Positions 1 through 64,000 of a DNA stretch of 64,000 nucleotides are shown one piece after another. Position 1 is the stretch's first letter. Each line of letters starts with the position of its first letter. The position numbers were made by a program, and so were the translations under genes. The DNA comes from an uncultured Eubacteriales bacterium. Its GTDB lineage: Bacteria > Bacillota > Clostridia > Christensenellales > Aristaeellaceae. The stretch is from assembly GCA_902793325.1 (NCBI GenBank), contig CADBCY010000002.1, positions 107,921 to 171,920 on the forward strand. The letters run 5' to 3'. Under the pieces are notes generated by a model, which was given only the letters and a program-made list of their open reading frames with translations, was not told the origin of the DNA and did not search any database.

Positions 1-129
1 AGTATGGGCGTGCTGTTCTCCGAGACCAAGGCCTACGTCACCTACGGCGGCGGCGCGATGGGCTACGCCTTCACCAGCGGACGCCTGGTCGGCGCGGACA
101 TCGCCGAGGCCATCCAGGCGCTCGGCTGA
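1..129 (+). CDS. C-terminus of an FAD-dependent oxidoreductase (partial)
   Basis: Only the last 42 residues are in the window; the gene begins upstream. The tail contains GGGAMGYAFTSGRLVG followed by a short helix. This matches the FAD-contacting C-terminus of fumarate-reductase/succinate-dehydrogenase-like flavoproteins, in which a Gly-rich turn precedes a (T/S)SGR(L/I)AG motif. The substrate cannot be told from this fragment. A GC-rich hairpin about 110 bp downstream probably ends its transcript. Confidence 0.6.
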   Translation, partial: SMGVLFSETKAYVTYGGGAMGYAFTSGRLVGADIAEAIQALG

Positions 130-237
130 ACCGAGGAGGACCTGCATTTGCCGTACGACGCCGTCGACGCCACGGGCGCCTTCTTCGCGGAGGCGCCGGG
201 CTGATCGCGGCGCCGCCCCGGCGGCTGCCATAAACCC

Positions 238-269
238 GGAACTGCCCGACCACCCGGCCGGGCAGTTCC
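238..269 (+). terminator. Hairpin, probable terminator of the flavoprotein gene
   Basis: GGAACTGCCCG (238-248) pairs perfectly with CGGGCAGTTCC (259-269) around a 10-nt loop. No U-rich tail follows, so termination efficiency is uncertain. The position between the flavoprotein stop and the next promoter supports the call. Confidence 0.45.
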
Positions 270-365
270 CACGTCGTGTCATGCCCGCGCAGGAAGCCCG
301 CAACTTGGCTCTTTCGCGCATCCGAGCGGTTTGGGCGGCCGGAGGAACGCCCGCGCGCGTTTGTA

Positions 366-394
366 TTGACATGCCGGGCCCAATGGAATACAAT
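366..394 (+). promoter_or_regulatory. SigA promoter for the secreted zinc-ribbon pair
   Basis: Consensus -35 TTGACA (366-371), 17-bp spacer and -10 TACAAT (389-394). The ribosome binding site GGGAGG (427-432) and ATG 441 follow. It sits in a relatively AT-rich stretch of an otherwise GC-rich region. Confidence 0.8.
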
Positions 395-440
395 GGTAAA
401 GGAATCCTCAGAATCCTATCACATCGGGAGGGAAAGCAGA

Positions 441-1913
441 ATGAAGAGAATCGTCGCGCTGATACTTGTGCTGTTGATGCTGTCCGCCGCCTGCGCGGAG
501 GGCATCGTCATCCGTGAGCTGCCCCAGTACAGGTACATCAACCTGAGCCTGATCAATCCCGAAGCCTATCCAGAGGTACGGCTGATGGATCAATATGTCT
601 TTCACTTATTCGAGTCCTACCGGGAACCCGTCTTCCTCTGCTTCCCCGGGCCGGAGGGGATCGAGCACGTTTCCTTCTTTGATGAAAGAAGCGTCCGCTA
701 CACGGACGCGGAAAACCTCATTCAATACTCCTACTACGGGCACGACAGCGCCTCCTTCGAGGAATTCCTCAACCGTACCGACGACGAAAGCTGCATCCTG
801 CTGGACGGCTCGGATGGCGCCGCAGCCTATATCAACCCGGATTACTGCCACGCCTACGGCTTGCTCCCCCTCAAGGAGTTCAGCAAGAACGCCAAGCTGG
901 AAATCGACATTTCCCTGGCCTATCTGGATCGGAAGATGCCCGAGGATACCCGCCGCGAAGCGCTGTCCACCGCCATACTGAACGAGGTGGACCGCGTGAA
1001 GCGCGAAATGCACTACAAAACCTTCGACGGCTTCTGGACCGAGGGCATGTACACGGGCGCCAAGCTGCTGAGCGAGGACTATCAATACCTGCTGTGCTAT
1101 GATTTCCCCTACCTGACAAAGCAGGTTGATAACGCGGTGCTTTCCGCGACGATGACCGTCACCAAGGTCGACGGGCCCAAGATCGAGGGCGTGTTCAACT
1201 TCGGCAACGGCAACTACATCGAGATGGAGCTGGAGCTCACCACCTACGGCACCGCCGTGAAGAAGCTGGAGGAAGGCGAGAAGAACGTCACGAAGGTGAC
1301 GCTCAGCAACGGCAACGAGTGGATCCTCGATCTCTGCAATGTCGATGAAAAGGACAACAGCATCTACGCCTGGCGGGCGCTGAAGCTTACGGGGCTAAAG
1401 GATGACCGGGACGATCCGGTGTACGTCGAGCTGTACCTCACCCGCTCGAGTCGCGAGATGGGCAACTGGATGGACGTGAACGCCTGCGTGAGCGACCTCC
1501 TCATCTTCGACGAGAGCCTCAGCATCGTCGATCCCGCGGACGATCCCTACGTGCCCGTTCATGCGGCAGCCGCGACCGAGCCCTCGCCTGCCGTCCAGGC
1601 CGAGCCCGAGCCGGCAGCGCAGTCCGGCGTCGAGGCGGGCAGCGGCACCGCCGCAGGCAAGCTGCAATCCATCTTCAGCAAGCATGATTCCGCGCCCGCG
1701 GAAGAGCCCGCCCCGGAAACCGCGCCGGCCGCGGCCCCGGCCCCGGCGAGCGAAGGCACCTGGTTCTGCCCCGAGTGCGGCTCGGAGAACAGTGGCAAGT
1801 TCTGCCCCGAGTGCGGTACGCCGAAGCCCGAGTCCGCGGAGTGGACCTGCCCGAACTGCGGAGCGCAGAACGACGGCAAGTTCTGCCCCGAGTGCGGCAC
1901 GCCGAAGCCCTGA
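441..1913 (+). CDS. Secreted protein with two C-terminal zinc ribbons
   Basis: 490 aa. ATG 441 is chosen because GGGAGG lies 8 bp upstream and it opens a clean signal peptide (MKRIVALILVLLMLSAACA); the frame stays open further upstream without a ribosome binding site. Residues about 20-370 form an unrecognised extracytoplasmic domain. An Ala/Pro/Glu-rich linker follows. The last 55 residues hold two CPxCG...GKFCPECGTPKP modules, each with two CxxC pairs able to bind zinc. The next gene also combines a signal peptide with zinc ribbons, and both probably share one promoter, so they may work together outside the membrane. The function is unknown. Confidence 0.75.
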   Translation: MKRIVALILVLLMLSAACAEGIVIRELPQYRYINLSLINPEAYPEVRLMDQYVFHLFESYREPVFLCFPGPEGIEHVSFFDERSVRYTDAENLIQYSYYGHDSASFEEFLNRTDDESCILLDGSDGAAAYINPDYCHAYGLLPLKEFSKNAKLEIDISLAYLDRKMPEDTRREALSTAILNEVDRVKREMHYKTFDGFWTEGMYTGAKLLSEDYQYLLCYDFPYLTKQVDNAVLSATMTVTKVDGPKIEGVFNFGNGNYIEMELELTTYGTAVKKLEEGEKNVTKVTLSNGNEWILDLCNVDEKDNSIYAWRALKLTGLKDDRDDPVYVELYLTRSSREMGNWMDVNACVSDLLIFDESLSIVDPADDPYVPVHAAAATEPSPAVQAEPEPAAQSGVEAGSGTAAGKLQSIFSKHDSAPAEEPAPETAPAAAPAPASEGTWFCPECGSENSGKFCPECGTPKPESAEWTCPNCGAQNDGKFCPECGTPKP

Positions 1914-1984
1914 CCCCGGCAAACCGATCCCGCCGAAAGGCAGGATAACCGCGCGACAGCATTCACGAAAAGGAGGAAGCCGCC

Positions 1985-2923
1985 ATGCGCAAATGGATCT
2001 GCCTGTTCCTCGCCCTTCTCCTCGCCTGCGCCCCTGCCTGTGCGGCGGGCGATAGCTGGGTCTGCCCCGACGACCAAACCGAGAACACGGGCAACTTCTG
2101 CACGGAGTGCGGCCTCCCCCGCCCGGTCGCCGACACCTGGACCTGCCCGACCTGCGGCACGACCGGCCTGACCGGCGGGTTCTGCCACGAGTGCGGTTCC
2201 CCGCGCCCGGCGGAAACCGCCGCCGCGACGTGCGAGGGCCCGGGCTACGACACCGCCGATGACGCGGCGCGCGCCTATGCGGAAGCCCTGAACGCGGGCG
2301 ACATCAACGCCATACTGTCCACCTTCGCGGTGGAGACCTGTGTGGACTATATGGATCCCCACGCCGCCCTGGAGCGCGTCAAGGCGTTCAGCCCAGTGAT
2401 GTTTTCGTGCCTGCCGGTCGTCGGCCCCCTGAGCCGCGGCTTACTGATCGAGCGCCGTCGCACCGAGATCACGCAGGGCATTTACTACGGATGGCTGACC
2501 CTGGCCACGCTGGAAACCGATTTTCAGGGCGTCTCGGAAGGCCAGATGCAGTCCCTGGCGGACGACGCCTCCATCGACGCATTCCTGTCGGTCATCCAGG
2601 ATTCCCCGATGGACAAATGGGTCGGCCATATCAAGGTCACGGCGGTCTGCGCGCCGGACGATCCCCTGGTATCCGCGTACATGCCGCAGAACCTGAACAG
2701 TGCGGGCGTCAAGAAGAATCTGGCGAAGATGCTCATGGCGAGCGGCGCACAGGAGCTTGCCGAGCGCATCATCCTGCTGGACGTGGACGGCGCCACCGTC
2801 GCACAGTGCATGCAGTGCATTCGCTACGGGCACAAGTGGTACAATTACAAGACCCAGAGCACGGTCGCCTTAATCCTCGGCCTCAGCGCCATGAGCAACG
2901 GCATGATCGTGGATGGGTTCTAA
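1985..2923 (+). CDS. Secreted zinc-ribbon protein, partner of the preceding gene
   Basis: 312 aa with a strong site (AGGAGG) before ATG 1985. A signal peptide (MRKWICLFLALLLACAPACA) is followed by two zinc-ribbon modules at about residues 25-75 (CPDD...FCTECGLPRP and CPTCG...FCHECGSPRP). In the first module the leading CxxC is reduced to one Cys. The C-terminal two thirds begin with AARAYAEALNAGDINAI, reminiscent of NTF2/DUF4878-like folds, but I cannot assign it firmly. It lies 71 bp after the other secreted zinc-ribbon gene, and a strong terminator follows. In the first protein the ribbons are C-terminal; here they are N-terminal. Confidence 0.7.
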   Translation: MRKWICLFLALLLACAPACAAGDSWVCPDDQTENTGNFCTECGLPRPVADTWTCPTCGTTGLTGGFCHECGSPRPAETAAATCEGPGYDTADDAARAYAEALNAGDINAILSTFAVETCVDYMDPHAALERVKAFSPVMFSCLPVVGPLSRGLLIERRRTEITQGIYYGWLTLATLETDFQGVSEGQMQSLADDASIDAFLSVIQDSPMDKWVGHIKVTAVCAPDDPLVSAYMPQNLNSAGVKKNLAKMLMASGAQELAERIILLDVDGATVAQCMQCIRYGHKWYNYKTQSTVALILGLSAMSNGMIVDGF

Positions 2924-2945
2924 TCAACCCTATTCCCACAGACGC

Positions 2946-2980
2946 GACGGGGCTGCCATCAAGGCAGCCCCGTCATTTAT
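2946..2980 (+). terminator. Rho-independent terminator
   Basis: A perfect 12-bp stem: GACGGGGCTGCC (2946-2957) with GGCAGCCCCGTC (2963-2974), loop ATCAA, then ATTTATTTATTT. It ends the secreted zinc-ribbon pair and lies between convergent genes, so it may also slow transcription from the minus strand. Confidence 0.85.
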
Positions 2981-2990
2981 TTATTTGTGC

Positions 2991-4271
2991 TCATCGCTTC
3001 TCCGTCATCATGAGTATGATCTCATGATCCGTCTCGCGCATGCCGATCCGCGCGAGGCGGCCGAAGTTGGCGATGGAGTTCTCCACGCCCTTGACGACCA
3101 GCCCGTCGCCGCCATAGAACTGCTGACCGTTTCTGTACATCTCATAGCCGAAAATGCCGGTCTCCACGGCCGTCGCGATCTTGGCGGCGCAGGAGGATTT
3201 CGCCCCGTCGCACACGATGCCGGAGGCGATGGCGAGCGCGTTGACGATCGTGTGCGCGATGTCGCGCTCGTCGCCCCCGTGCAGATACGCGATGCCCGCG
3301 CCCGCCCCTGCGCCCGCGCTGACCGCGCCGCAGTACGCGGAGAGCCTGCCGATGCCGTTCTTGGCGTGCAGCGTGATGAGGTTGGAGATCAGCAGCGCGC
3401 GGTAGAGCTTTTCCTTCGACACGCGCAGCCCTTCGGCGTACACGATGACGGGCAGCGAGGCCGTCAGGCCCTGGTTGCCGCTGCCGGAGCAGATGACCAC
3501 CGGAAGCTCCGAGCCGTTCATGCGCGCATCCGAGGCCGCGGCCGCATACGCCTTGGCGCGGGTCCGGAGGTCGTCGCCGGTCTTTAGCAGCACCTTGCCG
3601 ATATTCGCGCCGTAATCCACGCGCAGCCCTTCCTCGGCGATGGCCGTGTTCTGTTCGATCTCCCGGTCCAGGAGATCGCGCACGTCCTCCAGCGCGCAGG
3701 TGCCCGCGAAGTCGCAGATGTCCCCGACGGTCAGCAGCGCGTAGTCGGGCAGGTCGTTCGGCTCCGCGCCGGCCCGGGGCTCCTCCTCCCGCAGCACCTC
3801 GCCGTTTCGCTCGATCCGCACGATGTGCGTGTGCTCGTCGGCGATGCGCACCTTCGCCCAGTCCTCTCCGCGGTACGCGGTGACGATCATGTCCAGCAGG
3901 CTGTCCGAAACGAGGGGCTTTACGTCCACCGGCGTCCGCTCCAGGTAGGGTCCCAGGCGGGCGATCGCGTCGTCCGTGACGCGCAAGATGACCTCGAGCC
4001 CGGCTTGCTCGTCCCCGTCGAGCGCGCCGATGCCCGCGGCGGCGGCGATGCCACGCCTGCCGCCCGTGTTGGGCACGACGACGCTCTTGACGTTCTTGAT
4101 GATGTTGCCGCTGGCCTCGACGACGATCCGATCGGGCAGCGCGCCGAGCGTGGCGCGCGCGACCGCGGCGCAGTAGGCCACGGCGATGGGCTCGGTGCAG
4201 CCCATCGCGCTCACCAGCTCGCGCCTCAGGATCTCCAGGTACGTCCGGTAGACGATGTCATTCCGATCCAT
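2991..4271 (-). CDS. L-cysteine desulfidase family protein (UPF0597/CyuA-like)
   Basis: 426 aa. The family breaks L-cysteine down to pyruvate, ammonia and sulfide using an Fe-S cluster and belongs to the serine-dehydratase alpha superfamily. Family features are visible: SAMGCTEPIAVAY near residue 20, ICSGSGNQGLTASLPV, AYCGAVSAGAGAGAG and CDGAKSSCAAK. These supply the conserved cysteines expected to hold the cluster. ATG 4271 starts at the family N-terminus (MDRNDIVYRTYLEIL); the frame continues open upstream without homology. A SigA promoter lies about 65 bp upstream. It appears to be monocistronic and cytosolic. The exact substrate (cysteine or serine) is inferred. Confidence 0.85.
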   Translation of the reverse strand: MDRNDIVYRTYLEILRRELVSAMGCTEPIAVAYCAAVARATLGALPDRIVVEASGNIIKNVKSVVVPNTGGRRGIAAAAGIGALDGDEQAGLEVILRVTDDAIARLGPYLERTPVDVKPLVSDSLLDMIVTAYRGEDWAKVRIADEHTHIVRIERNGEVLREEEPRAGAEPNDLPDYALLTVGDICDFAGTCALEDVRDLLDREIEQNTAIAEEGLRVDYGANIGKVLLKTGDDLRTRAKAYAAAASDARMNGSELPVVICSGSGNQGLTASLPVIVYAEGLRVSKEKLYRALLISNLITLHAKNGIGRLSAYCGAVSAGAGAGAGIAYLHGGDERDIAHTIVNALAIASGIVCDGAKSSCAAKIATAVETGIFGYEMYRNGQQFYGGDGLVVKGVENSIANFGRLARIGMRETDHEIILMMTEKR

Positions 4272-4334
4272 GCAATCCCTCTTTCCGGTATCCCGCACAA
4301 AACGGAGGCGTAACGAACGCCGCTTCCACATAGA

Positions 4335-4363
4335 ATTATAGCATACCCGGCGCGCCGTGACAA
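4335..4363 (-). promoter_or_regulatory. SigA promoter for the cysteine desulfidase gene
   Basis: On the minus strand: -35 TTGTCA (4358-4363), 17-bp spacer, perfect -10 TATAAT (4335-4340). Predicted start is near 4328, leaving a leader of about 55 nt before ATG 4271. Confidence 0.75.
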
Positions 4364-4469
4364 GCGGGCGGCGCGGCGCGTTTCCGTCGGGTCCTTCGCG
4401 CCGTGCCTGCCGCCCGCGCGTCCGCCGCACGGGCTGTCGGTAAATTCTGTCATATTTATATGTTTTTCC

Positions 4470-4498
4470 TTGACATTTCGTCATACTTGCGTTACAAT
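4470..4498 (+). promoter_or_regulatory. SigA promoter for the acidic secreted protein
   Basis: Perfect -35 TTGACA (4470-4475), 17-bp spacer and -10 TACAAT (4493-4498). This is the same pair of hexamers as the promoter at 366-394. Confidence 0.8.
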
Positions 4499-4544
4499 TT
4501 AGTTGGTATCGAATGGCATCCATTGTGGATCGAGGTGCAAGTCT

Positions 4545-5423
4545 ATGAAGCGTCTGCTGGCCGTGTTGCTCGGCTTGGCGATCTGCCTGCTCCCCCTGGC
4601 CGCGACGGCGGAGGAGTGGGACGATCTGCCCTTCGACGAGGAGAATCCCTTCGCGTTCCCGGACGAGGACGAGGAGTTTGACATCGACCCCTCCCTGTCC
4701 TTCGCGGAGGATTTTGAAGTGGATCCGTTTGCCTCCTTCCTGGGCGACGACGACGCGGGCGACCTGTACGCCTTCGCCTTTGGCGAGGACTTCCCCTTCT
4801 TCTTTGGCGGCGACGGCGAGATCCATCTGCCCGAAGGCGCGCCCACCGATTCCGCGACGGGCAGCGGCTCCCTGCAGGCGACCATCAACGGCGAGAGCCT
4901 CGTGCTGAGCTTCGACCCTTCCCCCTCCTTTTCGTCCATCAACAACGGCTTGGTGCAGGCCGCGTTCTATACCTACGGCGACACCTCGGGCGATCTGTAC
5001 GAGCTCTACCTCACCTTCCCCTACGCCACCCGCGGCGGCGAAACCATCACGCCCGAGTACGCCATGAAGACCGGCTCGGAGACTTCCGTGATGCTGGTAA
5101 TCTCCAACACGGACAAGGATGAATACTACATCGCCAGCCAGCTCAACACCGAGGTCTTCCCCCGCACGTCCAGCTACTCGCTGCACTTCGACAGCGTGTC
5201 GCCCGGCGCGGACACCACCGCCTATGCGGGCAGCGTCACCGCCGACATGGTGTCCTACAGCGTGATCACCGGCGAGATCGGCGCCAGCGTGCACATCGAG
5301 GACGCGACGTTCAGCTTCGATATCGCCAACGCCGCCCCCGGCGAGGACGACGAAAACCCGTTCGCGGACTTCCCCACGCCCGCGCCTTCCTCCAGCCTGC
5401 CCCCGGACTACCGCAAGGTATAA
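4545..5423 (+). CDS. Acidic secreted hypothetical protein
   Basis: 292 aa. ATG 4545 is supported by GAGG 9 bp upstream and by the signal peptide it opens (MKRLLAVLLGLAICLLPLAATA). The next 85 residues are extremely rich in Asp/Glu/Phe/Pro, with repeated DPF, ENPF and DEDEEF clusters. A Ser/Gly linker and a beta-rich region follow. Near the C-terminus the ENPFADFP motif of the acidic part recurs. I recognise no family. The aromatic-acidic stretch suggests cation or cell-wall polymer binding, which is inference only. A consensus promoter lies directly upstream. Confidence 0.65.
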   Translation: MKRLLAVLLGLAICLLPLAATAEEWDDLPFDEENPFAFPDEDEEFDIDPSLSFAEDFEVDPFASFLGDDDAGDLYAFAFGEDFPFFFGGDGEIHLPEGAPTDSATGSGSLQATINGESLVLSFDPSPSFSSINNGLVQAAFYTYGDTSGDLYELYLTFPYATRGGETITPEYAMKTGSETSVMLVISNTDKDEYYIASQLNTEVFPRTSSYSLHFDSVSPGADTTAYAGSVTADMVSYSVITGEIGASVHIEDATFSFDIANAAPGEDDENPFADFPTPAPSSSLPPDYRKV

Positions 5424-5436
5424 TCAAAGATTCCTG

Positions 5437-5493
5437 TTGACAAGATAAGAAATACCGTGTAAAATAGTATTCAATACTAGATTACACGGTATT
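5437..5493 (+). promoter_or_regulatory. Promoter with a 43-bp palindromic operator
   Basis: -35 TTGACA (5437-5442), 17 bp, -10 TAAAAT (5460-5465). A palindrome centred on 5472 covers the -10 and the predicted start. Its outer arms are AATACCGTGTAA (5451-5462) and TTACACGGTATT (5482-5493); its inner arms are TAGTATT (5465-5471) and AATACTA (5473-5479). Only two base pairs mismatch, at 5463-5464 against 5480-5481. No T-run follows, which argues for an operator rather than a terminator. The regulated gene would be the hemolysin III homologue. Confidence 0.7.
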
Positions 5494-5533
5494 ATTGCTA
5501 TCTCCCATTTGCGACCCGAGGAGGATTGTTGCC

Positions 5534-6208
5534 TTGAAGCGCACAGCCCTGGCGGACCGCCGCCTGCCCGACTACACCCGCGGCGAAGAAATCTGCAACA
5601 TGGTCACCCACATCGTGGGCGGCGCGCTGGGCATCACCGCCTGCGTGCTCTGCCCCATCGCCGGCGCGCGGCATCACGACGCCTTCGCGGTGGTCAGCGG
5701 CGCGATCTTCGGCTTCTGCATGCTGCTGCTCTACGCCATCTCGAGCGTCTATCACGGCCTGTCGCCGCGGCTGATGGGCAAGAAGGTGATGCAGGTGCTG
5801 GATCATTGCAGCATCTTCTTCCTGATCGCGGGCACCTACATGCCCATCGCGCTCGTGCCGATCCGGCGCTACAGCCCCGGCCTCGGCTGGACGATGTTCG
5901 GCGTCATCTGGGCGCTGGCGGCGCTGGGCGTCACGTTCAACGCCATCGACCTGAAGAAGTACGAGAAGTTCTCCATGGCCACCTACCTGCTGATGGGCTG
6001 GGCCATCGTCGCGCGCATCGACCTGGTGTACCGGCTCATCGGCCCGAAGGGCTTCGCGCTGCTGCTGGCGGGCGGCGTGGCCTACACCGTCGGGGCGGTG
6101 CTGTACAGGCTGGGCAAGCGCGTGCGCTACATGCACGCGCTGTTCCACGTGTTCACCATCGCGGGGAGCCTGCTGCACTTCCTCTGTATACTGCTGTACG
6201 TGCTGTGA
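5534..6208 (+). CDS. Hemolysin III / PAQR-family membrane protein
   Basis: 224 aa from TTG 5534, chosen because GAGGAGG (5518-5524) is correctly spaced; no ATG fits. The sequence is almost entirely membrane helices (seven predicted). It carries the family residues HIVGGALG, SSVYHGL, LDHCSIFFLIAGTYMP and HALFHVFTIAGSLLHF, whose Ser, Asp and His residues form the metal site in PAQR/HlyIII (YqfA-like) proteins. The physiological role of bacterial members is poorly known, with links to lipid and membrane stress. The palindromic operator directly upstream implies specific repression or induction. Confidence 0.88.
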   Translation: MKRTALADRRLPDYTRGEEICNMVTHIVGGALGITACVLCPIAGARHHDAFAVVSGAIFGFCMLLLYAISSVYHGLSPRLMGKKVMQVLDHCSIFFLIAGTYMPIALVPIRRYSPGLGWTMFGVIWALAALGVTFNAIDLKKYEKFSMATYLLMGWAIVARIDLVYRLIGPKGFALLLAGGVAYTVGAVLYRLGKRVRYMHALFHVFTIAGSLLHFLCILLYVL

Positions 6209-6220
6209 GGGAAGGCTGCG

Positions 6221-6766
6221 TCACTTCCGGTAGATCGCCCGGCGAATCGGCCACGCGAGCAGGCTTGCCACGGCGATCTTGATTGCATCGCCGGGCAGGA
6301 AGGGCACCGCGCAAAGCGCCAGCGACGCCGCCAGGCCGTTCCCCGACTGGGCCATGAACCAGGCCGTGCCCAGGGCGTACAGCACCAGCGTACCCAGCGC
6401 CATGCACAGCGGCAGCTTCCAGCGGTTCGCCGGCGCGGTCTCCCCCGGCTTCACGCCCAGCCCCGTGACGAGTGCGCAGAGCAGGTAGCCGACGAGGTAA
6501 CCGCCGGTAGGGCCCGCCAGCTTTTGTGCGCCCCCGGAGAACCCGGAGAACACCGGCAGGCCCACCATGCCCAGCAGCAGGTAGATCGCCACGGCGGCCG
6601 TCCCGGACTTTGCGCCCAGCGTCGCGCCGGCGAGGTACACCGCGAAGGAGGCCAGCGACAGCGGGATCGGTCCCAGCGGCACCGTCAGCGGCCCGGCGAT
6701 GCAGATGAGCGCCGCCATCACCGCGATCAGGGTCATGTTCCTCGTCTTGACTGCCTGTGCATTCAT
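6221..6766 (-). CDS. bioY: Biotin transporter BioY
   Basis: 181 aa, the substrate-binding S component of an ECF-type vitamin importer, embedded in the membrane by six helices. Family motifs are present: ITVPLGPIPLSLASFAVYLAG-type segments, GLPVFSGFSGGAQKLAGPTGGYL and a C-terminal PFLPGDAIKIAVA. No ecfAA'T genes lie nearby, so it would rely on a shared energising module or act alone. It follows birA by 14 bp, which links biotin uptake to biotin sensing and ligation. ATG 6766 is the first residue of homology. Confidence 0.92.
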   Translation of the reverse strand: MNAQAVKTRNMTLIAVMAALICIAGPLTVPLGPIPLSLASFAVYLAGATLGAKSGTAAVAIYLLLGMVGLPVFSGFSGGAQKLAGPTGGYLVGYLLCALVTGLGVKPGETAPANRWKLPLCMALGTLVLYALGTAWFMAQSGNGLAASLALCAVPFLPGDAIKIAVASLLAWPIRRAIYRK

Positions 6767-6780
6767 GTTTACTCGCCCCC

Positions 6781-7746
6781 TCAGTTGAGCTTCAGGCTGA
6801 TTTCGCCGGAGTTTACGCGGCTGACGCCCGCCTCCGTGCGGATGACCAGCCGCCCCCGCTCGTCGATGTCCAGCACCCTGGCCTGGAAGTGCTCGTCGCC
6901 CCGCAGCACGGTGACGTCCCGTCCGATGACGATGGAGCGCTCCCGGCTCTCGGCCATGAACTCCCCGCTCTCCAACTGCGGATAGAGCGCCTCCAACTGG
7001 TTGGAGATCTCGGCGATCAGGCGGCTTCGGGACACGGTATGCCCGCACTCGTTGGCGACGGAGGTGGCGATGTCCCTCAGATCCTCCGGGAAGGCCATGG
7101 GCTGCGCGTTCACGCCGATGCCCAGCGCCGCGTAGTCCAGCATGCCGCTCTCGAAGTCCAGCCCGGCCTCGCAGAGTATGCCGCAGACCTTGCGCCCGTT
7201 GATGTAGATGTCGTTCACCCACTTGATGCCCGCGTGCACCTCCGCCACGGCCTCGATGGCCCGGGCCACCGCCACCGCCGCCATGGAGGTGATCATCACC
7301 GCGCGCTCCGCCAGCATCTGCGGGCGCAGCAGGTAAGTGACGTACACGCCGGAGTGCTCGGGCGAAAAGAAGCTGCGCCCAAAGCGGCCCCGGCCCTGGC
7401 GCTGGGAATCGGCGATGACGAGGTAGCCGTGCGGCGCGCCGGTGGCCGCGAGCGCCTTGGCCCGCAGGTTGGTCGAGTCCAGCTCGCCGTGAATCTCCAT
7501 CCGCGCGCCGATGGTCTCCGCCTTGAGCCAGCGGCGGATCTCCACCTCCGTCACGCGGTCGGGCGCGGTGACCAGGCGGTAGCCGCGGTTGGTCGCCGCC
7601 TCGATCTCGTAGCCGTCCTCGCGAAGTTGGCCGATGGCCTTCCACACGGAGTTTCGCGTAATGCCCAGCCGCCGGGCGACGCGCTCGCCGGAAATGCCCT
7701 CGGGCTCCGTCATCAGCGCGAACAGCACTTCGTTCTTGGTCGACAT
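6781..7746 (-). CDS. birA: Bifunctional biotin-[acetyl-CoA-carboxylase] ligase / biotin operon repressor BirA
   Basis: 321 aa. An N-terminal winged helix (residues about 5-60, ISGERVARRLGITRNSVWKAI) precedes the ligase domain, which carries the biotinyl-AMP loop QGRGRFGRSFFSP near residue 115 and KWVNDIYINGRKVCGILCE near residue 180. It activates biotin with ATP and attaches it to carboxylase carrier domains. The DNA-binding domain implies that it also represses biotin genes. ATG 7746 is preceded by a G-rich site. I looked for a canonical paired BirA operator just upstream and did not find one, so the target may be elsewhere. Confidence 0.93.
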   Translation of the reverse strand: MSTKNEVLFALMTEPEGISGERVARRLGITRNSVWKAIGQLREDGYEIEAATNRGYRLVTAPDRVTEVEIRRWLKAETIGARMEIHGELDSTNLRAKALAATGAPHGYLVIADSQRQGRGRFGRSFFSPEHSGVYVTYLLRPQMLAERAVMITSMAAVAVARAIEAVAEVHAGIKWVNDIYINGRKVCGILCEAGLDFESGMLDYAALGIGVNAQPMAFPEDLRDIATSVANECGHTVSRSRLIAEISNQLEALYPQLESGEFMAESRERSIVIGRDVTVLRGDEHFQARVLDIDERGRLVIRTEAGVSRVNSGEISLKLN

Positions 7747-7806
7747 ACAAATCCCCCCTGTGCACGGCATCAGCTTAACACAGGGGGGGGCTAATTGTCT
7801 ACTTGA

Positions 7807-8460
7807 TTATGTTAACTGGGTGACATTTTCTTTCGCGGCCCTCTGCCGCTCCCGCTCCAGGCGCGAATAGACGCAGCCGCAGTAGTCCTGGCGGTAGAGC
7901 CCGTATTCCCGCGACAGCTCGCAGGAGCGCCGGTAACCGTTGCGCTTCTTGAAGTCCGAGGGCAGCCAGGGCACGCCGACGGCCTCGCCGAATTCCTTCC
8001 CGATGGCGTTGAGCAGCTGCGCGTCCTTCAGGGGGCTGATGGTCAGCGTGGTGGTGAAATAGTCGCAGCCAAGCTCCGCGGCCTTCCGCGCGGCCGACTC
8101 CAGCCGAAGCCGAAAGCAGCGGCGGCAACGCTCCCCGCCCTCCGGCGCGTCCTCCAGGCCCTTGGCGAGGGCGTAGAACTTCTCCGGTTCGTATGCGCCG
8201 GCCACGACCTCCACGCTCCCCTCGCGCGGCAGCTCGTCCGCCAGGCGGCGAAGCTCCGCCAGCCTGTGCTCGAATTCCGCCGCCGGGGCGATGTTGGGGT
8301 TGTAGTAGTAGACGACGATGTCGAAGCAGGCCGTCAGGTACTCCAGGCAGTAGCTGGAGCACGGCGCGCAGCACGCGTGCAGCAAAAGGCGCGGCCTGCG
8401 CCCGGCATCGGCGATGCGGGCCAGTTCGCGCTCGAGCAGGATCTGGTAATTGACGTTCAT
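7807..8460 (-). CDS. queH: Epoxyqueuosine reductase QueH
   Basis: 217 aa. QueH carries out the last step of tRNA queuosine synthesis, reducing epoxyqueuosine; it is the cobalamin-independent replacement for QueG. Conserved cysteines are visible: HACCAPCSSY near residue 30, ERCRRCFRLRL near 110 and DYCGCVYSRLERE near the C-terminus. These match the Fe-S/metal site of the DUF208 family. Its ATG overlaps the stop of the upstream lipid kinase gene (ATGA), indicating translational coupling. No other queuosine gene is in the window. Confidence 0.92.
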   Translation of the reverse strand: MNVNYQILLERELARIADAGRRPRLLLHACCAPCSSYCLEYLTACFDIVVYYYNPNIAPAAEFEHRLAELRRLADELPREGSVEVVAGAYEPEKFYALAKGLEDAPEGGERCRRCFRLRLESAARKAAELGCDYFTTTLTISPLKDAQLLNAIGKEFGEAVGVPWLPSDFKKRNGYRRSCELSREYGLYRQDYCGCVYSRLERERQRAAKENVTQLT

Positions 8461-9392
8461 GGTTCCTCCGCCCCGGCCTCGGCGGCAAAGATGTCGCTGG
8501 CGCTGCTGTGGGGCAGCACGACGTGTACCGCGCTGTGCAGATTTTCCAGCGTCACCTTCCCCACCTCCTCGGCCCGCTCGCCGTCCAGCGTCCACTCCAC
8601 GGCGGGATCGCACGCCACGGTCACCTTGCGGGCGGAGAAGAAGTGGATCATATCGTTGGGCACTTCCTGCGTGGAGAGGCCCATCAGTATGGTGCTCCAC
8701 TGGGCGGGATTGACGGGGTTTCGCACCATCGTGACCTCAAAGCGGCCGTCGTTCAGCGCCACCAGCTCGCGGTCCAGCTTCAGGATGCCGCCCACGGAGG
8801 TGGAGTTGGTGATGGAGCAGAAGATAAAGTCGTCCTCCAGCACCTGGTTCTCCGTCTCCACTCGCATGTGAATGGGCTTGATGGCCGCCATGTCCTTCAG
8901 GCCCTCCAGGATGTAGGCCGCGTGGCCGAGCACGTTCTTGGCCGCCTGGGAGGTGCTGTAGGACGCACGGGCAAAGGCCCCGCAGGTCGCGGTGTACACG
9001 AAATAGCGCCCGTTGAACGCGCCGATGTCAAAGGAGCGCAGCGTGCCGGTCAGGATGTCCCTCGACGCCTTGAGCACGTCCGGCGAGAGGCCGATGCTGG
9101 TGGCGTAGTCGTTGGTGGTGCCGCAGGGGATGTAGCCGATGGGGCAGGTCATGCCGGCGGTCATGATGCCGGAGACCGTCTCGTTCAGCGTGCCGTCGCC
9201 GCCGGCGCAGACCACCATGTCCCACGCACGCGCGTTCTCCACGATGTAATCCCGGGCGTCGCCGCTGGCGCCGGTGACGAACACCTGGGTGTGCCAGCCG
9301 TCCTCGTTGAACATCCGGAGGATATCCGGCAAAAAACGATTTGCCCTCCGCAGACCTGCGCAGGGATTCAGGATAAACAGCAGTTCCTTCAT
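8457..9392 (-). CDS. Diacylglycerol/lipid kinase (DagK/YegS family)
   Basis: 311 aa. The N-terminal catalytic domain has the ATP-binding signature CAGGDGTLNETVSGI near residue 65 and PCGTTNDYATSIGLS near residue 90. The C-terminal beta-sandwich ends with the typical WTLDGE segment. Such enzymes phosphorylate diacylglycerol or related lipids at the inner membrane face and recycle lipid released by polymer synthesis. It sits in an operon with a metallophosphoesterase upstream and queH downstream (4-bp overlap). The exact lipid is not determinable. Confidence 0.88.
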   Translation of the reverse strand: MKELLFILNPCAGLRRANRFLPDILRMFNEDGWHTQVFVTGASGDARDYIVENARAWDMVVCAGGDGTLNETVSGIMTAGMTCPIGYIPCGTTNDYATSIGLSPDVLKASRDILTGTLRSFDIGAFNGRYFVYTATCGAFARASYSTSQAAKNVLGHAAYILEGLKDMAAIKPIHMRVETENQVLEDDFIFCSITNSTSVGGILKLDRELVALNDGRFEVTMVRNPVNPAQWSTILMGLSTQEVPNDMIHFFSARKVTVACDPAVEWTLDGERAEEVGKVTLENLHSAVHVVLPHSSASDIFAAEAGAEEP

Positions 9393-9437
9393 AGCTTCAC
9401 CGGGCGCGACTCCCCCAACCGTCGCGCATCCGCTCCA

Positions 9438-10142
9438 TTATTCCCCAACCCGCTCCTCGTCGGGATATAAAAGGTACAGTTTGAAGTCCAGGCCGTCGCA
9501 GGACACCTGGTGGTAGCGCACGCCGTTCCGCAATCCGCGCACGCCGCCGTGGATCGCCGGGCCGTGCAGGTGGCCGTACACGCAGTCCGCCACGCCGTAC
9601 TGCTCCAGCAGGTCGGAAAAGCCGGGGTGCTCCTCCGTCATGGGCGGGTAGTGCATCAGCGCCGTGATCGGCATCTCCGCATCCCGCGCGCGGGCGTTGC
9701 GCAGCGACATCTCCAGCCGCATGCGCTCGCGATTGTAGATGCGCAGGTCGTCCGCGTCGCTCTCCGGGCCGGGCAACATCCAGCCCCGCGAGCCCGCGTA
9801 GAGGTGTCCGTCCAGCAGCAGGCTGTCGTTTTGCAGGGCGTACATGCCCTCCGCCAGAGCGCGACGGACCCGGCCGATGGCGCTCCACCAGTAGTCGTGG
9901 TTGCCGCGAAGCAGGATCTTCTTCCCCGGCAGGCGGCCGATGGCGGCCAGGTCTTCCCCGGCCTCCTCCAACTGCATGGCCCAGGAGATGTCCCCCGGCA
10001 GCAGCACCGTGTCCTCCGGCGCCACGCGCTCCGTCCAGTCGGCGCTGATGCGCTGGAAGTGATCCTTCCAGTGGGGCCCGAAGATGTCCATGGGCTTTTG
10101 CCGGGCCGGCAGGTGCAGGTCGCCAATCGCAAAAACAGCCAA
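9438..10142 (-). CDS. Calcineurin-like metallophosphoesterase
   Basis: 234 aa from TTG 10142 (GGGGAG about 9 bp upstream). All five metal-binding motifs are present in order: IGDLHLP, PGDISWAM, RGNHDYWW, MHYPPM and YGHLHG. These define the dinuclear metallophosphatase fold. The substrate is unknown. The gene begins 2 bp after the stop of the acidic zinc-ribbon gene and is probably co-transcribed with it. Confidence 0.88.
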   Translation of the reverse strand: MAVFAIGDLHLPARQKPMDIFGPHWKDHFQRISADWTERVAPEDTVLLPGDISWAMQLEEAGEDLAAIGRLPGKKILLRGNHDYWWSAIGRVRRALAEGMYALQNDSLLLDGHLYAGSRGWMLPGPESDADDLRIYNRERMRLEMSLRNARARDAEMPITALMHYPPMTEEHPGFSDLLEQYGVADCVYGHLHGPAIHGGVRGLRNGVRYHQVSCDGLDFKLYLLYPDEERVGE

Positions 10143-10144
10143 GC

Positions 10145-10552
10145 TCAGAGCTCCCCGTCCTCGTCGTCCGCTTCTTCCTCTTCCCCGTCCTCTTCCTCGT
10201 CTTCCTCCTCGGCAAAGTCGGGGTCGCCTTCAAACACCTCGTCGCCCACGTCGCCGCCGATGTCCAGCTCGATCTCATCCATGGTGGACACGGAGTCGAT
10301 CTCGATGCTGGTGGGTTCGCGCTCCAGCGTCTCCTCGGCGTCGATGTCGGCATCGCGGCGGTCGCGCTCCTTCAGGCACGCGGCGCAGAGCTCCTGGCCG
10401 GGCACCACCGGGTTCTCGCCGCACTCCGAGCACAGCTCGATCATCTCAAACTGCTCGGCCTCGCCGCGGACCTCCCGTCGGCATACGGAACACATCTTGT
10501 CCGTATCGTTCATGTAATTCAGTTCGCAGCGCGGGCATTTTACCAGTGCCAT
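10145..10552 (-). CDS. Zinc-ribbon protein with a polyacidic tail
   Basis: 135 aa. ATG 10552 is preferred over the ATG six bases upstream because GGGAGG (10561-10566) is then spaced 8 bp. Residues 1-70 hold four Cys pairs: CPRC, CSVC, CSECG and CAAC. The last 30 residues are almost all Glu/Asp. A cytosolic zinc-binding adaptor resembling short RNA-polymerase-associated or regulatory ribbons is possible but not established. It is the first gene of the operon running to bioY, behind a SigA promoter. Confidence 0.75.
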   Translation of the reverse strand: MALVKCPRCELNYMNDTDKMCSVCRREVRGEAEQFEMIELCSECGENPVVPGQELCAACLKERDRRDADIDAEETLEREPTSIEIDSVSTMDEIELDIGGDVGDEVFEGDPDFAEEEDEEEDGEEEEADDEDGEL

Positions 10553-10647
10553 CCTCATTCCTCCCAATATAAGAAAAACCGTTATACACCCGTGGCACGG
10601 CTGTTCTCCGGGCGCGCCGCGCCCTTACGCGGACACGCTCCAGAAAC

Positions 10648-10676
10648 AATATATGCAAATATGCGGCGCTTGTCAA
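10648..10676 (-). promoter_or_regulatory. SigA promoter of the zinc-ribbon to bioY operon
   Basis: Minus strand: perfect -35 TTGACA (10671-10676), 17-bp spacer, -10 TATATT (10648-10653). It predicts a leader of about 90 nt before ATG 10552. No other clear promoter occurs before bioY, so six genes may be one transcript. Confidence 0.75.
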
Positions 10677-10783
10677 TCCCCCTCGCGTATTTATTTTGCC
10701 GGAACCGCAAAACGAGGGCGCGACCCCGCCGTACCGCCGCCGAATTCCGCGAAAACGGCAGGCCGATGCCGGCGCTTCGGGCG

Positions 10784-11359
10784 TCACCGCTCCCCGCGAT
10801 ACCAGCGGCCGAAGCGCGCCACGTCCTCCGCGTAGACGGCCTTCAGCGAAGGGTTGTAGATCACCGAGGCGGGGTGATACATGGGGTAGAGCAGCCTCTC
10901 CTCGAACGGCTCGAAGCGCCCGTGCAGCTCGCCGATCACGCTCTGCCGCCCCGCGAGCGCCTTCAAGGGCACGTTGCCCAGCGTGATGATGCAGCGCGGG
11001 TTCACCAGCTCGATCTCCCGCCGGAGCCAGGGCAGGAACAGCTTGACCTCCTCCTGCGTGGGCGGGCGGTTCACCGTGCGCCCGGCGGCGGAGCGCTTCG
11101 TGGGGCGGAACTTGACGGTATTGGTCACGTACAGCGCCGACCGGGGGATCTCCGCCTGCGCCAGGAAGGCGTCCAGGTTCCTGCCCGCCTTGCCCACGAA
11201 GGGCCGGCCCAGCAGCGTCTCCTGCTCGCCGGGCGCCTCGCCGATCATCATTACGTCCGCGCCGGGGTCCCCCTCGCCGAACACCAGCACCTTCTTGTCT
11301 TCCTCGTAGATGTCCCGAATAAACGCGGACAGCTCCGTGCGAAACTTTTCCATGCTCAT
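10784..11359 (-). CDS. Uracil-DNA glycosylase family 4-like, lacking Fe-S ligands
   Basis: 191 aa. Superfamily motifs are intact: IGEAPGEQETLLGRPFVGKAG and MYHPASVIYNP. The four Fe-S cysteines of family 4 are absent. There is no CxxC near the N-terminus, and the VKCRPP segment of the upstream paralogue reads VKFRPT here, with no later Cys. It should excise uracil or another deaminated base from DNA without a cluster; its activity is inferred. Its ATG overlaps the stop of the cluster-bearing paralogue by 4 bp, so both are made together. Confidence 0.85.
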   Translation of the reverse strand: MSMEKFRTELSAFIRDIYEEDKKVLVFGEGDPGADVMMIGEAPGEQETLLGRPFVGKAGRNLDAFLAQAEIPRSALYVTNTVKFRPTKRSAAGRTVNRPPTQEEVKLFLPWLRREIELVNPRCIITLGNVPLKALAGRQSVIGELHGRFEPFEERLLYPMYHPASVIYNPSLKAVYAEDVARFGRWYRGER

Positions 11360-11934
11360 GCCTCGTCGCCGCCCTCCGCTTCCAATTCCGCCAGCTTATC
11401 GCGAATCTTCTGGAAATCCTCCCAGGCGTCCCGCTTCTTCGCCGGGTCGCGCAGCAATGCGGACGGGTGGAAGGTGGGCATGAACCACACGCCCTTCTGC
11501 GGGAACCACCGGCCGTGATCCCGGCTGATGAACACCTGATCCTTCAGCGTGTACTGGCACGCCACCCTGCCCAGCAGCACCACCACCTGCGGCCGCACCA
11601 GCGCGAACTGCGCGCGCAGGTAACCCAGGCAGGCCGCGGCCTCGTCGGGCTCGGGATTGCGGTTCTGGGGCGGTCGGCACTTGACGATGTTGCAGATATA
11701 CACCTCCGCGCGCTCCAGCCCGATGGCGTGGATCATCCGCGTCAGAAGCTCCCCCGAGCGGCCCACGAACGGACGTCCCTGGCGGTCTTCCTCCTGCCCG
11801 GGACCCTCGCCGATGAACATCAACCGAGCCTTCGGATTGCCCTCTCCCGGCACCACGTTGCTTCGGCCTTCACACAGCCGGCACTTCCGGCAGCCTTCGA
11901 TTTCACTGTAGAGCTCCGCCCAGGATACGCGCAC
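11356..11934 (-). CDS. Uracil-DNA glycosylase, family 4 (Fe-S)
   Basis: 192 aa from GTG 11934, selected because AAGGGAG is 9 bp upstream; the TTG three codons earlier touches that site. The Fe-S ligands are C15 and C18 (CRKC), C86 (NIVKCRPP) and C102. Catalytic motifs are GEGPGQEED and TFHPSALLR. It removes uracil from DNA as the first step of base excision repair. The enzyme pairs with the overlapping cluster-less paralogue, an arrangement suggesting division of labour between lesions. Confidence 0.9.
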   Translation of the reverse strand: MRVSWAELYSEIEGCRKCRLCEGRSNVVPGEGNPKARLMFIGEGPGQEEDRQGRPFVGRSGELLTRMIHAIGLERAEVYICNIVKCRPPQNRNPEPDEAAACLGYLRAQFALVRPQVVVLLGRVACQYTLKDQVFISRDHGRWFPQKGVWFMPTFHPSALLRDPAKKRDAWEDFQKIRDKLAELEAEGGDEA

Positions 11935-11992
11935 TGTGCCCAACTCCCTTCGGTAGTATGCGTCCGCACGGGGATCGTATGCACGCCAAAGC

Positions 11993-12028
11993 GAAGCCCC
12001 GTGGGAGAGCGCTTCTCCCGCGGGGCTC
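11993..12028 (-). terminator. Terminator of the small membrane protein gene
   Basis: GAGCCCCG...CGGGGCTTC forms the outer stem and GGGAGA...TCTCCC the inner stem, read on the minus strand, followed by GCTTTGG. The stem is strong and the T-run weak. It lies between the small membrane gene and the glycosylase pair. Confidence 0.55.
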
Positions 12029-12033
12029 CGGCG

Positions 12034-12255
12034 TCATTCAGGAATGATGATGGCGTTCATGAAGATATTCCACAGGGAGGAGAAGGACTGCGAGCCGTCC
12101 CGCACCACCCAGTTGACCAGCGCCGTCAGCAGCAGTATGCAGCCGACGATGACCACGACCCCCGCGATGATGGCGAGGAAATCATAGATGCCCGCGAAGA
12201 TCTGAAAGCCCATCCTGCGGCGCTTGACCTCCTGCCGGGTATATACCTTCGCCAT
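12034..12255 (-). CDS. Small single-span membrane protein
   Basis: 73 aa, with a near-perfect ribosome binding site (GGGAGGTGAAG) before ATG 12255. A basic N-terminus (KVYTRQEVKRRRMG) precedes one long hydrophobic helix at about residues 23-50, then a polar amphipathic tail. It has its own promoter and terminator, so it is a discrete gene. I recognise no family. The basic start predicts a cytoplasmic N-terminus. Confidence 0.7.
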   Translation of the reverse strand: MAKVYTRQEVKRRRMGFQIFAGIYDFLAIIAGVVVIVGCILLLTALVNWVVRDGSQSFSSLWNIFMNAIIIPE

Positions 12256-12311
12256 GGGGCTTCACCTCCCGTATCGCCGCGCCGTCGCGGCGCGTCTCCT
12301 GTATGCGTACT

Positions 12312-12340
12312 ATTATAGCATGGTTTCGCGGGAAATGCAA
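12312..12340 (-). promoter_or_regulatory. Extended -10 SigA promoter for the small membrane protein
   Basis: Minus strand: -35 TTGCAT (12335-12340), 17 bp, TGC-TATAAT (12312-12320) with an extended -10. The promoter begins 16 bp after the VanW gene stop. Confidence 0.75.
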
Positions 12341-12355
12341 ATCCCCGCGCGGCGG

Positions 12356-14326
12356 CTACACCCCGTAGGCCACCACCTGGTTCTTGGCCTTGTAGGCGCT
12401 CTTGCACAGCACCTGCCGGTCGATCTCGTTGCCCGTGGCGTCCCAGCGCACCTTGTACGCCACGGCCTTGCAGCCGTTCTTGCCCGGGGAGATGACCTTC
12501 GTCTCGCCCTGCGCCAGTTTCTTGGAGGGCTCGTACACGGTGTCGAACTTGATGACGCCGGTCGTCTTGGCCTCCACGGTGATACGCTCGCCGTTCTCCA
12601 GCAGCCGGCCGAAGATGCCCACCCGCACGCGCTTGTCCTTGGTCAGGTAGCAGCAGACGTATACCTTGTCGCCGGTGGTGTTCTTGAAGCGCAGGTCCTG
12701 GCTGTCCCAGTTGACGGTGGCGTCTTTGCCGCTGTCCACGTAGGCGACGGTCAGCGAGTGGTTGTGGCGCTCGACGATCTTCAGATCCGCCTTCACCGCG
12801 GCGTTGAACAGCGTGGTGGACACCTGGCAGATGCCGCCGCCCAGCTCCTCGGTGACGTCGCCGCTGGAGTAGGCCGTGGCCACCTTGAAGCCGCGGTTCG
12901 CGGTGCGCTTCCCCACCACGCCGTTGAAGGAAAAGACCTCCCCCGGCTCCAGGCAGGTGCCGTTGATGTACGCCAGCGCGCGCTTGATGTTGCTCAGCCG
13001 GTTCGGGCCGGAGGACGATGCGTTTGTGACGGCGGTGGAGATGGTGCCGTAGCGTCCCTGCAGATCCGAGGCCGTGACCGCGGGCTTGAGCTCCGCGATC
13101 TCCCGCGTCACGCTGCCGCCGCCCGCTTCCAGCGCGGCGACGATGTCCCGCTTCAGGCTGTCGGCATCCAGCTTCGCGCCGGCCTGGCCGTCGTCGAAGG
13201 CGAACTTACAGGTGTCCATGTCGAACCCGGACACTGCGGCGTCCACGGCGGGGCGGTCGATCTTCTCCGACTCGTTGCGCACAAAGTCGTCCACGGCCTT
13301 CTCGCTGTACAGCCTGCGCCGCACGGCGTAGGCCACCGGGTGCGCCGCGCCGCTGAGCGCCGCGTGGTAGCGGTCCTCCAGCGAACCGCTGCGGCCGGCG
13401 CTCCAGGCGTTGTAGAGCACGCTGTCGTAGTCACTGGCGTAGCCGAGGTCGGCCGCGGTCAGCGTCGCGCCGTCGTCCAGCGTCACGGTGCGCTGGGACC
13501 AGGAGGGCTCCACCCTGCCGCCCCAGTATTCCCGCGCCGCGGCAAGGGTCATGTCGGAGACATCCACGCCCTCGACGGTGGTGCCGTCGTAGAACGTCTG
13601 CTTCTCCACCACCTGCTTCATCTCCAGGAAGGCATCGTGCTGCTTGACGAGCGTCACGCCCAGCAGCGCCATGGCGGCGATGCCCGTGGCGAAGAGCAGG
13701 CTCAGCGCCGCGTACAGCCCGCGATGGGCCTGCGGCGCGGGCTTGCGCTTTCCCTTCGCCTTCCCGCGGGGCTTCATGCGCGCCGGGAACAGCTCGTCGG
13801 CCGCCTCCATGGACGCGGCGCGGCCTGGCTTCGCGGTCTTGGCGGACGCCGCCTTCTTCTTGGCCCCGGCGGTCTTTGCGGCGGATGTGCCCGCGCGCTT
13901 CCCGGCGACTGATGTCGACTTCGCCGCCGAACCCGGCTTCTTCCCGCTCCCGGCCGTCTTTCCGGCGGAAGCCGTCGAGCGCTTTTTCGCGGCGGACGCG
14001 GGCTTGTCCCGGTCGGTCGCCTTGGCGGTTTTTGTCGACTTTCTGCCGCTCGCCGCCCGGCTGCCCGCACGCTTTGCCTTTTCCCCACCGCCGGAGGTCG
14101 CCTTTGGGCGATCGGCCGCGGGCTTGTCCTCGCCGTCGCGCCGCTTCGACGCGGCTCCGGCGGCCTTACCGGTCCCCTTCTTTTTCGCGGAGGCGCGCTT
14201 CGCGGCGGGCGTCGGCTTTTCCTCCGGCGCCTCGAGATCCATGGCAAGCTGCTCCCCCGCTACCGTCGCGGGCTTTCGCGCCTTGCGGGACTTGCCGGTC
14301 CTGCGCTTTTCCATGTTCTCTGCCAT
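12356..14326 (-). CDS. VanW-family membrane protein with a histone-H1-like N-terminal tail
   Basis: 656 aa from ATG 14326 (GGAGAG 7 bp upstream). Residues 1 to about 195 are a low-complexity Lys/Ala/Ser/Thr/Arg tail with many KK, AAK and SAAK tracts, like histone H1. One transmembrane helix follows (about 200-222, LYAALSLLFATGIAAMALLGV). The outer part contains a peptidoglycan-binding-like segment and the VanW domain (GEVFSFNGVVGKRTANRGF, GGGICQVSTTLFNA, HNHSLTVAYVDSGKDATV), typical of YoaR-type proteins. It ends in a G5-like module. VanW proteins act at the cell wall, though their precise role is unresolved. The tail is cytosolic by topology and could bind DNA or RNA. Confidence 0.85.
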   Translation of the reverse strand: MAENMEKRRTGKSRKARKPATVAGEQLAMDLEAPEEKPTPAAKRASAKKKGTGKAAGAASKRRDGEDKPAADRPKATSGGGEKAKRAGSRAASGRKSTKTAKATDRDKPASAAKKRSTASAGKTAGSGKKPGSAAKSTSVAGKRAGTSAAKTAGAKKKAASAKTAKPGRAASMEAADELFPARMKPRGKAKGKRKPAPQAHRGLYAALSLLFATGIAAMALLGVTLVKQHDAFLEMKQVVEKQTFYDGTTVEGVDVSDMTLAAAREYWGGRVEPSWSQRTVTLDDGATLTAADLGYASDYDSVLYNAWSAGRSGSLEDRYHAALSGAAHPVAYAVRRRLYSEKAVDDFVRNESEKIDRPAVDAAVSGFDMDTCKFAFDDGQAGAKLDADSLKRDIVAALEAGGGSVTREIAELKPAVTASDLQGRYGTISTAVTNASSSGPNRLSNIKRALAYINGTCLEPGEVFSFNGVVGKRTANRGFKVATAYSSGDVTEELGGGICQVSTTLFNAAVKADLKIVERHNHSLTVAYVDSGKDATVNWDSQDLRFKNTTGDKVYVCCYLTKDKRVRVGIFGRLLENGERITVEAKTTGVIKFDTVYEPSKKLAQGETKVISPGKNGCKAVAYKVRWDATGNEIDRQVLCKSAYKAKNQVVAYGV

Positions 14327-14391
14327 CGTTCGCTCTCCGATTATCGCGTCTCTTTCGAATTCTGTCCGGGACGCGCACATCTCATGAACCC

Positions 14392-14420
14392 ATTATCGCG
14401 GAAAATTCCGGCAAAGGCAA
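14392..14420 (-). promoter_or_regulatory. Probable promoter of the VanW gene
   Basis: Minus strand: -35 TTGCCT (14415-14420), 17-bp spacer and -10 GATAAT (14392-14397), about 65 bp before ATG 14326. Confidence 0.5.
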
Positions 14421-14516
14421 GCAACATAGGTTAAGAATGTGTTTTTTGCGACTGCGACGGGCGCCGGACACCCCGTCCGGGCGTCGAATCGCGCGCCGTT
14501 CTGCGTTTTTTGCATG

Positions 14517-14545
14517 GAAAAGGGAACGTCTTTACAACGTTCCCT
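14517..14545 (-). terminator. Terminator of rpsT
   Basis: A 9-bp perfect stem, AGGGAACGT with ACGTTCCCT (arms 14537-14545 and 14521-14529), around a 7-nt loop, followed on the minus strand by TTTCC. It is 32 bp past the rpsT stop. Confidence 0.75.
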
Positions 14546-14576
14546 CTCCGTTTGTGGTCGAACCCGTGCCGGGAAA

Positions 14577-14837
14577 TCAGGCGTTGGCCTTGGCAAGGCG
14601 CTTGGCCAAGCGAGCCTTTTTGCGGTTCGCAGCGTTCTTATGAATAACGCCCTTTGCGGCAGCCTTGTCGACCGCGCCCTGAGTCGCGCTGAGCAGCTTG
14701 GCGTCGGCCTCGTTCGCAGCAACGGCGGTGTCGAACTTCTTAATCTGAGTCTTCATCGCAGACTTGATCATCCGATTGCGCAGGTTCTTCTTTTCGGTCA
14801 CCTTGACGCGCTTGATGGCAGACTTGATATTCGGCAA
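14577..14837 (-). CDS. rpsT: 30S ribosomal protein S20
   Basis: 86 aa, highly basic and helical, opening with [21 protein letters not shown], the S20 signature, and ending [26 protein letters not shown]. It binds 16S rRNA early in 30S assembly. Translation starts at TTG 14837, because the start codon must lie directly before [10 protein letters not shown] and a strong site (GGAGGTGAAC) is 3 bp upstream. The E. coli gene also begins with UUG, where weak initiation is part of autoregulation. It is divergent from gpr. Confidence 0.97.
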
Positions 14838-14871
14838 ATTGTTCACCTCCCTACGCATTTTCACAAAGGAT

Positions 14872-14900
14872 ATTTTATCACGGTTTCCGTCAAAAAGCAA
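14872..14900 (-). promoter_or_regulatory. SigA promoter of rpsT
   Basis: Minus strand: -35 TTGCTT (14895-14900), 17 bp, -10 TAAAAT (14872-14877), 35 bp before the TTG start. Confidence 0.65.
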
Positions 14901-14929
14901 GCGAATCCATACATTTTGATGAAAAACTT

Positions 14930-14939
14930 GGGTAAACTA
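14930..14939 (+). promoter_or_regulatory. Possible forespore (SigF/SigG-type) -10 element for gpr
   Basis: GGGTAAACTA matches the B. subtilis SigF -10 pattern GGnnAnAnTw. A CCATA about 18 bp upstream is a poor match to GywTA. No SigA promoter is visible before gpr, and gpr is forespore-expressed in Bacillus. This is weak evidence taken alone. Confidence 0.3.
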
Positions 14940-14970
14940 ATGGAATCAAAGCGATGAAAGAGGCGATTCG

Positions 14971-15888
14971 ATGAAGCCCATTCGCACCGATCTGGCCATG
15001 GAATCCCTGGATTGCGCCGCCGCGGGCGAACTGCCCGGCGTGGCCGTGAGCCGCTGGAACGAGGGCGGCGTGGAGGTCACGTCCGTGGAGATCACGGAGA
15101 ATGCCGCCGCGCAGGCCCTCGGAAAGCCGCGGGGCAGCTACCTCACGCTGTCCGCGCCGCTGCTCCGGGAGCGCGATCCCGACGCCCGGCTGGCGGTCTC
15201 CTCGCTGCTCTCGGAGGAACTCGCCCGGCTGCTGCCGGAGGATCGGGGCACGGTGCTGGTGGTGGGGCTGGGGAACCGCGCCATCACGCCCGACGCCCTC
15301 GGTCCCATGGCCATCGACCGCACGCTGGCCACCCGCCACATGCTGCGCGGCCCCTTCGCGCGCTCGAGCCTGAACAGTGTGTGCGCCGTGGCCCCCGGCG
15401 TGTTGGGCGTCACGGGTGTGGAGACGCTGGAGCTGGTGGAGGGGCTGGTGGACAGGGTGCGGCCCTCGGCGCTCGTTTGCGTGGACAGCCTCGCCGCCCG
15501 CGATTCCGCGCGCATCGGCACGACCCTCCAGCTCTCCGACGCGGGCATACAGCCCGGCGCGGGCGTGGGCAACCGCCGCGTACCGCTCACGCGCGACAGC
15601 CTCGGCGTGCCGGTCATCGCCATCGGCATGCCCACGGTCGTCTATGCCGCCACACTCGCCCGCGATGCCTTCGCCTGGCTGGGCGCGGAGCAGGGCGACG
15701 AACCGTCTGAGGAGGAGCTTTCGCACATGGAGAAAGCGCTTCTCGGCGCGGAGGTGGGCGAAATGATCGTGACGCCGCGGGAGGTGGATTCCATGGTGCA
15801 GGATGCGGCGGGCATCATCGCCTCCGCCGTGAACCGCGCGCTGCAGCCCGGGCTGAGCGAAGCGGAGATCCTGGCGATGATGGATTGA
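14971..15888 (+). CDS. gpr: GPR endopeptidase (spore germination protease)
   Basis: 305 aa. GPR cleaves small acid-soluble spore proteins at germination, supplying amino acids to the outgrowing cell. The N-terminus carries the autoprocessing-site-like TDLAMES (residues 6-12), which resembles the SASP cleavage site. The body has LVVGLGNRAITPDALGP, APGVLGVTGVETLE, VCVDSLAARDSARIGTTLQLSDAGIQPG and GVPVIAIGMPTVVYA, all typical of the M63/HybD-like fold. Its presence is direct evidence for an endospore-forming lineage. A weak AGAGG site precedes ATG 14971. Confidence 0.96.
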   Translation: MKPIRTDLAMESLDCAAAGELPGVAVSRWNEGGVEVTSVEITENAAAQALGKPRGSYLTLSAPLLRERDPDARLAVSSLLSEELARLLPEDRGTVLVVGLGNRAITPDALGPMAIDRTLATRHMLRGPFARSSLNSVCAVAPGVLGVTGVETLELVEGLVDRVRPSALVCVDSLAARDSARIGTTLQLSDAGIQPGAGVGNRRVPLTRDSLGVPVIAIGMPTVVYAATLARDAFAWLGAEQGDEPSEEELSHMEKALLGAEVGEMIVTPREVDSMVQDAAGIIASAVNRALQPGLSEAEILAMMD

Positions 15889-15943
15889 GCGCATCCTTTC
15901 CCACTTTAAAGTGATACGAAAAAGGCGCAGATGATTAACGGCG

Positions 15944-15977
15944 TGTTCATATTATGTTCACATGTACCCCGTATAAT
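15944..15977 (+). promoter_or_regulatory. Pho-box-like activator site with -10
   Basis: Two direct repeats, TGTTCAT (15944-15950) and TGTTCAC (15955-15961), have an 11-bp period like PhoB/PhoP boxes. Exactly 10 bp later comes a perfect TATAAT (15972-15977). No usable -35 exists, as expected where the box replaces it. The layout matches activator-dependent promoters of OmpR/PhoB-type response regulators. Which regulator acts is not known. Confidence 0.55.
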
Positions 15978-15983
15978 CTGAAT

Positions 15984-16082
15984 TGTCGACGGGTTACGTC
16001 GGCAATGGATACCCAACCTTCTTCTTCCCCCCTTTGGCGCGAAACGGCCCTTGAGCAAGGCAGGTTTCGCGCCATCTTTTTT
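15984..16082 (+). ncRNA. Candidate small RNA of about 100 nt
   Basis: The transcript would run from the start predicted by TATAAT (15972-15977) to a strong intrinsic terminator. It contains a short hairpin CGACG-GGTTA-CGTCG (15987-16001), a pyrimidine-rich single-stranded stretch (16013-16034) and the terminator stem. The only ATG (16005) lacks a ribosome binding site and its frame runs through the terminator, so coding is unlikely. It matches no RNA family that I recognise. Alternatively it is an attenuated leader of the helicase gene, which has its own promoter downstream. Confidence 0.45.
16036..16082 (+). terminator. Strong intrinsic terminator
   Basis: GGCGCGAAAC (16036-16045) pairs with GTTTCGCGCC (16064-16073). 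An inner CCTTG/CAAGG stem extends it, and ATCTTTTTT follows. No protein gene ends just before it: gpr stops 148 bp upstream. Confidence 0.88.
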
Positions 16083-16125
16083 GCGGCGCATCGGTTCCGC
16101 CCGCGCCGCCTTCCCGCCGGGGAGA

Positions 16126-16154
16126 TTGTCTCCGCGCGGCGCTTGTGCTATAAT
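16126..16154 (+). promoter_or_regulatory. Extended -10 SigA promoter of the helicase gene
   Basis: -35 TTGTCT (16126-16131), 17 bp, TGC-TATAAT (16146-16154). It starts transcription about 40 bp before ATG 16204, downstream of the small-RNA terminator. Confidence 0.75.
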
Positions 16155-16203
16155 GGGCGTATTGACCCGCGCAGGGTCATGCGGAATTCCCTCGGGAGGA
16201 GCG

Positions 16204-18597
16204 ATGGTCAGTATGGACAGGCGGGCGGCGCTTTCGGCCTACGCGCAGGCGTTGATCCCAGAACGGGAGGATTTCCTGTACCGGCAGGCGCTGCGCAAGG
16301 CGCGGCCGATCACCGGCGGCATGGAACCGGCGGCGCGGGAAGCCTACCTGCAGGGAAAGGCGTTCGCGGGCACGCTGTACCGCCTGCGGCGCGGCGACCG
16401 CGTCTATCAGGCGCTGCAGCGTGGGGAGCTCGCGCGGGAGGCCGACCAGGCGGAATTTGACCGTCTCGCGCCGATGATCCTCAGTGAGCTCCGGCACGGC
16501 CATGCCATCGACCTGCCCTTCCTGCGCTCGGTGGAGCGCAGCCGCGTGACGCTGAAGAAGGCGCATGCGGCGCGGGCGCTATTGGACCAGCAGGCGCCGC
16601 GCAAGCAGCTGGAGGCGCTCTCGAAGCGACTCACGGACGAGGCCGAGGCCCGCGTGGAGCGCTATCTGAAGGCCGGCGACCTCTCCCGCCTGGCCGGCGG
16701 GGACCGGAAGGTGGAGCAGCTCCTGCCCCACCTCATGCAGACGGCCTTCCGGCGTGGCATCACCGCGGGCCACGTCGATGCGGCCTATGCCCCGAAGTCG
16801 CTCGAAGCCATATTGCGTTGGGAGGCGGAGCGCGCCTTTCCGGAGCTGGCGGCCTGCGGTTTCGTGCGCACAGAGTGCGGCGAGACGGTCGCACAGGCGC
16901 TGAACCGGGAGCTCCAGCGCGCGAAAAACGCCCTCTGCGCGCGGCTCGGCAAGCGCTTTCCGCCCGATCGCATCCGCGCGCTGCTGGCGGACAATCCCTC
17001 CGTGCGCAGACTGCAACGGCAGGCGGACGCCGTCTTTTCCCGCGAGCGCAGGCTGCGCACGGCGCTGCTCAGCGCCGTACCGAAGCACTACCGCGACCTC
17101 TACCCCCTGGCGCGGCAGATGCACCGCCGCTTCATACTGCACATCGGGCCCACCAACTCGGGCAAGACCCACGACGGCGTGGGTCGGCTGCACGGCGCGC
17201 GCTGCGGCATCTACCTGGGGCCGCTGCGCCTGCTGGCCGCGGAGCAGTTCGAGACGCTGAACCTGAACGACGTGCCCTGCTCGCTGGTCACCGGCGAGGA
17301 GCAGATCTGGGTGCCCGGCAGCCGCGTGCAGTCCTCGACGGTGGAGATGGCCGACCTCAAGGCGCACTACGACGTGGCGGTGATCGACGAGTGTCAGATG
17401 ATCGCGGACCGCGACCGCGGCGGCGCGTGGACGGCGGCGATCCTGGGGCTGTGCGCGGACGAGATCCACGCTTGCGCCTCCCCGGACGCGGAGGGCCTTT
17501 TGACGCGGATCATCCGCGAGTGCGGAGACGCGCTCACCGTGGTGCGCCACGAGCGCATGACGCCGCTGGCCGTGGAGAAGGAGGGGTTTCAGTTCCCCGC
17601 CTCGGTGCGGGCGGGCGACGCGCTGATCGTGTTCTCCAAGGCGCGGGTGCACGCGGTGGCGGCGGAGCTGAAGCGCAAGGGCTGGCGCGTTTCGCTGATC
17701 TACGGCGCGCTGCCGCCGGACGTGCGCCGCGACCAGGCGGAGCGCTTCCAGCGGGGCGATTCCGAAGTGGTGGTCTCCACCGACGCCATCGCCATGGGCA
17801 TGAACCTGCCCATCGAGCGCGTGGTCTTTCTGGAATCGGAGAAGTACGACGGGGACATCACGCGCCCGCTGCTCGATTCGGAGATCAAGCAGATCGCCGG
17901 GCGGGCGGGCCGCTACGGGCAGTACGAGGTCGGCTACGTGAATGCCTTCGGCTTCAAGGGCGCGGTGGCGCAGGCATTGAGCAAGCCGCTGCTGCCCATC
18001 ACCGAGGCCGTGATCGGCTTCCCGGAGTCGCTGCTGGGCCTGCCGCTGCCGCTCACGCAGATCATCAATCAATGGCTGATCATGCAGGACAAGGGCTGCT
18101 TCTCCAAGGCCTCCACCGCGCGCATGGAGGCGCTGGCGGCCATGATGGAGACCAAGCACACCGACAAGCGGCTGCTGTACCGCTTCCTGTGCATCCCCTT
18201 CGACGAGACGGACCCGGACCTGCTGGCGCGGTGGCGGGCCATGTACCACGCGGAGTGCGCGCGGGAACACGTCGACGTGTTGGCGGAGCTCCCCCAGTTC
18301 CTGGACCCCGAGGCTTGCACCACGGCGATGCTGGACGGCCTGGAGGAGGACTACCGCCGCTGCGACCTCTACTACAACTATGCGCGGCTCTTCCTGGACG
18401 AGCCGGAGGACACGCTGGAGCAGATCCAGCGGCGCAAGTCGCTGATCTCACGGGGCATCATTCACATCCTTTCCACCCAGAAGCTACAGCAGAAGACCTG
18501 CCCCGGCTGCAACCGCGCGCTGCCCTGGAACTGGCCCTACCGCCTGTGCGACGCCTGCCACCGCCGCCAGCACGCGCCGGGCCGCGGCCGCGGATAA
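16204..18597 (+). CDS. SUV3-type ATP-dependent RNA helicase
   Basis: 797 aa from ATG 16204 (GGGAGGA 4-10 bp upstream). A long alpha-helical N-terminal region precedes the helicase core: motif I HIGPTNSGKTHDG (near residue 315), GPLRLLAAEQFE, motif II VIDECQMI, STVEM, motif V STDAIAMGMNLP and motif VI QIAGRAGRYGQY. The GPTNSGKT and DExQ forms are characteristic of the SUV3 family, which unwinds RNA for degradation in mitochondria and some bacteria. The C-terminus adds a zinc ribbon, CPGC...CDAC (residues about 765-785). It is probably a partner of an exoribonuclease, though none is adjacent. Confidence 0.85.
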   Translation: MVSMDRRAALSAYAQALIPEREDFLYRQALRKARPITGGMEPAAREAYLQGKAFAGTLYRLRRGDRVYQALQRGELAREADQAEFDRLAPMILSELRHGHAIDLPFLRSVERSRVTLKKAHAARALLDQQAPRKQLEALSKRLTDEAEARVERYLKAGDLSRLAGGDRKVEQLLPHLMQTAFRRGITAGHVDAAYAPKSLEAILRWEAERAFPELAACGFVRTECGETVAQALNRELQRAKNALCARLGKRFPPDRIRALLADNPSVRRLQRQADAVFSRERRLRTALLSAVPKHYRDLYPLARQMHRRFILHIGPTNSGKTHDGVGRLHGARCGIYLGPLRLLAAEQFETLNLNDVPCSLVTGEEQIWVPGSRVQSSTVEMADLKAHYDVAVIDECQMIADRDRGGAWTAAILGLCADEIHACASPDAEGLLTRIIRECGDALTVVRHERMTPLAVEKEGFQFPASVRAGDALIVFSKARVHAVAAELKRKGWRVSLIYGALPPDVRRDQAERFQRGDSEVVVSTDAIAMGMNLPIERVVFLESEKYDGDITRPLLDSEIKQIAGRAGRYGQYEVGYVNAFGFKGAVAQALSKPLLPITEAVIGFPESLLGLPLPLTQIINQWLIMQDKGCFSKASTARMEALAAMMETKHTDKRLLYRFLCIPFDETDPDLLARWRAMYHAECAREHVDVLAELPQFLDPEACTTAMLDGLEEDYRRCDLYYNYARLFLDEPEDTLEQIQRRKSLISRGIIHILSTQKLQQKTCPGCNRALPWNWPYRLCDACHRRQHAPGRGRG

Positions 18598-18615
18598 GCC
18601 CGCCAGAGCGCAGCA

Positions 18616-18668
18616 AAGGCTGTCCCGCCGCGCCTTCCCGGATCGGGAAAGTGCGGCGGGACAGCCTT
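18616..18668. terminator. Bidirectional terminator between convergent genes
   Basis: A 16-bp perfect stem: AAGGCTGTCCCGCCGC (18616-18631) with GCGGCGGGACAGCCTT (18653-18668). An internal TTCCCG/CGGGAA stem extends it. It lies between the helicase and the epimerase genes and should stop both transcripts. Confidence 0.75.
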
Positions 18669-18683
18669 CATGGCATCAACGCA

Positions 18684-19727
18684 TCACGCGAGGCAGCGGT
18701 ACGTGCTCTCCAGGCCCGCGCGGAGGTCGTACTCGGGCGTCCAGCCCAGCGCCTCCAGCTTCGCGGGGTTCAGCACAGCGCGGGTGATCTTCGTATAGCC
18801 CGCGCGCTCCGCCTCGGGCGGCAGGTCGAAGGCCAGCTTCACCCCGGCGATGTCCGCCAGCGTCTGCGCGTATGTCCGGATGCTGGCGGCACTCTGTCGG
18901 TTGGCGACGTTGTACGCCTGCCCCCGCTCCCCCTTCGCCAGCAGCGTCAGGATCGCCCGCGCGGCGTCAGCCACGTAGCAATAGGAGCGCACCTGCGCGC
19001 CGGTGGACTTCAGCACGATGTCCTCGCCCGCCAGCGCCTTTCGCAGGAACTGCGCGTCCGCGCGGCTGTTGGAGGCGGTCAGCGTGGGGCCGTACACGTG
19101 GCACAGCCGCGCCACCAGCGCGTCCACGCCGTACTGCGCGGCATAGCAGGCGCACAGCGTCTCGGCGGCGCGCTTGCTCTCCGGATAGCAGGAGCGCGGA
19201 TTCATGGAATCGATGTAGCCGCAATCCGCTTCCCCGAAGCCCTCGGGCAGCTCGGGGTTTTCGCCGTAGGTCTCGCCGGTGGACAGGAACACCAGCCGTC
19301 CCCCGCCGCGCGCTCGGAGCAGCTCCAGCAGGTTCAGCGTGCCCAGCAGGTTGGCCTGCATGGTGCCCACGGGGTCCTGGGAATAGGCCAGCGGATGCGC
19401 CGCGCAGGCGGCGTGCACCACGTAGTCCGGCGCAGCGTCCAGCGCGACGGGCTCGCGGGCGTCGTAGCGGACGAAGTGAAAGCGCCCGTCCCCCGCCGCG
19501 GCTTCGCCGAAACGCGCGCGCACCCGCGCCTCGTCGCGCCCGGCGGCGTAGATCTCCACCCCGGCGCCGCGAGTCGCGTTCAGGCGCAGCAGCGCGTCCA
19601 CCAGGAAGGAGCCGATGAGCCCGGTCGATCCGGTCACCAGCACCGCCTTTCCGTCCAGCAGGCCGTCCTGCGCCGGGCCGGTCAGCGCACGGTCCAGGTC
19701 GTGATCGTAATACGCGCGATTCAACAC
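18684..19727 (-). CDS. NAD-dependent epimerase/dehydratase
   Basis: 347 aa short-chain dehydrogenase. The Rossmann motif VTGSTGLIGSFL lies near residue 30, FLSTGETYG near 150, and the catalytic YPESKR near 185. GTG 19727 is preferred because GGAGGGG is 6 bp upstream; an in-frame ATG 15 bp earlier lacks a site. It is the last gene of an operon with a nucleotidyltransferase and two glycerophosphotransferases, so it probably makes a sugar or polyol unit for a wall or capsule polymer. The substrate is not determinable. Confidence 0.85.
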   Translation of the reverse strand: MLNRAYYDHDLDRALTGPAQDGLLDGKAVLVTGSTGLIGSFLVDALLRLNATRGAGVEIYAAGRDEARVRARFGEAAAGDGRFHFVRYDAREPVALDAAPDYVVHAACAAHPLAYSQDPVGTMQANLLGTLNLLELLRARGGGRLVFLSTGETYGENPELPEGFGEADCGYIDSMNPRSCYPESKRAAETLCACYAAQYGVDALVARLCHVYGPTLTASNSRADAQFLRKALAGEDIVLKSTGAQVRSYCYVADAARAILTLLAKGERGQAYNVANRQSAASIRTYAQTLADIAGVKLAFDLPPEAERAGYTKITRAVLNPAKLEALGWTPEYDLRAGLESTYRCLA

Positions 19728-19782
19728 GCTCAACCCCTCCATTGCGGGAACGACGGGGGATCGCCCGCGTTCCGTTCCCGTT

Positions 19783-20487
19783 TTACTCGTTCTCCATCCT
19801 CAGATACGCCTTGAACAGCTCCAGGTCGTCCTTGCTGGTGAGCTTGATGTTCTTGTCGGAACCGGCGGCGAAGTACAGCGTCTCGCCCAGGTCCACCATC
19901 ATGGTGTTGGTGTAGGCGGAGCCATAGATGCCGATTTCCTCCGCGAAGGCGCGCTTGTAGCTGCGCAGCAACAGGTCGTAGCGGTAGGCCTGCGGCGTGG
20001 CCACCTTGCGCAGTGTCTCCCGCGGAATGTACTCCCGCGTGGTGTACTCGTCCAGCTTGCGGAAGATCTGCTCGTTGTACGGGGTGCTGGTGACGCCGTT
20101 GCCGTGGGCGCGGCACACCCGCAGGATGTCCGACAGCACGCTGGAATCCACCATCGGGCGGATGCCGTCGTGGATGATGGCGATGTCCTCGTCCCGGAGC
20201 TTTCCCTCCAGGTTGTACACGCCGTTGCGAATGGATTCCTGCCCCGTGGCGCCGCCGGTGACGACCCACTTCAGCTTGGTGATGCCGTACTGGCGGGCGT
20301 ACTCCTCCAGCGTCTCCTCCCACCCGGCGAGGCACACCACCTCGATGGCGTCGATCTCCGGGTGCTTCTGGAAGCCCTCCAGCGTATAGATGATGACGGG
20401 CTTGCCGTAGATGTGGATGAACTGCTTCGGAATGTCCATCTTCATGCGGCTGCCCACGCCGCCGGCGATGATGATTGCAACGTTCAT
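19783..20487 (-). CDS. IspD/TarI-like cytidylyltransferase (probably ribitol-5-phosphate or similar)
   Basis: 234 aa. It has the nucleotide-binding IIAGGVGSRMKMDIPKQF at the N-terminus, IIHDGIRPMVDSSVL near residue 105 and VATPQAYRYDLL near 165. This family forms CDP-activated alcohols from CTP. The MKMDIPKQF variant and the neighbouring CDP-glycerol-type transferases favour TarI-like CDP-ribitol formation over isoprenoid synthesis. A strong AGGAGG precedes ATG 20487. No tarJ-type reductase lies next to it. Confidence 0.85.
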   Translation of the reverse strand: MNVAIIIAGGVGSRMKMDIPKQFIHIYGKPVIIYTLEGFQKHPEIDAIEVVCLAGWEETLEEYARQYGITKLKWVVTGGATGQESIRNGVYNLEGKLRDEDIAIIHDGIRPMVDSSVLSDILRVCRAHGNGVTSTPYNEQIFRKLDEYTTREYIPRETLRKVATPQAYRYDLLLRSYKRAFAEEIGIYGSAYTNTMMVDLGETLYFAAGSDKNIKLTSKDDLELFKAYLRMENE

Positions 20488-20501
20488 GGGTTCCTCCTGC
20501 C

Positions 20502-21698
20502 TCAGTCGGGGAAGCTCCTGTCGCTTCCCAGGCGCTCGATGATGTAGTCGCACACGGCGTCCGTGGCATGCCCCGTCTCGGTGTAGCCGTAGAACGCCTT
20601 CAGGTCCGCGCAGTTGCGGCGGATGCTCTCCTCCGTCATGCCCTCGATCACCTTCTCCAGCCCCGCCTGATCCTCGGCCAGGAAGAAGGGCGTGTCGTGG
20701 ATGTCGAAGTAAACGCCGCGGGTGGCGGTGTACTCCGCCCAATCCGCCACGTACAGCACCGCGGGCATGTCCCGGAGGATGTAGTCCATGGCGCAGGAGG
20801 AATAATCCGTCAGCACCATGTCCGCCGCCAGCAGCAGCTCGGACATGTCCTCGTATTGCGTCACGTCGATGAGCCGGTCGCGCACGGCCTCCAGGTCGAT
20901 CCCCCTGGACTTGTAGTGCGCCCGGTACAGGCACAGCCAGCGGTCGCCGGTCTTGCGCTCCAGGCACTCCAGCGTTTTGAGAAGGTCCATCTGCGCGCGC
21001 TTGGGGATGACCGTCTCGTTCTCCCGGTAGGTCGGCGCGTACAGCAGCAGCTTCACGCCCGGCTCGACGCCCAGGCCCGCCCGCACCCTTTCGATGTCCG
21101 CGGGATCGTTGCGCACCAGGATGTCGTTACGGGGACAGCCGGCGTCGATGTACTTGCCCTTGTAGCGGAAGGCCGTGCGGTACATCTTCTCCGCGAAGTG
21201 GGAGCCGGTGACCACGCGGTCGCACTCCTCCTCGATGCGGTAGGGCTTCTTCGCCCAGCGGGCCTCGTCGTAGCAGATCTTCTTGATGGCGCGGTCGCCG
21301 TGCCAGGTCTGGATGTAGAACTGCATGCCCCTGCGGTGCCTGAGGATGTTGTACTTGGTGAAGTTGTCCACCCACACCCGCGCCGTGGCCAGCATGCGGA
21401 AGGCCTCCCTGGAGTTGTTGCGCACGGCGATGGCGTAGTCCGGCAGCAGCTCCCCGGCGCGCTCCATGGCGGCGCCGCGCAGCAGCCACGCGATCTTCGC
21501 CTCCGGGCAGCGCTCGTGCAGACGCTCGGAGACGGCGCGCGGGTTGTCCCCGTAGGAGCGCCCCTGGAAGCAACTGAACACCACCAGGTTCGGGTCGATG
21601 CCCTCCCGGCGGTAGCGCCACATCAAGAGCCGGTGGTAGTACCGCCGCATGCACAGCATACGTCTGTGCGCCCATTTCCGGACGCCTTGCAGGGCCAT
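20502..21698 (-). CDS. CDP-glycerol:poly(glycerophosphate) glycerophosphotransferase family protein
   Basis: 398 aa with a TagF/TarF-type C-terminal catalytic domain. Visible motifs are QTWHGDRAIKKI, GCPRNDIL, LLYAPTYRE, YRAHY and ADMVLTDYSSCAMDYIL. The conserved histidines of QTWHG and RAH are the expected active-site residues. It transfers glycerol- or ribitol-phosphate from a CDP donor to a wall or capsule polymer at the inner membrane face. The basic N-terminus (RKWAHRRMLCMRRYYHR) fits peripheral membrane binding. It starts 1 bp before the stop of a paralogue. Confidence 0.88.
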   Translation of the reverse strand: MALQGVRKWAHRRMLCMRRYYHRLLMWRYRREGIDPNLVVFSCFQGRSYGDNPRAVSERLHERCPEAKIAWLLRGAAMERAGELLPDYAIAVRNNSREAFRMLATARVWVDNFTKYNILRHRRGMQFYIQTWHGDRAIKKICYDEARWAKKPYRIEEECDRVVTGSHFAEKMYRTAFRYKGKYIDAGCPRNDILVRNDPADIERVRAGLGVEPGVKLLLYAPTYRENETVIPKRAQMDLLKTLECLERKTGDRWLCLYRAHYKSRGIDLEAVRDRLIDVTQYEDMSELLLAADMVLTDYSSCAMDYILRDMPAVLYVADWAEYTATRGVYFDIHDTPFFLAEDQAGLEKVIEGMTEESIRRNCADLKAFYGYTETGHATDAVCDYIIERLGSDRSFPD

Positions 21699-21699
21699 G

Positions 21700-22902
21700 T
21701 CAGTTTCCCTCTTTCTGCATTCGTTCCATGATGAAGCGGCACACGGACTCGGCGGCGTGGCCGGTCTCGCTGGTGCCGAAGAAGCGGTCGATGGCCTCGC
21801 AGTTCTCCCGGGCGCGCTGCGCGTCGGTCTCGTCGATGAGCCTCTCCAGCTCCTCGGAGCTGTGAGCGATGAGGAACGGCGATTCGGCCATGTCGAAGTA
21901 GAAGCTGCGGTCGTCCTTCAGGTAGGCTTCCACGTCCGGCTGGTAGAGGAACATGGGCCGGCGCTGGAGCGTGAAGTCTCCGCCGCAGGAGGAATAGTCG
22001 GTGATCAGCATGTCCGAAACCAGCAAAAGCTCCGCCATTTCGGGATAGCCGGTGGCGTCCTGCACCCGCGCGTCCCGTGCCACGTCCAGGCCTGTGCTCC
22101 AGTAGTGCGCGCGGTACAGGCAGCGCCAGGGCCGCCCGTCCTTCGCCTCCAGGTGATCCAGCACGCGGGGAATGTCCAGAACGCCCGTCTGCCGGCCGTG
22201 GATCTGCTCGCTGCGGAAGGTGGGCGCGTAGAGCAGAAGTCCCGTGCCCTCCGGCACGCCCAGCGCCGCCCGCACCCGCGCCGCCAGGGCGGGGTCGCCG
22301 TTGACCAGCAGGTCGTTTCTGGGGCAGCCGTCCATCAGCACCGGACCCTCGTAGCGGAAGGCCGAGCGATAGACCCGCCTGCCGAAGTCGGACCCGGCCA
22401 CCATCAGCGCGCAGTGCTTCTCGGTGCCGTACACCTCGTGGCGGAAGTGGTCGTTGTCCGCGCCGACGCGCTTGAAGCCGCGGTCGCCGTGCCAGGTCTG
22501 GATGTAATACTGGCTGTCGGTATTCAGGTACAGCGTCTCGTTGCGCTGGTAGTTGTCCACCCAGAAGCGGGCGGTCGCCTGCTCGACGAGCCCTTCCCGG
22601 CTGATGGCCGCCACCTTGCGCACGTAATCCGGCACCTTCGCCTTCGCCAGCGTCTGCTGGGAAAACAGCCACACGATGTCCGCCTCCGGGCACAGCTCGT
22701 GGAGCTTCTCGGAGACGTAGCGCGGGTTGTCGGCGTAGCGCGTGCAGGAAAAGCTGCTGAACGTCACCTTGTTGGGCTGTACGCCCAGCTCCCGCTGCGC
22801 CTGCACCATGATGCGCTTTCGATAGGCCCGGTAGATGGGCTGCAGCAGTGCAAACGCAAACCGGTTGCGCTTCAGCCCCGTCTTGATCTTTCTGAGAGAC
22901 AC
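21700..22902 (-). CDS. CDP-glycerol glycerophosphotransferase family protein, first gene of operon
   Basis: 400 aa from GTG 22902 (GGAGG 8 bp upstream). The catalytic motifs are QTWHGDRGFKRV, GCPRNDLL, LLYAPTFRSE, YRAHY and SDMLITDYSSCGGDF, the same set as its downstream paralogue. The two proteins are about equally diverged, so they probably add different units or act at priming and elongation steps. It is the first gene of the operon transferase-transferase-cytidylyltransferase-epimerase. Its promoter overlaps the end of ligA. Confidence 0.88.
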   Translation of the reverse strand: MSLRKIKTGLKRNRFAFALLQPIYRAYRKRIMVQAQRELGVQPNKVTFSSFSCTRYADNPRYVSEKLHELCPEADIVWLFSQQTLAKAKVPDYVRKVAAISREGLVEQATARFWVDNYQRNETLYLNTDSQYYIQTWHGDRGFKRVGADNDHFRHEVYGTEKHCALMVAGSDFGRRVYRSAFRYEGPVLMDGCPRNDLLVNGDPALAARVRAALGVPEGTGLLLYAPTFRSEQIHGRQTGVLDIPRVLDHLEAKDGRPWRCLYRAHYWSTGLDVARDARVQDATGYPEMAELLLVSDMLITDYSSCGGDFTLQRRPMFLYQPDVEAYLKDDRSFYFDMAESPFLIAHSSEELERLIDETDAQRARENCEAIDRFFGTSETGHAAESVCRFIMERMQKEGN

Positions 22903-22943
22903 CGTCTCATCCTCCCGTCTCCGGCGTGCCGGAATACCCATCC

Positions 22944-22972
22944 ATTATAGTACAAACGGCCCCGCAATGCAA
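22944..22972 (-). promoter_or_regulatory. SigA promoter of the wall-polymer operon
   Basis: Minus strand: -35 TTGCAT (22967-22972), 17 bp, perfect -10 TATAAT (22944-22949). The -35 ends 2 bp before the ligA stop codon, and no terminator lies between, so read-through from ligA is likely too. Confidence 0.75.
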
Positions 22973-22973
22973 G

Positions 22974-27309
<4,336 letters not shown>

Positions 27310-27313
<4 letters not shown>

Positions 27314-27624
27314 TCTCTGGTTTCCTTTTTCTCCCCGGCGCCCATGCGCTCCAACACGAGCTGGTAGCCGCCCGCGCCGTAGTTGAGCGCGCGGTTCACG
27401 CGGCCGATGGTAGCGGTGGACACGCCGGTCTTTTCCACGATTTCCGTATAGGTGGTCTGTTTGCGAAGCAGCTGCGCCACCTCCAGCCTCTGGCTGAGAT
27501 CCTGGATCTCCCGGATGGTGAACAGGTCTTCAAACATGCGGTAGCAGTCTTCCTCGGTCTCGAGGCACAGGAAGGCGCGGGCGAGCGCATCGGCCTGGCG
27601 CGATTTCAATTTCGATGAAAACAT
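27310..27624 (-). CDS. yerC: YerC/YecD family TrpR-like protein
   Basis: 104 aa. A TrpR-like helix-turn-helix lies at residues about 35-85 (FTIREIQDLSQRLEVAQLL, TYTEIVEKTGVSTATIGRVNRAL), identical in layout to B. subtilis YerC, which also precedes pcrA and ligA. It probably represses an unknown target or the operon itself. GGAGG is 7 bp before ATG 27624, and a strong promoter lies upstream. Confidence 0.92.
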
Positions 27625-27666
27625 CTCTCTACCTCCACATCTGTAATATGGGTGACTCTGTTAATA

Positions 27667-27695
27667 ATTATAGCGTAACCGCAACAGAGCGTCAA
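27667..27695 (-). promoter_or_regulatory. SigA promoter of yerC-pcrA-ligA
   Basis: Minus strand: -35 TTGACG (27690-27695), 17 bp, perfect -10 TATAAT (27667-27672). Transcription starts about 37 bp before yerC. Confidence 0.8.
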
Positions 27696-27730
27696 GCATA
27701 TTCACCGATTCCGGTAAAATTTTGACCGCG

Positions 27731-28051
27731 TCAATAGGCGTCCGGATCCTTGCGCTTGTGTTCGCGCAGCACGTGCATGATGTCCGTGACCAGGTCCCCC
27801 TCCGGCCCGCCCACGCCGAGCTGCGCAGACATGACCTCCTTGCTCAGCGAATCCTGGAGCAGCACCGTGGGCGACACCGACAGGGCGTTGCACAGGGCCA
27901 CCACCGTTTCGATGCTGGCCTTCTTCTCCCCGCGCTCGATGTGCCCCACAAAGGCGCAGGAGATGCCGGCCTTTTCCGCCAACTGCTCCTGTGTCAGCTT
28001 GTTCAGTACCCGCTGCTGCCGGACCCGCTTCCCCAGCTGCACGTAATCCAT
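27731..28051 (-). CDS. XRE-family transcriptional regulator
   Basis: 106 aa. The Cro/CI-type helix-turn-helix is at residues about 6-62 (LGKRVRQQRVLNKLTQEQLAEKAGISCAFVGHIERGEKKAS). The tail has no recognisable ligand domain. ATG 28051 is preferred because GGAGG touches the earlier ATG 28060 but is 9 bp from this one. It lies between the pcrA operon promoter and the tandem repeat, and no obvious target gene adjoins it. Confidence 0.85.
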   Translation of the reverse strand: MDYVQLGKRVRQQRVLNKLTQEQLAEKAGISCAFVGHIERGEKKASIETVVALCNALSVSPTVLLQDSLSKEVMSAQLGVGGPEGDLVTDIMHVLREHKRKDPDAY

Positions 28052-28230
28052 GCCATGCATCCTCCCTCCGGATTCCCGCCTTCGCGCCTGCGAAAACGCC
28101 TATATCCAGTGTAAACAACAGCGCGCGAATCAGCCACCGCGCAACCGTTAAATTTTACGTTTTCGACACCTTTTTCTTAATCTGCGTCGTCGCCGCGCAA
28201 ATCTCGCCGTCGGGCTTGTGTTTCGGACGG

Positions 28231-28567
28231 AATCAAGGTATAATGATTAGGCAACCGGCCCGCAGGGCGGTTGGCCGGGTCGCCGGGCCGCGGAGCGAGC
28301 ACGGCGACAATCAAAGTATAATGATTAGGCAACCGACCCGCAGGGCGGTTGGCCGGGTCGCCGGGCCGCGGAGCGAGCACAGCGACAATCAAAGTATAAT
28401 GATTAGGCAACCGACCCGCAGGGCGGTTGGCCGGGTCGCCGGGCCGCGGAGCGAGCACGGCGACAATCAAAGTATAATGATTAGGAAAGCCGATGGCTTT
28501 CCGCATCGGCACGCAAGGGAGCGAAGCGAGTTGCGCAGCGCGCCGACAATCATAGTGTAATTGAACC
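28231..28567. repeat. Tandem 78-bp repeats with paired hairpins and -10-like motifs
   Basis: Three near-identical 78-bp units start at 28231, 28309 and 28387. A fourth, 83-bp unit at 28465 keeps the head but has a different body, and a degenerate head begins at 28548. Each head reads AATCAAAGTATAATGATT (first unit G for A) and is an inverted repeat AATCA...TGATT enclosing TATAAT. Each body holds hairpin one (CAACCG...CGGTTG) and hairpin two (GTCGCCG...CGGCGAC). In unit four these are replaced by GGAAAGCC/GGCTTTCC and TCGGC...GCCGA, so pairing is kept while sequence changes. Confidence 0.9.
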
Positions 28568-28595
28568 AGATCATATCAGAAGGGTGGCGGGCCGC

Positions 28596-28931
28596 ATGAA
28601 GTTGCGCTGGCTGTGGGCATGGCTGCTCCAGGCCGTCGTGATGCTGGCCGTGAGCCTCGTGGCCTCGCTGACCTACCCGCTGAGCCCTGTGCTGTACGGC
28701 GCGCTGCTCTGGGCCGCGGTGCCGCTGGCGGGCATGTTCACCGCCTGCCGGGCGACGCGCCGCGGGCTGAACAACTACCTGGCCTGGCTGCTGCCCGCGC
28801 CGTGCCTGTACGCGGCCCACTACGCGCTGTGGCGCTTCTCCCCTTCCGCGGGCGCCGCGCTGCTGACGGCCTTCCTCTCCCTGGTGGGCGCTGCCGCCGG
28901 CGACGTGCTCAACCGCCGCGAGAAGCGCTGA
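28596..28931 (+). CDS. Small multi-span membrane protein, unknown family
   Basis: 111 aa with three to four hydrophobic helices (residues about 5-27, 33-52, 62-80, 86-105) and a basic C-terminus (LNRREKR). ATG 28596 has an AGGGTGG site; an in-frame GTG 12 bp earlier touches that site. It lies just downstream of the tandem repeats, which may be its leader, and 48 bp before the FGGY kinase gene. No family is recognised. Confidence 0.6.
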   Translation: MKLRWLWAWLLQAVVMLAVSLVASLTYPLSPVLYGALLWAAVPLAGMFTACRATRRGLNNYLAWLLPAPCLYAAHYALWRFSPSAGAALLTAFLSLVGAAAGDVLNRREKR

Positions 28932-28979
28932 CCCCCGCTCCCCGTCCCTACTTCTCAATCCGACTCCCGGAGGTTCGCC

Positions 28980-30503
28980 ATGGAAAAAGACCTGATCCTG
29001 ACCCTCGACGCCGGCACGACCGGCTGCAAGTGCTCCGTGTTCAACACCGCCGGCGACGCACTGTGCGCGGTGCGGCGCGACTACGGCACCCAGTACCCCC
29101 ATCCCAACTGGGCCGAGCAGGACCCCGACGCCATACTGGACGCCATCTGCGACGGCATCCGCGAGCTGCTGGTGCAGGTCAGCCCCCAGCGTATCGCCTG
29201 CGTGGGCCTCTCCGGCACCATGAACGGCTGCATCCCGGTGGACGAGCACGGCGCGGCGCTGCACCCCAACATCATCCACTCCGACAGCCGCACCGAGGCG
29301 CAGGTGGCGGAGATCGAAAACGTCATCGCCTTCGAGGACTTTTACCGGCTCACCGGCAACCGCCCGGACACCCATTACACGCTGCCGAAGATCCTGTGGT
29401 TCAAGGAGCAGCTTCCAGACGTGTACCGCCGCGCGCGCTGGTACCTGAACATCAAGGACTACCTCTACGGCCACCTGACCGGGCGTTTTGGCTACACGGA
29501 CTACTCCGACGCCTCGCTGACCGCGGCGCTGGACATCAATCGCCGCGTCTGGGCCGAGGAACTGCTGAAATCGCTGGGCCTGAACCCCGGCGCCATGCCC
29601 GCGCTCCTAAAGAGCCACGACGTCCGCGGCAAGACCACGCGGGACATCTACCGCCGCACCGGGCTGATCACCGGCACGCCAGTGGCCATCGGCGGCGGCG
29701 ACGGCGCGTGCGCGACCCGCGGCGCGGGCATGGTGGAGCCGGGCAGCGCCTACACCAGCATGGGCTCGAGCGCATGGGTCTGCCAGTTGACGGACCGCCC
29801 GCTGCTGGACCCGAAGGCGCGCATCTTCAACTGGGTCGATATGAACGGCCGCGATTACCAGGTCTGCGGCACCGTACAGTGCAGCGGCTCCGCCTTCGAC
29901 TGGGGGGTGAAGAACCTGCTCGGCGGCGGCAGCCAGTGGTCGGATGTCTCGCTGGTGGAGAACATGGCGCGGCAGATCGCCCCCGGCGCGGAGGGCGTGC
30001 TGTTCCTGCCCACGCTTATGGGCTGGCGCACCCCCTACTGGGACGCCAACACCCGCGGCTGCCTGATGGGCTTCTCGCTCTACCACGACCAACGGCACAT
30101 CGCCCGCGCGCTGTACGAGGGCATCGCCTTCGCGCTGAACAGTTGCCTGGAGGTCATGGTGGAGTGCGGCGCGCCCGCCCGCAGCATGATGCTCACCGGC
30201 GGCGGCGCGCGCAGCGGCCTGTGGCCAGACATGATGGCCGCCGTGTACGGGCTGACCACGCAGGTGCACCGCAATCCCGGCGAGACCACCGGCCTCGGCG
30301 CAGCCATCGCCGCGGGCGTGGGCGTGGGCCTGTTCAGGGACTACGGCGACGCCGCCAGCATCGTGTCCGCCCGCTCCACCCATCCCGTGAACCCCCAGTG
30401 GGCCGAGGCATACCGGGAGATCTACGCCATCTACGCTGGCATCTACGACGCCCTCCGCCCGCTGAACAACCGCATCGCCGCCCTCCCCGCCGCGAAGGGC
30501 TGA
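28980..30503 (+). CDS. FGGY-family carbohydrate kinase (xylulokinase-like)
   Basis: 507 aa, with GGAGG 6 bp before ATG 28980. The N-terminal FGGY domain begins LILTLDAGTTGCKCSVFN (phosphate loop) and includes GLSGTMNGCIPVDEHG and IIHSDSRTE. The C-terminal ATPase lobe has IGGGDGACATRGAGM, TPYWDANTRG and MLTGGGARSGLWPDMMA. The family phosphorylates a ketose or polyol with ATP. Replacement of the usual GQMHG by GTMNG sets it apart from classic xylulokinases, so the substrate is open. It has no transporter beside it. Confidence 0.88.
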   Translation: MEKDLILTLDAGTTGCKCSVFNTAGDALCAVRRDYGTQYPHPNWAEQDPDAILDAICDGIRELLVQVSPQRIACVGLSGTMNGCIPVDEHGAALHPNIIHSDSRTEAQVAEIENVIAFEDFYRLTGNRPDTHYTLPKILWFKEQLPDVYRRARWYLNIKDYLYGHLTGRFGYTDYSDASLTAALDINRRVWAEELLKSLGLNPGAMPALLKSHDVRGKTTRDIYRRTGLITGTPVAIGGGDGACATRGAGMVEPGSAYTSMGSSAWVCQLTDRPLLDPKARIFNWVDMNGRDYQVCGTVQCSGSAFDWGVKNLLGGGSQWSDVSLVENMARQIAPGAEGVLFLPTLMGWRTPYWDANTRGCLMGFSLYHDQRHIARALYEGIAFALNSCLEVMVECGAPARSMMLTGGGARSGLWPDMMAAVYGLTTQVHRNPGETTGLGAAIAAGVGVGLFRDYGDAASIVSARSTHPVNPQWAEAYREIYAIYAGIYDALRPLNNRIAALPAAKG

Positions 30504-30519
30504 CCCTCAGGAGACACCC

Positions 30520-31284
30520 ATGCAGCAGACCTCTGAAGCCCTCCGCAACTGGTTTCGACAGATCGAGCCGATGTGCCCGGAGCTGTTCAACGCCGCCTAC
30601 GCCATGTGCGGCAACTACGAGCTGGCCGAGCAGGCGCTCTGCGGCGCGGTGCTGGAGCTGTGGGCGCTGGACGCCGCGCCGGGCATGGGCTTTCGCGAGC
30701 GCGCGCGGAGCGTCCTGCGGGAGGAGGCCCTCTCGCTCGTCGCGTCCGCCCAGGCGCGCGGCGCGGACTTCACCTGGCCGGGCCTGCCGGAGCCCCGCAG
30801 CAACGACCCCATCCTGCGCCAGGCCGCCCAGGAGCGGCTGGAGACGCAGCGGGCGCTGCTGCTGCGCCACGGCTGCGGGCTGTCGGTGCGGACCGTCGCG
30901 CAGCTCACGGGCGAGGAACCCGACCGCCTGCGCACGCTCTTCGATCGCTTCGAGGCGCGCTGCCGCCGGAACTTCGCCGGCCAGAACCGAAGCCGCGTGG
31001 AGGCGCTCATCCCCCGAAGGATGCAGCAGCTCCTGACCCAGCCCGCGCCGGATGCCCCAAGCGCCGCGCAGATCTACCGCGCCTTCGAGGCCGAGGCGGG
31101 CAAGGCGCAGGTGCCGAACCGTCGCCTGCCCCGCGCGCTGGGCAAGGCGCTCATGGTACTGCTGGCGCTGTTCTGTGGGGCGCTCTTCTGGCTGTTCGCG
31201 GTGCTGGTACAGCCCGCCGTGCCGGAACCGGACGCCCCGCGCCCCGCGGTCACGGCGGAAGCGCCCGCCCCGGAGAGCCCGTAG
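30520..31284 (+). CDS. Membrane-anchored sigma-70-like protein
   Basis: 254 aa, AGGAG before ATG 30520. Residues about 15-70 (LFNAAYAMCGNYELAEQAL...AVLELWAL) resemble ECF sigma region 2. Residues about 105-150 (ETQRALLLRHGCGLSVRTVAQLTGEEPDRLRTLFDRFEARCRR) resemble region 4 with its helix-turn-helix. A single transmembrane helix (about 207-230, ALMVLLALFCGALFWLFAVLVQ) and a Pro/Ala-rich outer tail follow. The conserved core-binding residues look degenerate. It may be a membrane-held regulator or a former sigma factor. It follows the kinase gene by 16 bp. Confidence 0.6.
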   Translation: MQQTSEALRNWFRQIEPMCPELFNAAYAMCGNYELAEQALCGAVLELWALDAAPGMGFRERARSVLREEALSLVASAQARGADFTWPGLPEPRSNDPILRQAAQERLETQRALLLRHGCGLSVRTVAQLTGEEPDRLRTLFDRFEARCRRNFAGQNRSRVEALIPRRMQQLLTQPAPDAPSAAQIYRAFEAEAGKAQVPNRRLPRALGKALMVLLALFCGALFWLFAVLVQPAVPEPDAPRPAVTAEAPAPESP

Positions 31285-31291
31285 CACATCG

Positions 31292-31323
31292 CCGCCGTCC
31301 CGCTTCGGGACGGCGGTTGTTTT
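31292..31323 (+). terminator. Rho-independent terminator
   Basis: Perfect 11-bp stem CCGCCGTCCCG (31292-31302) / CGGGACGGCGG (31306-31316) with a 3-nt loop, then TTGTTTTG. It ends the kinase and sigma-like genes. Confidence 0.85.
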
Positions 31324-31329
31324 GCACAA

Positions 31330-31427
31330 ATTCCGGTGAAAGTATGTCAATATTTAACCGGAATGTCCTATTGTTCTTGCCCCCGCCCTGCTATAATTGC
31401 AAAAATACCATTCCGGCTCCGGAATGG
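31330..31427 (+). promoter_or_regulatory. guaB promoter flanked by ATTCCGG inverted repeats
   Basis: An extended -10 TGC-TATAAT (31389-31397) with a poor -35 (TTGTTC, 15-bp spacing). ATTCCGGT (31330-31337) and ACCGGAAT (31357-31364) form an inverted pair upstream. A second pair, CCATTCCGG (31408-31416) and CCGGAATGG (31419-31427), forms a perfect hairpin at the start of the transcript. Four copies of one heptamer around one promoter suggest a regulator binding site. Confidence 0.6.
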
Positions 31428-31454
31428 CAGAAAGACGAAGAAGCAGGAGGTTGA

Positions 31455-32912
<1,458 letters not shown>

Positions 32913-32924
32913 CGCCTTCCCGTA

Positions 32925-32956
32925 AAAGCGCCGCGCCTACCCGGGCGCGGCGCTTT
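32925..32956 (+). terminator. Terminator of guaB
   Basis: 13-bp stem AAAGCGCCGCGCC (32925-32937) / GGCGCGGCGCTTT (32944-32956), followed by CGTCTC. The T-run lies inside the stem end. Confidence 0.75.
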
Positions 32957-32973
32957 CGTCTCTGCGATACGAA

Positions 32974-33004
32974 GGCGGCCCGTCCACAGCGTGGACGGGC
33001 CGCC
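32974..33004 (-). terminator. Terminator of the sugar-binding protein gene
   Basis: 14-bp perfect stem GGCGGCCCGTCCAC (32974-32987) with GTGGACGGGCCGCC (32991-33004). On the minus strand it is followed by TTCGTATC. It lies 33 bp past the binding-protein stop and is convergent to the guaB terminator. Confidence 0.65.
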
Positions 33005-33037
33005 CGTCAATCGGTCGATTTCAGAGAAACCGAGGGA

Positions 33038-34084
33038 TTAGTCGTACAGGTTGATGGCGATGTCCTCGTCATTCATGTTCTCGGCGGTGTACCACTGGCA
33101 GCCGGTGTCGATATCCTCGACGGCCTCGCCGTTGGCAGCCTTGACCATGGTGTCAACCAGCGCTTCGCCCATGGCGAAGGGAGCCTGAGTGATGGCGCCC
33201 AGGAAGGTGCCGTCGGCAACCGCAGCCTTGATGACCGCGCCGGAGTCGAAGCCCGCGCCGATGACGTCGCCGTCGCCGGTGCCCAGCTTCTGCAGGTTCT
33301 CGTTGGCGGTGACCATGGCCTCGGCAGAGTGCTGGTTGGAGCCGTACAGGGCGATGATGTCGTCCTTGTTCAGCAGGTTCTGGCAGTCGATGGCGGACAG
33401 CTCAGCGGTAACCTGAGAGGGAACCAGGGTCTCAATGACGATCTTGGCATCGTCGGCCTGCTCCACCTTGGCATCGTTGACATAGCGCTCGTTGCCTTCC
33501 AGCTTCACGCCGTAGCCGGCAGCACCGGCCAGCTCACCGATCTTGTCGATGAAGCCCAGGCCGCGGTTCACAACGGACTCAGACACGGCGTCCTGCGCGG
33601 ACACGCCGATGCGAACGGTGCCCTCAGCGGCCGCAACGCGGTCAGCGATGGCTTCCCAGATCTTCTCAGCGGCCAGAGCGCCGGCATTGTAGTTGTCGGT
33701 CGCGCAGTTGGCCAGGATGGCGCCTTCGGGAGCGCCGGGCACGCCGGAGTCAAAGCCGATGATCGGGATGCCGGAGGCCTGAGCTTCCTTGATGGCATCC
33801 AGGCAGGTCTCGGTGGACAGGGCGGCCAGGCCGATGGCCTTGGGGCCGGCGTTGATGGCGGAGTTCAGCTGGGAGAGCTGCTCGTCATAGGCGGACTCGT
33901 TGGCGGGGCCGACGAAATTGATCTCGACGCCCAGTTCAGCGGCCTTCTTCTCCGCGCCCTTCAGCACGGCCTGCCAGTACTGATGCTGGAAGCCCTTGGA
34001 GACGATCTCATACTCCGCGGCGAACGCGGCGGTGGCGCTGAGCACCAGCATGAGAGCCAGAACGATTGCCAAAACTTTCTTCAT
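33038..34084 (-). CDS. Sugar ABC transporter substrate-binding protein (ribose type)
   Basis: 348 aa type I periplasmic-binding protein (Peripla_BP_4). The signal peptide MKKVLAIVLALMLVLSATAAFA ends at a signal-peptidase-I-like site with no lipobox cysteine, unlike most Firmicute binding proteins. Ligand-site segments include STETCLDAIKEAQASGIPIIGFDSG, NCATDNYNAGALAAEKI and IGAGFDSGAVIKA. AGGAGG is 8 bp before ATG 34084. It has its own strong promoter between it and the permease genes, so the binding protein can be made in excess. The ligand is probably a pentose-like sugar or polyol. Confidence 0.9.
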   Translation of the reverse strand: MKKVLAIVLALMLVLSATAAFAAEYEIVSKGFQHQYWQAVLKGAEKKAAELGVEINFVGPANESAYDEQLSQLNSAINAGPKAIGLAALSTETCLDAIKEAQASGIPIIGFDSGVPGAPEGAILANCATDNYNAGALAAEKIWEAIADRVAAAEGTVRIGVSAQDAVSESVVNRGLGFIDKIGELAGAAGYGVKLEGNERYVNDAKVEQADDAKIVIETLVPSQVTAELSAIDCQNLLNKDDIIALYGSNQHSAEAMVTANENLQKLGTGDGDVIGAGFDSGAVIKAAVADGTFLGAITQAPFAMGEALVDTMVKAANGEAVEDIDTGCQWYTAENMNDEDIAINLYD

Positions 34085-34177
34085 GGGGATACCTCCTAAA
34101 ATTGTTTTATGTTTACCGCTTTCCGCGGTACACATCGTCTTGGGGCGGAACGCCGGATTGTCCGGCAATCCGCAGTT

Positions 34178-34206
34178 ATTATAGCACTCCGGACCGTCAA
34201 AGTCAA
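34178..34206 (-). promoter_or_regulatory. Strong internal promoter for the sugar-binding protein
   Basis: Minus strand: -35 TTGACT (34201-34206), 17 bp, perfect -10 TATAAT (34178-34183). An inverted repeat, GGATTG/CAATCC (34155-34171), lies at the predicted start and could be a 5' stabilising stem or an operator. Confidence 0.8.
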
Positions 34207-34220
34207 CTTTTCACAGGGGA

Positions 34221-35246
34221 TCAGTGCGCCGTCTTGCGGTTCTTCAGCACGTCGATGTAGATGGCCACGATCAGCACGATGCCGGTGATGATCTGCTGCC
34301 AGTTGGCCTGCAGGCCCACGTAAGGCAGGCCGGTCTTCAAAAGCGACATGACGAACACGCCCAGCAGCGTTCCGATGATGCTGCCCTGGCCGCCGGTCAT
34401 GGAGGTGCCGCCGATGATCGCGCCGCCGATGGCGTCCAGCTCCAGGCCCGCGCCGGTGCCGGGGGCCACGGAGGAGGAGAAGGTGGCGGAGTAGGCGATG
34501 CCCGCCAGGCCCGCGAAGAAGCCGGAGATGATGTAGGCCATCATCTGGTACTTCACCACATTCACGCCGGACAGGCGCGCGGCCTCCTTGTTGGAGCCGA
34601 TGGCGATGATATAGCGGCCCACGCGGGTCTTGTTCAGCACGATCGTCATGATAATGATGCACGCCAGCACGATCGCAAAGCCCACGGGGATGATGGTGCC
34701 CTTCGGGATGCTCTCGCCGGTGCCGATGATCTTGAACAGGCTGCGGAACCATCCGCCAACGCCCTTGCGGCTGGGCCAGGAAACGGCCATGCCGCCGGTG
34801 ATGATGGAGCCGAAGCCGCGGGTGATCAGCATGGTACACAGCGTGGCGATGAAGGGCGGCAGGTTCATGATGGCCACCATGACGCCGTTCAGCGTGCCGA
34901 AGCACAGGCCCATGAGGATGGTCACCAGCATGCCGGCCCACACGGGCCAGCCCATCTGCTGCACCAGGAAGCCGCCCGCCAGCGCGTAGCAGATCATGCC
35001 CGTGCCCACGGACAGGTCGTTGCCGCCGGAGATCAGGCAGAAGGTGACGCCGATGGCCATGAAGCTGATGTAGTAGGAATAGTCCAGTATGCTGACCACG
35101 GTGGCGTACTGGCGGAACTTGGGGCTCAGTATGCTGAACAGCACCGCTTCCAGGATGACGGCCAGCACGACCACGATCCGCTGGAGGCCGATGGCCCGGA
35201 CGACGGGGTTATTGGTGAAGGCGTTTCCGCTCTTTTTCGTCTGCAT
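34221..35246 (-). CDS. Sugar ABC transporter permease (RbsC family)
   Basis: 341 aa with about ten transmembrane helices. The family signature GGNDLSVGTGMICYALAGG occurs near residue 75, and the cytoplasmic coupling segment GSNKEAARLSGVNVVKYQ near residue 215. It forms the membrane channel with the adjacent permease and double ATPase. GGAGG precedes ATG 35246, and the stop of the first permease lies 13 bp upstream. The two permeases differ, so the channel is probably a heterodimer. Confidence 0.92.
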   Translation of the reverse strand: MQTKKSGNAFTNNPVVRAIGLQRIVVVLAVILEAVLFSILSPKFRQYATVVSILDYSYYISFMAIGVTFCLISGGNDLSVGTGMICYALAGGFLVQQMGWPVWAGMLVTILMGLCFGTLNGVMVAIMNLPPFIATLCTMLITRGFGSIITGGMAVSWPSRKGVGGWFRSLFKIIGTGESIPKGTIIPVGFAIVLACIIIMTIVLNKTRVGRYIIAIGSNKEAARLSGVNVVKYQMMAYIISGFFAGLAGIAYSATFSSSVAPGTGAGLELDAIGGAIIGGTSMTGGQGSIIGTLLGVFVMSLLKTGLPYVGLQANWQQIITGIVLIVAIYIDVLKNRKTAH

Positions 35247-35258
35247 GATACGACCTCC

Positions 35259-36230
35259 TTACTTCTTGCGGGCGCTGGAGCGAATGTCCGCGAACACCGC
35301 CAGGGCCACGATGATGCCGGTGATGATGTACTGGTAATCCGGCCGGAAGCCCATGGCCTGGATGCCCACGCGCAGGAGCGAAATGATGAGCACGCCGATG
35401 AAGGTGCCGCCGATGGAGGCGACGCCGCCCGCCATGGAAGTGCCGCCCATGACGCAGCTTGCGATGGCGTTGTTGTTGAACTCATCGCCCAGGCCCGGCT
35501 GCACCTGCGTGATGACGCCCACGTAGGTGATGGCGCCAATGCCCGCCAGCGTGCCGCAGATGATGTAGGCCAGCGCCTCCCACTTGCGGGTGTCCACGCC
35601 GGAGAGGCGCACCGCCTCGCGGTTGGAGCCGATGCACAGGATATAGCGGCCGATCTTGGTCTTGTTCAGGATGATGGTGCACAGCACCGCCACCACCAGC
35701 AGGAAGATGAGGCCCGTGGGAATGCCGTTGTAGGTGACGAAGTACTTGTACCAGCTGTTCGCCTCGCCGCTGGCGGGCCAGTTGGAGTTCTGCACGTGGG
35801 TGAACACGGAGCCGACGCCCTTGGCCAGCATCATGCTCGCCATGGAGGAGATGAAGGAGGGCAGGCCCATGTAGGCAACCAGGATGCCGTTGAGCACGCC
35901 GAACAGGCAGCCCACGACCACGCACATGATGAGCGCGATCCACAGCGGCCAGCCGAAGGTAACCAGCAGGCGGCCGGCGATCAGGCCCGCGCAGACCATC
36001 ACCGGGCCGATGGAAAAGTCGATGCCGCCGGTGGCGATGACGAACGTAACGCCCAGGGCCAGGAAGCCCAGGTAGTCGGCCATGTTCAGCGCGTTCTTGA
36101 TATCGCCGCTGCCGAGCATGCGCCCGCTGAACAGCGAGAAGACGAAATACATCAGGATCAATACGCCGCAGAGGATGATCCTGTTGAAGCCCAGCTTCTT
36201 GATCAGGGGTTTGTTCTTGAAATTCTCCAT
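35259..36230 (-). CDS. Sugar ABC transporter permease (RbsC family)
   Basis: 323 aa with about ten transmembrane helices. It has TGGIDFSIGPVMVCAGLIAG near residue 70 and the coupling loop GSNREAVRLSGVDTRKWE near residue 200, followed by GGTSMAGGVASIGGTFIG. It is paralogous to the next permease. It lies 14 bp after the ATPase gene in the same operon, and GGGAGG precedes ATG 36230. Confidence 0.92.
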   Translation of the reverse strand: MENFKNKPLIKKLGFNRIILCGVLILMYFVFSLFSGRMLGSGDIKNALNMADYLGFLALGVTFVIATGGIDFSIGPVMVCAGLIAGRLLVTFGWPLWIALIMCVVVGCLFGVLNGILVAYMGLPSFISSMASMMLAKGVGSVFTHVQNSNWPASGEANSWYKYFVTYNGIPTGLIFLLVVAVLCTIILNKTKIGRYILCIGSNREAVRLSGVDTRKWEALAYIICGTLAGIGAITYVGVITQVQPGLGDEFNNNAIASCVMGGTSMAGGVASIGGTFIGVLIISLLRVGIQAMGFRPDYQYIITGIIVALAVFADIRSSARKK

Positions 36231-36244
36231 GCCTCTTCCTCCCG

Positions 36245-37735
36245 TTATCTCAGCGTCGCGGCGTGCATGATCTTCTCCTGCGTCGCCTCCGCAATGTCGA
36301 TTTCAGCGGTCTTGCGGCCCTCGCACATCACCACGATGCGGTCCGACATGCGCAGGATCTCCGGCATTTCGGAGGAAATCATGATGATGGACTTGCCCTC
36401 CGCCGCCAGCTCGTTCATCAGGTGGTATATCTCGCTCTTGGCGCCGACGTCGATGCCGCGGGTCGGCTCGTCGAAGATGAGGATGTCGCAGTTCTTCACC
36501 AGCCACTTGGCGATAACCACCTTCTGCTGGTTGCCGCCGGACAGGTTCACCACCAGCTGATCCACGCCGGGCGTCTTGGTCTTGAGGCGGTCGATGTACT
36601 TCTGGGTGACTTCGACCTCCTTCTTCTTGTCGATGAACAGTCCGCTCACGAAGTCCAGGAGGCTGGCCATGGTGGAATTCTCCGCCACGGACTTGCCCAC
36701 CACGATGCCGTAGCGCTTGCGGTCCTCGGACAGGTAGCCGATGCCGCACTTCACGGCGTCCTCGGGACTGTTGATCTCCACCTTCTTGCCGTTGACGTAG
36801 ATGTCGCCGGATTCCTTGCGGTCGGCGCCGAACACGGCGCGGGCGGTCTCGGTGCGCCCCGCGCCCATCAGGCCGGAGAAGCCGAGGATCTCGCCCTTGT
36901 GGAGCTCGAAGGACACGTCCTTGACCATCTTGCCGGCGTTCAGGTGTTCCACCTTCAGCACTACCGGCGCGTCGGGGGCGACCATGCTGTGGGTTTTCGG
37001 CTCTTCGTAGATGACGCGGCCCACCATCATGTTGATGATGTCGGACTTGGTGCAGTCCGCGGTGATGAGCGTGCCCACATAGCCGCCGTCGCGCATGACG
37101 GTGACGCGGTCGGTGATGACCTTGATCTCGTCCATGCGGTGGGAGATGTACACGATGCCAAGCTGCTTGTCCCGGAGGTCGCGGATGATCTTGAACAGCT
37201 CCTCGATTTCCGCCTCGGTCAGAGCAGCGGAGGGCTCGTCGAAGATAATGACCTTGGCCTCGTGGGAGATCGCCTTGGCAATCTCGCACATCTGCTGCTT
37301 GCCGACGGTGAGGTTGCCCATCTTCTCCGCGGGGTCGATGTCGATGCCAAGCTGCCTGAACAGCTTGCGCGCTTCCTCGTTCATCTTTGCGTCGTCGATC
37401 AGGATGCCCTTCATGAACTCGCGGCCGATGAAGATATTCTGCGCCACGGTCAGATGGTTCATCATGTTCAGCTCCTGATGCACGATGACGATGCCCGCCT
37501 CCTGCGCCTCCTTGGGGTTGTGGAACTCGACTTCCTTCCCCTCGTAGGTGATGGTGCCGGAATCCTTGGTGTAGATGCCCGTGAGCACCTTCATCAGGGT
37601 GGACTTGCCCGCGCCGTTCTCGCCCATCAGCGCGTGCACCTCGCCCCTGCGCACCTCCAGATCCACGTGATCCAGCGCGTGCACGCCGGGGAAGGACTTG
37701 TCAATGCCCTTCATCGTCAGAATAACTTCTCCCAC
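36245..37735 (-). CDS. Sugar ABC transporter ATP-binding protein (RbsA/MglA type)
   Basis: 496 aa with two fused nucleotide-binding domains. Domain 1 has a full Walker A (GENGAGKSTLMK), LTVGKQQMCEIAKA and VIIFDEPSAAL. Domain 2 has the degenerate Walker A (GLMGAGRTE) normal for this family, LSGGNQQKV and ILIFDEPTRGIDVG. Translation starts at GTG 37735 with GGAGG 10 bp upstream. It energises the two downstream permeases. MglA/RbsA/AraG-type substrates such as pentoses, galactosides or polyols are likely. Confidence 0.93.
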   Translation of the reverse strand: MGEVILTMKGIDKSFPGVHALDHVDLEVRRGEVHALMGENGAGKSTLMKVLTGIYTKDSGTITYEGKEVEFHNPKEAQEAGIVIVHQELNMMNHLTVAQNIFIGREFMKGILIDDAKMNEEARKLFRQLGIDIDPAEKMGNLTVGKQQMCEIAKAISHEAKVIIFDEPSAALTEAEIEELFKIIRDLRDKQLGIVYISHRMDEIKVITDRVTVMRDGGYVGTLITADCTKSDIINMMVGRVIYEEPKTHSMVAPDAPVVLKVEHLNAGKMVKDVSFELHKGEILGFSGLMGAGRTETARAVFGADRKESGDIYVNGKKVEINSPEDAVKCGIGYLSEDRKRYGIVVGKSVAENSTMASLLDFVSGLFIDKKKEVEVTQKYIDRLKTKTPGVDQLVVNLSGGNQQKVVIAKWLVKNCDILIFDEPTRGIDVGAKSEIYHLMNELAAEGKSIIMISSEMPEILRMSDRIVVMCEGRKTAEIDIAEATQEKIMHAATLR

Positions 37736-37789
37736 GACACTTCCTCCATTTCCTGTGGTTTTGTTCTCGCGTCGGTTTTCATCAACGAA

Positions 37790-38395
37790 TCATCGCTTTT
37801 CGCTCATCTTCCGGTCAAGCGCCGCAAAGCGTTCGGCGGCCTGGGGATCGAGCACGGCGTAACCGTCCGTCACGGCGCGGTTCCAGAGGGCCATCTCGTC
37901 CTCCAGCCGCGTCCGCCGCGCAAGGCCCAGGCTCATCTCCCAGGCGTCCCTGCACACGTGGGCGCCGCGGCTCTCCCCCGCGCCCACCAGGCCGAACACG
38001 CCGCGGCGGTACCCGGGGCTTTCGCAGGTCCTGAAGTACCGGGCGACGGCGTTGCGCAGCTCCCAGTACAGCGCGCGCTCCCCCGCCCCGCCGAATTCCG
38101 CGAGGCGGCCAAAGCCCATCAGCGCCAGGCTCTCCCGGACCTCCTTCGCCGCGCTCCGGCGGAAGATCCGGGCCGTGCCATAGAGCTGCACGAAGTTGAC
38201 GCACTGGAACAGGAACCGGTCCACCGGCTGCCCGGGGCGCGCGGCGTCCTCATAGCGCGCCTTGTACAGCCACAGGCGAAAGGCGTTCGCGCCGTCGTCC
38301 GGCTCCAGCATGCAAAGCTCGTCCAGCATCCTGCGGCGGTACGCGGGATCGTCGTCCCGGTAGTAGGCGTGCCACCGCGCGCCCTGCTCGAACAT
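37790..38395 (-). CDS. Hypothetical protein in sugar operon
   Basis: 201 aa, soluble and rich in Arg, Glu and Tyr with an all-alpha look and no signal peptide. Stretches such as WHAYYRDDDPAYRRRMLDEL and RSAAKEVRESLALMGFGRL have no motif that I can assign. It starts 4 bp after the stop of the sedoheptulokinase-like gene, whose end supplies the GAGGA site, and lies 54 bp before the transporter ATPase gene. Tight packing implies a role in the same sugar pathway, for instance as an accessory or regulatory subunit. Confidence 0.65.
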   Translation of the reverse strand: MFEQGARWHAYYRDDDPAYRRRMLDELCMLEPDDGANAFRLWLYKARYEDAARPGQPVDRFLFQCVNFVQLYGTARIFRRSAAKEVRESLALMGFGRLAEFGGAGERALYWELRNAVARYFRTCESPGYRRGVFGLVGAGESRGAHVCRDAWEMSLGLARRTRLEDEMALWNRAVTDGYAVLDPQAAERFAALDRKMSEKR

Positions 38396-38399
38396 GCGC

Positions 38400-39755
38400 T
38401 CAGTCCTCGTAGGCGATCCTGGCCTGGGCGTCCTCCAGCGAGGGCACCCTGCCCGACGCCGCCAGCGCCACCAGCGCCGCGCCGCAGGCGGCCTCCTCCT
38501 GCCAGACGGGCACCTTCAGCGCCAGCCCGAACAGCTCCTCCGCCAGCGACCGCATCAGCGGGTTCCTGCGCAGCCCGTTGCCCGAGCCCACCAGCGCCGT
38601 AGCGCCGGTACCGGACAGTTCGCGCATCTGGGCGTACATCCCGTGGAGCTCGCCCAGTATGCCGGCGATCATGCCCGCCGCCAGCGCGCCAGGGCGGAAG
38701 TTGTCCTCCCCGATGCCCGCGATGCTGCCCCGCTCGGCAGGGTCGTCCCGGGTACCGGTGAAGGTGGTGCGCACCTGCCACGCCGCGCCCCAGCCGAATT
38801 CGTCCACGAACGCCTTCGCCTGGCGCTGCATGAGGTCGTAGCAATGCGCCTGCCCGGTCAGCTCCCGGAAGAAGCGCTCCAGCATGGCGTAAGCGCGGCC
38901 GCCGCACAGCCCGGAGCCCACCAGCATGTTCAGCCGGTCGGTGCAGGGCCGGAGCTCCACGCTGCCGCCCGTTTCGATGAAGCGATCCACGCCGAAGGAG
39001 ACCTGGCTGCCCGTGCCGATGTTGATGAGCGCCGTATGGCCCACGTCGCGCACGCTGCCCAGCACGCTGGCCTGGTTGTCGCCGATGGCCGCCGTGACGG
39101 GAACGCCCGTCGGCGTCTCCCCGATGACGGCGTGACCGCGGACTTCCCGGGGCAGGATCGCGGGATCGACGCCCAGCTCTTCCAGCACGTCCCGGCGGAA
39201 GCGGCGCTCCTTCAGGTCGTAGCAGCCCCAGCTCGCCGCCATGTCCGCGCCGATGACGGGCTCCGCGCTCCCGGTCAGCCCCATGGCGACATAATCCGGG
39301 ATGGTGACCATGCGCGCGGCCTGCGGAGGCACTTCGCCCCTGCGCAGCAGCGCGAGATGCGTGGCCAGCCCGTAGCCCGGCGCGGAGGCGACGCCCGCCG
39401 CGCGGAACAGCTCCGCGGCGCTCTTTCCGTCCGCCAGCGCGTCCCCGCCCCGGCCGTCCTGCCAGGTGTAGAGGGGAGTGACGGCCTCGCCGCGCGCGTT
39501 CACGTACAGCATGCCGTGCATCTGGCCGGTAAAGCCGATGCAGTCGGGCTTGCCATGGCGTTCGGTCAGCGCTTCCACGCCCTGCCGCACCAGCGCGCGG
39601 ATCTTCTCCGGGTCCTGGGTGCGCCCGGCGGGGTGCGCGTCCGGCACGAAGGCGTTGGAATTCTCGGTCAGCTTGTCCACCAACGCACCGCTCTCCCCGT
39701 CCAGCAGGGCGATGCTGACGGTGGTGGTGCCGATGTCGATGCCCATTGATCGCAT
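38400..39755 (-). CDS. FGGY-family carbohydrate kinase (sedoheptulokinase-like)
   Basis: 451 aa. The phosphate loop MGIDIGTTTVSIALLD is N-terminal. GFTGQMHGMLYVN, LYTWQDGRG, GDNQASVLGSVRD and VGSGNGLRRNPLMRSLAEE follow. The GQMHGMLY and GSGNGLRRNPL combination is typical of sedoheptulokinase-type members. ATG 39755 has AGGAGG 7 bp upstream; an in-frame ATG lies 9 bp later. Its place in the transporter operon suggests that it phosphorylates the imported or reduced sugar. Confidence 0.88.
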   Translation of the reverse strand: MRSMGIDIGTTTVSIALLDGESGALVDKLTENSNAFVPDAHPAGRTQDPEKIRALVRQGVEALTERHGKPDCIGFTGQMHGMLYVNARGEAVTPLYTWQDGRGGDALADGKSAAELFRAAGVASAPGYGLATHLALLRRGEVPPQAARMVTIPDYVAMGLTGSAEPVIGADMAASWGCYDLKERRFRRDVLEELGVDPAILPREVRGHAVIGETPTGVPVTAAIGDNQASVLGSVRDVGHTALINIGTGSQVSFGVDRFIETGGSVELRPCTDRLNMLVGSGLCGGRAYAMLERFFRELTGQAHCYDLMQRQAKAFVDEFGWGAAWQVRTTFTGTRDDPAERGSIAGIGEDNFRPGALAAGMIAGILGELHGMYAQMRELSGTGATALVGSGNGLRRNPLMRSLAEELFGLALKVPVWQEEAACGAALVALAASGRVPSLEDAQARIAYED

Positions 39756-39786
39756 GGCGGGCCTCCTTGCTTAAAAGACAGGTTCG

Positions 39787-39811
39787 CCCGGGCACCCGAC
39801 GGATGCCCGGG
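39787..39811 (-). terminator. Intergenic hairpin between reductase and kinase genes
   Basis: CCCGGGCA (39787-39794) pairs with TGCCCGGG (39804-39811) over a 9-nt loop. On the minus strand TGTCTTTTAA follows about 6 nt later. It may attenuate transcription after the aldo/keto reductase gene. Confidence 0.45.
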
Positions 39812-39822
39812 GAATGGTTGAA

Positions 39823-40827
39823 TCAGCAGTCGGTGCAGGAGACAATGACGCCGTCCTCGTCCCACAGGTCGTGCCAGTCGTTGGCGCCGGGCCACAGGAA
39901 CACCTGCCCCTTCACCAGCCGGTTGTTCCGCTCCAGGGTGGCGATGGTCGCCATTTCCTCGTCGGTCAGCTTTTCGGTGACGGTGGCCTCCAGGTTGGCC
40001 TCGTAGTTGTGCACGGAGAAGGGGATCGGCAGCACGCCGCGCTGCAGCGCCCACTTCAGGCAGATGATGGCGGGGTGGCAGTTATGCGCCTTGGCGATGG
40101 CCACCAGCTCGGGCATCTGCATGTCGGCGATGTCGTCGGGCAGGATGTCGCGCTCCGGGCGGCGCGGGGAGCCCAGCGGCATGTAGCCCACGCTCAGGAT
40201 GTTCCGCGCGTTCAGGTAATCCAGCAGCTCCTGCTGCTGGAAGCAGGGGTGCATCTCCGACTCGCAGGCCGCCGGGGGAATGCGCAGCTTGTCCAGCACG
40301 GCGTTCAGCTTCGGGATGGTCATGTTGGAGATGCCGATGTGCCGCACCAGGCCCGCGTCCACCAGCGCCTCGATCTGGCGATAGGTGTCCAGGAATTCCG
40401 CCACGGAGAAGGGCTTGGAATCGGGGTTGCGGGAATCCACGTCGCAGAAGGGCGCGTGGTAGTTCGGGAACGGCCAGTGGATGAACAGCATGTCCAGGTA
40501 ATCGCACTGCAGATCCGCGATGGTCTTCTTCGTGGACGCCGCGACGTCGCGGTGCATGTCGTTCCAGACCTTGGACATGATGAACAGATCCTTGCGCTCC
40601 ACCACGCCCTCGTCGAAGGCGGCCCTGAAGGCCGCGCCGATCTTGTCCTCGTTGCCGTAGCACGCGGCGCAGTCGAACAGGCGATAGCCCGCCCGAATGC
40701 CGCCGGCCACCGCGTTCGCCACGTCTTCAGGGGATACGCGGTCGGAGCCGAAGGTGCCCATGCCCAGGCAGGGAATGGGGTCGCCGCCGTTCAGCCGAAA
40801 CTGGGGAACCCGCTTGGGATCAATCAT
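39823..40827 (-). CDS. Aldo/keto reductase
   Basis: 334 aa NAD(P)H-dependent (beta/alpha)8-barrel reductase. The catalytic tetrad is visible: Asp and Tyr in YRLFDCAACYGNE, Lys in DLFIMSKVW and His in LFIHWPFPNY. GISNMTIPKL and the cofactor-binding IPFSVHNYEANLEA are present. The C-terminal 30 residues are rich in Trp and acidic residues and end SCTDC. It probably interconverts a sugar aldehyde or ketone and its alcohol in this catabolic cluster. It is the first gene behind a SigA-like promoter. Confidence 0.9.
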   Translation of the reverse strand: MIDPKRVPQFRLNGGDPIPCLGMGTFGSDRVSPEDVANAVAGGIRAGYRLFDCAACYGNEDKIGAAFRAAFDEGVVERKDLFIMSKVWNDMHRDVAASTKKTIADLQCDYLDMLFIHWPFPNYHAPFCDVDSRNPDSKPFSVAEFLDTYRQIEALVDAGLVRHIGISNMTIPKLNAVLDKLRIPPAACESEMHPCFQQQELLDYLNARNILSVGYMPLGSPRRPERDILPDDIADMQMPELVAIAKAHNCHPAIICLKWALQRGVLPIPFSVHNYEANLEATVTEKLTDEEMATIATLERNNRLVKGQVFLWPGANDWHDLWDEDGVIVSCTDC

Positions 40828-40882
40828 AACGCTATCCTTTCTCCGGCAGCGCCGGATGGCAGAGTCAACTGTAATTAATGCT

Positions 40883-40911
40883 ATTATACCCTAAAAAACC
40901 GTCGTGTTCAA
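40883..40911 (-). promoter_or_regulatory. SigA promoter of the sugar-use operon
   Basis: Minus strand: -35 TTGAAC (40906-40911), 17 bp, perfect -10 TATAAT (40883-40888). The leader contains a TCCGGC/GCCGGA hairpin (40842-40856) shortly before the aldo/keto reductase start. Confidence 0.7.
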
Positions 40912-40989
40912 TAGCCAATATGCATCAAATATAGGATAATCGTCACAATTGTTACTGAACACAGCGGACAAACAACCTCCGGGGACCGA

Positions 40990-41025
40990 AGCAGCCCGAC
41001 GCGACGGGGGTCAGGTCGGGCTGCT
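40990..41025 (-). terminator. Terminator of the alcohol dehydrogenase gene
   Basis: AGCAGCCCGAC (40990-41000) pairs perfectly with GTCGGGCTGCT (41015-41025) around a 14-nt loop. The T-run is weak. It lies 16 bp past the dehydrogenase stop. Confidence 0.6.
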
Positions 41026-41040
41026 CAAAATGCCGTGAGA

Positions 41041-42102
41041 TCAGTCGGGATAGACGATGGCGACCTTGCCGCACTTGCCGGAAGCCATGAGCGCGTAGGC
41101 CTTGTCCACGTCCTTCAGCTCGAAGCGGTGGGTGATCAGCTTGTCGGGATGGATGCCCCAGCGCACCAGGTGCTCCACCAGCTCCTCCATGCGCCACAGC
41201 GAGGTGACCCAGGAGCCGTAGATGCTCTTCTGGCCGTGCATGATGTCCGGGGAGGGATTGAAGGTGACGTCGTTGCCCTCGCCCACCATGGCCATCTTGC
41301 CCCACTCGCGGGTGCAGCGAATCGCCATCGCGCGGGCGGAGTTGTTGGCGGAGCAGTCGATGGCGCGCTCGCAGCCGTAGTTGTCGGTGACCTTCATGAT
41401 CTCCGCCTGGCAGGCCTCGGGGTCGGCGGAATTGAACACGTAGTCGGCAAGGCCCAGGTCCTTGGCCAGCTGCATGCGCTCCTCGTTCACGTCGGTGCCG
41501 ATGGTCATGTCACAGCCCATGGCCTTCGCCAGCATCAGCGTGGCCAGGCCCACCGGGCCCAGGCCGGTGACCAGCACGCGGTCGTTGCCGGAGATGCCGA
41601 TCTTCATCAGGGCCTCGTAGCAGGTGCCGAAGCCGCACGCCACCTGCGCGCCGTCCTCGTAGGTCAGCTCGTCGGGCAGAGCGATGAGGTCCTTCTCGTC
41701 GCACAGCATGTAGGGCGCCATGCCGCCGTTGCGCTGCCAGCCGTAGGCCGCGCGCAAGGGGCTCTTGCAGGAGATGTAATAGCCGCGCCGGCAGTCGTAG
41801 CACACGCCGCAGCCGGAGATGTGGTACACGATGACCCGGTCGCCCTTCTTGAAGCGCTTCAGGCCCTCGCCCTCCTCGACGATGATGCCGCAGGGCTCGT
41901 GGCCGGCGATCATGCCGGGCTGGTAGCCCTCGGGGCCTTTGCCCACGTGGGCGCGGTAGATGCAGCGGATGTCGCTGCCGCAGATGGTGGACGCCTTGGT
42001 CTTTACCAGCACCTGGCCGTGGCCCGGCTTGGGAATGGTGAACTCCCGCAGCTCGACGGTGCTGTTGCCCGGCAGGATCGCGCCCAGAATCTTTTTATCC
42101 AT
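41041..42102 (-). CDS. Zinc-dependent medium-chain alcohol/polyol dehydrogenase
   Basis: 353 aa. Catalytic zinc ligands are in TICGSDIRC and GHEPCG. The structural zinc site is the four-Cys loop CGVCYDCRRGYYISC near residue 95. The NAD-binding motif GLGPVGLATLMLAKAMG is near residue 180. The family includes sorbitol, threonine and galactitol dehydrogenases; the substrate here is unknown. AGGAGG is 9 bp before ATG 42102. It is divergent from the AraC gene, which shares its control region and probably regulates it. Confidence 0.9.
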   Translation of the reverse strand: MDKKILGAILPGNSTVELREFTIPKPGHGQVLVKTKASTICGSDIRCIYRAHVGKGPEGYQPGMIAGHEPCGIIVEEGEGLKRFKKGDRVIVYHISGCGVCYDCRRGYYISCKSPLRAAYGWQRNGGMAPYMLCDEKDLIALPDELTYEDGAQVACGFGTCYEALMKIGISGNDRVLVTGLGPVGLATLMLAKAMGCDMTIGTDVNEERMQLAKDLGLADYVFNSADPEACQAEIMKVTDNYGCERAIDCSANNSARAMAIRCTREWGKMAMVGEGNDVTFNPSPDIMHGQKSIYGSWVTSLWRMEELVEHLVRWGIHPDKLITHRFELKDVDKAYALMASGKCGKVAIVYPD

Positions 42103-42148
42103 GATGATGTTCCTCCTCACAGCGTGTTTGGCTTGCGCCTTTAGAACC

Positions 42149-42257
42149 AGTATAGCAGGCTTTGCCGGGAACTGTTAGAGATAAATCCGACCATTTCGTG
42201 TTAATTTTGTCGCTTTCACGCAAAAGCATGTCCGTATGCGACAAATTATGCTAGAAT
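42149..42257. promoter_or_regulatory. Divergent control region between alcohol dehydrogenase and araC-type gene
   Basis: The dehydrogenase promoter (minus) has an extended -10 TGC-TATACT (42149-42157) and no good -35, as expected for an activated promoter. The regulator promoter (plus) has TGC-TAGAAT (42249-42257). Between them AATTTTGTCGC (42203-42213) and GCGACAAATT (42238-42247) form an inverted repeat 24 bp apart, with the right arm touching the regulator's -10. This is a candidate AraC-family operator for activation of one gene and autorepression of the other. Confidence 0.6.
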
Positions 42258-42287
42258 AGAGTTGAATATCCTGCTGTGGAGGTTCGC

Positions 42288-43190
42288 ATGGAAACCTATG
42301 AGTTTTCGCACGCATTTTCGCTGGGCACGCTGCTGGTATCGCCGGTACACGTGCGCATCGAAGAGCTGCGGCCGGTGATCGCGGCGCATCGCCATTCCAA
42401 CACCAGCTACGAGATCCACTACGCCGCCCGCGGCCACGGCACCGTGACCGTGGACGGGCGCACCCACGCGGTGGACGCCGACACGCTCTACGTCACCGCC
42501 CTGGGGGTGGAACACGCCCAGGTTTCCCCGGCGGAGGACCCGATCGAGGAATACTGCCTGTACCTGAACTGCCAGCGCGCGGCGGTGCGCCCGGACGACC
42601 CGCTGGCGCTGTTCGCGGACACCGCCTTCTGGATGGGCCGCGACGAAGGCCGCGTATTCCCGCTGCTGGCGCGGCTCATCGAGGAGAACCGCCATCCCCT
42701 GCCCGACACGCGCTACATGAACGAAACGCTGCTGCGGCAGGTGATCCTCACGTTGGCGCGCATGTACCGCCAGCGCGCGGCGACCGGCGCGACGGCCTCC
42801 CCCGCCCCGGCGCTGACCCGCGCGGGCTTCCTGCCCATCCTGGAGGACGCCTTCTTCTACCGCCACCGGGACCTGACGCTCACGGACCTGGCGGAGCTTT
42901 TGAACCTGAGCACCCGGCAGACCCAGCGCCTGCTGCAGCGCCACTTCGGCAAGACCTTCTCCCAGAAGCTTACCGAGGCCCGCATGGCCGCGGCGTCGCA
43001 GTACCTGCTGACCACCGGGCTCTCCGTCACCGAGATCAGCGAGCGACTGGGCTTTTCCTCGATCGAGCACTTCTCCGCCGCCTTTCGCCGCGCCATGGGC
43101 TGCTCTCCGAGGCAGTACCGGACAAACCCGGAGAGAAACACGGAACGGGGCGTGGGAACCGGAAGCCCGGAATCGGGAGGCGGGAATTGA
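42288..43190 (+). CDS. AraC-family transcriptional regulator
   Basis: 300 aa. An N-terminal cupin-like sensor domain (HRHSNTSYEIHYAARGHGTVTVDG, residues about 35-110) precedes two helix-turn-helix units at the C-terminus: LTDLAELLNLSTRQTQRLLQRHFGKTFSQKL and VTEISERLGFSSIEHFSAAFRRAMGCSPRQYR. ATG 42288 is chosen for GGAGG 7 bp upstream. Its location beside the dehydrogenase and the sugar operon indicates that it senses the sugar or polyol substrate. A Gly/Glu/Arg-rich tail of about 20 residues is not part of the family. Confidence 0.92.
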   Translation: METYEFSHAFSLGTLLVSPVHVRIEELRPVIAAHRHSNTSYEIHYAARGHGTVTVDGRTHAVDADTLYVTALGVEHAQVSPAEDPIEEYCLYLNCQRAAVRPDDPLALFADTAFWMGRDEGRVFPLLARLIEENRHPLPDTRYMNETLLRQVILTLARMYRQRAATGATASPAPALTRAGFLPILEDAFFYRHRDLTLTDLAELLNLSTRQTQRLLQRHFGKTFSQKLTEARMAAASQYLLTTGLSVTEISERLGFSSIEHFSAAFRRAMGCSPRQYRTNPERNTERGVGTGSPESGGGN

Positions 43191-43230
43191 TCGCGTCCGG
43201 GAATTCCATATGGCATTTTGTTCCGGGTTG

Positions 43231-43239
43231 TGTTATAAT
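43231..43239 (+). promoter_or_regulatory. Extended -10 promoter for the DNA glycosylase gene
   Basis: TGT-TATAAT (43231-43239), an extended -10 without a clear -35, 29 bp before ATG 43268. Confidence 0.6.
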
Positions 43240-43267
43240 GAAGCATCGACGTTAAGGGGGCGTGGTC

Positions 43268-43756
43268 ATGCCGGAGCGCATCGTCGCCTTTCCGCCCGTG
43301 GCGCCGCCCGGGGCGCGGCTGCTGATCCTCGGCAGCATGCCCAGCGCGGCCTCCCTGGCGGAGGGGTTTTACTACGGCCATCCCAGGAACGCCTTCTGGC
43401 GCATCCTCTCTGATGTTTATGCCGCGCCGCTGCCGCGCACCGTTCCCGAGAAGCGCGCGCTGCTGGAGGCGCACGGCGTCGCGCTGTGGGACGTGCTGCA
43501 CAGTTGCGTGCGGGAGGGTTCGCTGGACAGCGCCATCCGCGACATGGAGGTCAACGACTTCTCCTCGCTGCTCGCGCGCTGTCCCCGCGTGGAGCGCGTG
43601 CTGCTGAACGGCGGCACGGCGAAGCGGGTATTCCTGAAGTACGTGGCGCAGGCCCTCGGCGACCGGGCGTGGGTGGCGCTGCCCTCCACCAGCCCGGCCT
43701 ATACCCTATCCTATGAAAGGAAGCTGGCGCAATGGCGCCAGGCACTGACGCTATGA
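43268..43756 (+). CDS. Hypoxanthine-DNA (deoxyinosine) glycosylase, UDG family 6
   Basis: 162 aa. The family signature is GSMPSAASLAEGFYYGHPRNAFWRIL near residue 25, with LWDVLHSCVREGSLDSAI, LLNGGTAKRVF and LPSTSPAYT. It removes hypoxanthine produced by adenine deamination in DNA. ATG 43268 is preferred because AAGGGGG is then 7 bp away. The downstream phosphorylase gene overlaps its stop by 4 bp, coupling a deaminated-base repair enzyme to nucleoside salvage. Confidence 0.88.
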   Translation: MPERIVAFPPVAPPGARLLILGSMPSAASLAEGFYYGHPRNAFWRILSDVYAAPLPRTVPEKRALLEAHGVALWDVLHSCVREGSLDSAIRDMEVNDFSSLLARCPRVERVLLNGGTAKRVFLKYVAQALGDRAWVALPSTSPAYTLSYERKLAQWRQALTL

Positions 43757-45063
43757 ATATCAATCCCTGCGACATCATTCGCAAGAAGCGGTTCGGCGGC
43801 GAGTTGAACGAGAAGGAAATCCGCGCCTTCGTGCGCGGCGTGACCGACGGCAGCTTCGCGGACTACCAGGCTTCTGCGCTGCTGATGGCCATTTGCATCA
43901 ACGGCATGACGGACCGCGAGACGCTGGCCCTGACGCTGGCCATGGCGAAGTCCGGCGACACGCTGGACCTCTCCGACGTCCCCGGCGTGAAGGCGGACAA
44001 GCACTCCACCGGCGGCGTGGGCGACACCACGTCGCTGATCCTGGTGCCGCTGGTGGCCTGCTGCGGCGTGAAGATGGCCAAGATGTCCGGGCGCGGCCTG
44101 GGCTTTACCGGCGGCACGCTGGACAAGCTGGAGTCCATCCCCGGCATGTCCATCGGCATCGACATCGATGCCTTCAAGCGCCAGGTGCGGGACGTGGGCT
44201 GCGCCATCGTGGGCCAGACCGCGGAGCTTGCCCCGGCGGACAAGGTGCTCTACGCCCTGCGGGACGTGACCGCCACGGTGGACTGCCTGCCGCTGGTGGT
44301 GTCCTCCATACTGTCGAAGAAGCTGGCGGCGGGCTGCGACGTGGTCGTGCTGGACGTGAAGGCGGGCAGCGGGGCCATCATGGACACCCCGGAGAAGTCG
44401 CGCCAGCTCGCCGAGACCATGGTGCGCATCGGCAACCTGTCCGGCAAGCGCTTCTCCGCGCTGATCACCGACATGGACCAGCCGCTGGGCAACTACATCG
44501 GCAACGCCCTGGAGGTGGAGGAGGCCATCGACATCCTCGCCGGGCGCGCGGGCGGCGACCTGAAGGAAGTGGCGCTCACGCTTGGCGCGCACATCCTCCG
44601 CAACGCCGGCGCCGCAGAGAGCGTGGAGGCGGGCATCGACATGCTCCAGCGGAAGATCGACAGCGGCGAGGGCCTGCGCAAGTTCGCGGAGATGATCGCG
44701 GCGCAGGGCGGCGACCCGCGCGTGACGGAGGACACCGGCCTTCTGCCCAGGGCGAAGTCGCTCGTGGACGTGACCGCCGACCGCGACGGCTACGTGACGG
44801 AGATGGTCACCAGCGAGATCGGCAACGCCGCCAAGCTGCTGGGCGCGGGCCGCGAGCGCAAGACAGACGAGCTGGACCTGTCCGTGGGCATCGTGATGAA
44901 GGTGCGCCTGGGCGACCGCGTCCGCAAGGGCGACGCGCTGTGCACGATGCACGTGGGCGAGAAGTCCGACCGCGTCGGCGCGTACAACCTGCTGGCGAAG
45001 GCCATTCGGCTGGGGGACGCCGCGCCGGAGAAGAAGCCGCTCATCCAGGCGGTCGTGGAATGA
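43753..45063 (+). CDS. pdp: Pyrimidine-nucleoside phosphorylase
   Basis: 436 aa, the usual length for the family. It cleaves uridine, thymidine and deoxyuridine with phosphate to the base and (deoxy)ribose-1-phosphate. The signature DKHSTGGVGDTTSLILVPL, the SGRGLGFTGGTLDKLESIPG loop and MDQPLGNYIGNALEV are intact. The C-terminal PYNP domain (GDRVRKGDALCTMH) is present. ATG 43753 overlaps the glycosylase stop. The next gene overlaps its stop in turn. Confidence 0.95.
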   Translation: MNINPCDIIRKKRFGGELNEKEIRAFVRGVTDGSFADYQASALLMAICINGMTDRETLALTLAMAKSGDTLDLSDVPGVKADKHSTGGVGDTTSLILVPLVACCGVKMAKMSGRGLGFTGGTLDKLESIPGMSIGIDIDAFKRQVRDVGCAIVGQTAELAPADKVLYALRDVTATVDCLPLVVSSILSKKLAAGCDVVVLDVKAGSGAIMDTPEKSRQLAETMVRIGNLSGKRFSALITDMDQPLGNYIGNALEVEEAIDILAGRAGGDLKEVALTLGAHILRNAGAAESVEAGIDMLQRKIDSGEGLRKFAEMIAAQGGDPRVTEDTGLLPRAKSLVDVTADRDGYVTEMVTSEIGNAAKLLGAGRERKTDELDLSVGIVMKVRLGDRVRKGDALCTMHVGEKSDRVGAYNLLAKAIRLGDAAPEKKPLIQAVVE

Positions 45064-45977
45064 TGAAACCGGAACGAGGCGCGAAGGCTCCGCGCGACGG
45101 GCGGGGACGGCTTCGCGCCGTCGGCAGGCTGGCGCTGGCGGCCCTGGCCTGGCTCGCGGTTTCGCCCGGCCTGCAGGCGCTGCTGGCCGCGGGCTTCGGC
45201 GCGCTGTTTCGGGCGTGGGGCATCGACGCCGCCAACGCCCACCTCGCGCCGGGCTGGGCGCGGACGGTCTACGCCTGGCACGGCAGCCTGATCACGCTGC
45301 TGTCCTGCCTGGTCGCGGCGGCGGTCGCGCTCGCGCTGCGGCGGGCGTGGCGGCTGGGCGCGCCCCGGAAAGCATCCCTCGGGGCCGGTGCCGTGTGTGC
45401 GGCGATCGGGCTGGGCGCGGCGGTGCTGACGGCAACGCTGTTCCTCCTGACGGACAGCCTGCGCGCGGACTGGCCGCTGTCGGAGCCGCGCTTTACGGCG
45501 GGCCTGCCCGCGCTGCTTCTCCTCAGCCTGCTCGGCGCGCTGGCGGGCGAATTGTTCGGGAAGGGCTTCGTCTACGACCTGCTCAGGCCTCGCTTCGGAC
45601 ATTTGCCGGCCACGCTGTGCGCCGCGCTGCTGTTCGCGCTGGCCACGGGCCTCGGCGGCGGCGTCATCGGCGCGGTCAACGCCCTGCTGCTGGGCGCGCT
45701 GTGCTGCCTGCTCTACGAGCGCCGCGGCCTGGCCGCCCCCGTGGGGCTGCGCTGGGGCTGGAGCGCCGCGAACCTGCTGCTCCTGGGGTTCGGCGGCGGC
45801 GACAGCGCCGTGTACCGCCTGTACGCCGTGTCGGAGATCCCCCTCACCGGCGGCGACGCCGGCCCCGCCTGCGGCCTCTGGGCGACGCTGTTGCTGTGCG
45901 CCGCGCTGGCCTTCGCGGAAAGGCGCAGCTTGCGCGGCCTGCTCCCCCGGCTCAGAAATCGCGGCAGGCCCGCATAA
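45060..45977 (+). CDS. CPBP-like intramembrane protein with degenerate active site
   Basis: 305 aa with about eight transmembrane helices and a basic N-terminus. The segment AGELFGKGFVYDLLRPRFGHLPATLCAALLFALATG has the outline of the CPBP (Abi) prenyl-protease family motif EExxxRG...FxxxH. The first Glu, the Arg and the motif-2 His are replaced; the final GWSAANLLL keeps an Asn but not its His. It is therefore probably not an active protease. It starts inside the phosphorylase stop (ATGATG). The family assignment is tentative. Confidence 0.5.
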   Translation: MMKPERGAKAPRDGRGRLRAVGRLALAALAWLAVSPGLQALLAAGFGALFRAWGIDAANAHLAPGWARTVYAWHGSLITLLSCLVAAAVALALRRAWRLGAPRKASLGAGAVCAAIGLGAAVLTATLFLLTDSLRADWPLSEPRFTAGLPALLLLSLLGALAGELFGKGFVYDLLRPRFGHLPATLCAALLFALATGLGGGVIGAVNALLLGALCCLLYERRGLAAPVGLRWGWSAANLLLLGFGGGDSAVYRLYAVSEIPLTGGDAGPACGLWATLLLCAALAFAERRSLRGLLPRLRNRGRPA

Positions 45978-45983
45978 ACGCAA

Positions 45984-46030
45984 ATCCCCGCTCCGCCGGA
46001 AGGGTCAACGCCCTTCCCCGGAGCGGGGAT
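45984..46030. terminator. Terminator between convergent genes
   Basis: ATCCCCGCTCCG (45984-45995) pairs with CGGAGCGGGGAT (46019-46030). An inner AAGGG/CCCTT stem lengthens it. CATTTCAT follows on the plus strand and TTTGCG on the minus strand. Confidence 0.75.
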
Positions 46031-46051
46031 CATTTCATGCCCTGTCTTCGA

Positions 46052-46735
46052 TCATACCTTCAGCAGCACCCACACCGCCGGGCGCACGCCGCCCTCTTCG
46101 TAGTTGATGTGGATGCCGATGTCGTAGATGGAGCCGTCGTCGTACACCGCCACGGCGCTGAAGCCGTTGCTGCCCGGCGCGCGCAGCCACCACCAGCCGT
46201 CCCCGGCGCGCTGCGCCTGTTCCGGCATGTACTGCTCGATCTCCTCCATGCTGGGGATGTGCACCTTGTCCATGGTGTCCATGCCGCCGTTGGAGTACCA
46301 CTTGCGGTTGCGAAGGTTGCGGACGCGGCTCGGCACGATCCTCAACTGCTCCCGCTTGTCGAAGGCGGTATGGAGGAACTCGTCGTTCAGCCACTTGCGC
46401 AGCGTGCAGGTCTGCCAGGTGGCGTCCTCCACGGTGTAGTGATAGGGGCGGCGCGTCACGATCTCCTCCGCCAGCAGAAGGCGCATCTTGCCGCGCTGGT
46501 CCACCACGCGCCAGCGGATGGGCCGGCCGTCATAATGGCCGAGCGTCACCTCGCTGCCCACCGCGTAGGCCAGCAGCGTATCGCACTTCTCCGCGTACTG
46601 CGCAGCGGACCTGTAATCCCCCAGCGCCTCGAACTGCCGCTTTGCCTCGCGCAGGTCGTCCGTCGAAGCGTAGTGCATATACCTTTCCTTTGCCTGGTCG
46701 TAAAGCGCTTCCGCGTTCATGGTTTCGTTCGCCAC
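46052..46735 (-). CDS. DUF6273-domain protein
   Basis: 227 aa from GTG 46735 (GAGAGGGG 7 bp upstream). The N-terminal 50 residues look like a helical TPR-like unit (AKRQFEALGDYRSAAQYAEKC). The rest has the DUF6273 outline: IRWRVVDQRGKMRLLLAEEIV, TWQTCTLRKWLNDEFLHTAF, WWWLRAPGSNGFSAVAVYDDGSI and VRPAVWVLL. That fold resembles formylglycine-generating/C-type-lectin-like sheets. There is no signal peptide. Function unknown; it is monocistronic with its own promoter. Confidence 0.75.
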   Translation of the reverse strand: MANETMNAEALYDQAKERYMHYASTDDLREAKRQFEALGDYRSAAQYAEKCDTLLAYAVGSEVTLGHYDGRPIRWRVVDQRGKMRLLLAEEIVTRRPYHYTVEDATWQTCTLRKWLNDEFLHTAFDKREQLRIVPSRVRNLRNRKWYSNGGMDTMDKVHIPSMEEIEQYMPEQAQRAGDGWWWLRAPGSNGFSAVAVYDDGSIYDIGIHINYEEGGVRPAVWVLLKV

Positions 46736-46767
46736 GTCAATACCCCTCTCCGGTATTTTATGGGTAC

Positions 46768-46796
46768 AGTATACCACGCTTTTGTTGCGCTCACAA
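46768..46796 (-). promoter_or_regulatory. Promoter of the DUF6273 gene
   Basis: Minus strand: -35 TTGTGA (46791-46796), 17 bp, extended -10 TGG-TATACT (46768-46776). Confidence 0.65.
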
Positions 46797-46831
46797 GGCG
46801 TCCGGACAGTTCAGTTTTTGCTTGCCTGCTA

Positions 46832-46859
46832 TTGATTCTTTTGATACCGGGCGTATAAT
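46832..46859 (+). promoter_or_regulatory. Promoter of the LysR-type regulator
   Basis: -35 TTGATT (46832-46837), 16 bp, perfect -10 TATAAT (46854-46859), with GGAGGTG and ATG 46888 downstream. Confidence 0.7.
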
Positions 46860-46887
46860 GGAGCCATCCCTTTCGCGGAGGTGCCCC

Positions 46888-47817
46888 ATGACGCTTCAAA
46901 ACCTGCGCTACATCATCGAGGTGGCCAATTGCAGATCCTTCTCGAAGGCCGCCCAGTCGCTGTTCATGACCCAGTCCGCGCTGTCCACCGCCATACGGGA
47001 CATCGAGGACGAGCTCGGTATACAGATCTTCCGCCGCACCAACCGCGGCGTGAGCCTCACCCCCGACGGCGAGGACTGCCTGAGGCACTGCAAGGAGATC
47101 GTGGAGCGCGCGGACTACCTGTCCACCCGCTACCGGGGCCGCAGCGACCTGCGCACCTTCTTCTCCGTGTCCGCGCAGCACCTGCCCTTCGCCGTCCGCG
47201 CCTTCAACGAATTGCTGGACGACCTCCCCAGCGCCTACGACGCGGCCATCCGCGAGACGGAGACCGCGCGCATCCTCCACGACGTCAGCACCGGGCGCAG
47301 CGAGGTGGGCGTGGCGGCGCTGACGGAGAGCCAGCTGTCACTGATGAACAACGCGCTGTTCGTGCACGACCTCGCCTTCTCGGAGATTGCGCGCCTGCCC
47401 ATCTTCGTGTTCCTGCGCCGCCAGCATCCGCTCGCGGACCGCGACAGCCTGGGGCCGGAGGACCTGCGCAAATACCCCTTCGTCACCTTCGACCAGGAGA
47501 AGGCGCCCAGCTACTACACCGAGGAGATCCAGCTGTTCGAGCCGCTGGCGCGGAACATCCACGTCAGCGACCGCGCCACCAAGATGTCCGTCATCCGCAG
47601 CACCGACGCATACAGCATCGGCGTGGACCTGCCCAACTTCAACCGCGACGTCTACTTCAAGCGCACCGACACCGAAATGGCCGCCATCCCCTTCTCCGGC
47701 CATCCCGACCCCGTGATCGTAGGCATCCTGCAAAAGAACGGCCGCGCGACGTCCGACATCGGCCGGCGCTACCTCGACCTGCTCCGGCGACACATCGGCA
47801 TGCTGCAAATGCCGTAG
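46888..47817 (+). CDS. LysR-family transcriptional regulator
   Basis: 309 aa. The winged helix-turn-helix is at residues 1-60 (LQNLRYIIEVANCRSFSKAAQSLFMTQSALSTAIRDIEDELGIQIFRR), followed by the LTPDGEDCL linker helix and a two-lobed effector domain. The start has GGAGGTG 6 bp upstream. No divergently transcribed target with a shared control region is obvious; the nearest divergent gene is the DUF6273 gene. Confidence 0.93.
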   Translation: MTLQNLRYIIEVANCRSFSKAAQSLFMTQSALSTAIRDIEDELGIQIFRRTNRGVSLTPDGEDCLRHCKEIVERADYLSTRYRGRSDLRTFFSVSAQHLPFAVRAFNELLDDLPSAYDAAIRETETARILHDVSTGRSEVGVAALTESQLSLMNNALFVHDLAFSEIARLPIFVFLRRQHPLADRDSLGPEDLRKYPFVTFDQEKAPSYYTEEIQLFEPLARNIHVSDRATKMSVIRSTDAYSIGVDLPNFNRDVYFKRTDTEMAAIPFSGHPDPVIVGILQKNGRATSDIGRRYLDLLRRHIGMLQMP

Positions 47818-47830
47818 GTCCCCGGCGGCG

Positions 47831-47851
47831 GCCGCTTCAGGAGAAGCAGGC
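47831..47851. terminator. Possible hairpin terminator between convergent genes
   Basis: GCCGCTTC (47831-47838) pairs with GAAGC-A-GGC (47843-47851) around AGGA, with one bulged base. No T-run follows, so support is only the convergent position. Confidence 0.3.
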
Positions 47852-47858
47852 GGCCTCC

Positions 47859-48350
47859 TCAGTCCTGCGCTCCCGTTCTGATCAAGTGGCCTTCCTGGAT
47901 CGCGGCGAACGTTGCGACCGCGTAGACGATGACCGCGGTATGCCTCACTTCCATAAACGACAGCGACAGCGGCAGGATGAACAGCAGCGCCCCCGTCGCT
48001 TTGTTCGCGATGGTATGCATCGCCACGAACCGCTTCCGGATCACATATCCGCAGGCGATGTTGATTCCCCTGATGAATGCGATTGCGCCGATCCAGACGT
48101 ACAGCCAGCTCGGAAGGCTTATGACGGGGAGCAGCTTGATGAGGCAAACCGCCGCGAACACGAAGTCCGCGACGGTATCCAGCCTTGCGCCGAGCTCGTC
48201 GGCCGTGCCTGTCTTGCGCGCCACCGCGCCATCGATCATATCGGAAAACCCCGCCGCCAGGTACAGCGCGTAAAAGGGCGCAGAGAGCGCCGGGCAGGAC
48301 AGCAGCGCGGCGCTGAGCAGGATTCTGAAGCCCGTTATGAGGTTCGCCAA
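47859..48350 (-). CDS. CDP-alcohol phosphatidyltransferase family protein
   Basis: 163 aa from TTG 48350, with GGAGG upstream inside the previous gene and no nearby ATG. The catalytic motif DGAVARKTGTADELGARLDTVADF (residues about 36-58) fits the family pattern DGxxAR...GxxxDxxxD, which binds the metal and the CDP group. Four to five helices follow. It makes a phospholipid such as phosphatidylglycerolphosphate from CDP-diacylglycerol. It is shorter than typical PgsA. It is the last gene of the TetR-led group. Confidence 0.85.
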   Translation of the reverse strand: MANLITGFRILLSAALLSCPALSAPFYALYLAAGFSDMIDGAVARKTGTADELGARLDTVADFVFAAVCLIKLLPVISLPSWLYVWIGAIAFIRGINIACGYVIRKRFVAMHTIANKATGALLFILPLSLSFMEVRHTAVIVYAVATFAAIQEGHLIRTGAQD

Positions 48351-48355
48351 GGCCT

Positions 48356-48874
48356 CTATCCCTCCCCGCCCTCTTTGCCGGCGACGGGGACCCAGATGCC
48401 GCATTCATAGTCCGGCGACTTTGGGTCCCCGGCGGAATAGACCTCCAGCGTCGCGGCGCCGTTCGCGTTGTACTTCCGCCCCTCGGTCGGGAACCACTCC
48501 CGCCAGACCGCCGTGTTCAGCGTCTGCAGCGATTCCGGGATCGGGCCTCTGGCCGTAAATACCGCCCATTTGCTCTCCGGGAAGGCGAACAGCTCCAGTC
48601 CCTCCGGCACCTCGCCGCCCCGATAAAGGCCCGCGATCCAGTACGCGAAGCCGTTCCCGGATTCCGCGCAGATCGCGTACATTCCGATCCCGTTATCGAG
48701 GATCGCCCTTTCCACGGCGGTTTCCGGCTGCATCGTCTGCCACAGCCGCGCGTATTTCGCGGCGTATTCCCTGTCCCAGAACTCCGGGCACTTTTGGTAG
48801 CCCTCCTCCGGGCGGATCTGGGTATGGTAGCCGATGAACGTCATGGCGTTCTTCTTTTCATAGGTCACGTTCAT
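48356..48874 (-). CDS. GyrI-like small-molecule-binding protein
   Basis: 172 aa with a GGGAGG site before ATG 48874. The fold is the effector-binding domain shared by GyrI/SbmC and the C-terminus of BmrR/Rob-type regulators: an MTFIGYHTQI opening strand, AYWIAGLY, FPESKWAVFTARGPIPESLQ and a C-terminal SPDYECGIWVPV. It has no DNA-binding domain. Such stand-alone proteins bind or hydrolyse hydrophobic cationic compounds. Its place behind a TetR gene supports a drug-response role. Confidence 0.82.
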   Translation of the reverse strand: MNVTYEKKNAMTFIGYHTQIRPEEGYQKCPEFWDREYAAKYARLWQTMQPETAVERAILDNGIGMYAICAESGNGFAYWIAGLYRGGEVPEGLELFAFPESKWAVFTARGPIPESLQTLNTAVWREWFPTEGRKYNANGAATLEVYSAGDPKSPDYECGIWVPVAGKEGGEG

Positions 48875-48967
48875 GCTGTCTTTCCTCCCGCTTCATGATC
48901 GTTCTTTTCCTCTGTTGCCGAACCGATGGCACGTCCGGGCGCCATCCCGGCCGTCGCGCCGATCACA

Positions 48968-49356
48968 CTACTTTAATGGCGTTTCCGTCCTTCCGGTCCT
49001 GATGAATCGGATCAGCGCGTCCACATCGTCAAAGGCATCGTAATCGCCGGTGATCCCCTCGCGATGATAGACGACGCCCCTCCGCTCGTTGCGTTCCAGG
49101 CAGTCCAGCAGTTCGTCCTCTCCGTACGCCCTGGCAAACTGCGTAAAGGCATAGGGCTTCATCTTGCCCAGCAGGCCCTTCCTGCAATTCTCGCCGCACT
49201 CGTAGCAATGGCAATGCCCCGGTTCATGGAACACTTCCTGTTTTCGCACCAGTCCTTGTCCCTGCATTCGCCTGAATCGCAGCCGCCACAGCGTTCATTC
49301 TCGCTGCACAGGCAGCAGGCCAGTCCGCACCGGGCGATTCCCAGTTTGCGCTTCAT
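48968..49356 (-). pseudogene. DUF3795 protein gene, disrupted by a single frameshift
   Basis: From ATG 49356 (GGAGG 9 bp upstream) the first frame gives MKRKLGIARCGLACCLCSEN, CGGCDSGECRDKDWC and KCSMNRG, the Cys-rich DUF3795 head. Near 49207-49217 homology moves to another frame and continues HCYECGENCRKGLLGKMKPYAF, NERRGVVYHREGITGDYD and LIRFIRTG to the stop at 48968. One lost base there explains both halves. The full product would be about 129 aa, a small protein with many cysteines for metal binding. Either it is a recent pseudogene or the assembly has an error. Confidence 0.8.
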
Positions 49357-49446
49357 CCTCCTCATCCTCCCTCGTCTTGTCGGCAAAGGCCGTTCCCCTG
49401 GTGCTTCGTGATGTCGTTCTGAATGTCGATCACGACAAGCGCTGAT

Positions 49447-50049
49447 TTACGCATGGTCCGTCACCCCGTATACGTTGATAAAGTGCCGGCTGAACGCCTC
49501 GATCTGCGCCATCGCTTCGCCCGCTTTCTCCGGCTCGCGGTCGCACAGGTGGATCAGTGCGGAGATCGGCGCGGTATAGGCGAACGCGAGCATGGCCGGA
49601 TCGTCGCGGCGGAGCAGCCCCTTATCCATCATGCCCGCAAAGAGCGGCGTGAACATCTCCCTGAGTCCCGTCAGGAAATGCTTCGTGGCGAGGTCCCTGG
49701 CGCGCTCGTCCCGGAACTGCTCAATCGTCAGCAGCTTTCTCGTCATGACGACCTTTTCATCGTGCACCGTGAAATCCGCCAGCCGCATGGTCATTTCAAC
49801 CAGGCCGTCCAGGGTATCCGGGACCGGCGGCAGGCGCTCCGGCGAGCCGAAGCGCGCGTTATAATAGGCGATCATCTCATCCAGCAGGGCGTTCCAGATC
49901 TCTTCCTTGCTCTCAAAATGCTTGTAGATCGACGACTTGACCATTCCGAGAGAAGCGGTGAGCTCGCGGATATTCGTACCCGCGTATCCGTTCTGCGAAA
50001 ACAAAACCAGCGCCGTCGTGAGTATCCTTTCCTTCGTATCCTTCGCCAT
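49447..50049 (-). CDS. TetR-family transcriptional regulator
   Basis: 200 aa. The helix-turn-helix is at residues about 8-55 (RILTTALVLFSQNGYAGTNIRELTASLGMVKSSIYKHFESKEEIW). The all-helical ligand domain has no assigned effector. GGGAGG is 7 bp before ATG 50049. The promoter is covered by a 44-bp palindrome, so autorepression is very likely. The genes downstream on the same strand (DUF3795, GyrI-like, CDP-alcohol phosphatidyltransferase) are candidate co-regulated targets. Confidence 0.93.
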   Translation of the reverse strand: MAKDTKERILTTALVLFSQNGYAGTNIRELTASLGMVKSSIYKHFESKEEIWNALLDEMIAYYNARFGSPERLPPVPDTLDGLVEMTMRLADFTVHDEKVVMTRKLLTIEQFRDERARDLATKHFLTGLREMFTPLFAGMMDKGLLRRDDPAMLAFAYTAPISALIHLCDREPEKAGEAMAQIEAFSRHFINVYGVTDHA

Positions 50050-50066
50050 GTGAACCTCCCGAACGC

Positions 50067-50115
50067 AAGAGAACTATCGTTCTCTCATTATAGTGAACGA
50101 TAGTTCTCTTGTCAA
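50067..50115 (-). promoter_or_regulatory. Consensus promoter inside a 44-bp palindromic TetR operator
   Basis: Minus strand: perfect -35 TTGACA (50110-50115), 17 bp, perfect -10 TATAAT (50087-50092). AAGAGAACTATCGTTC (50067-50082) and GAACGATAGTTCTCTT (50095-50110) are perfect 16-bp inverted arms that place the -10 at their centre. Each arm also contains the smaller dyad GAAC-TATC-GTTC, so two or more dimers could bind. Confidence 0.85.
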
Positions 50116-50215
50116 GGGCAATATGAAAGTTTACACATGAATTTGCGCAGCACGACGAGATTTCACAGCGCTCCCCGCGCGCCTGAAACGCCCGTTCCCC
50201 CCGCCGGCCTGCGAT

Positions 50216-51106
50216 TCAGTCCTGCCCGGTCGACGGCAGAAACGCCCTGCTCACCGCCGCGTGGATCAGGTAGGTAATCAGTGTCCCGAAGGATACGTCC
50301 GAGAGGAAGTGGTTGGTCATGTGGATGCGGTTGTACCCGTAGAGCAGCACGAAGAGGAAGGCGACGGCATAGCAGCAGAGGTTTTTCCCCATGCTTCGCT
50401 TTTTCGTCACGTCGGCGAGCATGGGCAGCGCAAACATCATGGTGGCGATGGTCATGTTGCCGCTGGGCCAGGACTTGAGGCCGTCGTTGCTGCCGGCGAG
50501 GTTCGGAACCATCTGCCACCAGTTGCGGAACTGGCTCTTCGGGTCCTCCAGCGTAATCAGGTACTTGTACCGCGGGCGGGAGGCGACCTGCTTGAGCCAC
50601 AGGTTCACGTTGTCGGACAATACGCCCGCGACCAGGATCACGGCCCCGACCGCAATCAGCCTGTCCGCGTCCACGTCATCCAGCACCCTGCCGCAGACGA
50701 GGATCGGCCACACATACAGCGCCGCAATGATCAGCCAGGAGAGGACGGAGATCCAGGGCGACGATTCCCCGGCCGTGTAATGGAACAGGTCGCGCACCTT
50801 GCCGCCGCTGTAGCTGTTCGTGTAGCAGACGGCGAGGAACCAGCCGATGATCAGCAGCGCCGTCCCCGCCATCGGAAGCCCCTTTTTCTTCAGTCCCTTG
50901 TACAGGCACATCCCCGCCGCCGGATACAGGCAAAAGGAAAAATAGCAGCCGAAGGCGGCGAAGAAGCTGCCGATCTTCGTTACGTTGGCCATGCTTTCGT
51001 TGATCCGGAAATCCAGGAACGAACCGATGACGATGCCCAGCAGGCAGACCGCGACGACCGCCCAAAAGCAGGTGACGGGAACGGCCATGATTGTTCTCTT
51101 CTTCAT
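50216..51106 (-). CDS. PAP2-superfamily membrane protein
   Basis: 296 aa with about eight transmembrane helices. Phosphatase motif 1 KQVASRPRYK is near residue 170 and motif 3 NRIHMTNHFLSD near 260. Motif 2, normally PSGH, reads SWPSGNM, so the usual general-acid histidine is an asparagine. Activity on undecaprenyl or lipid pyrophosphates may be reduced or altered. GGAGGAAAC precedes ATG 51106. It is 38 bp past the ABC ATPase stop and probably in that operon. Confidence 0.85.
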   Translation of the reverse strand: MKKRTIMAVPVTCFWAVVAVCLLGIVIGSFLDFRINESMANVTKIGSFFAAFGCYFSFCLYPAAGMCLYKGLKKKGLPMAGTALLIIGWFLAVCYTNSYSGGKVRDLFHYTAGESSPWISVLSWLIIAALYVWPILVCGRVLDDVDADRLIAVGAVILVAGVLSDNVNLWLKQVASRPRYKYLITLEDPKSQFRNWWQMVPNLAGSNDGLKSWPSGNMTIATMMFALPMLADVTKKRSMGKNLCCYAVAFLFVLLYGYNRIHMTNHFLSDVSFGTLITYLIHAAVSRAFLPSTGQD

Positions 51107-51144
51107 TAGTGTTTCCTCCGTTGTTTTCTCTCTTCGGGAGCGGG

Positions 51145-52242
51145 CTATTGCTTCTCCCCGAATACGAGCGTCAGGCAGTTTGTCAGGTCGTCGGCCGCCA
51201 CCGCTTCATAGGAAATATCGGCGGTGATGCCCGCGAGCAGCGATCGGGACAGTTCGTCCCCCTTTTCAAGGACATCATACGGCGAGCCGTTGAAGCGCAC
51301 GGTCATCGTCGCCCGCGCGTCCGCCTCGGCGTATTCGATCACCGCCTGGATGCGCGGCTTTTCGAGCGCGGGGATCAGCATTTGCTGCACCAGCTCCTCA
51401 AACGCCAGGTTGATGCGGCCGGCCAGCTTCGGCGGAACCTGATTTCGGTTGCAGTAGTTCTCGATCTCCCCCGCCATGCCGAGGAAATCGTAGTCGCGGC
51501 TTTCGATGTTCAGCTCCAGCACCTTGAGCCGCCGCACGAACCGCCGCGTGTTTTCCCGCTGCGGGTGGTCGAACACCTGCTCCGGTGTGCCGTCCTCGTA
51601 GATGCCGCCCTCGTCCATGAAGAACACGCGGTTTGAGATCGCGCGGGCAAACGCCATCTCGTGGGTGACGATCATGAGTGTCTTGCCGGTCTTGGCAAGG
51701 TCCCGTATGACCGCCTGCACCTCGCCGACCATCGTCGGATCGAGCGCGCTGGTGGGCTCGTCGAACAGGATCACGTCCGGGTCCATCGCCAGCGTCCGCG
51801 CGATGGCGATGCGCTGCTTCTGTCCGCCCGACAGCTGCTCCGGGTAGCTCAGCGCCTTTTCCGCCAGGCCCACCGTCCTGAGCAGCCGCATGCCGGTGTC
51901 ATAGGCTTCCTGCTTCGATTTGCCCAGCAGGTCCATCGGGGCCATCATGATGTTCTCGATCACCGTCCTGTGGCCGAACAGGTTGAAGCTCTGGAACACC
52001 ATGCCCATCTTCTGCCGGACTCTGTTGATGTCGCACTTCGGGTCGGTGATCTCCACGTCGTCCACCCAGATCCTGCCTGACGTGGGTTTCTCCAGCCGGT
52101 TGATGCACCTGAGCAGCGTGCTCTTGCCCGTTCCGGAGGGGCCGATCACGGAGATCACGTCGCCGTCGCGGATCTCCACGCTCACATCCTTGAGCGGCGT
52201 GACGTTCGGGTATTCCTTCCTCAAATGCTCAATTCTGATCAT
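51145..52242 (-). CDS. Amino-acid ABC transporter ATPase fused to a GHKL-like domain
   Basis: 365 aa, about 120 longer than a normal GlnQ. Residues 1-240 have Walker A GPSGTGKST, FQSFNLFGH, signature LSGGQKQRIAIAR, Walker B VILFDEPTSALD and the THEM switch. Residues about 250-365 resemble an RsbW-type HATPase: FLGMAGEIENYC, INLAFEELVQQML, RFNGSPYDVLEKGDEL and NCLTLVF. The Asn box reads Q and the DxG box reads NGSP, so ATP binding there is doubtful. Its start overlaps the permease stop by 14 bp. Confidence 0.85.
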   Translation of the reverse strand: MIRIEHLRKEYPNVTPLKDVSVEIRDGDVISVIGPSGTGKSTLLRCINRLEKPTSGRIWVDDVEITDPKCDINRVRQKMGMVFQSFNLFGHRTVIENIMMAPMDLLGKSKQEAYDTGMRLLRTVGLAEKALSYPEQLSGGQKQRIAIARTLAMDPDVILFDEPTSALDPTMVGEVQAVIRDLAKTGKTLMIVTHEMAFARAISNRVFFMDEGGIYEDGTPEQVFDHPQRENTRRFVRRLKVLELNIESRDYDFLGMAGEIENYCNRNQVPPKLAGRINLAFEELVQQMLIPALEKPRIQAVIEYAEADARATMTVRFNGSPYDVLEKGDELSRSLLAGITADISYEAVAADDLTNCLTLVFGEKQ

Positions 52243-53305
52243 CGGTCTTCACCCCCTTCAGGATGTCCTCGGGTCGCCTGCGCCGGGGATCGAGGCACCA
52301 CGTCGCGCTGCTGACCAGCAGCTTGATGACCCCCTCCAGCACAAAGTAGATGATCGTCACCGCGATCAGCGGGAAGAACGCCTCGTAGGTGCGGCTGCGC
52401 ACGATGTCGCCCATCTTCGTCAGGTCCTGCACGGCGATGTAGCCCACGATGGCCGTCGCCTTGACGAGGCCCACGATCTCGCCCCGGTACGCGGGCAGCA
52501 CGTGCGGCAGCGCCTGCGGCAGGATGATCCTGAAGAACGTGCGGCGGTTGGAGTAGCCCAGCGCGTAGGCGGCCTCGTACTGCCCGCCGTCCACCGCGCC
52601 GACGCCCATCTTGAGAAGCCCGAACACCGCCGCGCCGAACGTGAGCGTGAAGCCCACCACCGCCACGGCGACGCCGCTGATGGCGACGCTGCCAAAGATG
52701 ATGTAGTACAGGATCATCAACAGCACCACCATCGGCATGCCCTGCACCAGCCACAGGCAGAAGCGGGTAATCAGGTTGGCCGCTGGGTTGCCGTTTCTGC
52801 ACAGCATGAACACCATGAAGCCCAGCAGCGTGCCGAACAGGATCGACAGCAGCGTGATGACGAGCGTCGTGACCACGCCCTTCATAAACAGCTGCCATCG
52901 GTTCTCGCGCAGGAACGTCTTGTGGAAGCTGGTCGCAACGCCGCCGCCGGGGGCGGTCCCCTTCTCCGCGCCGGCGGTCGCCTCCGGCTGTTCCGGCGCG
53001 GGCTGGGCGCCTTCCGCTTGCGCGTCCGCGGCGTTTCTCAGCACCGCCATCTGCGTGCCGCCGGTGTAGTAGGGGTCAGAGAACAGCACGCTCTCCTTGC
53101 GCTCCTCGGTGATGGCGATGCCGGAGATGGCAAAGTCCACCTTCCCCGCCTGCACCGCCGCCAGCATGCCGTCGAAGTCCATCGTGGTCACGTTCAGGCC
53201 GTAGCCGTTCGCCTCGCAGAACAGCGCGCACAGCTCGATCTCCATGCCCACGCACTCGTCGCCGCGGTAGTAGTTCATCGGCGGGAAGGTGCCCTCGGTG
53301 GTCAT
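52229..53305 (-). CDS. Amino-acid ABC permease with an N-terminal half binding-protein lobe
   Basis: 358 aa. Residues 1 to about 90 are the first lobe of a SBP_bac_3 domain (EGTFPPMNYYRGDECVGMEIEL, MDFDGMLAAVQAGKVDFAISGIAIT) without the second lobe. A Pro/Ala/Glu linker follows, then a HisM/GlnP-type permease with about five helices and the coupling loop EAAYALGYSNRRTFFRIILPQALPHVLP. There is no signal peptide before the lobe. ATG 53305 overlaps the stop of the binding-protein gene by 4 bp. A fused ancestor split by a small deletion or frameshift is likely. Confidence 0.82.
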   Translation of the reverse strand: MTTEGTFPPMNYYRGDECVGMEIELCALFCEANGYGLNVTTMDFDGMLAAVQAGKVDFAISGIAITEERKESVLFSDPYYTGGTQMAVLRNAADAQAEGAQPAPEQPEATAGAEKGTAPGGGVATSFHKTFLRENRWQLFMKGVVTTLVITLLSILFGTLLGFMVFMLCRNGNPAANLITRFCLWLVQGMPMVVLLMILYYIIFGSVAISGVAVAVVGFTLTFGAAVFGLLKMGVGAVDGGQYEAAYALGYSNRRTFFRIILPQALPHVLPAYRGEIVGLVKATAIVGYIAVQDLTKMGDIVRSRTYEAFFPLIAVTIIYFVLEGVIKLLVSSATWCLDPRRRRPEDILKGVKTDDQN

Positions 53306-54489
53306 GGTCTTTGGAGGATGCGGTCCAGCTCGCCCTTTTCGCGCATATCCGCGATCCAGGCGTTCATTTCGGCGCACAGTGCCTCGCCCTTCTCGCCCTT
53401 TTGCAGCACGAAGCCGCAGTCGTAGCTGCGCAGCTTCTCGTCCAGCAGCATGAGGCTCGGGTCCTCGTGGGCCATCTGCCGAAGCACCAGCCCGTCGCCG
53501 GGGAAGCCGTCGATCTTGTGGGTCTTGAGCGCCACGGCCATGTCCGGGAAAGTGGAGAAGTAGCTGATCTGCGCGTTCGGCAGGCGGGCGAGCGTGATGT
53601 CCGCCGCCGTGGTGCCCGTCTGCACGCCGATCCGCCGGCCGTCCAGCTCGTCCAGCGACGTGAAGCCGCCGGCGGGCGCGTCGGTTGCGCTCTCCCCTTC
53701 GCGCTTCAGCACCGCCAGCACCGTGCCGCCCTTGTAGTGCGCTTCGGAGAAGTTCACGCTCTGCGCGCGCTCCTCGGTAATGCTCATGGTCGCCGCGGCA
53801 AAATCCGCCTTGCCGGACTCTATGGCGGGCAGCAGGGCGCTGAAGCTCATGTCCTGTATGGTCAGCCCATAGCCGTAGCGCTCGCAGAAGCGGATGGCCA
53901 GCTCGACCTCGAAGCCCGCGATTTCTCCGCCGCGCATGAAGGTGAACGGCTCGTTCTGGGCTTCCGTCGCAAACACCAGCACGCCGTTCTCGGCGCTCAG
54001 GGCATTGATGTCCGGCATCTCCGCCTGGTCGGTCGGCCCGGCGAGCCACTTATCGTCCAGCGCCTCCATTTCGCCGCTCGCCCGCATGTCGCGCACAAGC
54101 TCGGACATCTGGGCGCAAAGCGCGCTTCCCGCCTCGTCCTTTCCGAATATGAAGCCAAACTCAAAGGCGTCGATGTATCCCGGCAGTTTCGCCAGCCGGT
54201 TGTTTTCCCGCATCATCGTGCGCAGCACCGGCTCGTCGCACGGGAAGGCGTCGATCTTGTTGGTTTCGAGCGCCGCCACCATGTCGGAATAGGAATCGAA
54301 ATAACTGATCTTCGCATCGGGCAGCGAGGCCCGAACGATCGCGTCGAACGTCGTGCCCGCCCCCACGCCGATGCGCGCGTCGCTCAACTGGTCGATGGCG
54401 CTGTATCCGCCGGCCTGCGCGCCGGCCAATCCCAGCGTGGCGATAAGCAGCAGCGCAATCGCGATCCATCGTTTCACGATCCGGGACAT
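53302..54489 (-). CDS. Amino-acid ABC substrate-binding protein with permuted lobes
   Basis: 395 aa. A signal peptide (MSRIVKRWIAIALLLIATLGLAGAQA, no lipobox) leads directly into the second lobe of a SBP_bac_3 domain (RIGVGAGTTFDAIV...DMRASGEMEALDDKW, residues about 30-135). A complete domain follows: lobe one (FTFMRGGEIAGFEVEL, GKADFAAATMSITEERA) and lobe two (RIGVQTGTTAADI...ADMREKGELDRIL). The missing first lobe has its counterpart at the start of the permease gene. AGGAGG precedes ATG 54489. Polar or glutamine-type amino acids are the likely ligands. Confidence 0.82.
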   Translation of the reverse strand: MSRIVKRWIAIALLLIATLGLAGAQAGGYSAIDQLSDARIGVGAGTTFDAIVRASLPDAKISYFDSYSDMVAALETNKIDAFPCDEPVLRTMMRENNRLAKLPGYIDAFEFGFIFGKDEAGSALCAQMSELVRDMRASGEMEALDDKWLAGPTDQAEMPDINALSAENGVLVFATEAQNEPFTFMRGGEIAGFEVELAIRFCERYGYGLTIQDMSFSALLPAIESGKADFAAATMSITEERAQSVNFSEAHYKGGTVLAVLKREGESATDAPAGGFTSLDELDGRRIGVQTGTTAADITLARLPNAQISYFSTFPDMAVALKTHKIDGFPGDGLVLRQMAHEDPSLMLLDEKLRSYDCGFVLQKGEKGEALCAEMNAWIADMREKGELDRILQRP

Positions 54490-54541
54490 GTGTCAATCCT
54501 CCTCGTTGTGATCCTCCAATCCTCCGGCGTCGCGGGCTTCG

Positions 54542-56530
54542 TCACGCCTCGCCGTCGGCTTCTGCCGTCCGGACGCCCCTGGCGTACAGGATATCCTCTG
54601 TATAGGCGTAATCCCCGTCCAGCGCCGGGATATCGACGGGCAGGTTCCCGTTCGCCTCGCCTTCGCCGAAGCACGCGCACAGCGCGGCGGGCAGGTTCGG
54701 CGCCCAGGCGCTGCCCTCGCCGGACTCCGGCGGCACGGCTCGCATCACGGTGGAGCCGTAGGCCAGCAGCATGGCGTCCGCGTCGGGGAAACGGGCCGCG
54801 TCGTAGGGCAGTTGGCAGGAGACGACGATCACCGGCCTGCCCGCCGCGTGGCGCGCCGCGATGATCTCGTCAAAGACCGCCGTGGAGAAGCCGTCGCCGG
54901 TGCCGGGATCGAGGCAGGCGGCGCTGTAGACCCGGTTCACCAGGATGACATGATCGGCCTGGTTCGCGGCGTTGACGCATTCCTCGCCGTTGTCCGCGGT
55001 ATTGGCCATGACGGCGATCTCCGCGCCTTCCGGCAGGGCGCCCCGTTCTTCCAGGAGCTGTTTGGCCAGCTCGCCCGAGCCCACGCGGCTGGCGCAGGAA
55101 TCGGCGAACAGTATGAGCGCCGTTTCGCCGCTCTGCAGCCTGGCGGGGAACGCTTCGCCTTCGTTTTTCACCAGCGTCAGCGCCTTCTGCGCGATATCCC
55201 AGGCGGCTTCCCTGTGCTCCGGGCTGCCGACGCCGGCAATCGCCGCGGCGATCCTCTCGTCCGTGACCGCAAAATCCGTCCGATCCAGCAGGCCGTACTT
55301 CTGCTTCAGCGTCAGGATGCGCCGCACGGATTCATCCACCCGCGCTTCGTCGATCGCGCCCTCCCGCACCAGCCTCACGGCCGCGTCCACCATGTCCATG
55401 TTCCGCCGGAACAGTTCGGTATCCGTGATGGGCGGCAGTATCAGCATGTCCACGCCCGCGTCAATGGTCAGGCGCAGCACGTCCTCGTCGGTGAAGTTGT
55501 CGGTGATCGCCGCCATGTCCAGCGCGTCGGAAACCACCACGCCCTCAAAGCCCATGTCGCCGCGCAGGATGTCCGTGAGGATGGTCCTGCTCATCGTGGC
55601 GGGCAGAAAGACTTCTTCGCCGGTGGAGACGGATGTATAGGTCTGCATTTCGATCTGAGGATACTGGATGTGCGCGGTCATCACCATATCCGCGCCCGCC
55701 TGGATCGCCGCCCGGAACGGCAAGAGCTCGATCGCATTGAGCTCCCCGTAACTCCGGTCGATGCACGGCAGGCCGGTGTGGCTGTCGTTGTCGGTGTCGC
55801 CGTGGCCGGGAAAGTGCTTGAGCGTGGCGATGGTATCGGCGCTGTGCAGCCCCTCGAGGTACTTAAGCCCGAACGCCGCCACCGCCTGGGGCGAATCCGA
55901 AAAGGAGCGGATGCCGATGACGGGGTTGCCGGGGTTGTTGTTGACGTCCATCACGGGCGCGAAGTCGGTGTTGATACCGAGCAGTCCCAGTTCTTCGCCA
56001 TAGATCGCGGCCATCGCCCCGGCGCTTTGGGGATCGCCCGTCGCGGCCAGCGCCATGTTGCCCGGGCCGGTGGTGCCGAAGCCGAGGCGCGCCACGGAGC
56101 CGCCCTCCTGATCCGCGCAGACCAGCATCGGAAGGCCGCCGCCCTTCTGGTTTTCAATCTGGATGTCCGAGACGAGGCGCAGCACCTGTTCCGCGTCCCG
56201 GCAGTTCTGCGCAAACAGCAGCGTCCCGCCGAAGTGGTAGTCATGCAGGCACGCGCGGATTTCGTCGTTCAGCTCGGTGATGTTGACCGCCTCGGGTTCC
56301 GCCTGTTCCGGGTTTTCCACCGTGGGGTCTTCGACCGTCGGCACTTCCTTCCAGACCCGGAAGGCGACCAGCATCATCTGGCCGACCTTCTCCTCCAGCG
56401 TCATGCCGGAGAGCATCGCCTCGATCTCCGCGTCTGTGTCCGTCGTTCCCCGCGCCTCGCCGCAGGCAAAGCCCGACAGCATCGCCGCGACCAGCGCCAT
56501 CGCGGTCAAAACAATCCATTTACGCCTCAT
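54542..56530 (-). CDS. Glycoside hydrolase family 3 beta-N-acetylhexosaminidase (NagZ-like), secreted
   Basis: 662 aa, beginning with a signal sequence (RRKWIVLTAMALVAAMLSGFAC). The TIM barrel has the NagZ loop KHFPGHGDTDNDSHTGLP with the Asp-His general-acid pair. The nucleophile Asp is in GVVVSDALDM. A C-terminal alpha/beta domain (ETALILFADSC, VILVNRVYS) follows. It removes terminal N-acetylglucosamine or related units, probably from wall fragments. ATG 56530 has AGGAG 7 bp away; an in-frame ATG lies 6 bp upstream. The binding-protein gene lies 52 bp downstream on the same strand. Confidence 0.88.
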   Translation of the reverse strand: MRRKWIVLTAMALVAAMLSGFACGEARGTTDTDAEIEAMLSGMTLEEKVGQMMLVAFRVWKEVPTVEDPTVENPEQAEPEAVNITELNDEIRACLHDYHFGGTLLFAQNCRDAEQVLRLVSDIQIENQKGGGLPMLVCADQEGGSVARLGFGTTGPGNMALAATGDPQSAGAMAAIYGEELGLLGINTDFAPVMDVNNNPGNPVIGIRSFSDSPQAVAAFGLKYLEGLHSADTIATLKHFPGHGDTDNDSHTGLPCIDRSYGELNAIELLPFRAAIQAGADMVMTAHIQYPQIEMQTYTSVSTGEEVFLPATMSRTILTDILRGDMGFEGVVVSDALDMAAITDNFTDEDVLRLTIDAGVDMLILPPITDTELFRRNMDMVDAAVRLVREGAIDEARVDESVRRILTLKQKYGLLDRTDFAVTDERIAAAIAGVGSPEHREAAWDIAQKALTLVKNEGEAFPARLQSGETALILFADSCASRVGSGELAKQLLEERGALPEGAEIAVMANTADNGEECVNAANQADHVILVNRVYSAACLDPGTGDGFSTAVFDEIIAARHAAGRPVIVVSCQLPYDAARFPDADAMLLAYGSTVMRAVPPESGEGSAWAPNLPAALCACFGEGEANGNLPVDIPALDGDYAYTEDILYARGVRTAEADGEA

Positions 56531-56612
56531 GTCCATACTCCTCTCTCCGTCCACGTCTCTCCCGGGCCGATCCAAAGCCGCCGCAAAAGCCGCGCATTCC
56601 TTCATTATCATA

Positions 56613-56641
56613 ATTATGGCTGAAAAAGCGCCGTGTTTCAA
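56613..56641 (-). promoter_or_regulatory. Promoter of the GH3 to PAP2 gene group
   Basis: Minus strand: -35 TTGAAA (56636-56641), 17 bp, -10 CATAAT (56613-56618), about 80 bp before the GH3 start. Confidence 0.55.
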
Positions 56642-56778
56642 GAGGTGACGCGGGAATGTCACGCTTTTTTTACCATCGCCACGGCGCCGACGCACATCAC
56701 CCCGCCATGGATGCACCCCTGCGGGATCCGGCAATGTCAACCGCCGGCAAAAAGGGGCTGGGCAGGTGGCAGGAATTG

Positions 56779-56787
56779 TGGTATACT
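56779..56787 (+). promoter_or_regulatory. Extended -10 promoter of the GGDEF gene
   Basis: TGG-TATACT (56779-56787) with a weak -35 (TGGGCA, 56759-56764), 70 bp before ATG 56857. Confidence 0.5.
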
Positions 56788-56856
56788 CTAGGAGGCGGGA
56801 TGACAGGCAGCGGCAATCGCGCGTACATCTGCCATGATGATAAGGAGAGGTCAGAA

Positions 56857-58278
56857 ATGAGCATTGATTTCCAGAAGGTAGCGGACAGCATGGCGGCCAT
56901 GACCTGCATCGTATCCGTCGAAAAGCTGCCGGACGGCAGCTGCGGGGAAATTCGAATCGTCACGGGCAACAGGGCCTACATCGACAGCATCGAACACCCG
57001 ATGCAGGACGTGGTGATGCTGACGAAGAAATTCGTTCCGAATTCGCTCTATACCACCTATATGCCCCGGGATCTGAATTTCGAGGATTTCTGCTACCGCG
57101 CCGCCGTGCAGAAAAAGTGCCTGCACTCCTACGCGCATCCCGACAGGTATGACGTGTGGTTCAACATGACGTTCCTGCCCCTTGCCCCGGACGACGGGAA
57201 CCTGTGCTATTGTACCTACACCATGGAGATCAATTTCGAGCCCAGCTCGGAGCGGATGTCGAACACCTCGGGCGACATCGCCGCGGCCGTCCTGGAGACT
57301 GCGATCACGCTCCGCGAGGCAAAGGATTTCAAGGCCGCCATGAAGGGCGTCGTCGAGGAGATCCGCAAGATGTGCGAATCGAAGTACTGCTGCATACTGC
57401 TGGTGGACAACGAAAAAGAGTCCTGCGAGATATTGGGCGAGGCGTTTTCTTCGGATTTGCAGCGATTGCTGCCGGACGATTACATGGGGAACGACTTTTA
57501 CCCCGTCGCCCGAACCTGGAAGGACACGATCTCGGGGAGCAACTGCCTGATCGCAAAGAACAAAAGGGACTTCGAGGTGCTCAGAGAAAGGAATCCGCTC
57601 TGGTACGATTCCCTGAAAGAATCGGGCATCGATACGATCGCGCTCTTCCCGCTCAAATCCCGCAATGAACACCTGGGATACATGTGGGCCGGCTATTTTG
57701 ACGCAGAGCGCTCCGCGCGGGTCAAGGAAATCCTCGAGCTGACGACGTTTGTGCTGGGGGCGGAGGTCGGCAACTACCTGATGGTGAACAAGCTCCGGGA
57801 GCTGAGCTCCCGAGACATGCTGACCGGCGTGATGAACCGCAACGAGATGAACAATTACGTCGATTGGCTCAGCGGCCTTCCCGACGCCCAGAAGAAACCC
57901 GTGGGGATCCTCTTCACCGACCTGAACGGCCTCAAGCAGGTCAACGATTCACAGGGGCATGAGGCCGGGGACGCGCTCCTTCGGAACGCGGCCGCCGCGC
58001 TCAAGGAGCTCTTTGACGCCCGGAATGTTTACCGGGCGGGCGGCGACGAGTTCGTCGTGATCCTGACGGACGTTTCCCCGGAGCAGATCGAGGACAGGGC
58101 CCGGGAGCTCCGCCTCGCCGCCGGTCGCTATCCCGATGTGTCCTTTGCGATCGGATGCAGCTATGAGGCGGACTGCCGCGAGGTGCGCAGGGGATTGGCC
58201 CAGGCGGACGAGCGGATGTATGAGGACAAGAAGCAGCACTATTCCAGCCTGCACCTCCGGAGCCGCGATCCCCGATGA
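56857..58278 (+). CDS. Diguanylate cyclase (GGDEF) with sensor domains
   Basis: 473 aa, soluble, AAGGAGAGG before ATG 56857. Residues about 1-130 look PAS-like, residues about 145-310 GAF-like (ILLVDNEKESCEIL, IALFPLKSRNEHLGYMWAGYF). The C-terminal cyclase domain has SSRDMLTGVMNRN, FTDLNGLKQVNDSQGHEAGD and an intact YRAGGDEFVVIL. The upstream RxxD inhibitory site is not evident. It makes c-di-GMP from GTP. The next gene encodes an HD-GYP protein, the opposing activity. Confidence 0.9.
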   Translation: MSIDFQKVADSMAAMTCIVSVEKLPDGSCGEIRIVTGNRAYIDSIEHPMQDVVMLTKKFVPNSLYTTYMPRDLNFEDFCYRAAVQKKCLHSYAHPDRYDVWFNMTFLPLAPDDGNLCYCTYTMEINFEPSSERMSNTSGDIAAAVLETAITLREAKDFKAAMKGVVEEIRKMCESKYCCILLVDNEKESCEILGEAFSSDLQRLLPDDYMGNDFYPVARTWKDTISGSNCLIAKNKRDFEVLRERNPLWYDSLKESGIDTIALFPLKSRNEHLGYMWAGYFDAERSARVKEILELTTFVLGAEVGNYLMVNKLRELSSRDMLTGVMNRNEMNNYVDWLSGLPDAQKKPVGILFTDLNGLKQVNDSQGHEAGDALLRNAAAALKELFDARNVYRAGGDEFVVILTDVSPEQIEDRARELRLAAGRYPDVSFAIGCSYEADCREVRRGLAQADERMYEDKKQHYSSLHLRSRDPR

Positions 58279-58361
58279 AGGCGCACCCCGCACGCCCGAC
58301 CCATGCTTTGATTCCGCGCAAGGACGCCCTTCCCCGCCCTTAGCCAATGAGGAAATATCGT

Positions 58362-60215
58362 ATGGCCGGATTCGCAAAGCGATTGTTTCGCACTGAAAAA
58401 TCGGAAGCCGCCGCGGCATCGGGAAAAGCCCGGCGCCAGGGCAATCTTCGGTCCACACGGGAGCAGATCGTGTTTCTCGTGGTGTTTGTCATGTTCGTCC
58501 TGATCTCGATGAATGTGGACCGGAACAGCGCCGTTCGCGACCCCGTGCTGACCGTGCTGCTGAACGACGGCTGGAAGCAGGAGAGCGGCGAAACGGTCGA
58601 TCTCGAGAACCTTCCGCTGGGCAACCACACGCTGGTGAAGGATATAAGCGGCATCCCGGCGAACGGAAAGGCGCTCTGCCTGAAGAGCATCGATACGAAC
58701 TTCTCGGTCTTTGCGGACGGCGCGCCGATCTACGATTATCACCCCGTCATCCCAAAGCGGCTGGGCATGTCCTACGGCATGTTCATCCATACCATCGCCA
58801 TTCCCGAAAACACGGGCGAATTGAGGCTGTCGGTCGAGCCGGTCTTTCCCGGCACGCCCGGCTCCCTCACGAATGCGATGATCGAGGATGCCGGGCAGTA
58901 CACGGCTGACCTGTTCAGGAACAACCTGTTCTCCTTCTGGGAATCGTCGATCACCCTGCTGATCGGTATTCTGGCGCTCTTGATCGGCCTGACGAACGCA
59001 ATACTGATGCGCTCGACGGGCATTGATTTCATATCCTTCGGATCCGCGTGCGCCCTCATCGGATTCGTCGGGTTCAACGATACCCTGCTGCTCCAGACGT
59101 TGACGAACCATCCGGCGCTGATTCGCGTCGTGACCTATGTGTGCCTCATGCTCCTGCCGTTCCCGACGCTGTCCTTCTTCGCCAGCGCGACAGGCCACAG
59201 CCAGTCAAAGCTGGTGCCCGGCATGCTCGTGCTGTGCCTGGTCGATTTCGCCGCCCAGGTGCTGTTGACGTACCGCGGCCTGACCGACTACTTCTACCTC
59301 GTCACCATCAGCCACTTTATCATATTGCTCGGGTTCCTGGCGGCGGCATGGCTTGTGATGTGCGCGGTTCGAAAGCACACCATTCGCCCGGAGCTTTTGC
59401 GCAAACTGGTCGGGGGGCTGTTCGCCTGTATCGCCGGCGTGGTGACCGACCTGCTTCGCTTCCACTTTTTCAAGAGCTACGGCTCCTCCAATTTTACCCG
59501 CATCGGCGTGCTGGCCCTCTCCGTGCTGATCGGCGTCTACCTGCTGGGCGAGCGGACCCGCGCGCTGAAGCAAAAGCAACAGGAGACCATGACCCTGGTT
59601 GACGAAATCTCGAAGGCCTTCGCCAGAGTCATCGACATGAAGGACCGCTACACCAACGGTCATTCCAGCCGCGTGGCAGAGTATACCGCGATGCTGTCGC
59701 GGGAATTGGGCTATGACGAGGAGACGGTGCGGAAATACTACTGCATAGCGCTTCTGCACGATGTCGGGAAAATCGGCATCCCCAAATCAGTGCTGACCAA
59801 GCCTGGAAAGCTGACGCGGGAAGAGTACGAGCTCATCAAATCCCACACCTCCAAGGGATACGACGTCCTGAAGGACATCAGCATCATGCCTGAATTGGCA
59901 ATCGGCGCGCAGGCCCACCACGAGCGGCCGGACGGCAGGGGCTATCCGGGCGGCCTCTCGGGCGACGACATCCCCCGCGTCGCGCAGATCATCGCCGTGG
60001 CGGACTGCTTCGACGCGATGTATTCCGACCGCCCGTATCGCAAGCGCATGAACTTCGACCGGGTCGTTTCGATCATCAGCAAGGTCTCCGGCACGCAGCT
60101 CACGCCGGATGTCGTCGACGCCTTCCTGCGCCTGGTGAAAAAGGGCGAATTCCGGGCCGCCGACGATCACGGCGGCGGAAGCATGGAGAGCATTGAGAAT
60201 ATCCGCAATCAATGA
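58362..60215 (+). CDS. HD-GYP c-di-GMP phosphodiesterase with 7TM sensor
   Basis: 617 aa from ATG 58362 (GAGGAA 8 bp upstream); an ATG 15 bp earlier has no site. One helix (about 30-50) leads to an outer beta domain of about 140 residues, then seven helices resembling 7TMR-DISM receptors (about 195-395). The cytosolic HD-GYP domain has NGHSSRVAEYTA, LLHDVGKIGIP and HHERPDGRGYPGGLSGDDIP with all metal ligands. It degrades c-di-GMP in response to an outside signal. It starts 84 bp after the GGDEF gene. Confidence 0.9.
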   Translation: MAGFAKRLFRTEKSEAAAASGKARRQGNLRSTREQIVFLVVFVMFVLISMNVDRNSAVRDPVLTVLLNDGWKQESGETVDLENLPLGNHTLVKDISGIPANGKALCLKSIDTNFSVFADGAPIYDYHPVIPKRLGMSYGMFIHTIAIPENTGELRLSVEPVFPGTPGSLTNAMIEDAGQYTADLFRNNLFSFWESSITLLIGILALLIGLTNAILMRSTGIDFISFGSACALIGFVGFNDTLLLQTLTNHPALIRVVTYVCLMLLPFPTLSFFASATGHSQSKLVPGMLVLCLVDFAAQVLLTYRGLTDYFYLVTISHFIILLGFLAAAWLVMCAVRKHTIRPELLRKLVGGLFACIAGVVTDLLRFHFFKSYGSSNFTRIGVLALSVLIGVYLLGERTRALKQKQQETMTLVDEISKAFARVIDMKDRYTNGHSSRVAEYTAMLSRELGYDEETVRKYYCIALLHDVGKIGIPKSVLTKPGKLTREEYELIKSHTSKGYDVLKDISIMPELAIGAQAHHERPDGRGYPGGLSGDDIPRVAQIIAVADCFDAMYSDRPYRKRMNFDRVVSIISKVSGTQLTPDVVDAFLRLVKKGEFRAADDHGGGSMESIENIRNQ

Positions 60216-60329
60216 GCGCCGCGGGCAGGGATTCATGCGAAGGCATAGGCCGGGTCCCGGAGCGCGAATGCCGACGATCACGCTTATCCTCGGGCGATGG
60301 ATGCCGCGGCTTGGAGAGAAAGGTCCGCC

Positions 60330-60839
60330 ATGAAGACAGCGCTTCTCGTGATCGACATGCAAAACGATTATCTGTGGGAGAACCGAAAAAAGCCGTTCTC
60401 CTATGATACTGCGTGCCTGACCGCTTCCGTGAACGAGCTGATCCATCGGCACCGGCTCGTGGTCTATATCCGCCACATCATCCAGAACCTGCCGACAAAC
60501 CGCCTTTTGTTCGGCTATTCGATCGCGGGGACGGAAGGCGCGGAACTGTACGGCGGGCTGGACATCGTCTCCGACCACTGCTTTGACAAGTACTTTGGCG
60601 ACGCCTTCACAAACCGGCATCTGAGAGAATTCCTGGAGAAACAGGGCGTTGAAACGGTGCATCTTTGCGGCCTGGATGAATGCGGATGCGTCGCCGCCAC
60701 GGCGCTGGGCGCGGTCAAAAGGGGGATGAAGGCAGTCATCCTGCGAAAAGGCACGGCAACCGTCCTCCCCGCGGCGAAGGTCTCCAGGGCCCGCGAAAAG
60801 CTGCGCAGGGCGGGCGTCCAATGGAGCGATGATGTATAG
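60330..60839 (+). CDS. Isochorismatase-family cysteine hydrolase
   Basis: 169 aa. The catalytic triad is visible: Asp in LLVIDMQNDYLW, Lys in CFDKYFGDAF and the nucleophile Cys in LDECGCVAATALGAVKRG. The family includes nicotinamidases and amide hydrolases; the substrate is unknown. ATG 60330 has an AAAGG site and opens the family N-terminus. It lies 114 bp after the HD-GYP gene on the same strand. Confidence 0.88.
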   Translation: MKTALLVIDMQNDYLWENRKKPFSYDTACLTASVNELIHRHRLVVYIRHIIQNLPTNRLLFGYSIAGTEGAELYGGLDIVSDHCFDKYFGDAFTNRHLREFLEKQGVETVHLCGLDECGCVAATALGAVKRGMKAVILRKGTATVLPAAKVSRAREKLRRAGVQWSDDV

Positions 60840-61219
60840 CCTGAACGGGCTTCGTCCATTCTTCGCCGCTCACACGGGCGGCAATCTCTTTGCGCAGCGC
60901 GCCGCGGTCACGCCGACCGGGGCGGACAATTCCCAGGTAAAACGCGCAGGCGATCGCGATGCCGGCGATCCCGGGACCCGCCGGGGCGGCAGATGCGCGT
61001 CTGCCACATGCGTGAGGTGAAGGCCGCCGTCCGCTTCAGCGTCTGCGCCTGTTCACCGGAGGGCTCCCCGTTCACCGCGGTATTCGCCGATATGCGCGCG
61101 GAAGGCGCACGACGGCCAGCAGCCGGACGCCGATCCATAGCGGCATGCCCGGCGGCAAGGAACGATTTTCCATTTTCCTTCGTCCAATGACCAACACACA
61201 AGAACGGAGGCGACGCCCC
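60840..61219. other. Gene-poor stretch of 380 bp
   Basis: No open frame here has both a ribosome binding site and recognisable protein character; the short frames are GC-rich by-products. I see no strong hairpin with a T-run and no consensus promoter. It separates the isochorismatase-family gene from the secreted-protein genes. Confidence 0.5.
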
Positions 61220-61753
61220 ATGAAGCGTTTGATTGTCCTGCTCGTCGTACTGCTCATCGCCGCCCTGCCCGCCATGGCGGAGGCTGCGGAGTTCACCCCC
61301 TACGATTATCACGTCATGTACTCCGCCAACGGGAAGTTCGTCGTCTACGACTTCCCCGACGTCCGGCTCTACCTGCCCGCCGAGTGGGAGGATGCGATCA
61401 CCGTCGAGCAGACCGATACCGGCGTCGCCTTCTTCCAGACCGCCAGCTACGACAAATTCCTTCAGGACGGCCTGCCCGAGGGCGGCTTCCTGTTCAAGCT
61501 CCGCGCCAGCGAGGACGAGCGCTTCCGGGAGCTGCCCGAATACGAATACATCGGCTTCAGCGAGAGCGCGAATCTCCACTTCTACCTGAGCTTGCCGTCG
61601 GACTACGAGGCTTATGTATATGACGCCGACATCCGGGCCGAGTACGACGAAATGAGCCGGCAGATCGGCCAGATCGCCGAGACGGCGAAGATCGCCAGGA
61701 GCATGCACTTCTACACCGAGGGAATCGAAAGCACGGACGCCGGGATGTCGTAA
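61220..61753 (+). CDS. Secreted hypothetical protein
   Basis: 177 aa. GGAGG is 9 bp before ATG 61220. A signal peptide (MKRLIVLLVVLLIAALPAMA) precedes a compact domain: YDYHVMYSANGKFVVYDFPDVRLYLPAEWEDAITVEQTDTGVAFFQ, with many aromatics and a basic helix near the end. The outline (short beta-rich exported domain handling a damaging YLPAEW segment) recalls small exported lipoprotein-like domains, but I cannot name a family. It lies 44 bp before another exported protein gene. Confidence 0.65.
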   Translation: MKRLIVLLVVLLIAALPAMAEAAEFTPYDYHVMYSANGKFVVYDFPDVRLYLPAEWEDAITVEQTDTGVAFFQTASYDKFLQDGLPEGGFLFKLRASEDERFRELPEYEYIGFSESANLHFYLSLPSDYEAYVYDADIRAEYDEMSRQIGQIAETAKIARSMHFYTEGIESTDAGMS

Positions 61754-61797
61754 CCGTCATCGTAACCGCAGCGCCTGACCACAGGAGGGATCGAACC

Positions 61798-63291
61798 ATG
61801 AAGAGGATCTTTGTGATGCTGCTCATCGCCGTCATGGCGATGAACACGTGCGCCATGGCCGACATTTTCGCCACAACCCCGCCCGCGGTCTTCACGTCCG
61901 GGGATTACGACTATATGCTCCGCGGCGATGCCGCCACCATCGTCAGGTACAACGGCGATGAAGCCGCCGTCGAGGTACCGTCCGAGCTCGACGGGTATCC
62001 GGTTGCGGAAGTGGGCGCCGAGGCGTTCCGGTATCGGACGCTGAAGAGCGTGTCCCTGCCCGACAGCATCGTCTGCATCGGCAAGCAGGCCTTTGAGTAC
62101 TGCAAAATCACGGGCGCGCTCCGGCTTCCGGAAAACGTCACGATTTCGCAGGATGCCTTCAGCTATGCGGTCCTGCCCCAGGCGGTGATCCTCCCCGCGG
62201 GCGCAACGGTCGAAAAATGCGCGTTCAGCTATTGCGAGGCCATGGAACGGGTCGTGATCGGGCCCGGCGCGGTGGTCAGGAGCAGGGCGTTCGGCTACTG
62301 CGATGATTTGGAACAGCTGCTCGTCGCGGACGCCTGCCGCCTCGAAAAGAATGCCTTCGAGTATTGCAGGGGCATGAATCAGGCTGTCCTCTGCGGAGAG
62401 GTCGAGGTGGCGGACGGCGCGTTCTCCTATTGTGATGACCTGCATGTGACCGCGGCAAAGGCGGGCACATACGACACCCTGAAGCAGTCTGCCCTGGACG
62501 CCTCCGCGGGCGAACAGGCAGACGACGCCCCGGACGAGGCGGAAGAGCGGGCGCTTGAAATCCGGAACAGCCCCGCCTCCTTGGAGGGCGTCACGGTCAC
62601 GCTGGAGAAGGCGACGGCGGTGAAGAACCAGAAGCCGGAAGGATTCACGTATGCGTTCTCCGGCACGCTGGAAAACAACTCGGACGAGGGGATCATGCGC
62701 GTGATCTACACCTTCTCCCTGATCGACGAGCACGGGGAAGCGTTCCGATCGTTCGGAGAGGTGTTTGACGGAGAAGACGCGGCCCTGCCGCCCCACGCGA
62801 AAATCGACTTCACCCACGACGGGATCAAGTGGGGAAAGCAGTCCGTCCCGGCCGCCGTGGAAATCGGCATCTCGTCCGTGGAAACGGAAGCCGAGCTGCC
62901 GCCGGCGCACCTGCCCAGGGCAGGCGAATACCTGTACCGCGCCCTCGGGGATGAAAAGCTGGCGAACATTCGGGAAGAGCTGCCCGTGGAACTCTCGTTC
63001 CACGTGGATCAGGGCGGATACGGCCGGACCGCGACGTTCAAGGCGGGCGATGCCCTCGACAATGCGGTCAGGCTCTTCTGCGCGATACGGGTCGGGGAAG
63101 AGTCGAACGAATGGGTCACGGACAATTATAACTGGATCGCGTTTACGTGGGAGGACGGTTCGCGCACAGGCATCAGCCTGAATCTGAACAACCTCGAATA
63201 CTACGTCCATTCCACCCCCCATACCTATGGGCTGGTAAACCTGGATGCGTTCTGGTCGTATTGCGACGTCTATCTGAAGGATGATGAATGA
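61798..63291 (+). CDS. Secreted BspA-like leucine-rich-repeat protein
   Basis: 497 aa with a signal peptide (MKRIFVMLLIAVMAMNTCAMA). Residues about 40-215 are LRR_5/BspA-type repeats of about 22-24 residues, each with AF-Y-C cores such as GKQAFEYCKITGALRLP, EKCAFSYCEAMERVVI, RSRAFGYCDDLEQLLV and KNAFEYCRGMNQAVL. Residues about 240-497 form an unrecognised beta-rich region. BspA repeats often bind host or surface proteins. The Cys at a fixed place in each repeat is notable. AGGAGG precedes ATG 61798. Confidence 0.8.
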   Translation: MKRIFVMLLIAVMAMNTCAMADIFATTPPAVFTSGDYDYMLRGDAATIVRYNGDEAAVEVPSELDGYPVAEVGAEAFRYRTLKSVSLPDSIVCIGKQAFEYCKITGALRLPENVTISQDAFSYAVLPQAVILPAGATVEKCAFSYCEAMERVVIGPGAVVRSRAFGYCDDLEQLLVADACRLEKNAFEYCRGMNQAVLCGEVEVADGAFSYCDDLHVTAAKAGTYDTLKQSALDASAGEQADDAPDEAEERALEIRNSPASLEGVTVTLEKATAVKNQKPEGFTYAFSGTLENNSDEGIMRVIYTFSLIDEHGEAFRSFGEVFDGEDAALPPHAKIDFTHDGIKWGKQSVPAAVEIGISSVETEAELPPAHLPRAGEYLYRALGDEKLANIREELPVELSFHVDQGGYGRTATFKAGDALDNAVRLFCAIRVGEESNEWVTDNYNWIAFTWEDGSRTGISLNLNNLEYYVHSTPHTYGLVNLDAFWSYCDVYLKDDE

Positions 63292-63347
63292 GCGCCTCCC
63301 CGCGGTCCTGGGTAATCGCGGGCGCTGTCACGGAGGAGGAATCCATT

Positions 63348-63848
63348 ATGCCGCTTAAGATGCTGGCCTTCTTTGCCGCGACCTCGTGGGTCGCCTGGAT
63401 TCTCCTGTTCATGGGGCTTCAAACGAAGCGGGAGTCGCGCCGGAGATGCGAAACCGAGCATACGCGCACGGCGGGGACCATCGTCGATTATGCGCGCAGG
63501 GAGCACCGCGGGGGCCGGAATTCCAGGGTCTACTGGGTCCCCGTGGTGGAATTCACGGCCGACGGCCAGAAGTATCGCGAAGAATACGCGAACAGCATGG
63601 ACAGGGAGCGATACCCGGTCGGCAGCGAAGTGGATATCCTCTACGATGTGAGCTCGCCTTCGCGCTTCCACCTGGAGGCGGACCCGGTGTTTTCCGATCC
63701 TGGCGGCGGCGCCATAAGGGTCTCGATCGTCTGGATCCTCGCCGGCGCGGCCCTGACGATCCTGCTGGCGGTGTTCGTGGGCGGCCTGCGGATCGACCTC
63801 GGGGAGCTGGGGTATCGAATTCAGATGCTCTTCCGCCGGCGAAGATGA
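63348..63848 (+). CDS. DUF3592-like membrane protein
   Basis: 166 aa with GGAGGAATC before ATG 63348. An N-terminal helix (about 5-24) and a C-terminal helix (about 123-145) flank a beta domain reading GTIVDYARREH...YWVPVVEFTADGQKYREEY...YPVGSEVDILYD. That strand order is typical of DUF3592. The function of the family is unknown. It lies 56 bp after the BspA-like gene and may be co-transcribed. Confidence 0.75.
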   Translation: MPLKMLAFFAATSWVAWILLFMGLQTKRESRRRCETEHTRTAGTIVDYARREHRGGRNSRVYWVPVVEFTADGQKYREEYANSMDRERYPVGSEVDILYDVSSPSRFHLEADPVFSDPGGGAIRVSIVWILAGAALTILLAVFVGGLRIDLGELGYRIQMLFRRRR

Positions 63849-63903
63849 CCACATCCCCCGCCCGAAGGCCGCTGCGACCCCACCGCAGCCCGCTGAACGA
63901 TAA

Positions 63904-64000
63904 GGGGCTGTCTCAAAACGAGGCAGCCTCTTTATAATGGGACACGAAAAAAGTAATGCCAGGTCTTGCGCAGACCTGGCAGCGTTTGTATGATATTGGT
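63904..64000 (+). mobile_element. Probable left end of an insertion sequence (truncated by window end)
   Basis: From 63904 the sequence GGGGCTGTCTCAAAAC resembles terminal inverted repeats of IS1182-type elements. A TATAAT (63933-63938) and a perfect hairpin TGCCAGGTCT/AGACCTGGCA (63957-63966, 63972-63981) follow, a usual layout between an IS end and its transposase start. The same first bases can also fold into a 9-bp stem with GAGGCAGCC and a short T-run, acting as terminator for the DUF3592 gene. No transposase is visible before the window ends. Confidence 0.45.

Follow-up and report, generated by a model that had tools for sequence, protein, structure and literature searches.

The locus and its repeat array

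The window, that is the whole stretch of 64,000 nucleotides that was analysed, carries a tandem repeat array followed by a gene for a small protein (Table 1). The neighbours are ordinary and include a UvrD/PcrA-like helicase gene (25016–27313, identified by eye), an FGGY carbohydrate kinase gene (28980–30503, Pfam) and an IMP-dehydrogenase-like gene (31461–32912, by eye). The first-pass annotation had described tandem 78-bp repeats, three near-identical units and a fourth with a different body, and this was confirmed in three ways. Tandem Repeats Finder gave a period of 78 with 3.4 copies and 96% matches at 28231–28493; the head AATCA-nnGTATAA-TGATT recurs at 28231, 28309, 28387 and 28465, i.e. 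78 bases apart (four head matches with at most 3 mismatches against 0.01 expected in shuffles); and the units were compared directly. Counted from TGATT to AATCA the cores measure 70, 70, 70 and 75 bases, with an 8-base spacer, AAGTATAA, between cores. Units 1–3 differ pairwise at 2, 1 and 1 of 70 bases, while unit 4 reaches at best 52% identity with the neighbouring units and 95% with a unit of another array of the same genome (L012).

Table 1. Features of the repeat array and of the gene downstream of it, in window coordinates
Feature	Position	Strand	Remarks
-35-like hexamer TTGTGT	28216..28221	+	gene's own promoter; 17 bp upstream of first TATAAT
TATAAT	28239..28244	+	gene promoter's -10, putatively ancestral; array's left border
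Unit 1 core	28244..28313	+	TGATTA, hairpin 1 (28250–28276), GG, hairpin 2 (28279–28308), AATCA; ends able to pair
TATAAT	28317..28322	+	junction of units 1 and 2
Unit 2 core	28322..28391	+	
TATAAT	28395..28400	+	junction of units 2 and 3
Unit 3 core	28400..28469	+	
TATAAT	28473..28478	+	junction of units 3 and 4
Unit 4 core	28478..28552	+	other subtype; hairpin 1 28484–28502 (GGAAAGCC/GGCTTTCC), hairpin 2 inside 28503–28547
TGTAAT	28556..28561	+	decayed -10-like hexamer; right border of array
Downstream gene	28596..28931	+	small protein; alternative start GTG at 28584

Two hairpins per unit, also part of the earlier description, are predicted in both kinds of unit. For stretches offset by one base from the core, the minimum free energy is -36.5 kcal/mol (z -2.55) for the type of units 1–3 and -29.9 kcal/mol (z -2.94) for that of unit 4, 2 of 200 shuffles being as good in each case. 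The statement that both stems of unit 4 have other bases and still pair holds in part: the hairpins are predicted, but 2 of the 9 aligned hairpin 2 pairs are A-C and unpaired. Likewise, the bases of unit 4 do differ from those of its neighbours, but since this unit is nearly identical to one elsewhere in the genome, the paired differences lie between two subtypes and did not arise within the array.

The product of the downstream gene has no Pfam match at E≤0.001. Its orthologues are present in 24 of the 27 other genomes of the genus, and the covariance model described below detects units at none of these 24 loci. All 22 orthologous loci with a nearby upstream TATAAT have a TTG-starting hexamer 16–18 bp before it (the best of three spacings was taken, with TTG preferred); at the loci of G023 and G015 there is no TATAAT within the 420 bases examined. 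The hexamer of the window, TTGTGT, agrees with TTGACA at three of six positions. Given the conserved old promoter and the relatives without units, the array most likely arose by insertion in this species, directly 3' of the gene's old -10. The mRNA would then start in unit 1, with all four units in its leader. The suggestion of a tandem promoter is weak at best: the first TATAAT is indeed the conserved promoter of the gene, but a promoter scan of the + strand from 27600 to 29100 found no promoter-like site above threshold, and the inner TATAATs have neither a -35-like hexamer nor a preceding TG when read from the sequence.

A dispersed repeat family

The head pattern occurs at 31 sites in the window's genome and the reversed pattern, used as a control, at none. 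A covariance model built from 33 cores gave 65 matches in this genome at E≤0.01 and 72 at E≤1; the 7 matches with E 0.02–0.9 were dropped, and the 65 retained all fall into 32 arrays (array L012 was taken to end at 17228, excluding a decayed half unit). In G016 all 33 matches were kept and make up 29 arrays. Sixty genomes were searched with the model. Matches were obtained in every one of the 28 genomes of the genus, that of the window among them (1 to 65 copies each), compared with none of the 8 other genera of the family and one of the 24 genomes of the order, where the match is weak (E 0.003). A pattern scan of genome contigs found at least 105 stretches; the 80 listed belong to uncultured metagenome-assembled genomes whose records bear the names Clostridiales, Clostridia or Christensenellaceae bacterium. 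Where such a record title mentions an animal, it is a ruminant (roe deer, red deer, goat or sheep).

Fold of the units

In an alignment of 148 copies (142 distinct), standard pairs occupy 96.7% of the paired cells compared with 85.2% in shuffles, and double-sided changes are found at 18 of 21 pairs against 7.8 in shuffles, these being counts from related sequences, not independent events. Sliding the partners by 1–3 columns lowers the pairing to 25–53%, in an alignment that leans towards hairpins 1 and 2 because both stood in the model that built it. The two ends of the unit, TGATT and AATCA, make up a third stem, which was unpaired in the model; it pairs in 93.6% of cells, 4 of its 5 pairs have changed on both sides, and its variants include TGATT/AATCA, CGATT/AATCG and TGGTT/AACCA. 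In a strand test of G-T against A-C pairs, hairpin 2 leans to the + strand (37 versus 13), and no lean is seen for hairpin 1 (16 versus 12) or the end stem (20 versus 21).

The 148 copies were also the input to a tally of loops. The loop is GAA, GCA, GGA or AAA in 54 of the 64 script-resolved copies of hairpin 1 and in 71 of the 122 listed copies of hairpin 2, the remainder being unresolved or outside the listing. GNA loops confer unusual stability on DNA minihairpins, so a single-stranded DNA form of the element is a possibility, not a result. By eye, two units, the first of L011 and the first of L018, are hybrids, with a hairpin 1 resembling one subtype and a hairpin 2 from a different one, which would suit an exchange at the common middle CCGGGTCG.

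Promoter-type sites

In the window's genome TATAAT (1 mismatch allowed) abuts the left end of 27 of the 32 arrays compared with 22 of 4000 random positions, and 13 of these 27 have at least four of the six bases of TTGACA at 16–18 bp. A terminator lies to the left of one of the five arrays without an abutting -10; the other four have neither signal. A -10-like hexamer is kept on the right in 16 of 32 arrays, against 27 of 32 on the left. In an uncontrolled count by script a start codon in the same direction follows 27 of the 32 arrays, some of these starts being doubtful, and one was seen by eye at three more (L009, L058 and L064). No downstream start was found for L056 (46260), and L067 points away. 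Judged by eye, the genes downstream of the other arrays share no evident function.

The octamers to the left and right of the same locus have a mean distance of 1.93 compared with 2.02 when shuffled (p 0.24, n=27 of 34 loci), in a comparison whose power is limited by constraint on the -10. As the right -10 is no closer to its own left -10 than to others, arrival with the element is a likelier origin for it than copying of the target; duplication of the target as its source is not supported by these sequences.

Terminator-type sites

The relatives harbour a second subfamily, with cores mostly of 60–61 bases, which adjoins intrinsic terminators on their 3' side. After 6 promoter-type arrays were set aside from 61 in G016, G019, G023 and G015, a terminator was found to the left of 39 of the remaining 55 and to the right of 1 of 55, compared with 80 of 3000 random positions, both sides having been treated alike; by script, 16 of the 55 have none. 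With a stricter criterion terminators adjoin 16 of 29 arrays in G016, 7 of 12 in G019, 5 of 10 in G023 and 8 of 11 in G015 (random, 54 of 4000). The copies of the last three genomes, on which the 55 also depend, were fetched mostly by their 60–61-base cores, and the terminator share there is therefore not genome-wide. A left leader of 12–13 nt, TTGG(C/AA)TTGTACA, is present in 37 of the 55 arrays, and the hairpin of the target terminator is kept, not replaced.

In G016 and G019 hairpin 1, AAAACGGAACGTTTT, is common to both subfamilies; hairpin 2 and the linker differ. Identical terminator-type cores are found at several loci of G016, which indicates recent spread.

The leaders of glnA were compared at 27 loci. 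In 8 of them (L073, L075, L078, L080, L081, L082, L088 and L095) a copy in reverse orientation lies at the T-tract of a leader stem-loop, possibly an attenuator, ahead of the glnA start. At L079 the copy is farther upstream, and the other 18 loci have no match, L093 apparently ending short of the leader. The glnA copies come with about 8 extra nucleotides, as judged by eye.

Empty sites

At the yicC promoter, compared in 28 genomes, the repeat is present in G000 (4 matches), G016, G026 and G019, and the other 24 loci have no match. Between the close relatives G010 and G016 the site is empty in the former (...GATGTGGTATAATGACCGTGG...) and filled in the latter (...GATGTGGTATAATGATTAGG...GACAATCATGGTATAATGAACGTGG...), where the insert lies directly 3' of the -10 with one -10 on each side. 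The -10 region is thus single where the site is empty and double where it is filled, its two flanking copies in G016 agreeing over at most 11 bases; taken on its own, this pair of genomes would also fit a duplication. Eight terminator-type loci of G016 were sought in G010: two are empty, two filled and four absent or fragmentary. Both empty sites limit the duplication to about 2 bases or fewer, and the 12-base leader belongs to the insert. The ends of the element are placed to within a few bases, since target and element have TATAAT or T in common. These comparisons of aligned loci indicate insertion. Array size also differs between the two genomes: where G016 has three units, G010 has a gap of 63 bases, one core length.

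A mobile hairpin element had been among the readings put forward at the outset, with a genome-wide covariance search as the check. That search has now been run and finds other copies with their stems retained, contrary to the outcome that had been named as refuting. Together with the genus-wide spread, the filled and empty orthologous sites and the stems kept by paired changes, the dispersed copies support the suggestion.

Relation to known repeats

The nearest known kinds of repeat are REPINs and REPs, as described in the available text of PMC3116915, PMC3733652, PMC6006769 and PMC8266576. Like these, the units are short, gene-less, imperfect inverted pairs of hairpins, intergenic, dispersed and sometimes clustered (PMC3116915, available text). 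A RAYT gene flanked by the same repeat was not found in the genome, and no linked RAYT was present among those read. In place of the GTAG-type guide of RAYT-associated REPs, each of the 33 aligned copies has GATTA before the foot of hairpin 1; unlike REPINs, the units also have their own -10 at one end and a placement at promoters or terminators. CGTC-tagged REPs are likewise palindromic repeats apparently without a dedicated transposase, according to the available text of PMC3733652, in which the strings 'Clostridi' and 'Firmicutes' are absent. The present repeat has no terminal CGTC tag or CCA tail; across the alignment of 33 copies its ends are TGATTAGG and CGACAATC. Its two hairpins also differ from each other and are enclosed by an end stem.

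The pneumococcal BOX, RUP and SPRITE elements are comparable small repeats, BOX lying near genes with a variable tandem number of boxB. For BOX and RUP a likeness of the ends to those of transposons in the same genome is reported, whereas no such partner was come across among the sequences read for the present repeat; unlike for the window's repeat, no targeting of -10 boxes is described in the available text (PMC3049150). IS200/IS605 elements have subterminal hairpins and select a short target by base pairing, inserting on its 3' side (PMC6006769, available text), but the window's genome is without Y1, and the IS200 copies read have other ends. Group IIC introns are mobile and aimed at terminators (PMC8919778, available text), and IS1272 is mobile, aimed at inverted repeats and leaves no target duplication (PMC5678879, available text); in contrast, 60–84 bp is too small for a ribozyme, maturase or transposase, and the target hairpin is kept.

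A literature search that covered titles and opening abstracts, subscription journals lying mostly outside it, retrieved no description of a repeat family at -10 boxes and terminators. The family is accordingly filed as a miniature hairpin repeat of known kind with an unusual choice of target.

Proposed origin and movement of the array

The genome comparisons demonstrate dispersal, genus-wide spread, a conserved fold, a site preference, empty sites and a difference in array size between close relatives. The array of the window is read, with a probability of about 0.75, as four copies of a non-autonomous mobile repeat that is defined by its fold and aimed at the start and stop signals of transcription. 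The element would be gene-less, with a core of about 60–84 bp in which two short hairpins, frequently with GNA loops, lie between the paired ends TGATT and AATCA, and this core would be common to the promoter type, seen in the window, and the terminator type. The promoter type would land directly downstream of a -10 hexamer, oriented with transcription. Its right end bears another -10-like sequence, often TGGTATAAT; the gene would thus retain its original -35 and -10 upstream of the insert and, initially, have a -10 at the former position downstream. The terminator type, with the leader TTGG(C or AA)TTGTACA at its left, would land directly 3' of intrinsic terminators.

Since TATAAT closes a promoter-type unit, every insertion would leave a new target, and through this carried TATAAT new units, including those of other subtypes, could enter an existing array, while slippage or unequal exchange would multiply identical units. 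Units 1–3 fit the latter process; separate arrivals would suit unit 4 as well as the mixed arrays L011, L012 and L013. The moving form may be a folded single DNA strand, and an enzyme acting in trans would presumably move it. A tentative and doubtful proposal is that the folded strand is joined into DNA opened by transcription, a melted -10 or the T-tract of a paused terminator, by a type of enzyme new to such repeats, with the right half and the linker deciding between start and stop sites.

Searches for a mobilising enzyme, directed at Y1 transposases and group II maturases, did not find one. An element like a REPIN or derived from IS200/IS605, mobilised in single-stranded form by a Y1 (HUH) enzyme and with a same-strand TGATT before each hairpin, would explain the two imperfect hairpins, their inverted arrangement and the tandem arrays, all as in REPINs and IS200/IS605, as well as insertion 3' of a short sequence and the lack of a long target duplication at two sites (PMC3116915 and PMC6006769, available text). 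The sequence ATTA at the foot of hairpin 1 is, moreover, complementary to TAAT of the target -10, but this foot is without a GT[AG]G guide. A Y1 gene is present in 16 of the 28 genomes of the genus and missing from 12, which include the window's and also G019 and G020 with 45 and 28 repeat copies, and the median number of copies is 12.5 in the 16 genomes with Y1 against 20 in the 12 without. Four RAYT-like Y1 genes that were read (L310–L313, in G016, G015, G023 and G002) adjoin a different repeat, GGGGACGGTTC, and where an IS200 adjoins units, in two genomes, it is a separate element lying within a unit. Missing from copy-rich genomes and accompanied by other repeats where RAYT-like, Y1 transposase was rejected as the mover, and the Y1 reading as a whole is questionable though not negligible. 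Terminal inverted repeats of DDE-type MITEs are about 10 bp or more long and shared with a transposon; among the sequences read, no longer element was seen with the ends of this repeat. A classical MITE moved by a DDE transposase, with TGATT/AATCA as its ends and the duplicated TGGTATAA as an 8-bp target-site duplication, would suit the tandem spacers, which resemble such a duplication, the doubled -10 region at yicC and the extra nucleotides of the glnA copies. It is unlikely in view of the octamers, which are no closer within a locus than when shuffled (with the limit on power given above), of the short or missing duplication at the two empty terminator sites, and of an inverted repeat of 5 bp, conservation residing in the internal hairpins.

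A function as a cis-regulatory leader, in which a tandem promoter or RNA array would be maintained for the tuning of the downstream gene by copy number, agrees with the conserved structure and with the same-direction starts after most arrays, counted by script or by eye with the reservations already made. It is nonetheless very unlikely, as the 24 relatives have no units at the window's gene, the genes behind other arrays look functionally unrelated, the right -10 has often decayed and the same core lies behind terminators in relatives. Rfam, moreover, gives no match at gathering score within the window. This, the loci of the 24 relatives and the copies behind terminators also leave the regulatory RNA repeat of the first-pass annotation unsupported. 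For the terminator-type sites, a group IIC-intron-like or other retro-mechanism would account for the position, since Bacterial-C-type introns insert directly 3' of rho-independent terminators (PMC8919778, available text). The maturase domain (GIIM) was, however, detected in 5 of the 28 genomes and is absent from that of the window and from G016, and promoter-type sites are generally not preceded by a stem-loop; a group II intron was rejected on the maturase count, and the mechanism is highly improbable.

If the array does consist of mobile repeats aimed at transcription signals, up to dozens of tiny repeats per genome in one bacterial genus would enter promoters without removing the -10, with sister repeats behind terminators. 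This would be an unusually direct link between transcription signals and the target choice of a mobile element, and a ready source of variable 5' leaders for unrelated genes. The family would also offer a test case for what moves orphan palindromic repeats, a question common to other REP families.

IS200 elements within repeat units

Sequences at G002:C9 and G018:C53 at first resembled an autonomous partner of the repeat, because a tnpA pseudogene sits between or beside repeat matches. The candidate was rejected, as the sequence is an IS200 element inserted within a unit after TGATT. At both loci (L305, G002:C9:7000-9500, and L306, G018:C53:4000-6500) the transposase gene of the IS200-type element is broken, and the element lies inside the unit directly after TGATT; a further IS200-type copy, in G026:C20, also follows TGATT.
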